Source of the DNA: a virus
Direction: 5' to 3' (one strand)
Virus record (IMG/VR): IMGVR_UViG_3300032236_000482
Coordinates: 1 to 27,784 of that record
Length of the DNA stretch: 27,784 nucleotides
Shown: positions 1 through 27,784 of the stretch, one piece after another
Numbering within the stretch: position 1 is the first letter of the stretch
Layout: each line of letters starts with the position of its first letter
Notes under the pieces: generated by a model
Told to the model about the DNA's origin: nothing
Databases searched by the model: none
The model's input: only the letters and a program-made list of their open reading frames with translations
Program-made: the position numbers and the translations under genes

Positions 1-828
1 ATTGCATCGTTTACTCCAGGTGCTGGTTATTCACTTGGTGATGTTTACGCAGAAGGATATGGTAATAGATTTACTGTAGCTTCTATTGCTCCTAGTGGAA
101 CAAGAATTACTGGCGGTATAAGACTTGGTGGAGCTTCAGCAGGACCATCTCTTTTCACACCAACAGGAACACCATCACAATATTTTGCTGGCACAGCTGA
201 TTTTGAAATGGGTGTATGGAATCCAAGTGATCCAGCTAATATTGTTGATATATCAGGAAATAATCATAGTATGGGTTTCAATGACCAAGCATACTCTGGT
301 AATGTCAATTATACTCACTTCTTAAATAACTCAGCACAAGCAAATGATTGGACATGGCCAGCTGTTCCTGGATCAGCGCTTGCTATCACAGGTTGGTTTG
401 CCTTTGCGGGTTTCAATTCGGGTTCAACGAGTATAATTACTAGAACCAATGGTGGTCCTAATGGCTGGGCATTACGAGTTGATGATGCTGGTGCAGCAAT
501 TAATTTAGTAAAATATGGATTTGATGACCAACCAATTACACTTAATACACCATTGACCACCAACACATGGCACTATATTTCTGTGGCACAGGATGGTACT
601 TCTATGGCATTTAACATTGACGGTACTTCATATTCAAGGTCTGGAAACCCAGGACCATTTAATGATGATGGTGGTTCACCAGTAAGATTACAATATGATC
701 CATATAGTAGTGGTAATCAAAATATAGAAATGTGGATGAGAGATGTTAAGATTGTCAGTTATGCGCCACTAAATGCTGCTGCTTTATTGTCTATTTGGAA
801 TGCACAGAAAGCCGATTACGGTTATTAA
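1..828 (+). CDS. LamG/concanavalin-A-like virion protein (5' end missing)
   Basis: The reading frame is open from base 1 with no stop, so this is the last 275 residues of a longer protein whose start lies outside the window. It is rich in Gly, Ser, Asn and Thr. The C-terminal ~200 residues look like a laminin-G/concanavalin-A-type jelly roll: GWFAF, IITRTNGGPNGWALRVDD, then NTWHYISVAQDGTSMAFNIDG and a closing MRDVKIVSYAPL strand, a spacing typical of carbohydrate-binding LamG modules. The position just before the terminase genes suits a tail-fibre or virion-surface adhesin. The fold is inferred by eye. The ligand and the exact structure it belongs to are unknown. Confidence 0.7.
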   Translation: MASFTPGAGYSLGDVYAEGYGNRFTVASIAPSGTRITGGIRLGGASAGPSLFTPTGTPSQYFAGTADFEMGVWNPSDPANIVDISGNNHSMGFNDQAYSGNVNYTHFLNNSAQANDWTWPAVPGSALAITGWFAFAGFNSGSTSIITRTNGGPNGWALRVDDAGAAINLVKYGFDDQPITLNTPLTTNTWHYISVAQDGTSMAFNIDGTSYSRSGNPGPFNDDGGSPVRLQYDPYSSGNQNIEMWMRDVKIVSYAPLNAAALLSIWNAQKADYGY

Positions 829-842
829 ACAACTAGAACACT

Positions 843-1256
843 ATGAATACATTTGATAAGAACATGGAAAAAATCTTTGATGTGACTCCTGTACCAGAAG
901 AAAAGAAACCTTTGGTACCAGTCACAAAAGAACCAATGGATAACGTTGATTTGAAAACAGATTTGGTAGACGCTTACGAACAATCTAAAAGTAATCTACA
1001 AGATTTAATTGACAACGGTAAAGATGCGATGGAAGAATTGCGTCAAATTGCCAGCGCAGGCCAACACCCACGTGCCTTTGAAGTTTATGCCACATTATTA
1101 AAGAATATGGTAGAAGCCAATGACCGCCTATTGAAGATGCAAAAAGAGATGCGTGATATGGATGGTAAGAAAAACAATTCTGATACCAAAATCAATAATG
1201 CTCTCTTTGTAGGTTCAACTGCCGAACTAAGTAAGTTCCTCAAAGGCAAAGAATGA
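843..1256 (+). CDS. 16: Terminase small subunit, gp16-like
   Basis: This 137-residue, highly charged, mostly helical protein sits immediately before the large terminase. Its stop overlaps the gp17 start (ATGA), which implies translational coupling. Residues 38-110 form helices (DLVDAYEQSKSNLQDLID, then HPRAFEVYATLLKNMVEANDRLLKMQ) with the coiled-coil/HTH-like look of T4-type small terminases. T4 gp16 is slightly longer (about 164 residues). The family forms a ring that recognises concatemeric DNA and stimulates the gp17 ATPase. No good Shine-Dalgarno precedes the ATG, so it may rely on readthrough from the upstream gene. Identification rests on position, size and composition. Confidence 0.8.
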   Translation: MNTFDKNMEKIFDVTPVPEEKKPLVPVTKEPMDNVDLKTDLVDAYEQSKSNLQDLIDNGKDAMEELRQIASAGQHPRAFEVYATLLKNMVEANDRLLKMQKEMRDMDGKKNNSDTKINNALFVGSTAELSKFLKGKE

Positions 1257-2944
1257 ATAATGATTTAAAATTTGGTGAAGCATACCGTGACAATCCTTTA
1301 CTTAAAAAGGCAGGTGTCACAGTAGAATACACACAAGAACAGGTTGATGAATATATCAAATGTTCAAAAGATCCAGTTTACTTTTCAAAGAACTATGTGA
1401 AGATTGTGAACGTGGATGAAGGTCTGATTAACTTCAAGATGTGGAAGTTTCAGGAAGAAATGCTTCGTTTGTTTGCCAAAGACCGTTTTGTTATTACTAA
1501 ATGTCCTCGTCAGGTCGGTAAAACAACCACAACAGTTGCCTATATGTTATGGGCAACTATCTTTACTGAAACTCAAAACTGTGCTGTATTGGCCAACAAA
1601 GGTTCATTAGCCAGAGATATTTTGGCCAAGTATCAACTTGCATATGAAAACTTACCTATCTGGTTACAACAAGGTGTTGTTACATGGAACAAAGGTAACG
1701 TAGAACTTGAAAATGGTTCTAAGATTATTGCTGCATCTACATCATCATCTGCCATTCGAGGTGGTTCATTTAACATTGTATTCTTGGATGAGTTTGCTTT
1801 CGTACCAAACAATATTGCTGAAGAATTTTTTAACTCTGTTTATCCTGTAATTTCATCAGGTAAAAAAACAAAGATTATTATTGTGTCTACACCGAACGGT
1901 ATGAATCTGTTCTATAAGTTGTGGATGGATTCTTTAAACAAGAAGAACAACTATACCAACTTTGAGATTCACTGGTCTATGGTACCAGGTCGTGATGAAA
2001 AGTGGAAAGAAGAAACAATTCGTAACACCTCAGAACGGCAATTCAAGCAAGAGTTTGAAACCGAATTCTTGGGTTCAACCAATACTTTGATTTCTGGTTA
2101 CAAACTACAACAGTTGGTATACAGAGACCCTATTGCTAACCATGACTTGTTGAAAATCTATGAACATCCAGTCAAAGAAGGTGTTGATGAAGCCAAGTCA
2201 GACCACCTGTATTGTATCTGTGTAGACGTATCAGAAGGTAAGAACTTAGATAGTTCGGCATTCTCGGTAATTGATATATCTCAGACACCATACAAACAAG
2301 TCGCTGCATATAAGAGTTCGTCAATCACACCTATATTGTTTCCAACAGTCATCTATAATACAGCCAGATATTATAATGATGCCTATGTTCTGGTAGAGAT
2401 TAACAATAATCCACAGGTGGCAGACTCATTACACCAAGATTTTGAATATGAGAACTTGTGGAAGATATTTACAGGCAACAAGAAGCCACAACAACTGTCT
2501 GCTGGTTTCGCCCGTGGTATTCAAATGGGTCTGAAAATGTCAGTTCAAGTCAAGGCAATTGGTTGTTCTAACCTCAAAACTTTGATTGAAGGTGACAAGT
2601 TATTGATTAATGACTTTGATACTTACTCGGAGTTGACCACTTTTGTTCAACAAAAGAATACATTTAAGGCTGAAGAAGGTGCCAATGATGACACCGTGAT
2701 GCCTTTAGTAATGTTCTCATGGTTAACAACTCAACAGTATTTCAAAGAGATTGTCAACCACGACATTCGTAAACAGATTCAGTTAGAAAATATGAATCAA
2801 GTTGATGATGATGTTTTGCCAGCACCTATTATTGAAGATGGATTAGAACATGATTTTGAAGTTTGGGGTGGTGACTTATGGGAAAGACCAGAAGGTGGAG
2901 ACACTTATGCAAACTTCACAAGAAAGATGATTGAACGGATGTAA
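1253..2944 (+). CDS. 17: Terminase large subunit gp17 (packaging ATPase/nuclease)
   Basis: This 563-residue packaging motor has both expected domains. In the ATPase, Walker A is CPRQVGKTT (about 84-92), Walker B IVFLDE (175-180) and the coupling motif STPNG (212-216). The RNase-H-fold nuclease has its first acidic residue in VDVSEGK (D325), a second in VLVEINN (about E382) and a third in the ANDDTVM segment (about 477-483), matching the three-acid layout of T4 gp17. It cuts concatemers and pumps DNA through the portal. The start overlaps the end of gp16 by four bases. It ends 69 bases before the sheath gene, where a late box begins the next transcript. T4 gp17 is about 610 residues, so this is a slightly short but complete copy. 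Confidence 0.97.
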   Translation: MNNDLKFGEAYRDNPLLKKAGVTVEYTQEQVDEYIKCSKDPVYFSKNYVKIVNVDEGLINFKMWKFQEEMLRLFAKDRFVITKCPRQVGKTTTTVAYMLWATIFTETQNCAVLANKGSLARDILAKYQLAYENLPIWLQQGVVTWNKGNVELENGSKIIAASTSSSAIRGGSFNIVFLDEFAFVPNNIAEEFFNSVYPVISSGKKTKIIIVSTPNGMNLFYKLWMDSLNKKNNYTNFEIHWSMVPGRDEKWKEETIRNTSERQFKQEFETEFLGSTNTLISGYKLQQLVYRDPIANHDLLKIYEHPVKEGVDEAKSDHLYCICVDVSEGKNLDSSAFSVIDISQTPYKQVAAYKSSSITPILFPTVIYNTARYYNDAYVLVEINNNPQVADSLHQDFEYENLWKIFTGNKKPQQLSAGFARGIQMGLKMSVQVKAIGCSNLKTLIEGDKLLINDFDTYSELTTFVQQKNTFKAEEGANDDTVMPLVMFSWLTTQQYFKEIVNHDIRKQIQLENMNQVDDDVLPAPIIEDGLEHDFEVWGGDLWERPEGGDTYANFTRKMIERM

Positions 2945-2955
2945 ATCCAGCGATT

Positions 2956-2963
2956 CATAAATA
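2956..2963 (+). promoter_or_regulatory. Late promoter box before tail sheath gene
   Basis: CATAAATA differs from the T4 late consensus TATAAATA only in the first base. It lies 50 bases upstream of the gp18 ATG in the only intergenic gap between gp17 and gp18. T4-type late boxes are read by the gp55 sigma factor encoded at 14304. Confidence 0.7.
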
Positions 2964-3013
2964 ACTAATATGGTATAACTGCCAAATAAACATAATAATT
3001 CAAGGAGAATAAA

Positions 3014-4705
3014 ATGGCATTTCAAATCTCTCCAGGTGTAAATGTATCTGAAGTAGACTTAACGACAGTCGTTCCTTCAGTACTGACAACTGCTGGTGCA
3101 TTTGTTGGAACCTTCAATTGGGGTCCAGCAAACAAAATTAAATTAATCGATAGTGAAATCAACTTAGTAAAAACATTCGGAAAACCAACTTCTAACTCAG
3201 CTATATCTTTCTTTACTGCTGCCAATTTTTTGGCATATGGTAACAATTTAAGTGTTGTCCGTGCAGTTGGCAGTACATCTAAAAATGCTACTTCTAGTAC
3301 AACAATTTTGGTAAAAAATGAAGATGATTTTCAACAAACTAAATTAAACCAAAACAACAGTAATACATATGGTCCTTTTATCGCACGTTATGCTGGTGAA
3401 TTAGGCAACGCAATTGATGTTGAAGTTTGTGCAAACACAGCTTTATTCTCAAGTTGGACCACATACAAAGGTTATTTCACATCAGCACCAGGAACATCCG
3501 ATTATGCTAACGCAGCAGGTAGTTCTAATGACGAAATGCACATTGTGGTTATTGACCGTACAGGCGCTATTACTGGTTCTGCTAATACTGTTTTAGAAAC
3601 ATACGGATTCGTTTCTGCTGCTTCTGATGCAACAATTAACGGTCAAAGTAATTACTACAAACAAGTTATTTTTAATAATTCAAAATATATCTACGCTGTT
3701 GACCCAGTTCAATATGCCGATACATTTGATGTTTGGGGAATGGCAGCTGCTCCACAATTAGATTTTGGTGTTGTAACATCAAACAAAAAAATATCTTTAT
3801 CAGGCGGACACAACATTGATCCTGCTACCGGTGATATCGAAACTGGTTATGATTTATTTGCTAACAAAGACACAACAGATATTGCTTTGGTAATAACTGG
3901 TGATGCTAGTACAGCAATTCAAAATTATGTAATCAGTAACATTGTTAATGTAAGAAAAGATGCTGTGGCATTCATTTCACCAAGACTAACTGATGTACAA
4001 AATAATGTTGGTGGTGAAACCGATGATATTGCAACATGGATATCAGCAGTGAACATCACTTCTTCTTACGCAGTGGCAGATTCTGGTTGGAAATATCAAT
4101 TTGACAAATACAACAATGTGTATCGTTGGATTCCATTGAACGGTGATGTTGCCGGTCTATGTGTATTTACAGATACAATCAAAGACCCATGGTTCTCACC
4201 AGCAGGTTTCAATCGTGGTCAAATTAAGAACTGTATCAAGTTGGCATGGAATCCAACTAAACTAGAACGTGATGTGTTGTATTCAGCTGGTGTTAATCCA
4301 GTCGTAACATTCCCTGGTCAAGGTACCGTGTTGTATGGTGACAAGACTTTACAATCACGTCCATCAGCATTTGACCGTATCAACGTTCGCCGTTTGTTTA
4401 TTGTGTTAGAGAAAGCAATTGCAAGCGCAGCTAAGTATTCATTGTTTGAATTGAACGATGAATTCACACGTGCTCAGTTTATTAATTTAGTAACTCCATT
4501 CTTACGTGATGTACAAGGTCGCCGTGGTATTACAGACTTTAAAGTGGTATGTGATTCAACCAATAACACTCAACAAGTTATTGATTCGAACCAATTTGTT
4601 GGTGATATCTATATTAAACCTGCTCGTTCTGTCAACTTCATCCAGTTGAACTTTGTGGCCGTTGGAACTGGTGTTGACTTCAACACTATCGTTGGTGTGG
4701 CTTAA
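3014..4705 (+). CDS. 18: Contractile tail sheath protein gp18
   Basis: This 563-residue protein opens with the typical sheath start (MAFQISPGVNVSEVDLTTVV, then a GPANK segment). The C-terminal half has the conserved sheath core around residues 400-470 (NQ/IKNCIKLAWNPTKLERDVLY, then a segment with RPSAFDRINVRRLF) and ends with a region on initiation and polymerisation contacts (KPARSVNFIQLNFVAVGTG). Sheath subunits stack around the tube and contract during infection. T4 gp18 is 659 residues, and the shorter length fits aquatic T4-likes that lack part of the protruding domains. A strong ribosome site (AAGGAG, 3002-3007) precedes the ATG, and the tube gene follows directly. Confidence 0.95.
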   Translation: MAFQISPGVNVSEVDLTTVVPSVLTTAGAFVGTFNWGPANKIKLIDSEINLVKTFGKPTSNSAISFFTAANFLAYGNNLSVVRAVGSTSKNATSSTTILVKNEDDFQQTKLNQNNSNTYGPFIARYAGELGNAIDVEVCANTALFSSWTTYKGYFTSAPGTSDYANAAGSSNDEMHIVVIDRTGAITGSANTVLETYGFVSAASDATINGQSNYYKQVIFNNSKYIYAVDPVQYADTFDVWGMAAAPQLDFGVVTSNKKISLSGGHNIDPATGDIETGYDLFANKDTTDIALVITGDASTAIQNYVISNIVNVRKDAVAFISPRLTDVQNNVGGETDDIATWISAVNITSSYAVADSGWKYQFDKYNNVYRWIPLNGDVAGLCVFTDTIKDPWFSPAGFNRGQIKNCIKLAWNPTKLERDVLYSAGVNPVVTFPGQGTVLYGDKTLQSRPSAFDRINVRRLFIVLEKAIASAAKYSLFELNDEFTRAQFINLVTPFLRDVQGRRGITDFKVVCDSTNNTQQVIDSNQFVGDIYIKPARSVNFIQLNFVAVGTGVDFNTIVGVA

Positions 4706-4711
4706 TAAATA
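4704..4711 (+). promoter_or_regulatory. Late promoter box before tail tube gene
   Basis: AATAAATA, one mismatch from TATAAATA, overlaps the gp18 stop codon and is followed by AGGAG and the gp19 ATG at 4732. It would let the tube be made independently of the sheath transcript. Confidence 0.6.
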
Positions 4712-4731
4712 AAACATAACAGGAGAAAAGA

Positions 4732-5277
4732 ATGGCATTCAATGTAGCAGAATTTAGAGCGAATATGATTGGGGACGGTGCCCGTCCTAATCTGTTTTCG
4801 GTCACTTTAACTTTTCCAACAATTGCTTCTAACAGTACTGTCTCTGGTCAAAAATTAACTTTTATGGCCAAGACAGCACAATTACCAGGTTCTACCATAG
4901 GTACTGTACCAGTCTATTATTTTGGTCGTGAGATTAAATTTGCTGGTAACCGAACATTCGCCGACTGGACATTAACAATCATCAACGATGAAGATTTCAC
5001 AATTAGAAATTCTATCGAATCATGGATGAATGCTATCAACAGTCATTATGGTAATGTTCGTAGTACTGCTGCCAAAAACGTAAACAACTATACAGTTGAT
5101 GCGATTGTAACACAGTATGGCAAAACAGGTAATGAACTGAAGAAGTATAAATTTGTTGGATTATTTCCAGTAGATTTGGCACCAATTGATTTAGATTGGG
5201 GTTCAAATGATACCATTGAAGAATATGCAACAACATTTGCATATCAATGGTGGGAATCAGAGAACACAACTTCTTGA
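4732..5277 (+). CDS. 19: Tail tube protein gp19
   Basis: This 181-residue protein directly follows the sheath gene, as in T4 (gp19, 163 residues). The sequence has the beta-sandwich pattern of myovirus tube proteins: LFSVTLTFPTI near residue 20, FMAKTAQLPGSTIGTVPVYY (about 44-63) and FADWTLTIINDEDFTIRNSIESW (about 76-98). Tube subunits form hexameric rings stacked on the baseplate, giving the channel for DNA. A good ribosome site (AGGAG, 4721-4725) precedes the ATG. A terminator-like hairpin follows the stop codon. The protein at 11229 appears to be a diverged paralogue. Confidence 0.92.
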   Translation: MAFNVAEFRANMIGDGARPNLFSVTLTFPTIASNSTVSGQKLTFMAKTAQLPGSTIGTVPVYYFGREIKFAGNRTFADWTLTIINDEDFTIRNSIESWMNAINSHYGNVRSTAAKNVNNYTVDAIVTQYGKTGNELKKYKFVGLFPVDLAPIDLDWGSNDTIEEYATTFAYQWWESENTTS

Positions 5278-5283
5278 TTTTAC

Positions 5284-5305
5284 GGAGGGTTAACCACCCT
5301 CCTTT
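5284..5305 (+). terminator. Hairpin terminator after gp19
   Basis: GGAGGGT (5284-5290) pairs with ACCCTCC (5296-5302) around a 5-base loop and is followed by TTT and then mixed T-rich sequence. The U-run is short, so termination is probably partial, leaving some readthrough into the portal gene. Confidence 0.65.
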
Positions 5306-5338
5306 ATGTTTCCTTGACTTTATAATTAACTTAAAAAT

Positions 5339-7012
5339 ATGGCTAATACAAATAAATTTTCACTTTTCGGTTTTACGATATCCCGTGAAAAGGACGAGCT
5401 TGAAAAATCAGCTCAGCAGTCGTTTACGCCTCCAACTACAGATGACGGCGCATTAACTATTACATCTGCCGCTTACTACGGTACTTACGTTGACCTTGAC
5501 GGTACGGCCAAAAATGAGGTAGAACTCATCTCTCGTTACCGTGAAATGGCAATGCAACCAGAAATTGAGTCTGCGATAGATGACATAATTAATGAAGCCA
5601 TCGTACAAGATGATGATGGTACAATTACAAATATTGTTTTAGATAATCTGAAACAATCAGAGAAGATTAAAAAGGCAATCAAGGATGAGTTTCAAACCAT
5701 CTTACGTTTGTTTAACTACCAAAACATGGCACAAGATATCTTCCGTAGATATTACATTGATGGTAGAATGTTTTATCATGTGATTATTGATAGAAATAAT
5801 CCAACAGAAGGTATCAAAGAGTTAAGATATATTGATCCACGTAAACTTCGTAAGGTACGTGAGATTAAGAAACAGAAAGACGAAAGAACCGGTGCAGATG
5901 TTATGCAAACGGTTAATGAATATTACATTTACAACGATAAAGTTGTGGCTGGTTCATCATCCAATTATGGTCCAGTTGGTATTCGTATTACGACAGACTC
6001 AATCGTTTCGGTTGTCTCTGGTCTAATGGATTCACGTAGAGCAGTCGTTCTGAGTTATCTACATAAAGCTATCAAACCTCTCAATCAACTTCGGATGATT
6101 GAAGATGCAACGGTGATTTACCGAATTTCGAGAGCTCCAGAACGCCGCATCTTTTATATTGACGTAGGCAATCTACCGAAATTAAAAGCGGAACAGTATC
6201 TCCGTGATATCATGGTCAAGTACAAGAACAAGTTGGTATATGATGCCAATACAGGTGAGGTACGTGATGACCGTAAATTTATGTCTATGATGGAAGACTT
6301 TTGGTTACCACGCCGTGAAGGTGGTAAAGGTACAGAAATCACTACATTGCCAGGTGGCCAAAACCTTGGTGAGTTAGAAGATGTTAAGTACTTCCAAAAG
6401 AAATTGTATGGTGCATTGTCTGTACCAATCTCCAGATTAGAACCAAATCAAGGTTTCTCATTAGGCCGTACCTCTGAGATTACCCGTGATGAATTAAAGT
6501 TTTCTAAATTTGTTGACCGTTTACGTAACAAGTTTACAGAAGTGTTTGACCAAGCACTAAGAATACAATGTGTTCTCAAAGGTATCTGTACCGCTGACGA
6601 ATGGGATTTGTTTAAAGAACACATCTATTACGACTTCATTAAAGACAATAACTTTGCTGAACTCAAAGAAGCAGAGTTAATGAATCAACGATTGAGTTTA
6701 TTAGGTGCTGTTGACCCATATACTGGTCGTTACTTCTCACAAGCATGGATTCAACGTAATGTTCTCCGTTTGACAGATGATGAAATTGAAGAAATGCAAA
6801 AAGAAATCGATGCGGAGAAAGAAGAAGGTTTAGGTTTACCAGTTGGTGTTATGAATGACGTAGCACAACAACAAATGATGAGTAATGTACCAGCACAACA
6901 AACTCATCCAGAAGATTTGAAGGCACAAGCTGAAATGCAAGCACAAGCACAAAAACAGCAGGCCAAAAAAGAAGAAGTGAATACTTTCACAAAACTGAAA
7001 CGTATATTATAA
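5339..7012 (+). CDS. 20: Portal vertex protein gp20
   Basis: This 557-residue protein matches T4-type portals (T4 gp20, 524 residues). Supporting segments are the ISRYREMAMQPEIESAIDDIINEAI helix region (about 64-88), IFRRYYIDGRMFYHVIIDRNNP (about 135-156), YIDPRKLRKVREI, and the crown/clip region with FWLPRREGGKGTEITTLPGGQNLGELEDV and PISRLEPNQGFSLGR. The portal is the dodecameric packaging channel at one capsid vertex and the docking point for gp17. The C-terminus is Gln/Ala-rich. There is no clear Shine-Dalgarno, and no full late box or sigma70 promoter in the 61-base gap after the gp19 terminator, so how it is expressed is unclear. The ATG at 5339 gives the expected N-terminus. Confidence 0.96.
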   Translation: MANTNKFSLFGFTISREKDELEKSAQQSFTPPTTDDGALTITSAAYYGTYVDLDGTAKNEVELISRYREMAMQPEIESAIDDIINEAIVQDDDGTITNIVLDNLKQSEKIKKAIKDEFQTILRLFNYQNMAQDIFRRYYIDGRMFYHVIIDRNNPTEGIKELRYIDPRKLRKVREIKKQKDERTGADVMQTVNEYYIYNDKVVAGSSSNYGPVGIRITTDSIVSVVSGLMDSRRAVVLSYLHKAIKPLNQLRMIEDATVIYRISRAPERRIFYIDVGNLPKLKAEQYLRDIMVKYKNKLVYDANTGEVRDDRKFMSMMEDFWLPRREGGKGTEITTLPGGQNLGELEDVKYFQKKLYGALSVPISRLEPNQGFSLGRTSEITRDELKFSKFVDRLRNKFTEVFDQALRIQCVLKGICTADEWDLFKEHIYYDFIKDNNFAELKEAELMNQRLSLLGAVDPYTGRYFSQAWIQRNVLRLTDDEIEEMQKEIDAEKEEGLGLPVGVMNDVAQQQMMSNVPAQQTHPEDLKAQAEMQAQAQKQQAKKEEVNTFTKLKRIL

Positions 7013-7015
7013 ATA
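7008..7015 (+). promoter_or_regulatory. Late promoter box before gp67-like gene
   Basis: A perfect TATAAATA overlaps the gp20 stop codon. GGGAG and the next ATG (7035) follow within 20 bases. It probably drives the prohead genes at 7035-8417. Confidence 0.8.
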
Positions 7016-7034
7016 GTTTAATTGGGAGAATAAT

Positions 7035-7220
7035 ATGTCAGAACAAACAAGAGCAATTGTAGATTATGCAGAAGATGGTAACGCAGCAGAAATGCGTAAT
7101 GCCTTGTACTCTGCCATTCAGGATAAAGTTATGGCTCATATCGAGAACCATAAAGAACAATTAGCAAAAAATCTTTTTAATCAGCCACAAGGTGCTGAAG
7201 TAGAAGATACTGCAGTTTAA
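7035..7220 (+). CDS. 67: Small prohead core protein, gp67-like
   Basis: This 61-residue charged helical protein lies between portal and protease, where T4 has gene 67 (80 residues). The core AEMRNALYSAIQDKVMAHIENHKEQLAKNLF (about residues 19-49) resembles the short gp67-type core proteins annotated in aquatic T4-likes. In T4, gp67 is part of the internal scaffold and is digested by gp21 during maturation. A late box and a good ribosome site (GGGAG, 7025-7029) precede it. The call depends on gene order and the helical, Glu/Ala-rich composition. Confidence 0.65.
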   Translation: MSEQTRAIVDYAEDGNAAEMRNALYSAIQDKVMAHIENHKEQLAKNLFNQPQGAEVEDTAV

Positions 7221-7231
7221 TAGGAAACAAA

Positions 7232-7759
7232 ATGGCAAATTCATATACAACGCAGATTCTTAAAGACACCACAGAACATGTTGTTATTAAGTTAACAGGT
7301 AAATTTGATGGTACTGGCCAAGAAAATAACCACACACGTATCGTGGCAAACAGTTTATATGGAGCAATTGCAACAAATGGTTATTTGGTTGCAAACAACC
7401 AAGGCGGTGCAGCAAATACAACATTAAATTACTATGGTTTAAATCTACATCGTTTATGGTATGACTGTGGTTGTACAGGTGACGTAGAGTTATATTGGCA
7501 CGCTGATACACCAGTACCATTGATGTATTTGAATGGTAACGGTGAGTATGATGGCGCTGGTAATTGGGTTACTATTCCAAATAATGCTAAAGGCACTTCA
7601 GGTTGTTTAGGTGATATTCTTGTTACTACAAGAGGAATGGTTGCAAATGATTCTTATACAATCGTTGCAGAATTCCGTAAAGAAAATGAATACTATCAGC
7701 GTGGTCAATTCAACGAACCAGCAGCATTCAACTACCCACCATATGGTGTAAGACCATAA
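7232..7759 (+). CDS. Unrecognised virion-type protein between gp67 and gp21
   Basis: This 175-residue protein cannot be assigned with confidence. It is beta-rich with many Gly, Asn and aromatic residues. It has a WYDCGCTGDVELYWH segment (about 76-90), which could be a metal or disulfide site, and a GYVxR-like Pro-rich tail (NYPPYGVRP). Nothing suggests an enzyme. It replaces T4 gene 68, but its composition resembles a capsid or decoration protein rather than a scaffold. It starts 11 bases after the gp67-like gene with an AGGA ribosome site, so it should be co-transcribed with the prohead genes and is likely a structural component. Confidence 0.75.
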   Translation: MANSYTTQILKDTTEHVVIKLTGKFDGTGQENNHTRIVANSLYGAIATNGYLVANNQGGAANTTLNYYGLNLHRLWYDCGCTGDVELYWHADTPVPLMYLNGNGEYDGAGNWVTIPNNAKGTSGCLGDILVTTRGMVANDSYTIVAEFRKENEYYQRGQFNEPAAFNYPPYGVRP

Positions 7760-7772
7760 TAGAAAGTCTATA

Positions 7773-8417
7773 ATGAAACTCATTAAAGAAATTACCGAAT
7801 CGGTAAACTACTTAGTAGAAGAAAAAGACGGCAAAAAGACCCTCTATATTGAAGGTCCTTTTCTAGTTGCCGAAGCGGTTAACAAAAACAAACGCATGTA
7901 CAAAGAAGAAACCATGCGTAATGAAGTTAATCGTTATACAGAAGAATACATTAATAAACATCGTGCCTTTGGTGAACTGGGACATCCAGACACCCCATCT
8001 ATCAATCTTGACCGTGTGTCTCACTTAATTGTGGGTCTGCGTCAAGAAGGAACTGCTTGGATAGGCAAAGCTAAAATCCTTGAAACCCCTATGGGTAACA
8101 TTGCAAGAAGCCTTATTGAAGGTGGTGCACAATTAGGTGTATCGTCTAGAGGTATGGGTTCTCTGAAAATGGAAAACGGTATTAACGTTGTTCAAGGTGA
8201 TTTTTGTCTAGCCACAGCGGCAGATATAGTAGCAGACCCTTCTGCGCCTGGTGCTTTTGTACAAGGTATAATGGAAGGTAAAGAGTGGATGATGGTAAAC
8301 GGAATGTGGACTGAAGTTCAATTGGCAGAAGCAAAGCAAGAAATTCGTAAAGCTTCTCGTAAAGAAATCGAACAAGTCAGTCTTAAAATATTCGAAAATT
8401 TCATCAAAAAACTTTAA
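7773..8417 (+). CDS. 21: Prohead core maturation protease gp21
   Basis: This 214-residue protein matches T4 gp21 (212 residues). Landmarks are the N-terminal IEGPFLVAEAVNKNKRMYKEE (about 26-46), GELGHPDTPSINLDRVSHLI (about 67-86, with the candidate catalytic His71), and GAQLGVSSRGMGSL (about 118-131, with the candidate nucleophile in SSR). It is a serine protease of the fold shared with HK97 and herpesvirus assemblin. It sits in the scaffold, cleaves gp22 and other core proteins, trims gp23 after L/I-x-E, and then self-destructs. The ribosome site is poor (GAAAG), which may keep dosage low compared with the scaffold and capsid genes. Confidence 0.93.
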   Translation: MKLIKEITESVNYLVEEKDGKKTLYIEGPFLVAEAVNKNKRMYKEETMRNEVNRYTEEYINKHRAFGELGHPDTPSINLDRVSHLIVGLRQEGTAWIGKAKILETPMGNIARSLIEGGAQLGVSSRGMGSLKMENGINVVQGDFCLATAADIVADPSAPGAFVQGIMEGKEWMMVNGMWTEVQLAEAKQEIRKASRKEIEQVSLKIFENFIKKL

Positions 8418-8418
8418 T

Positions 8419-8426
8419 TATAAATA
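8419..8426 (+). promoter_or_regulatory. Late promoter box before scaffold gene
   Basis: A perfect TATAAATA lies directly after the gp21 stop and 27 bases before the gp22 ATG, with AAGGAG in between (8439-8444). Confidence 0.8.
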
Positions 8427-8453
8427 TCCATAATATACAAGGAGATTCTCAAA

Positions 8454-9737
8454 ATGGGAAATTTAAATCTAGCAGACGCCGCTAAAGCAATTTTGACCGA
8501 AGGTTCTAAAGAAACTTTCGATGCAAACATTTCATCTAAGCAAGGCGGTAAAGACAAGCCATCAAAATTGCCTACATCGGTTGCTTATGGCCAAAAGGAT
8601 GTAGGTAAAGTTGGTGATACACCAGAAGAAATGGATGATACTAATCCAGATTACACAAAAGGTGTACCATCAGCAACACCTCCAGGTGCTACACCACCAG
8701 TTGGTGCACAACCTGCAGCTAAACTAAAAGGTCAACCAGGCGAAGATGCTGCTGCTGGTACTACACCAGTACAAGAGCCAGCTACAGATTATTCATCTAT
8801 TCGTGACCGTGTTAAGGCTAAATTGGCCAAGCAAACTATGCAGCCAAATCCAGGTGCCACATTCCAATCTTACGGCGAAGAAACTGAGTCTGATGAAGAA
8901 GTAGTTTCTGAAGAAATGTCTGAGAAAGAAGAAAAAGGCCATGAAGATGCCGCTCAAGACAAGGCAATGATTAAGAAGATGATGAAGAAAGAAAAGATGA
9001 AAGAGCAAATGGAACAAGACGTTGATGCTCTCTTGTCTGGCGAAAACCTTTCTGAAGAATTCAAAGACAAAGCAACTACAATTTTCGAAGCTGCCGTTAT
9101 CGCTCGTACACAAGCTGTTATGGAAGATATCGAACAAGCTTTGTTTGAAGAATTCGAAGTTGCCGTTGAAGAAATCAAAGAAGACTTGGCTACCAAGTTG
9201 GACGATTACATCAACTACATGGCTGAAGAATGGTTGAAAGAAAACCAATTGGCTGTTGAAAAAGGTCTCCGTGCTGAAATCGTGGAATCTTTCATCAGCG
9301 GTATGAAGAACCTATTCGAAGAACACTACATCGATATCCCCGAAGAAAAAGTGGACATCGTTGAAGGTTTAACATCTAAAGTTGAAGAACTCGAAGCTTC
9401 ATTGAACGAACAGATTCAATCTGCCGTTGAAATGAAAAAAGAACTCAACGAACACAAAAAATTTGAGGCTATACATGCAGTATGTGAGGGCCTAACGCAG
9501 ACTCAAGTAGAGAAAATGAAATCACTCGCAGAGGGTGTTGAGTTTACTACTGACGAAGAATTCGCAGATAAATTGGTAACATTGAGAGAATCATATTTCA
9601 ATGAACCAGTTAATACATCTGGCAGTTCTGCATTGAACGAAGAAGTGGATATTGAAGACGAGAAAAAGGTTGACAAATCTGTTGATCCAACAATCGCTGC
9701 ATATGCACAAACAATCTCTAAAACATTGGTTAAATAA
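8454..9737 (+). CDS. 22: Prohead scaffold protein gp22 (long form)
   Basis: This 427-residue, very acidic protein lies between the protease and the major capsid gene, the gp22 position. Residues about 130-360 are Glu/Lys-rich helices (for example EEMSEKEEKGHEDAAQ, KKMMKKEKMKEQMEQD, EFEVAVEEIKEDLATKLDDY), expected of a coiled-coil scaffold. The N-terminal ~125 residues are a Pro/Gly/Thr-rich linker (PSATPPGATPPVGAQPAAK) not expected from T4 gp22, which has 269 residues. Several L/I-x-E sites could be cut by gp21. It should form the core around which gp23 assembles and then be degraded. A strong ribosome site fits high expression. Confidence 0.85.
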   Translation: MGNLNLADAAKAILTEGSKETFDANISSKQGGKDKPSKLPTSVAYGQKDVGKVGDTPEEMDDTNPDYTKGVPSATPPGATPPVGAQPAAKLKGQPGEDAAAGTTPVQEPATDYSSIRDRVKAKLAKQTMQPNPGATFQSYGEETESDEEVVSEEMSEKEEKGHEDAAQDKAMIKKMMKKEKMKEQMEQDVDALLSGENLSEEFKDKATTIFEAAVIARTQAVMEDIEQALFEEFEVAVEEIKEDLATKLDDYINYMAEEWLKENQLAVEKGLRAEIVESFISGMKNLFEEHYIDIPEEKVDIVEGLTSKVEELEASLNEQIQSAVEMKKELNEHKKFEAIHAVCEGLTQTQVEKMKSLAEGVEFTTDEEFADKLVTLRESYFNEPVNTSGSSALNEEVDIEDEKKVDKSVDPTIAAYAQTISKTLVK

Positions 9738-9740
9738 ATA
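9733..9740 (+). promoter_or_regulatory. Late promoter box before major capsid gene
   Basis: AATAAATA, part of a TAAATAAATAAAA run, overlaps the gp22 stop. It lies 38 bases before the gp23 ATG, which has an AAGGAG ribosome site (9765-9770). Confidence 0.7.
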
Positions 9741-9778
9741 AAATTTACCAATATAGAAACTCACAAGGAGAAAACCAA

Positions 9779-11125
9779 ATGTTTCTAACAGAAGAACTAC
9801 AACAAAAGTGGTCACCAGTTCTGAATCACCCAGAACTCGAAGCCATTAAAGACCCATACAAGAAAGCAGTTACTGCTCTTGTTTTGGAAAACCAACAACA
9901 AGCTATGTCGCAAGATGCTCAGGCATTGAACGAAACTAACACTTACGCATCTGGTCCAACCAATATTGCTGGTGGCGTTTCTAACTATGACCCAATCTTG
10001 ATTAGCTTGGTTCGCCGTGCTTTGCCAAATCTTATCGCTTATGACGTTGCTGGCGTTCAGCCAATGACTGGTCCTACAGGTTTGATTTTCGCAATGCGTG
10101 CCAAATATGGCAGCCAAGGTGGTTCACCATCTAACACTAACGAAGCTTTCTTCAACGAAGCAAATACCGAATTCTCTGGTACTTCTTCTGTTGCTAACCC
10201 ATACGGCTTCCGTGGTAACAACGCTACTGACATCCGTACTGATACCGGTGCAGATTTGGTTGCTAACAGTTTCACAACTGGTATCGGCTTGCCAACAGCT
10301 ACTGCTGAACAATTAGGTACCAATGACGGTGCAGCTTTCAATCAGATGGCATTCTCTATCGAGAAAGTTACTGTTACTGCTCAGTCACGTGCTTTGAAGG
10401 CAGAATACTCACTTGAACTCGCTCAAGACTTGAAGGCAATCCATGGTTTGGATGCTGAAACAGAATTGTCAAACATTCTGTCTACTGAAATCTTGGCTGA
10501 AATCAACCGTGAAGTTATCCGTACAATCTATACTTGTGCCGTTGCTGGTGCTCAGTATGGTGTTACTACTGCTGGTGCTTTTGATTTGGACACAGACTCT
10601 AACGGTCGTTGGTCTGTTGAACGTTTCAAAGGTTTGATTTTCCAAATCGAACGTGATGCTAACGTTATCGCAAAACAAACTCGTAGAGGTAAAGGTAACG
10701 TTCTGATTGTTTCATCAGACGTTGCATCTGCTATGGCTATGGCTGGTGTGTTGTCATACACTCCAAACTTGTCTGCTGACCTCCAAGTTGACGATACAGG
10801 TAACACCTTCGCAGGTCTGTTGCATGGTCGTATCAAAGTGTACATCGATCCATATTTCGGTGGTTATACTTCTAACCAAGAATTGGTGACTGTTGGTTAT
10901 AAGGGTTCTTCTCCTTATGACGCTGGTATTTTCTACTGCCCATACGTACCGTTGCAAATGGTTCGTGCAGTTGACCAGTATACATTCCAACCAAAGATTG
11001 GTTTCAAGACTCGTTACGGCATGGTTGCAAACCCATTCGCAACTGGTTTGACAACTGGTAATGGTGCTTTGAACTCACGTTCAAATGTGTACTATCGCAT
11101 TTTCGCTGTCAAGAACTTGATGTAA
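9779..11125 (+). CDS. 23: Major capsid protein gp23
   Basis: This 448-residue protein has the T4-type capsid signature: ISLVRRALPNLIAYDVAGVQPMTGPTGLIFAMRAKYG (about 75-111), EKVTVTAQSRALKAEYSLELAQDLKAIHGLDAE (about 192-224) and the C-terminal KIGFKTRYGMVANPF. Ala-Leu-Asn-Glu at residues 49-52 fits the gp21 consensus L/I-x-E, so the mature protein probably begins at Thr53, a shorter propeptide than T4's 65 residues. T4 gp23 is 521 residues, and shorter forms are usual in aquatic T4-likes. No gp24-like paralogue follows, so vertex pentamers may be made by gp23 itself or be encoded elsewhere. Codons are biased to C-ending forms, as expected for the most abundant protein. Confidence 0.98.
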   Translation: MFLTEELQQKWSPVLNHPELEAIKDPYKKAVTALVLENQQQAMSQDAQALNETNTYASGPTNIAGGVSNYDPILISLVRRALPNLIAYDVAGVQPMTGPTGLIFAMRAKYGSQGGSPSNTNEAFFNEANTEFSGTSSVANPYGFRGNNATDIRTDTGADLVANSFTTGIGLPTATAEQLGTNDGAAFNQMAFSIEKVTVTAQSRALKAEYSLELAQDLKAIHGLDAETELSNILSTEILAEINREVIRTIYTCAVAGAQYGVTTAGAFDLDTDSNGRWSVERFKGLIFQIERDANVIAKQTRRGKGNVLIVSSDVASAMAMAGVLSYTPNLSADLQVDDTGNTFAGLLHGRIKVYIDPYFGGYTSNQELVTVGYKGSSPYDAGIFYCPYVPLQMVRAVDQYTFQPKIGFKTRYGMVANPFATGLTTGNGALNSRSNVYYRIFAVKNLM

Positions 11126-11169
11126 TCATCCCTTGGGATGGGAAGAAGTCACCAAAGAGTGACATTTTA

Positions 11170-11198
11170 AAAGACCACCTTCGGGTGGTCTTTTTTTT
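11170..11198 (+). terminator. Strong terminator after gp23
   Basis: A 10-bp stem AAAGACCACC/GGTGGTCTTT is capped by a UUCG tetraloop (11180-11183) and ends in eight T's. Two weaker hairpins precede it: CATCC/GGATG (11127-11140) and GTCAC/GTGAC (11148-11163). Together they should stop most capsid transcripts and protect their 3' ends. Confidence 0.95.
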
Positions 11199-11202
11199 GG
11201 CT

Positions 11203-11210
11203 CCTAAATA
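11203..11210 (+). promoter_or_regulatory. Late promoter box before second tube-fold gene
   Basis: CCTAAATA resembles the late box (TATAAATA) in its last six bases and follows the gp23 terminator directly. AAGGAG at 11218-11223 and the ATG at 11229 follow. The box at 25999 (TCTAAATA) has the same variant form. Confidence 0.55.
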
Positions 11211-11228
11211 ATAGACAAGGAGAAATGA

Positions 11229-11741
11229 ATGACTGTATTGAACAGAAATCCACAGAACACCAATCTATTACAACCTACCAAATTCTTACTGACGTTCTCA
11301 CGTATTCAGACCGTACAGTATTTTTGCCAAGAAGTTAATCTTCCAGGTGTTACCTTGGGTGAAGTTAATCGTGCCACTCCATTTTTGGACATGTATTCTC
11401 CTGGTACCAAATTAACATACGATCCACTTGATATAACATTTACAATTGATGAAGAACTGGCCTCATGGAAAAACATTTACAACTGGTTCTTGTCTATTGC
11501 CGATCCAGATGGATTTGAAAAGCGTACCTATACAAGAGAATTACAAAGAACAGAACATTTCTCTGATGCCACATTAACAGTATTATCAGCATTAAATAAT
11601 CCAGTATTAAGAATTGAATTTTCTAATGTATTCCCGTTAACATTAAGTGATATTAATTTTGATACCAAATTATCAGCCGATACTATTATAACAGCAAGAG
11701 CAACTTTCAGGTATCAATCATACAAATACTTGACAATATAA
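11229..11741 (+). CDS. Tail-tube-fold protein (gp3-like position; second tube paralogue)
   Basis: This 170-residue protein shows the tube-protein pattern: KFLLTFSRIQTVQYFCQEVNLPGVTLGEVNRATPF (about 18-52), then LDITFTIDEELASWKNIYNWFLSIAD (about 68-93) and a closing DTIITARATFRYQSYKY strand. These match in order the LFSVTLTFP, QLPGSTIGTV and WTLTIINDEDF segments of gp19 at 4732, so the two are probably paralogues. In aquatic T4-likes the gene after gp23 and before uvsY is often annotated as tail completion protein gp3. By fold it could equally match baseplate-tube proteins of the gp48/gp54 type. It has its own late box, terminator upstream and ribosome site. Tail function is well supported, exact role is not. 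Confidence 0.75.
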   Translation: MTVLNRNPQNTNLLQPTKFLLTFSRIQTVQYFCQEVNLPGVTLGEVNRATPFLDMYSPGTKLTYDPLDITFTIDEELASWKNIYNWFLSIADPDGFEKRTYTRELQRTEHFSDATLTVLSALNNPVLRIEFSNVFPLTLSDINFDTKLSADTIITARATFRYQSYKYLTI

Positions 11742-11758
11742 TACTTTTGTGATATAAT
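11730..11758 (+). promoter_or_regulatory. Sigma70-type promoter for uvsY operon
   Basis: A perfect TTGACA (11730-11735), 17-base spacer and perfect TATAAT (11753-11758) straddle the end of the tube-fold gene. The predicted start is near 11765, 35 bases before the uvsY ATG. It separates recombination genes from the late block. Confidence 0.92.
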
Positions 11759-11799
11759 GTTTTTATTATGTAACTCATTGATTTTATTAAGAAAATTTT

Positions 11800-12234
11800 A
11801 TGGAAACACTTGAACAGATATTAAGAATGTGGGAATCCGATGCAGTAATTGATAGCACGGAACCATCCAAGGAATTATTAAAGATACCTCGTTATCATAG
11901 TAAGTACTTGGCAATACTCACCAAACATAGAATTGCCTCAAAGAAGGCTCATTTTGATTATCTACGTATGCGTAAAGTCAAATGGGAATACTTCACAGGC
12001 AAAATGTCACAAGACGAATTGGAACAATATGGTTGGGAACCATTTCAGTTTGCTCTCAAGTCTGACATAACCACATACTTAGAAGCGGATGCTGACCTCA
12101 TCAAGTTACTTGAGAAGAAGGTCTACCATGAAGAAGTCATTTCAGTACTAGAATCTATTATGAATGAATTGAAACAAAGAACATGGCAACTGCGTGACTT
12201 TATATCATGGGAGAAATTCATCGGTGGTCAATAA
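11800..12234 (+). CDS. uvsY: Recombination mediator UvsY
   Basis: This 144-residue protein is close in size to T4 UvsY (137). It shares the early IDSTEPSKE motif (T4 has IDSTKLQYE), followed by a YHSKYLAIL and KAHFDYLRMRKVKWEYFTGK helix pair (about 32-67). A later segment has DITTYLEADADLIKLLEKKVYHEEVISVLESIM (about 90-122), matching the T4 LSADKDVLKVDTSLQY region. UvsY displaces gp32 from ssDNA and loads the UvsX recombinase, neither of which is in the window. Its own sigma70-type promoter lies just upstream. It is the first gene of a uvsY-miniprotein-uvsW overlap chain, the gene order known from T4 and relatives. Confidence 0.93.
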   Translation: METLEQILRMWESDAVIDSTEPSKELLKIPRYHSKYLAILTKHRIASKKAHFDYLRMRKVKWEYFTGKMSQDELEQYGWEPFQFALKSDITTYLEADADLIKLLEKKVYHEEVISVLESIMNELKQRTWQLRDFISWEKFIGGQ

Positions 12235-12397
12235 CATATTATCAATTTCATTTGATACTTTAAATCTCTTTTCTTTTATGGTTGGCATGTTCTTTGCTGC
12301 CACCATGTGGAGAACTAGGGCTTTATATTATGTTGTTTTCTACTTTGCTTGTCTTGCTCTATATTATGCTTTGAGATATCACCAATGGCTGACTTAA
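12224..12397 (+). CDS. Hydrophobic membrane miniprotein between uvsY and uvsW
   Basis: A 57-residue protein if it starts at GTG 12224, which has GGGAG ten bases upstream; another GTG in the same frame at 12194 would give 67 residues. It contains two likely membrane helices: NLFSFMVGMFFAATMW and YYVVFYFACLALYYAL. A short RTRA loop joins them. It overlaps the end of uvsY by 11 bases and the start of uvsW by 13 in different frames. That arrangement suggests real translational coupling and not a chance ORF. Small two-helix proteins are common in phage genomes and may act at the host membrane, but no family is recognised. Confidence 0.65.
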   Translation: MVNNILSISFDTLNLFSFMVGMFFAATMWRTRALYYVVFYFACLALYYALRYHQWLT

Positions 12398-13872
12398 TAA
12401 TAACTAAAAAAGACGAAGTATTCGCCAAAGTGGCCTGTGAACGCCACATTGCGATGGAGTTGTCTGAGTTCTTCACCTTCTTTGTACCAGGTTATCAGTT
12501 CGTTCCAGCCTATCGGAATCGAATATGGGACGGTAAGATACGATTGTTTGCTTTACAATCTGGTCAAATATATCTTGGTCTTGTGCCTTATCTCAAAGAA
12601 TTTTGTGCTGAACGTGAATACACATACGAAATAGAAGAACTGACAGATGATTATTCTGTATATCTGGCAGAAAAGTTTATTAAAAAATTAAACCTTCATT
12701 CTAATGGTAAACCAATTGAGGTCAGAGAACACCAGATAAATGCATATGTACATGCAATGCGTAATCGTAGAACCTTGTTATTGTCACCCACGGCATCAGG
12801 TAAATCTCTAATCATATATCTTATCTTTAGACAGTTATTGGATTATCAGAATCTTAAAGGTCTAATCATTGTACCTACAACTTCTTTAGTTGAACAGTTA
12901 TATTCAGATTTTGCCGACTATGCATCTGAAGACCAGTTTGATGTTGATTTGGCTGTACATAGAGTATATCAAGGCAAAGCAAAACATTCTGATAAGAGTT
13001 TGATTATATCTACGTGGCAATCATTGTATCAGATGGACAAAGATTACTTTGAACAGTTTGATTATATCATAGGTGATGAAGCACACCTATTCAAGGCACA
13101 GTCATTGACAATCATTATGACTTCTGCCAATAAAACAAAGTATCGTGTTGGTTTAACTGGTACTTTGGATGGAACCAAAACACATAAGTTGGTATTAGAA
13201 GGTTTGTTTGGACCTGTTGAGAAGGTTATTACAACCAAAGAACTGATTGATAAGAAACAACTCTCAGATTTTGGTATCAAGTGTTTGGTACTTAGACATT
13301 CGGATGAAATATGTGCTGAGATGAAAGGTGTAACTTATGCGGAAGAAATTCAGTATCTAATTGCCAATGAATCAAGAAACAAATTTATTCGTAATCTAAG
13401 TATATCATTAAAGACCAATACATTAGTATTGTATCAGATGGTTGAGAAACATGGCAAGATTCTTTTTGATATGATTAAAGAAAAATCTGGTGAACGTAAG
13501 GTGTTCTTTGTACATGGTGGTACAGAAACTACTGATAGAGAAGAAATTCGTAAAATTATGGAGAAAGAAAATGATGCAATTGTTGTTGCCTCTTTTGGCA
13601 CCTTTAGTACTGGAATTAATATACGTAATCTACATAATATTATATTTGCATCACCGTCAAAGTCCAGAGTTAGGAACTTGCAATCAATTGGTCGTGGTCT
13701 CAGGCAGTCTGAGGGTAAAACCATTGCAACACTCTACGACATTGCAGATGACCTCAGACATAAAAAACATATGAATTTTACACTACAACATTTCGTGGAA
13801 AGAGTTAAGATATATAATGAGGAGAAGTTCTCATTTAAAATTTATAACATAGGACTTAAAGATGGAAAATAA
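12385..13872 (+). CDS. uvsW: RNA/DNA helicase UvsW
   Basis: From ATG 12385 the protein has 495 residues (T4 UvsW 503). A TTG-initiated extension to 12349 is possible but has no ribosome site. The N-terminal DNA-binding part matches T4 (FFTFFVPGYQFVPAYRNRIWDGKIRL, T4 has GYRFNPRFRYGNWDGRIRL). Superfamily 2 motifs are visible: SPTASGKS (134-141), IISTWQS, DEAH (231-234), VGLTGTL and the C-terminal motif VI IGRGLRQSEG. UvsW unwinds R-loops and branched DNA, switching replication from origin- to recombination-dependent start late in infection. It overlaps both neighbours, so production should be coupled to uvsY and the Sm-like gene. Confidence 0.96.
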   Translation: MADLIITKKDEVFAKVACERHIAMELSEFFTFFVPGYQFVPAYRNRIWDGKIRLFALQSGQIYLGLVPYLKEFCAEREYTYEIEELTDDYSVYLAEKFIKKLNLHSNGKPIEVREHQINAYVHAMRNRRTLLLSPTASGKSLIIYLIFRQLLDYQNLKGLIIVPTTSLVEQLYSDFADYASEDQFDVDLAVHRVYQGKAKHSDKSLIISTWQSLYQMDKDYFEQFDYIIGDEAHLFKAQSLTIIMTSANKTKYRVGLTGTLDGTKTHKLVLEGLFGPVEKVITTKELIDKKQLSDFGIKCLVLRHSDEICAEMKGVTYAEEIQYLIANESRNKFIRNLSISLKTNTLVLYQMVEKHGKILFDMIKEKSGERKVFFVHGGTETTDREEIRKIMEKENDAIVVASFGTFSTGINIRNLHNIIFASPSKSRVRNLQSIGRGLRQSEGKTIATLYDIADDLRHKKHMNFTLQHFVERVKIYNEEKFSFKIYNIGLKDGK

Positions 13873-14227
13873 CCACGATATTAAGATTGTTCGTTTTAAA
13901 GGTGGAATAGATGTTGTATGTCATTGTAATGATGAAGAAACGGATACATTAGAAATTGATACGCCGATGATATTTGAAATTAGAAATACTAATTTGGTAA
14001 TGCATCATTGGTTACCTTTATCTTTGATGAAAGATAAGAAAGTTAAAATTAAAACACAAGATGTATTGTGTGTATATGAACCAAATGAAGAATTCGCTGA
14101 GTATTACCATGAGATGGTAACTAACATGAATACGTTTGTTAATAAAAAACAAACTGATGAAGATACACAGGCAATGTTACAAGCATTATCTGAGTTAGAA
14201 GGAATGGATGCATCTGATATCCATTAA
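13862..14227 (+). CDS. Sm-like (LSm-fold) protein
   Basis: This 121-residue protein begins with a small beta-barrel pattern: IKIVRFKGGIDVVCHCNDEETDTLEIDTPMIFEI (about 7-40), a hydrophobic WLPLSLM strand, then VKIKTQDVLCVYEPNEEFAEYYHEMV. This fits the Sm-like proteins of cyanophage-type T4s, for which a crystal structure of putative cyanophage origin is known. The C-terminal 40 residues are acidic and probably flexible. Its start overlaps the end of uvsW by 11 bases. Sm folds often form rings on RNA, so a role in RNA handling is possible, but no function has been shown to my knowledge. The possible antisense promoter at 14253-14281 would read into its 3' end. Confidence 0.6.
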   Translation: MENNHDIKIVRFKGGIDVVCHCNDEETDTLEIDTPMIFEIRNTNLVMHHWLPLSLMKDKKVKIKTQDVLCVYEPNEEFAEYYHEMVTNMNTFVNKKQTDEDTQAMLQALSELEGMDASDIH

Positions 14228-14252
14228 TTTATATCATAGGGGAACACCGAGG

Positions 14253-14281
14253 ACTATAACACATGTCAAGCCCTATGTCAA
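14253..14281 (-). promoter_or_regulatory. Possible antisense sigma70-type promoter
   Basis: On the minus strand TTGACA (plus-strand 14281-14276) is separated by exactly 17 bases from TATAGT (14258-14253). Transcription would run leftward, antisense to the Sm-like gene. The only minus-strand promoter seen in the window; it shares 11 of 12 consensus bases. A second TTGACA copy lies inside the spacer. Confidence 0.35.
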
Positions 14282-14303
14282 CAACTTTTTATGGTACATT
14301 TGA

Positions 14304-14843
14304 ATGAGTAAACAAAAACATTATATAAACAACGAAGATTTCCTAAAGGCATTGGTCGAATATAAGGCTAAAAAGAAAGATGCCATTGATAAAGGTCTAC
14401 CTGAACCTCGTATACCTAATTACATTGGTGAATGTTTTATGAAAATTGCCGAAGGTCTATCACACAAGCCAAACTTTATCAATTACACTTACCGAGATGA
14501 AATGATTTCGGATGGTATTGAAAACTGTTTGATGTACTTTGCCAACTTTGATGAAACAAAATCAAAGAATCCATTTGCATACTTTACTCAAATCATTTAC
14601 TATGCCTTTCTACGTAGAATACAAAAAGAAAAGAAACAACTGTATGTGAAATACAAAGCCACAGAACAGATTGGTATTTTAGATGAATTTGAGATGATGG
14701 AATTTGAAGATGGTACTACCAGACAATTTGAATTGTATGATAACATTTCCGAATTCATTGAAACTTATGAAGATGCCAAACAGGCAAAGAAAGATTCAAA
14801 GGCGGCAAAGAAGCCTAAAGGTATTGAAAAATTTATAGAATAG
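14304..14843 (+). CDS. 55: Late-transcription sigma factor gp55
   Basis: This 179-residue protein aligns with T4 gp55 (185). Matching segments are IAEGLSHKPNFINYTYRDEMISDGIENCLMYFANFDETKSKNPFAYFTQ (about 48-95; T4 has [51 protein letters not shown]) and the following FLRRIQKEKK helix. It replaces sigma70 on host RNA polymerase and reads TATAAATA boxes such as those at 7008 and 8419. In T4 it is activated by the sliding clamp through its C-terminal SLDFLYE. Here the end is GIEKFIE, possibly a degenerate clamp-binding motif. It lacks a clear ribosome site, and its 76-base leader contains a 7-bp CATAGGG/CCCTATG inverted repeat. Confidence 0.95.
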   Translation: MSKQKHYINNEDFLKALVEYKAKKKDAIDKGLPEPRIPNYIGECFMKIAEGLSHKPNFINYTYRDEMISDGIENCLMYFANFDETKSKNPFAYFTQIIYYAFLRRIQKEKKQLYVKYKATEQIGILDEFEMMEFEDGTTRQFELYDNISEFIETYEDAKQAKKDSKAAKKPKGIEKFIE

Positions 14844-14852
14844 TGTTATAAT
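14824..14852 (+). promoter_or_regulatory. Sigma70-type promoter for gp47-gp46
   Basis: TTGAAA (14824-14829), a 17-base spacer and a perfect TATAAT (14847-14852) lie in the end of gp55. The gp47 ATG is only six bases after the -10 box, so the transcript would begin about at that ATG. Confidence 0.85.
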
Positions 14853-14858
14853 CTTATT

Positions 14859-15932
14859 ATGACTATGAAAATTGCTGTAATTACTGACCAACACTTTGGT
14901 GCTCGAAACGACTCTGTTCACTTCTTGGACTTCTATGAGAAGTTCTACCGTGAAACATTCTTTCCTAAAATCAAAGAAGAACAAATTAAGTTCATATTAA
15001 TTCTAGGTGATACGTTTGACCGTAGAAAGTATGTGAACTTCTATTCGTTGAAACGTACCAAAGAAATGTTCTTTGACCCATTACAAAAAATGGGATGCGA
15101 AGTATTCATGTTGGCTGGTAACCACGACACATACTTTAAGAATACAAATGATGTTAACTCTGTTGACCTATTGTTAGCAGAGTATGGTAACATACATGTC
15201 ATCACAGAACCAGAAACTATCTATGTTGGTCCTAAATCAATTGCAATGATACCATGGATATGTGCTGACAACTATGAACAGACTTTACAGTTTATTAAAG
15301 ATACAGATTCTAAGATTTGTATGGGACACTTTGAGATTGCTGGCTTTGCCATGCATCGTGGTATGCCATCACAAGATGGTTTAGACCGGTCTATATTCAA
15401 TAAGTTTGATTATACATTCTCTGGTCATTACCATCACAAATCAAGTGCTGATGGCATATATTATCTTGGTAATCCATATGAACTAACATGGCAAGACTAC
15501 AATGATACCAGAGGTTTTCACCTGATGGATTTTTGGAAAGATGAAATACAATTTATTCCAAATACTAATCGTATGTTTCATAAAATACTGTATGATGATA
15601 AAGTAGACACCATCAAAGAAATTGATGGTAAAGACCTAACACAGTACAAGAATACCTATGTCAAAGTGGTTGTTGTCAATAAAACCAATCCGTATCTATT
15701 TGACAAGTTCATGAATAACCTGTATAATGTCAATCCAATCGATATTTCTATTGCAGAAGATTTTACTGAGTTGTCATTTGATGATGATGAATTGGTGAAT
15801 GAAGCGGAAGATACGATTACAATTTTAAACAAATATGTTGATGGTATATCAGAAGATAATATCGACAACACCAAACTGAAAAACATTCTCAAAGAACTTT
15901 ACGTTGAAGCTTTGAATACTGAACAAGCATGA
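14859..15932 (+). CDS. 47: Recombination nuclease subunit gp47 (Mre11/SbcD-like)
   Basis: This 357-residue protein (T4 gp47 339) has the calcineurin-type metallophosphatase motifs in order: DQH (10-12), GDTFDRR (50-56), GNHD (87-90), GHFEIAG and SGHYHHKS. These hold the two metal ions of the nuclease. With gp46 it forms the T4 Mre11-Rad50 complex that resects DNA ends for recombination and degrades host DNA. Its ATG lies six bases after a -10 box, so translation may begin leaderless at 14859 or at the in-frame ATG six bases later (MKIAVITDQ, which matches the T4 N-terminus better). It overlaps gp46 by four bases. Confidence 0.96.
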   Translation: MTMKIAVITDQHFGARNDSVHFLDFYEKFYRETFFPKIKEEQIKFILILGDTFDRRKYVNFYSLKRTKEMFFDPLQKMGCEVFMLAGNHDTYFKNTNDVNSVDLLLAEYGNIHVITEPETIYVGPKSIAMIPWICADNYEQTLQFIKDTDSKICMGHFEIAGFAMHRGMPSQDGLDRSIFNKFDYTFSGHYHHKSSADGIYYLGNPYELTWQDYNDTRGFHLMDFWKDEIQFIPNTNRMFHKILYDDKVDTIKEIDGKDLTQYKNTYVKVVVVNKTNPYLFDKFMNNLYNVNPIDISIAEDFTELSFDDDELVNEAEDTITILNKYVDGISEDNIDNTKLKNILKELYVEALNTEQA

Positions 15933-17647
15933 TATTATTTCAAAAAGTTAGGTGGAAGAATTTTCTTTCTACTGGTGCACATTATACAGAAATTAATTTT
16001 ACCAAATCACAGAACACTTTGATAATTGGTCAAAATGGTGCTGGTAAATCCACTATATTGGATGCATTATGTTTTGGTTTATTTGGTAAACCATTTCGTA
16101 AAATAAATAAACCACAACTGGTAAACTCTATCAATACAAAAGACTGTGTTGTGGAAGTATTCTTTAATATTGGTCAAAAACAATATAAGATTGTTCGTGG
16201 TATTAAACCGAATACATTTGAAATTTATATCAATGATGTTTTGCTGAACCAGGATGCCGCTGCAAAAGACTATCAGGAAGTACTAGAGAAACAAATTCTC
16301 AAATTAAACTACAAGTCCTTCACGCAGGTGGTAATCCTTGGTTCAGCATCATTTGTTCCGTTCATGCAGTTATCTGCCAATGACCGCAGAACAATCATCG
16401 AGGACTTACTCGACATTCAAATCTTTTCGTCAATGAATGGCGTAGTCAAAGAAAAACTATCCGAATTCAAAGAAGATATTACCAAAGCCAAATATGGTAT
16501 CTCTCTGACAGAAGAAAAGATTAAACTTCAATTACAGAATATTGAAGAACATAAGATACATACCGATGTTGAGATTGCCAAGATACTGGCTGAAATTGGT
16601 AAATCAAAAGAACAACACAGCAAATTGCAAAATGATATTGAGTTGATTAACAAACATGTTAAAGTATTGAACTCAAAGATTGGTGATAAGAAAGAAAAAC
16701 TGGAAAAGAAATCTAAAGGTCTATTTCAGGTCAAAGGTAAGATTGAAAACAATATTAAGAAGAATGAAAAAGATATTGAATTCTACCAACACAATGATAA
16801 CTGTCCTACTTGTAAACAATCTATTGAACCAGATTTCAAAGAACAACAGGTAACAGAACGTAACAATAAACTGAATACACAGAAGACCGGCCTTACTGAG
16901 GTAGAAACTGAACTTGAAAACATCACCAATGAAATGTCGGAAATCACCAAGATTATCCAACACATTGTTGAACACCAAAATCAGGTAACAGAACATAATG
17001 CCACGATGAGAGCCATCAGTACATACATTGATAAATTAAACAAACAGTATGATGAACTGTCTGTCAAAGTTAATACTCCACAAACCGATAATCAAAAGTT
17101 ATTGGAATTGAAAGCCGAATTGTTTGAGTTCAATGTGGCATATGAACAGTTAATGAATGAAAAACATTACTATGAATTTGCAGGCTCTCTGTTGAAAGAT
17201 ACTGGTATCAAAACCAAAATCATTAAACAATATTTGCCAATTATGAACAAGTTAATTAATAAGTACCTGACTGCCATGGACTTCTTTGTTAACTTTAACA
17301 TCAACGAAAACTTTGAAGAAACAATTAAGAGTAGGCACCGTGATGAATTCTCTTATGCCAACTTTTCTGAAGGTGAGAAGATGCGTATAGATTTAGCACT
17401 TCTTTTTACATGGAGACAGATTGCTAAAATGAAAAACTCTACCAATACAAACCTATTGATACTAGATGAGGTATTTGATTCTAGTCTTGATACAGTTGGT
17501 ACAGAAGAATTTCTAAAATTGATACATGAAATGGGACAAGATACGAATGTGTTTGTTATTTCACATAAAGGAGACCAACTGTTCGATAAGTTCCGTTCGG
17601 TTATTAAGTTTGAGAAAAAAGGAAACTTTTCAAGGATTGCAAAATGA
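15929..17647 (+). CDS. 46: Recombination nuclease subunit gp46 (Rad50/SbcC-like)
   Basis: This 572-residue SMC-type ATPase (T4 gp46 560) is complete. Walker A is GQNGAGKST (34-42), the zinc hook CPTC (292-295), the ABC signature NFSEGEKMR (478-486) and Walker B LLILDE (509-514), followed by the D-loop SLD. Coiled-coil arms occupy about 175-290 and 300-410 around the hook. It tethers DNA ends and controls gp47. The start overlaps the gp47 stop (ATGA) and its stop overlaps the peptide deformylase start, so the three genes should be translated together. Confidence 0.97.
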   Translation: MILFQKVRWKNFLSTGAHYTEINFTKSQNTLIIGQNGAGKSTILDALCFGLFGKPFRKINKPQLVNSINTKDCVVEVFFNIGQKQYKIVRGIKPNTFEIYINDVLLNQDAAAKDYQEVLEKQILKLNYKSFTQVVILGSASFVPFMQLSANDRRTIIEDLLDIQIFSSMNGVVKEKLSEFKEDITKAKYGISLTEEKIKLQLQNIEEHKIHTDVEIAKILAEIGKSKEQHSKLQNDIELINKHVKVLNSKIGDKKEKLEKKSKGLFQVKGKIENNIKKNEKDIEFYQHNDNCPTCKQSIEPDFKEQQVTERNNKLNTQKTGLTEVETELENITNEMSEITKIIQHIVEHQNQVTEHNATMRAISTYIDKLNKQYDELSVKVNTPQTDNQKLLELKAELFEFNVAYEQLMNEKHYYEFAGSLLKDTGIKTKIIKQYLPIMNKLINKYLTAMDFFVNFNINENFEETIKSRHRDEFSYANFSEGEKMRIDLALLFTWRQIAKMKNSTNTNLLILDEVFDSSLDTVGTEEFLKLIHEMGQDTNVFVISHKGDQLFDKFRSVIKFEKKGNFSRIAK

Positions 17648-18264
17648 GTACAAATGACGATATAATTTTATATAATACCGAAGATACTGTAAAACGTGTA
17701 CAACCACAAATTAAAACATTTGATTTGGTTGACCCAACACATCCAGCATTACACAAAGCATTAATAGATTTTGATTTTGACAATGCACCAATTAATCCAA
17801 ATGATTTTGCTTCATCACTTGTTGAGACTTGTAAGAAAAATAATGGACTTGGTTTATCCGCCAACCAATGTGGATTTGAACATCGTGTATTCGTGATGGG
17901 TGCCGGTGAAGATTATATCGCCTGTTACAATCCAAAAGTAATTGAATTGGAAGGTGAAACACATATGGAAGAAGGTTGCCTTACTTTTCCATTATTAATG
18001 TTGAGAGTTACCAGACCTAAAAAAATTAAAGTTGAATACCAGGATTTCACAGGTGTGAAAAGAGAGGCAACTTTTGATGGCATAAGTGCAAGAGTTTTTC
18101 TCCACGAGCTTGACCATATGAACGGGATAGTGTATACTAGTCGTGTAAAACCTTTGGCGTTTCAATATGGTTTAAAGAAACTAAACAAAATTCGCCGAAA
18201 GTATTTTAATCCTAAAGTTATGGCAAAACTAGCAGCACAACGAAACAATGGCAAAACAACTTAA
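17644..18264 (+). CDS. def: Peptide deformylase
   Basis: This 206-residue protein has the three deformylase motifs: GLGLSANQ (68-75; family GxGxAAxQ), EGCLTFP (110-116, metal ligand Cys112) and HELDH (154-158, metal ligands His154 and His158, catalytic Glu155). The family removes the formyl group from nascent proteins, and phage copies are known from cyanophages, where they are thought to keep up with fast viral or photosystem-protein synthesis. About 50 residues precede motif I in a longer-than-usual N-terminal region. It overlaps gp46 by four bases and the DruA-like gene by 17, so it sits in a tight cluster. Enzyme identity is firm, physiological role inferred. Confidence 0.95.
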   Translation: MSTNDDIILYNTEDTVKRVQPQIKTFDLVDPTHPALHKALIDFDFDNAPINPNDFASSLVETCKKNNGLGLSANQCGFEHRVFVMGAGEDYIACYNPKVIELEGETHMEEGCLTFPLLMLRVTRPKKIKVEYQDFTGVKREATFDGISARVFLHELDHMNGIVYTSRVKPLAFQYGLKKLNKIRRKYFNPKVMAKLAAQRNNGKTT

Positions 18265-19615
18265 AATCGTAAATACAATCTTTGGTGAAGAAGAACAAGT
18301 TTGTCAAAGTAATGTAATTCCATCTGTTGATGAACAATGGAAAATTTGGCAGCAACAAAATCTACCAGATAAAAGTGAAAAGATTGATAAAGATAAACTG
18401 AAAGAACAGTTGATTGATGATTTAACATATGCATCTAAAATGGATGTACGTGAATATACTTTGTATCAAAAATGGACAGAAGTTAAGAAAAGATATCCAC
18501 TCAAAACATCATCTACACTTGGTGATGAGATTGTTATGGAAGATCCAGCACAAAATGATATAATTCAAAAAGTTAAACGAAAATTCTGGATGCCTGAATC
18601 ACCAGATGATTATGCCAAATTGAGACCTATCATGCAATTGTCGAATGGTAATGAAGGTGAATATACAGTTGATAAATGGAATGCTATTCGTACATTTTCT
18701 TCCACAATGAAGAACAATTCTAATATCGGTCGTAATCTATTTTATACGGTGATTGATGGACAGACCGAAAAATATCTTGGTGTCATTTGTATATCATCCG
18801 ACTTCTTAGACCTTACACCAAGAGATAATAAAATTGGTTGGTCGAGAGATGTTAAAACACAACAAAGTATGATTAATCATACGGCCATTGGTTCTACAAT
18901 CGTACCTCTACAACCACTAGGTTTTAATTATATGGGAGGCAAATTACTTGCCTTATTATGTTTATCCGATACAGTACAAAATGATTGGAAGGTAAAATAT
19001 GGAGATACACTCGTTGGTGTTACCACTACTTCTCTTTATGGCAGCACAAAGTCCAATGGTCTTTCTCAGTATGATGGTTTGGAACATTGGGAGAAGATGG
19101 GATTTTCATCTGGTTCAGTTGCTTTTGAACCATCAAAGAAAACAGTAAACGAAATTTATCAATGGGTTAAACAGAACTATCCTGAAAAATATTTTGAATG
19201 GTGGGATGCAAAAAAGCCAACCACAAAATTAGATAAAAATGGTAATGGAAAAGATGGTGGTTTGCCATTAAAACGTGACCATAAAAATCGTACACTTAAT
19301 TTTGCTTATTCCAAACTAGGCATTCCAAAAGAATTAATTCGTACAGAACATGCGAGAGGTATCTATTTCTCACCTCTCTATAATAACACCAATGAATATC
19401 TCCGTAAAGAGATTGGTGATAAAGAACTGGTTAAATCATTTGATACCAGTGTCGAAACCCTAACAGATATTTGGAAAACCAAATATGCTAAAGGTCGTAT
19501 ATCAATGTTGAAGAAAAAGAACAATGTATCTTATGAATCTTTGTTCTATGATGACTTGATATACCTGTCTTGGGAAGAAACCAAGGCAAAATATCTACCA
19601 CAAGTTGGCAGATAA
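18248..19615 (+). CDS. DruA-like (DUF4338-like) protein
   Basis: This 455-residue protein has a central segment (about 165-290) resembling the DUF4338 family that includes DruA of the Druantia anti-phage system: FYTVIDGQTEKYLGVICISS, then LTPRDNKIGWS, SMINHTAIGSTIVPLQPLG, LLALLCLSDTVQNDWKVKYG and a closing TTSLYGSTKSNG. DUF4338 is broad and mostly uncharacterised, so the name does not establish defence. The N-terminal 120 residues are charged and helical, the C-terminal 150 residues (KKPTTKLDKNGNGKDGG onward) look unrelated to any domain I know. It overlaps deformylase by 17 bases and is followed by a new promoter. Recognition by eye, so a profile search is needed. Confidence 0.6.
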   Translation: MAKQLKIVNTIFGEEEQVCQSNVIPSVDEQWKIWQQQNLPDKSEKIDKDKLKEQLIDDLTYASKMDVREYTLYQKWTEVKKRYPLKTSSTLGDEIVMEDPAQNDIIQKVKRKFWMPESPDDYAKLRPIMQLSNGNEGEYTVDKWNAIRTFSSTMKNNSNIGRNLFYTVIDGQTEKYLGVICISSDFLDLTPRDNKIGWSRDVKTQQSMINHTAIGSTIVPLQPLGFNYMGGKLLALLCLSDTVQNDWKVKYGDTLVGVTTTSLYGSTKSNGLSQYDGLEHWEKMGFSSGSVAFEPSKKTVNEIYQWVKQNYPEKYFEWWDAKKPTTKLDKNGNGKDGGLPLKRDHKNRTLNFAYSKLGIPKELIRTEHARGIYFSPLYNNTNEYLRKEIGDKELVKSFDTSVETLTDIWKTKYAKGRISMLKKKNNVSYESLFYDDLIYLSWEETKAKYLPQVGR

Positions 19616-19636
19616 TAAAATATACCATGAAAATGG

Positions 19637-19665
19637 TTGACAGAAGTACTATATAATAGTATAAT
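19637..19665 (+). promoter_or_regulatory. Sigma70-type promoter for winged-helix gene
   Basis: A perfect TTGACA (19637-19642), 17-base spacer and TATAAT (19660-19665) precede the gene at 19717. An overlapping second TATAAT (19652-19657) is only 9 bases from the -35 and is not usable with it. The predicted leader is about 45 bases with an AGGAG ribosome site. Confidence 0.93.
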
Positions 19666-19716
19666 ATGAACACTTGTGTAAACAAGACTTTGAAACTTTG
19701 TCATTAGGAGATTAAT

Positions 19717-19983
19717 ATGACTAAACTATCCGCAAAACAACGTATGTTGAATGCTTTGAGCAAACCAGAAGGTTACAATACCTTCACAGTCGAGCAAGCT
19801 CGCCGCCGTTTCGGCATCACCAACGTGTCTGCACGTATTGACGAACTTCGCCAAGAAGGTCACGTTATCTATACTAACACCAAGTACAATGCTGATGGTG
19901 TTAAAGTTGCTTCTTACCGCATGGGTAAGCCAACTAAAGCTATGGTGCGCACAGCACTTAAAGCAGGTTACAGCTTAGCTTAA
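19717..19983 (+). CDS. Small winged-helix DNA-binding protein
   Basis: This basic 88-residue protein has a helix-turn-helix at about 23-48 (TFTVEQARRRFGITNVSARIDELRQEG), a wing with VIYTNTKYNADGVKVASYRMG (about 50-70) and a basic tail. It belongs with the short helix-turn-helix proteins common in T4-like and other phages. It is monocistronic: perfect sigma70 promoter, AGGAG ribosome site (19704-19708) and a strong terminator at 19994-20030. C-ending codons (CGC, TTC, ATC, AAC) are more frequent than in flanking genes, as in gp23, so high expression is likely. It could be an early regulator or a nucleoid-type DNA-binding protein; the target is unknown. Confidence 0.85.
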   Translation: MTKLSAKQRMLNALSKPEGYNTFTVEQARRRFGITNVSARIDELRQEGHVIYTNTKYNADGVKVASYRMGKPTKAMVRTALKAGYSLA

Positions 19984-19993
19984 ACCACTTATT

Positions 19994-20030
19994 AGGGAGA
20001 CCACCGTATTGGTGGTACTCCCTTTTTTTT
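19994..20030 (+). terminator. Terminator after winged-helix gene
   Basis: GGGAG-A-CCACC (19995-20005) pairs with GGTGG-TA-CTCCC (20011-20022) around a five-base loop with a small internal bulge. Eight T's follow. No sigma70 promoter or late box lies between it and the next gene, so some readthrough must reach 20047. Confidence 0.93.
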
Positions 20031-20046
20031 ATTCCTTGGAGAGCAA

Positions 20047-20865
20047 ATGGAAATTTCAATTAAAAAAGAAGAACTACAAAAGAAAAGTATATTTGTAGCC
20101 ACACCAATGTATGGTGGTATGAACCATGGATTGTATGCCAAAGCTTGTCTTGACCTACAAGCAATTTGTATGCAATACGGAGTTAAAATTAAATTTTCAT
20201 TTCTTTTCAATGAATCTTTGATTACTAGAGCAAGAAATTATTTGGTAGATGAATTTCTTCATCGTTCGGACTGTACACATTTATTGTTTATTGATTCTGA
20301 TATTCATTTTAACCCACAAGATGTAATTGCTTTGTTGGCACTTGATAAAGATGTTATTGGTGGTCCTTATCCTAAGAAAACTATCAAATGGCGTGCTGTT
20401 AAAAAGGCAATGGAAAAGAATCCAGATATCAAAGAAAGTGATTTGGCAAATGTAACTGGTGATTTTGTTTTTAATCCAGTTAAAGGTACTGCTAAATTTT
20501 CTGTTACTGAACCTTTAGAAGTGCTTGAGATTGGTACAGGTTTTATGTTGGTAAATCGTGATGTGTTTGCCAAGATGGAAGCAGCATATCCAATGATTCG
20601 TTATAAACCAGACCATGTTGGCCAAGCCAACTTTGATGGCTCACGTTATATTCAAGCTTTCTTTGATACAGTTATTGACACCAAAGATTCTATCACCGGT
20701 GGCGGTTCAGACCGTTATCTATCAGAAGATTATATGTTTTGCCAAATGTGGCGTAAGATTGGTGGAGAAATTCATTTGTGTCCTTGGATGCGTACAGACC
20801 ATATTGGTACATATCATTTCAAAGGTGATATGCCATCTGTTGCTAACTTTGTTGGTGAGATGTAA
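20047..20865 (+). CDS. GT-A type glycosyltransferase
   Basis: This 272-residue protein has a nucleotide-sugar-transferase pattern: KSIFVATPMYGG near the N-terminus, then the segment TRARNYLVDEFL, then HLLFIDSDIHFNP, where DSD (83-85) is the DxD metal and nucleotide-sugar site. The acceptor side has VIGGPYPKKTIKW and EIGTGFMLVNRDVF, with a final HIGTYHFKGDMP. Such proteins are frequent in aquatic T4-likes and may modify DNA, capsid or host surface polysaccharide; the donor and acceptor cannot be read from sequence. A GGAG ribosome site precedes the ATG. It overlaps the next gene by one base (TAATG). Confidence 0.8.
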   Translation: MEISIKKEELQKKSIFVATPMYGGMNHGLYAKACLDLQAICMQYGVKIKFSFLFNESLITRARNYLVDEFLHRSDCTHLLFIDSDIHFNPQDVIALLALDKDVIGGPYPKKTIKWRAVKKAMEKNPDIKESDLANVTGDFVFNPVKGTAKFSVTEPLEVLEIGTGFMLVNRDVFAKMEAAYPMIRYKPDHVGQANFDGSRYIQAFFDTVIDTKDSITGGGSDRYLSEDYMFCQMWRKIGGEIHLCPWMRTDHIGTYHFKGDMPSVANFVGEM

Positions 20866-21188
20866 TGGGTACAGGTCGTAAGTATGATGGTGGTAAACTA
20901 GAATATGGTTTACTTCCAGCATTTGCATTAGAGGAGACTGTCAAAGTACTTACCTTTGGCGCTCAAAAATATGAACGTGGTAATTGGCAAAAAGTACCTG
21001 ACGCAAAACGTAGGTACTTTGACGCATTACAACGGCATATTTGGTCATGGAAACAAGGCGAACAACTTGACCCCGAATCTGGCATACATCATTTAGCCCA
21101 CGCAATGTGTTGCTTGATGTTTTTGTATGAACATGATATAATAAACTTTGAAAACTTAAATAATGGAGAAGTGAATGAAACTATCTAA
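20865..21188 (+). CDS. dATP/dGTP diphosphohydrolase-type (MazG-like) protein
   Basis: This 107-residue protein begins with GRKYDGGKLEYGLLPAFALEETVKVLTFGAQKYERGNW and continues with RYFDALQRHIWSWKQGE, LDPESGIHHLAHAMCCLMFLYE. This is the pattern of the phage dATP/dGTP diphosphohydrolase domain (all-alpha NTP-PPase superfamily, which includes MazZ). MazZ-type enzymes hydrolyse dATP and dGTP, and in phages with 2-aminoadenine they help build the Z-genome, but similar proteins are widespread in phages without it. The ATG overlaps the preceding stop. Its last 14 bases overlap gp45, whose promoter lies inside this gene. Confidence 0.8.
   Translation: MGTGRKYDGGKLEYGLLPAFALEETVKVLTFGAQKYERGNWQKVPDAKRRYFDALQRHIWSWKQGEQLDPESGIHHLAHAMCCLMFLYEHDIINFENLNNGEVNETI
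21114..21142 (+). promoter_or_regulatory. Sigma70-type promoter for gp45
   Basis: TTGATG (21114-21119), a 17-base spacer and perfect TATAAT (21137-21142) lie within the end of the preceding gene, 32 bases before the gp45 ATG. The -35 has two mismatches to TTGACA. Confidence 0.7.
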
Positions 21189-21849
21189 CGAAACACTTAA
21201 TGTGTTAAAGAACTTTGCTGGAATTAATTCTGGAATTGAGTTCAAAACCGGCAACAAGATTGCCACCATTTCATCTACAAAGACTGTGCTTGCCAAAGCA
21301 ACTCTGCCTGATGAATTCCCACAAGACTTTTGTATCTATGATTTGAATCAATTCTTATCAGTACATTCTCTTGGTAAAGATACTGAATTGGATTTTGATT
21401 CTAATAATGTTGTATTCAAATCTGGTCGTTCTAAGACCAAGTATCGTATGACCGCAAAGTCTATGATTGTATCGGCACCAGAGAAAGAGTTGACACTACC
21501 TTCCATCGATGGTTCTTTTAAATTGAAAGATGAAGACCTTGCGCAAGCATTGAAGAATGCTGCTGTCTTGGGTTCACCTAATATTGCTTTTGAATCTGAT
21601 GGTTCTAAAATCTCTGTAACTTGTTTCAATGCCAAAGATGATTCAGCACACACAAACACAATCGAAATCGGTACAACCGATAACGATAAACAATTCAAAG
21701 CTGTCTTTCTTGTTGAAAACTTTAAGATGATTCCTGGCACATATAATGTACAGGTATCTTCAAAAGGTCTGGCATCTTTTGTTAATGAAAAAGGCGACTT
21801 GCAGTACTGGATTGCAATTGAAGCTAAAGAATCTAAATTTGGAGAATAA
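21175..21849 (+). CDS. 45: Sliding clamp gp45
   Basis: This 224-residue protein aligns with T4 gp45 (228): MKLSNETLNVLKNFAGINSGIEF (T4 MKLSKDTTALLKNFATINSGIML), CIYDLNQFLSVHSL, the interdomain LKDEDLAQALKNAAVLGSPNIAF, FNAKDDSAHTNTIEI and MIPGTYNVQV. It forms the trimeric ring that tethers the polymerase and, in T4, activates late transcription with gp55. It has its own promoter, a GGAGAAG ribosome site and starts inside the end of the diphosphohydrolase gene. Four small genes separate it from the clamp loader, which in T4 lies closer. Confidence 0.96.
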   Translation: MKLSNETLNVLKNFAGINSGIEFKTGNKIATISSTKTVLAKATLPDEFPQDFCIYDLNQFLSVHSLGKDTELDFDSNNVVFKSGRSKTKYRMTAKSMIVSAPEKELTLPSIDGSFKLKDEDLAQALKNAAVLGSPNIAFESDGSKISVTCFNAKDDSAHTNTIEIGTTDNDKQFKAVFLVENFKMIPGTYNVQVSSKGLASFVNEKGDLQYWIAIEAKESKFGE

Positions 21850-21850
21850 T

Positions 21851-22039
21851 ATGTTTTATGTTACTGATGCTGTTACCAAAAATCGTGTAGCACTTAATCC
21901 TAAACACATCGTTGCTGTATTTAAAATTCCAGAAGGTGAACAAGCAGGTAAAACTGGTGTCAATCTTGTGAATGGAAGCATTGTTTGTGAAGAAGAAGAT
22001 TACGCTATTGTAGCTGAAATTAATAACGCTGGTAATTAA
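21851..22039 (+). CDS. Unrecognised 62-residue protein
   Basis: An ATG at 21851 follows GGAG (21841-21844) directly after gp45. It gives MFYVTDAVTKNRVALNPKHI, followed by VAVFKIPEGEQAGKTGVNLV and an acidic end. A frame open further upstream would only overlap gp45 and has no ribosome site. The predicted beta strands suggest a small barrel or LytTR-like domain, but no family is recognised. It is one of four small genes placed between clamp and clamp loader, so it may belong with replication or late transcription. Confidence 0.75.
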   Translation: MFYVTDAVTKNRVALNPKHIVAVFKIPEGEQAGKTGVNLVNGSIVCEEEDYAIVAEINNAGN

Positions 22040-22040
22040 T

Positions 22041-22316
22041 ATGACCAAAGTAAATACATTATTTGGTTCTTTTGATGAAGATGACCTGAAAAAACTCAAA
22101 GGTTATGTTGATGAGGTTGTACTTCATATGCACAAGAATGATGGCAACAATGCTGCCATTAAAGATATTGTGGATATTGCACATGATGAATTGAAGATTC
22201 CCAAAAAGATTCTCAAACGTATGGCAAAGACACAACACAAGAACTCATTTCAAACTGAAGTTGCTGAATCAAAAGAATTCGAAGCATTATACGAAAGTAT
22301 GGTAGAGGTGAAGTGA
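22041..22316 (+). CDS. Small charged helical protein, possibly DsbA-like
   Basis: This 91-residue protein has DEDDLKKLKGYVDEVVLHMHKN, then AAIKDIVDIAHDELKIPKKILKRMAKTQHKNSF and an acidic helix. The pattern and size recall the small phage proteins grouped with T4 DsbA, a dsDNA-binding protein that supports late transcription; the resemblance is weak and based on pattern, not alignment. It starts one base after the previous stop and its stop overlaps the start of the next gene (TGATG). It lies between gp45 and gp44, a sensible place for a late-transcription accessory factor. Confidence 0.7.
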   Translation: MTKVNTLFGSFDEDDLKKLKGYVDEVVLHMHKNDGNNAAIKDIVDIAHDELKIPKKILKRMAKTQHKNSFQTEVAESKEFEALYESMVEVK

Positions 22317-22522
22317 TGCAAGTATTTGATATTAGTCATGAGGAATATATTGCTGTACTTGAAACAGAAGCCGAAACTCTCAGACGTTATTATTACAAAC
22401 CAGAAACAGAAGGTACAGGATATTTTAATACAGCAATTGCTGTGTTAGAACAACGTATTAACGAACTCAAAACTGGTACTGGTGTTAGTGATGAGAAGTT
22501 TGTTTATAAACCAACAAAATGA
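22316..22522 (+). CDS. Unrecognised 68-residue protein
   Basis: The ATG at 22316 overlaps the preceding stop as TGATG and has a GAGGTG ribosome site; a GTG three bases earlier is less likely. The protein is mostly helical: FDISHEEYIAVLETEAETLRRYYYKPE, then TAIAVLEQRINELKTG and a FVYKPTK tail. The last motif recurs as FVYRPTK in the next gene's product, perhaps reflecting an ancient relationship or a shared binding partner. No family is recognised. Coupling on both sides marks it as a true gene. Confidence 0.75.
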   Translation: MQVFDISHEEYIAVLETEAETLRRYYYKPETEGTGYFNTAIAVLEQRINELKTGTGVSDEKFVYKPTK

Positions 22523-22851
22523 TGCAACAACTTGAAATAGAGTTCTTTTGGCCTCTAACTGAGCAAACTGAATTGAACTTGGATTTTACTTCAAGTGAAA
22601 AATGGAATGAAGAATGGCGAAAGAGACAATGGAATAATACTGCAAATAGTGGTACTTTTTTAATTAGTAGTGGCACAGGTACTATCGGTTGGTCTCAACC
22701 TACTTCTTTTGTTGTGAAACCTTCTGCAAAAAATGTTGGTAAGTGGGAAATATCAGAATCTATGTTTGTGTATAGACCCACGAAACCAAATGCCGTCATC
22801 AGGTTTATGGCCAAACACCTTCTTGGCTTTAAATGGCACGATGAAATTTAA
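22519..22851 (+). CDS. Unrecognised 110-residue protein
   Basis: It overlaps the preceding gene by four bases (ATGA) and precedes gp44 by 20 bases. The protein has several Trp and Phe residues: EFFWPLTEQTELNLDF at the start, KWNEEWRKRQWNNT (about 28-41), then a Ser/Thr/Gly segment and a FVYRPTKPNAVIRFMAKHLLGF end. It has a mixed charge and no long membrane segment. No family is recognised. Its position suggests a role in replication or in the gp44/gp62 operon. Confidence 0.75.
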   Translation: MMQQLEIEFFWPLTEQTELNLDFTSSEKWNEEWRKRQWNNTANSGTFLISSGTGTIGWSQPTSFVVKPSAKNVGKWEISESMFVYRPTKPNAVIRFMAKHLLGFKWHDEI

Positions 22852-22871
22852 TTATATTATGGAGAATTTGA

Positions 22872-23804
22872 ATGTCAGAACACATGTTGTGGGTGGAGAA
22901 GTATCGTCCACAGAAAATTGAAGATTGTATTCTTCCTGATGCCTTAAAGGCAACCTTTCAGGAATTTGTAAATCGTAAAGAGATTCCCAATCTACTTCTG
23001 GCAGGAACAGCAGGTGTCGGTAAGACTACTGTTGCTCGTGCTATGTGTGAAGAAGTAGGTTGTGATTACATTATCATTAACGGTTCTGATGAGAATGGTG
23101 TTGACACCATTCGTATTAAAATCAAAAACTATGCTTCGTCAATGTCCTTGACTGGTGGTCGTAAGGTCATTATTCTAGATGAAGCAGACTATCTAACGCC
23201 TAATGCACAGGCTATCCTACGTGCAGGTATTGAAGAATTTGCATCTAACTGTTCTTTCATATTCACCTGTAACTTTAAGAATCGGATTATTGATCCTATT
23301 CATTCCCGTTGTACTGTAATTGATGTTAAACCAAATGGTTCTAAAGCCAAGATGGCCACAGCATTTTTCAAACGTGTTGAATCTATTCTAAAAGAAGAAG
23401 GTATCACATACGATAAAGAAGTTGTTGCTGCTGTTGTCACTAAACATTTCCCTGATAATCGCCGTATTCTTAATGAATTACAACGATATGGTGTATCAGG
23501 TAGTATTGACAAAGGTATTCTTGCGTCAGTTTCCGATGTACAACTAGGTGAGTTAACTAAGTCACTTAAAGATAAAGACTTTGCTGGTGCTCGTAAATGG
23601 GTCACCATGAACTTGGACAATGATCCTACACGTATCTTTCGTAAATTGTATGATGGTTTATATGAACTGTTGAAAGCCAATTCGGTACCTCAACTGGTTC
23701 TTATCCTTGCCAAGTATCAATATCAAGCGGCATTTGTGGCTGACCATGAAATCAATTTGATTGCCTGTCTCACAGAAATTATGGTGGAATGTGAGTTCAA
23801 ATAA
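22872..23804 (+). CDS. 44: Clamp loader large subunit gp44
   Basis: This 310-residue AAA+ ATPase (T4 gp44 319) starts MSEHMLWVEKYRPQKIEDCI, as T4-type loaders do. Walker A is AGTAGVGKT (44-52), Walker B ILDEAD (101-106), sensor region FTCNFKNRI and the arginine-finger SRC motif 145-147. Four copies with one gp62 open and load gp45 on primed DNA. GGAG at 22861-22864 gives the ribosome site. The stop overlaps the gp62 start (TAATG). Confidence 0.97.
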   Translation: MSEHMLWVEKYRPQKIEDCILPDALKATFQEFVNRKEIPNLLLAGTAGVGKTTVARAMCEEVGCDYIIINGSDENGVDTIRIKIKNYASSMSLTGGRKVIILDEADYLTPNAQAILRAGIEEFASNCSFIFTCNFKNRIIDPIHSRCTVIDVKPNGSKAKMATAFFKRVESILKEEGITYDKEVVAAVVTKHFPDNRRILNELQRYGVSGSIDKGILASVSDVQLGELTKSLKDKDFAGARKWVTMNLDNDPTRIFRKLYDGLYELLKANSVPQLVLILAKYQYQAAFVADHEINLIACLTEIMVECEFK

Positions 23805-24184
23805 TGCCAGATTTATTCAAAGAAATAGTACCATCAATATTAGAAACTGGTAAGTCTGTTTTCGTTGATGAAATGGATTATAAAGATTATGTTCCATTTG
23901 TAATCAATCGTGCCTTGTCAAATCATATGGATTGTGTGTTGTATGCCAATGAGATGAATCTTTGGCCAAACACAGAAAAAGATATGCAATATCAGTATTA
24001 TCTAAATAGTATTAGACATATGAAACGGAAATTTCAACCGTGGCATAAATCTAAGAACGATGAGAATATTGATTGTATTAAAACATATTTTGGTTACTCC
24101 AATCAAAAGGCCAAAGAGGCCTTGCGTATTCTTACTGATGAACAAATCGCTGAAATAAAAAGAAAAACAGACAAAGGCGGGTGA
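23804..24184 (+). CDS. 62: Clamp loader small subunit gp62 (short form)
   Basis: This 126-residue protein follows gp44 with a one-base overlap and precedes regA, as in T4. It is shorter than T4 gp62 (187) but keeps the pattern VPFVINRALSNHMDCVLYANEMNLWP (about 30-55; T4 has [22 protein letters not shown]) and NSIRHMKRKFQPWHKS, and ends with a helical KAKEALRILTDEQIAEIKRK segment. It is the single small subunit that bridges the gp44 ring and gp45. Short gp62 forms are usual in cyanophage-type T4s. Confidence 0.93.
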   Translation: MPDLFKEIVPSILETGKSVFVDEMDYKDYVPFVINRALSNHMDCVLYANEMNLWPNTEKDMQYQYYLNSIRHMKRKFQPWHKSKNDENIDCIKTYFGYSNQKAKEALRILTDEQIAEIKRKTDKGG

Positions 24185-24185
24185 T

Positions 24186-24593
24186 ATGATTGACGTTAAG
24201 GATTTAGTGGAAGTAACATTACAAGAACAAGATGATTTCTTAAAAGTCCGTGAAACACTAACACGGATTGGTGTGGCTTCCAAAAAAGATAAAACATTAT
24301 TCCAGTCGTGTCATATTCTCCACAAACGTGGACAATATTACATAGTACATTTTAAAGAGTTGTTTGCCTTAGATGGTAAACCAACAGACATTACCGAGAA
24401 TGACCTTTCTCGTAGAAATGCCATCGCTAACCTATTACAAGATTGGGGACTGATTACGATTGTGAATAAAACACAAACGGAAACACCACCTCCTATCTTT
24501 CTATCACAGGTTAAAATCATTTCTCACAAAGAGAAAGCAGAATGGCAATTAACACCTAAGTATAATATTGGTAAAAAACCACAAAATACTTGA
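24186..24593 (+). CDS. regA: Translational repressor RegA
   Basis: This 135-residue protein matches T4 RegA (122): DDFLKVRETLTRIGVASKKDKTLFQSCHILHKRGQYYIVHFKELFALDGK (T4 EDFLKVKETLTRMGIANNKDKVLYQSCHILQKKGLYYIVHFKEMLRMDGR) and the final EWQLTPKYNIGK. RegA binds AU-rich starts of early mRNAs, including its own, blocking ribosomes. The binding site of its own mRNA would lie around the ATGATTGACG start at 24186. It begins one base after gp62, so autoregulation could also tune the clamp loader. A perfect promoter follows its stop. Confidence 0.96.
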   Translation: MIDVKDLVEVTLQEQDDFLKVRETLTRIGVASKKDKTLFQSCHILHKRGQYYIVHFKELFALDGKPTDITENDLSRRNAIANLLQDWGLITIVNKTQTETPPPIFLSQVKIISHKEKAEWQLTPKYNIGKKPQNT

Positions 24594-24618
24594 CAGGTAG
24601 TATAAATACTAGTATAAT
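24590..24618 (+). promoter_or_regulatory. Composite early/late promoter for hsp20
   Basis: A perfect TTGACA (24590-24595), 17-base spacer and perfect TATAAT (24613-24618) form a sigma70 promoter that overlaps the regA stop. A perfect late box TATAAATA (24601-24608) lies inside the spacer. The two would give different start sites about 10 bases apart, allowing hsp20 expression before and after the switch to gp55. Confidence 0.9.
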
Positions 24619-24677
24619 TATGTGCCGTGCTCATTGAGGCGGCAATTTCTTAAACTCGCTTTAACAGGAGAAAAAGC
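24619..24677 (+). promoter_or_regulatory. hsp20 5' leader, possible RNA thermometer
   Basis: The leader has a first hairpin TGCCG/CGGCA (about 24623-24644) and then UUCUU (24647-24651), which can pair with the ribosome site AGGAG (24666-24670) through three Watson-Crick and two G-U pairs. That is weak and might melt with heat, as in fourU-type thermometers. Inference only. Confidence 0.3.
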
Positions 24678-25130
24678 ATGACAACATTTAAAACACTAGC
24701 CCCGTTCGACTTCAAATCGTTCGACCCATTTGCTTTAGGATTTGATGACGTATTCAAAGACCTACAAGACATGGCTACCAAAGTCTCTAAGACTGTAACC
24801 TATCCGCCATACAATATTAAACAAGTAAAAGAAAACAAGTATGTCATTGAAATGGCAGTTGCTGGTTTTGCTAAGACTGATATTGAAGTTACCTTAGAAG
24901 GTAACAAGTTGGTTGTCAAAGGTGCTGCAAAAGAAGATGAGACAGACGTTTCTGAATACCTATTCAAAGGTATTGCAAACCGTAACTTCAGCCGTGAATT
25001 CAAAATCGCCGACAAGGTTGAAATTGAAAACGCCGAGTTAACTAACGGTATGTTAAAGATATGGTTGTCTAACATGGTAAAAGCCCAAGACATTATCAAG
25101 AAAATTCCTTTAGTATCTAAAGATGCTTAA
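24678..25130 (+). CDS. hsp20: Small heat-shock protein Hsp20
   Basis: This 150-residue protein has an alpha-crystallin domain at about 40-132: YPPYNIKQVKENKYVIEMAVAGFAKTDIEVTLEGNKLVVKG, then YLFKGIANRNFSREFKI and the closing GMLKIWL, the position of the family's G-x-L motif. The N-terminal FDFKSFDPFALGFDDVF resembles IbpA-type bacterial proteins. Small heat-shock proteins hold unfolded proteins in oligomers. The gene is a known core accessory of aquatic T4-likes and may help capsid or tail assembly. The C-terminal KKIPLV may serve as the oligomer-binding IxI-type tail. A strong AGGAG precedes the ATG, behind a composite promoter. Confidence 0.95.
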   Translation: MTTFKTLAPFDFKSFDPFALGFDDVFKDLQDMATKVSKTVTYPPYNIKQVKENKYVIEMAVAGFAKTDIEVTLEGNKLVVKGAAKEDETDVSEYLFKGIANRNFSREFKIADKVEIENAELTNGMLKIWLSNMVKAQDIIKKIPLVSKDA

Positions 25131-25203
25131 TTGGTGGCCTGTAACCGATGAAGAATGGGAACGTCTGAATTATCCAGAACGATTTCAAAACAAAGGTAAA
25201 TAA
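25123..25203 (+). CDS. Possible 26-residue peptide overlapping hsp20 end
   Basis: An ATG inside the last codons of hsp20 (eight-base overlap) opens a short frame ending at 25203: MLNWWPVTDEEWERLNYPER plus a short FQNKGK tail. It is Trp- and Glu-rich and fills the whole gap between the hsp20 stop and the terminator, which supports a real, coupled gene. The ribosome site is weak. No family is recognised; a chance ORF remains possible. Confidence 0.4.
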   Translation: MLNWWPVTDEEWERLNYPERFQNKGK

Positions 25204-25205
25204 CA

Positions 25206-25235
25206 AAGGGGCTCTTGACAGAGCCCTTTCTTTTT
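25206..25235 (+). terminator. Terminator after hsp20 unit, overlaps next promoter
   Basis: GGGCTCT (25209-25215) pairs with AGAGCCC (25220-25226) around a TGAC loop, extended by G-U and A-U pairs, with TTTCTTTTT following. The loop and adjacent stem bases are also the TTGACA -35 box of the next promoter. Confidence 0.85.
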
Positions 25236-25243
25236 AGTATAAT
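25215..25243 (+). promoter_or_regulatory. Sigma70-type promoter overlapping a terminator
   Basis: A perfect TTGACA (25215-25220), 17-base spacer and TATAAT (25238-25243). The -35 box is the terminator's loop and the spacer holds the 3' stem and U-run. The next ATG is nine bases downstream of the -10 box, so the 5' UTR would be very short. Confidence 0.92.
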
Positions 25244-25252
25244 GGTTCTATT

Positions 25253-25462
25253 ATGAAATATCGAAACAAAGAACTCCAACATTCCAATCCTGTAAAAGTG
25301 CGTGTGAAATCATCACAAGAAGTTTTCTATACCTTCAAACATTGGGGTGTAGAAGATATTGATGGTGTTGATTTTATTTCTGTCTGTAAATTTGAACCTA
25401 GACAAGATTTGACACAACAGTTATATAAGATGCGCAAAGACTCATTAGAGTATATAAAATGA
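25253..25462 (+). CDS. Unrecognised 69-residue protein, near-leaderless
   Basis: The protein is basic, with KYRNKELQHSNPVKVRVKSSQEVFYTFKHWG and a DIDGVDFISVCKFEP segment (about 36-50), then a helical end. It is not assigned to any family. The ATG is nine bases after the -10 box of the promoter at 25215-25243, so translation is near-leaderless and no ribosome site is seen. The gene is followed within seven bases by a CAU tRNA and then dCMP deaminase, which probably share the transcript. Confidence 0.7.
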   Translation: MKYRNKELQHSNPVKVRVKSSQEVFYTFKHWGVEDIDGVDFISVCKFEPRQDLTQQLYKMRKDSLEYIK

Positions 25463-25468
25463 TACATC

Positions 25469-25543
25469 GCCCATATAGCTTAATGGTAAAGCAGGGGACT
25501 CATAATCCCTTGAGTGCTGGTTCGATTCCATCTGTGGGCACCA
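25469..25543 (+). tRNA. tRNA with CAU anticodon (Met or Ile2)
   Basis: A complete cloverleaf including genomic CCA. Acceptor GCCCATA/TGTGGGC has one T-G wobble; D-arm GCTT/AAGC; anticodon stem GGGGA/TCCCT around CTCATAA with CAT at 25501-25503; T-arm GCTGG/CCATC around TTCGATT with one C-T mismatch. CAU can be elongator Met or, if lysidine-modified, Ile reading AUA. Sequence alone does not decide, but AUA supply is plausible in this AT-rich phage. Confidence 0.92.
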
Positions 25544-25553
25544 ATTTCACATT

Positions 25554-26003
25554 ATGAAACCAAAACATATTCGAGCATACATGAAGACCGCTGAGGTCTT
25601 TGCGGAATGTTCTACCGCCAAACGTCTACATGTTGGTGCTATCATAGTTAAAGATGAACGAATTATCTCAATAGGATACAACGGAACACCATCTGGATGG
25701 GATAATAATTGTGAAAATCAGGTAACTGAATATTGTGACGTTACAAAATCATGGCTTTTTACTGGTGAAACAAAAACTAAACCTGAGGTGTTACATGCGG
25801 AAACTAATGCTATCGCTAAACTGGCGAAATTTGATGGATCTGGAAGTGGGTCTGTATTGTTCGTTACTCATGCTCCTTGCCTTGATTGTGCCAAGTTGGT
25901 ATTTCAAGCTGGCATATCTTCTGTTTACTATCGTAATAGTTATCGTGACAGCTCTGGAGTGGACTTCCTCAACAAAGCAGGAGTAAACGTAACGCAAATC
26001 TAA
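25554..26003 (+). CDS. cd: dCMP deaminase
   Basis: This 149-residue protein has the zinc-dependent deaminase motifs: HVGAIIVKDERIISIGYNGTPSG (about 26-48), HAE (81-83; His81 zinc ligand, Glu83 catalytic) and PCLDC (108-112; Cys109 and Cys112 zinc ligands). It converts dCMP to dUMP for thymidylate synthesis, balancing the phage's AT-rich DNA. T4 Cd has 193 residues, so this is shorter but complete. It lies 10 bases after the tRNA and starts with ATG 25554 without a clear ribosome site. A late-like box covers its stop codon. Confidence 0.93.
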   Translation: MKPKHIRAYMKTAEVFAECSTAKRLHVGAIIVKDERIISIGYNGTPSGWDNNCENQVTEYCDVTKSWLFTGETKTKPEVLHAETNAIAKLAKFDGSGSGSVLFVTHAPCLDCAKLVFQAGISSVYYRNSYRDSSGVDFLNKAGVNVTQI

Positions 26004-26006
26004 ATA
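25999..26006 (+). promoter_or_regulatory. Late-type promoter box before SprT-like gene
   Basis: TCTAAATA overlaps the dCMP deaminase stop and lies 43 bases before the ATG at 26050, which has AAGGAG (26034-26039). Same variant as the box at 11203. Confidence 0.5.
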
Positions 26007-26049
26007 AGGATAGATTTATTGGGTCAACTTACTAAGGAGAACTTTTGTT

Positions 26050-26553
26050 ATGAAAATCAATATAGTTAATTGTCCCGATGTGAATTTTAAGCCTTATGTG
26101 GAAGAAGCAGTTGCGTTCTACTCTAAAGAACTTATTCCTGATGGTAGACTCCGCAATCGTTGTAAAGTAAAGATTCGGTTTACAAACAAGATAGATGAGT
26201 ATGGTTTTGCAAGTGTTGAGGGTTTCAACAGCAGAAACGAACCTAGAGAATTTTTAGTAGAAGTTCATCCAGGTATTGGTGTTCGAGCCATACTTGAGAC
26301 TCTTGCACATGAGATGGTTCATGTCAAACAATATATCCGTGGTGAAACTAATGACCAACTGTCAGTATGGCGTGGTCGTAGAATCAATTCAGACAAGGTG
26401 GATTACTGGGAACATCCATGGGAGATAGATGCATTTGGCCGTGAGGCAGGTTTGTTTTACAAATTTGTTACAACGAACCACCTGTGGGATATCTTTCCTG
26501 ATTTCAGAAATCCAGCATTACCAATAACCCCTATACCTATTACATGGAAATAA
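26050..26553 (+). CDS. SprT-like zinc metalloprotease
   Basis: This 167-residue protein has the HExxH zinc-protease motif in TLAHEMVHVKQYIRGE (His87, Glu88, His91) and a downstream YWEHPWEIDAFGREAG segment (about 119-134), giving the third ligand as expected of the SprT-like/minigluzincin group. No membrane segment or signal peptide. Host SprT/Spartan proteins act on DNA-protein crosslinks, but this phage protein's substrate is unknown. It has its own late-like box and a good ribosome site, so late expression is likely. The HNH gene starts one base after its stop. Confidence 0.85.
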   Translation: MKINIVNCPDVNFKPYVEEAVAFYSKELIPDGRLRNRCKVKIRFTNKIDEYGFASVEGFNSRNEPREFLVEVHPGIGVRAILETLAHEMVHVKQYIRGETNDQLSVWRGRRINSDKVDYWEHPWEIDAFGREAGLFYKFVTTNHLWDIFPDFRNPALPITPIPITWK

Positions 26554-26554
26554 A

Positions 26555-26932
26555 ATGGCAAGAAAACCTAATTTAACAAAAACAGAAGCTCGTGACGCAC
26601 ATGTTGGTCATGGAATGGAAAGAAGTCCTAAGTGGCCTCACGTTGAGAAATTACATTTGAAACTAGAACCAGTTTGTGCTGCTTGTGGTTCAACTAAGAA
26701 ACTAAATGTGCATCATAAGAAACCATTCCATTTGTTCCCACAATTTGAATTAGATTTAAGCAATCTGATTACACTTTGCATGGACAAAGAATGCCACATC
26801 AAGATTGGCCACGGTGGAAACTTCAAAGATTACAATCCAGATGTTGCCGAAGACTCAGCTAAAGTATTGGAAAACCAAGCTTTATTTGAAGAAGTGGTAA
26901 CAGACGCAGAAAAAAAGCGTTTAATTGCCTAG
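26555..26932 (+). CDS. HNH endonuclease-like protein
   Basis: This 125-residue protein has a CAAC zinc knuckle (41-44), the HNH core NVHHKKPFHLFPQFELDLSNLITLC (about 51-75), second zinc ligands near Cys75/Cys80, and a final H in HIKIGHGG. That is the standard HNH nuclease fold. Such small HNH proteins are frequent in T4-like phages and may be homing enzymes, packaging-linked nucleases or DNA processing factors; the site cut is unknown. One base separates it from the protease gene, so they are co-transcribed. Confidence 0.88.
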   Translation: MARKPNLTKTEARDAHVGHGMERSPKWPHVEKLHLKLEPVCAACGSTKKLNVHHKKPFHLFPQFELDLSNLITLCMDKECHIKIGHGGNFKDYNPDVAEDSAKVLENQALFEEVVTDAEKKRLIA

Positions 26933-26939
26933 GAACCGC

Positions 26940-26968
26940 TTGCCAATATCATAAAATGGATATATAAT
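26940..26968 (+). promoter_or_regulatory. Sigma70-type promoter for short unit
   Basis: TTGCCA (26940-26945), a 17-base spacer and TATAAT (26963-26968) follow the HNH stop. The first ATG (26975) lies six bases after the -10 box, so transcription would start about there. Confidence 0.8.
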
Positions 26969-26974
26969 AACACT

Positions 26975-27150
26975 ATGACAAATTTTAACCATAAACCCTT
27001 TATGTCCCAGCCAGAGTATCGCACGAATAATTGCGCCGATAGCTCATGGGCGATTACAACCGGGTTTTGTGTATAGGAAAAAGTAAGTCAGAAGTTCTAA
27101 AAAGACACCAATCACAAGACCCTTAGTAACGAAAGTTCTAAGGGTTTTTT
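26975..27150 (+). ncRNA. Candidate small RNA unit (or 33-residue leaderless ORF)
   Basis: This promoter-to-terminator unit of about 175 bases contains no recognisable gene. It has an ATG at the predicted start site giving a 33-residue frame ending at 27076 (MTNFNHKPFMSQPEYRTNNC then ADSSWAITTGFCV). No ribosome site exists. A GC-richer stretch near 27029-27065 (GCGCCGATAGCTCATGGGCG) can fold and is unlike the coding DNA around it. It therefore could be a small RNA, a leaderless peptide gene, or both. No RNA family is recognised. Confidence 0.45.
27119..27150 (+). terminator. Terminator of short unit before tRNA array
   Basis: ACCCTTAG pairs with CTAAGGGT, with a one-base bulge and a further AAC/GTT pairing capped by a GAAA tetraloop (27131-27134). 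A run of T's follows. Confidence 0.93.
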
Positions 27151-27177
27151 GTTTGTTGTTTCAATACAACACATGTG

Positions 27178-27206
27178 TTGACAGGTCATCGTATCTGGCA
27201 TATAAT
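27178..27206 (+). promoter_or_regulatory. Sigma70-type promoter for tRNA array
   Basis: A perfect TTGACA (27178-27183), 17-base spacer and perfect TATAAT (27201-27206), about 42 bases before the first tRNA. The -35 is extended as TTGACAGGTC, shared with the promoter at 27688. Confidence 0.93.
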
Positions 27207-27247
27207 ACACATTGTTCATTAAAAATTTGTAGAGTTAATACATATGT

Positions 27248-27321
27248 TCCCGAGTGGTGTAGTGGTAGCACACTTGACTTTGACTCAAGTAGTATAAGTT
27301 CAATTCTTATCTCGGGTGCCA
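27248..27321 (+). tRNA. tRNA-Gln (UUG)
   Basis: Cloverleaf with genomic CCA. Acceptor TCCCGAG/CTCGGGT has a T-T mismatch at the first pair, tolerable because glutaminyl tRNAs usually have a weak 1-72 pair. D-arm GTGT/GCAC; anticodon stem CTTGA/TCAAG around CTTTGAC with TTG at 27280-27282; T-arm ATAAG/CTTAT around TTCAATT. Confidence 0.9.
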
Positions 27322-27398
27322 TATAAAAACACATTAGTGCTCCGGCGCCCCATATATCCTTCTAGAGGTGGGATAACGAAATAAGTGTGTTTCTATAT
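27322..27398 (+). other. Structured spacer hairpin between two tRNAs
   Basis: The spacer between tRNA-Gln and tRNA-Ser folds on itself. ATATA (27321-27325) pairs with TATAT (27394-27398), AAACACA (27327-27333) with TGTGTTT (27386-27392) and TTA with TAA, with one mismatch and one bulge. The loop holds a smaller CCCA/TGGG stem. No D-loop or T-loop signature is present, so it is not an ordinary tRNA. It may be a processing signal, a decayed tRNA or a stable small RNA. Confidence 0.55.
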
Positions 27399-27490
27399 GG
27401 AAAGTAATGCAGCGGGGATGGTCCTGCGACTGGCCTTGAAAACCAGGTTCTCAGAAATGGGATGGGGTTCGACTCCTCTGCTTTCCGCCA
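27399..27490 (+). tRNA. tRNA-Ser (UGA)
   Basis: Long-variable-arm tRNA with genomic CCA. Acceptor GGAAAGT/GCTTTCC; anticodon loop CTTGAAA with TGA at 27437-27439; variable arm TCTC/GGGA; T-loop TTCGACT. The anticodon stem has a C-A pair closing the loop and the T-stem has a T-T pair at its base. Long variable arm and the UGA anticodon establish serine. Confidence 0.9.
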
Positions 27491-27495
27491 AACAT

Positions 27496-27582
27496 GGAAG
27501 ATGTGTTGCAAGGTGCAACAGAGGCTTGCTAAGCCTTCGTTCAGAAATGGGCTGATAGGTTCGATTCCTATATCTTCCGCCA
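27496..27582 (+). tRNA. tRNA-Ser (GCU)
   Basis: Long-variable-arm tRNA with genomic CCA. Acceptor GGAAGAT/ATCTTCC is perfect; anticodon loop TTGCTAA with GCT at 27538-27540; T-arm ATAGG/CCTAT around TTCGATT. Its variable arm shares TCAGAAATGGG with the preceding serine tRNA, so the pair probably arose by duplication or exchange. Together they read UCN-type and AGY codons. Confidence 0.92.
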
Positions 27583-27588
27583 AAATGT

Positions 27589-27664
27589 GTAGGTGTGACC
27601 CGAAAGGCTAGGGAACGGATTGCAACCCCGTTTTATGCAGGTTCGAGTCCTGTCACCTACTCCA
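27589..27664 (+). tRNA. tRNA-Cys (GCA)
   Basis: Acceptor GTAGGTG/CACCTAC is perfect and ends TCCA, with the U73 discriminator typical of cysteine tRNA. Anticodon loop TTGCAAC with GCA at 27622-27624; the stem ACGGA/CCCGT has an A-C at the loop end. T-arm CAGG/CCTG around TTCGAGT. CCA is encoded. Confidence 0.92.
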
Positions 27665-27687
27665 GTTGTAAAAAAACAACAGACTGG

Positions 27688-27715
27688 TTGACAGGTCTTC
27701 CAGTTCTGTTACAAT
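27688..27715 (+). promoter_or_regulatory. Second tRNA promoter
   Basis: TTGACA (27688-27693), 16-base spacer and TACAAT (27710-27715) lie between tRNA-Cys and tRNA-Glu, about 20 bases before the next tRNA. It shares the TTGACAGGTC extension with the promoter at 27178. ACTGG/CCAGT arms flank the -35 box. Confidence 0.85.
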
Positions 27716-27735
27716 ACATACATGTTTTGAAAAAT

Positions 27736-27784
27736 GCTCGGTTCGTCTATCGGTTAGGACGCTGCCCTTTCAAGGCGGAAAGAC
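27736..27784 (+). tRNA. tRNA-Glu (UUC), 3' end outside window
   Basis: The first 49 bases are present: acceptor strand GCTCGGT, D-loop GTCTATCGGTTAGGAC, anticodon stem GCTGCC/GGCGG-type pairing around CTTTCAA with TTC at 27769-27771. The order TTCGTCTA matches the bacterial glutamate tRNA 5' half. The T-arm and 3' acceptor lie past base 27784. Confidence 0.88.

Follow-up and report, generated by a model that had tools for sequence, protein, structure and literature searches.

A DruA (DUF4338) family protein encoded within the replication and recombination modules of T4-like phages, with a predicted GNAT-like core

The locus and its genes

The window, by which we mean the whole stretch of DNA that was analyzed, comes from a T4-like aquatic virus and is a 27784-base fragment in IMG/VR. 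Head and tail genes lie at its start, as T4-like flanks, and comparison with PHROGs identifies UvsW, gp55, gp47, gp46, and a peptide deformylase (def) upstream of a gene for a protein of 455 amino acids, with the sliding clamp gp45 and the clamp loader gp44 downstream of it. A reading made from the sequence only had described this region as a T4-like replication and recombination cluster, which the PHROGs assignments bear out. The open reading frame that it had marked is present on the plus strand with an ATG start, overlapping the end of def by 17 bases. The positions of these genes, and of features within the protein, are collected in Table 1.

A small open reading frame of 91 amino acids between gp45 and gp44 (22041-22316) begins with the same ‘VNT[LI]FG’ pattern as the DruA-family protein (18248-18300), although this start is too poorly conserved across the family for interpretation. 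A clamp-binding role for the ‘TLFG’ peptide was considered and dropped, the peptide being found in some sequences of the family and not conserved.

Table 1. Genes and protein features of the window.
Feature	Position	Strand	Basis or comment
gp47 recombination endonuclease subunit (SbcD-like)	14859..15932	+	PHROGs
gp46 recombination endonuclease subunit (SbcC-like)	15929..17647	+	PHROGs
def (peptide deformylase)	17644..18264	+	PHROGs; 17-nt overlap with the DruA-family gene downstream
DruA-family protein, 455 aa (P0001)	18248..19615	+	ATG start; matches to Pfam, PADLOC, and bacterial-only profiles
N-terminal region, residues 1-119	18248..18604	+	No match in DruA; conserved across the phages of clade A
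Predicted GNAT/Mom-like core, residues 118-388	18599..19411	+	Folded and searched separately
Invariant loop QPLGFNYMGGK, residues 222-232	18911..18943	+	Alignment; putative GNAT cofactor-loop position, from predicted secondary structure
Conserved TTSLYG...SQYDG segment, residues 260-278	19025..19081	+	Alignment; putative acceptor site
gp45 sliding clamp	21175..21849	+	PHROGs
gp44 clamp loader	22872..23804	+	PHROGs

Relationship to bacterial DruA

Several profiles place the protein in the DruA family. The Pfam model PF14236 (DruA, formerly DUF4338) matches residues 157-386 with E=2.1e-21 and 76.8 bits, which exceeds its curated cutoff of 27 bits, and the PADLOC DruA profile matches residues 159-423 (E=7.7e-17). 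A profile built from bacterial members of the family only extends the similarity to residues 123-419 (E=1.8e-26), and every one of 62 phage sequences in a diverse alignment matches Pfam DruA. The resemblance to DruA and DUF4338 proposed from the sequence is thus significant far above chance and, judged by these profiles, the window protein is a genuine member of the family. Searches of NCBIfam assigned it to no family, and sequence searches against solved structures found no relative.

Both ends of the protein had been thought to be new. This holds for the first ∼120 residues, which are without a DruA counterpart and begin with a short extension common to a subset of the phages of clade A (one of two phage groups, described below). 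It does not hold for the last 150, because the bacterial-only profile reaches residue 419, so that the C-terminus belongs to the DruA family. A W..A..R block in this C-terminal region is in part common to DruA from Nitrosococcus. Within the core, the motifs GGKL and T-x-S and a conserved Y are common to the phage protein and to DruA from a Druantia locus, and the polar residues S184, R192, Q222, K232, T260, T261, S262, Y264, and Y275 are invariant in the 62 diverse sequences. A long form of DruA with a large insertion, of about 660-1200 amino acids (L285, L292, L303, L304, and L305), has a TTSLY..SSQY-type motif like that of the phage clade.

In a phylogenetic tree, the phage sequences form one clade (support 100/95), which is split into two groups, A and B. 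The bacterial type I and long DruA proteins form a clade (98/90) beside it, with short DUF4338 proteins as an outgroup; this root is assumed, so the direction of borrowing cannot be read from the tree. The deep and separate position of the phage clade disfavors recent capture of a defense gene. The phage genes differ from DruA of Druantia type I in forming their own clade, as well as in their N-terminal ∼120 residues and in sitting among replication genes, despite significant homology across the full core. A further difference from the type I system is the absence of DruE: a query from the Nitrosococcus locus gave no match in any of the eight complete phage genomes bearing a homologue, while finding DruE in a control plasmid. 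DruE was the one Druantia partner sought (rather than DruB, DruC, or DruD), and the window itself is a fragment.

Distribution and gene neighborhoods

Homologues are present in 31 INPHARED records (RefSeq duplicates counted), from the Pelagibacter phages Mosig and HTVC008M, Synechococcus phages, and two single-cell marine viruses. The Mosig and HTVC008M proteins are 58% and 50% identical to the window protein, respectively. Only a minority of T4-like phages in culture have the gene, with 31 records compared with 3397 that have a gp46 match; in IMG/VR there are at least 594 relatives, identified among 600 candidates. DruA-like proteins have already been reported in six Synechococcus phages using Phold (PMC12774648). 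These are of the same family, and the gene of S-PRM1 falls in clade B, whereas the window gene belongs to clade A, is linked to def and gp46, and is core in its own lineage.

The two clades occupy different sites, clade A following def and gp46, and clade B lying between gp44 and gp62. A survey of T4-like genomes for the gene beside def or gp46, as had been suggested, identified def as the upstream neighbor in 132 clade A loci, 75 of which show an overlap of 1 nt; these counts include some contigs twice (fetched by two scans). For clade B, gp44 and gp62 were both named as flanks in 56 loci; the loci in these neighborhood analyses are best-scoring matches and not a random sample. Phage S-B68 has its DruA-family gene near gp47, and HTVC008M has two such genes, one from each clade. 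The clade B copy (L267:6536-7660) overlaps the end of gp43 (DNA polymerase) by 4 nt and is followed by uvsX. At every locus with neighbors that could be named, the gene is housed in replication or recombination modules (def/gp46, gp44-gp62, gp43-uvsX, or gp47), although gene neighborhood alone is not proof of a role in replication. A megablast search for a plasmid context gave no match.

Two contigs binned as Thermoplasmata archaea carry two DruA-family genes in tandem (L243:2280-4708 and L244:969-3478). A cellular origin was rejected for them; gp41- and gp43-like genes lie nearby and suggest that these are probably mis-binned phage contigs.

Core status and selection

The gene is a constant feature of the lineage represented by the window. 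From 80 IMG/VR contigs that were fetched by the window gp46, 14 were truncated and 66 had the region of the gene in reach; all 66 carry the DruA-family gene. In 35 complete sets the DruA-family protein, with a median identity to the window of 72%, was on a par with gp46 (71%) and above def (58%); the figure for gp45 was 63% (30 sets). Values of dN/dS were about 0.12-0.21 for the pairs computed. These observations support the conclusion that, among near relatives of the window, to which the core status and identity figures apply, the gene is core, as conserved as gp46, and under purifying selection.

Predicted fold and a link to Mom

Structure prediction, which the sequence-only reading had proposed for comparison with DruA, gave AlphaFold2 models with pLDDT values of 88.9 (complete chain) and 85.3 (residues 118-388). 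Searching the PDB with the whole protein returned mostly GNATs, none of them below E=0.01, and the core model also matched GNATs, with a best value of E=9e-5. The Mom protein of phage Mu (8bv8) ranked 12 by E-value (E=2e-3, TM 0.45/0.53) and had the highest TM-score (0.45) among the structural matches listed, with wide coverage. The E-values of the core matches are weak and TM-scores do not exceed about 0.5. These models support a core that is GNAT-like in its predicted fold, and DUF4338 has elsewhere been termed a GNAT domain (PMC10853773). In the BFVD library, uncharacterized proteins of the giant viruses Faunusvirus, Yasminevirus, and Dasosvirus (A0A3G4ZXG3, A0A5K0UAJ3, and A0A3G4ZRA1) were some of the best structural hits of the window protein, giant viruses being the top named sources in this viral library.

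Direct membership of the Mom family was rejected on sequence. Pfam Mom (PF25680) matched neither the window protein nor the 62 phage members, and the phage and Mom profiles, when aligned directly with hhalign, scored no higher than permuted decoys, which serve as the control since single hhalign comparisons give no database E-values. A generic GNAT profile compared with the phage profile was likewise at decoy level (score 21.4). Several profile variants were tried and Mom was matched only by those of short DUF4338 proteins: the short profile matched Mom with E=8.8e-11 (score 74.7; best of 60 decoys 21.3), the phage core with E=1.1e-10 (score 77.2; best decoy 21.4), and bacterial DruA with E=1.4e-13, with a noise-level score against the generic GNAT profile.

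Some of these short proteins are transposase fusions; L280 and L282, from bacterial genomes, each join DUF4338 to a DDE transposase. The short DUF4338 domains belong to the same Pfam family as the phage protein and match its core significantly, yet they form a distinct clade and have other loop motifs. L282 matches Pfam Mom with E=2e-4, below the curated cutoff, and this weak match suggests that a Mom-like domain may occur in transposases. The conserved His-Tyr of Mom and its NSES serine (by its numbering, apparently the S124 mutated in 8bv8) are missing from phage and DruA sequences alike, so Mom-type chemistry is not to be assumed for them. Among the papers searched, we found none that links DruA and Mom.

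Possible functions of the phage protein

Different models can be proposed to explain these observations. The one we favor, to which we give about even odds, is that the protein represents a branch of the DruA (DUF4338) family specific to phages and that its gene is a conserved member of the replication and recombination genes in this T4-like lineage, with a GNAT-type core distantly related to Mom in the protein. It is most likely a replication-linked protein of predicted GNAT/Mom fold, and may be an acyl-transfer enzyme that has DNA or the replisome as its target. The invariant QPLGFNYMGGK loop would bind an acyl-CoA-like cofactor and the TTSLYG...SQYDG segment would form the acceptor site, so that, as replication proceeds, a group could be passed to the phage DNA or else to one of the replisome proteins. 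The phage protein would have no part in a Druantia complex within the phage.

A narrower catalytic form of this model is Mom-like base modification, in which an acyl-type group would be added to bases in phage DNA, protecting it from host nucleases. The structural match by TM-score and the short DUF4338 bridge point in this direction, as does the depositor's name ‘methylcarbamoylase mom’ for the S-SCSM2R gene, but the loss of the conserved Mom residues and the lack of a direct profile match make it a tentative proposal, somewhat unlikely as it stands. The same loss of residues, together with linkage to the replisome, would suit a replisome protein that binds DNA or acts as a scaffold without catalysis, having kept the fold but lost group transfer; we consider this rather improbable, since so many invariant polar residues across 62 diverse sequences look like an active site.

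The sequence-only reading had offered three roles: counter-defense, exclusion of rival phages, or a job on DNA that was borrowed by the bacterial system. The last of these fits best with the presence of the gene in 66/66 contigs, its dN/dS, its location in replication modules, and a clade that stands beside bacterial DruA. The first two, whether through a DruA mimic poisoning the Druantia of the host or through a one-gene exclusion system, draw on homology to a defense protein and gained no positive support; a gene that is core, slowly evolving, set inside replication modules, and of an old, separate phage clade, with no DruE found in eight complete phage genomes, makes them improbable. Equally improbable is a protein N-acetyltransferase acting after the neighboring deformylase, as the overlap with def in clade A and PDB matches to ribosomal-protein N-acetyltransferases and NatF might suggest, because def does not adjoin the clade B genes or the second copy in HTVC008M.

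Implications

DruA-like proteins in cyanophages and the description of DUF4338 as a GNAT were known previously (see above); the core status of the gene, its linkage to the replisome, the clade structure, and the bridge to Mom are new here. A more speculative proposal, for which we see perhaps one chance in four, is that DruA, Mom, and transposase-fused DUF4338 proteins constitute a single DNA-marking superfamily, providing core, replication-coupled DNA modification in T4-like phages and, through a sister branch in bacteria, Druantia defense. The label of ‘defense gene’ can mislead when it is applied to the phage gene, which looks like a core viral tool for handling DNA rather than a stolen defense gene. 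Among the papers searched, none states the role of DruA in Druantia type I. In this respect, a core homologue within cultured phages (HTVC008M, Mosig, and S-PRM1), combined with the bridge to Mom, provides a testable lead on the function of DruA.
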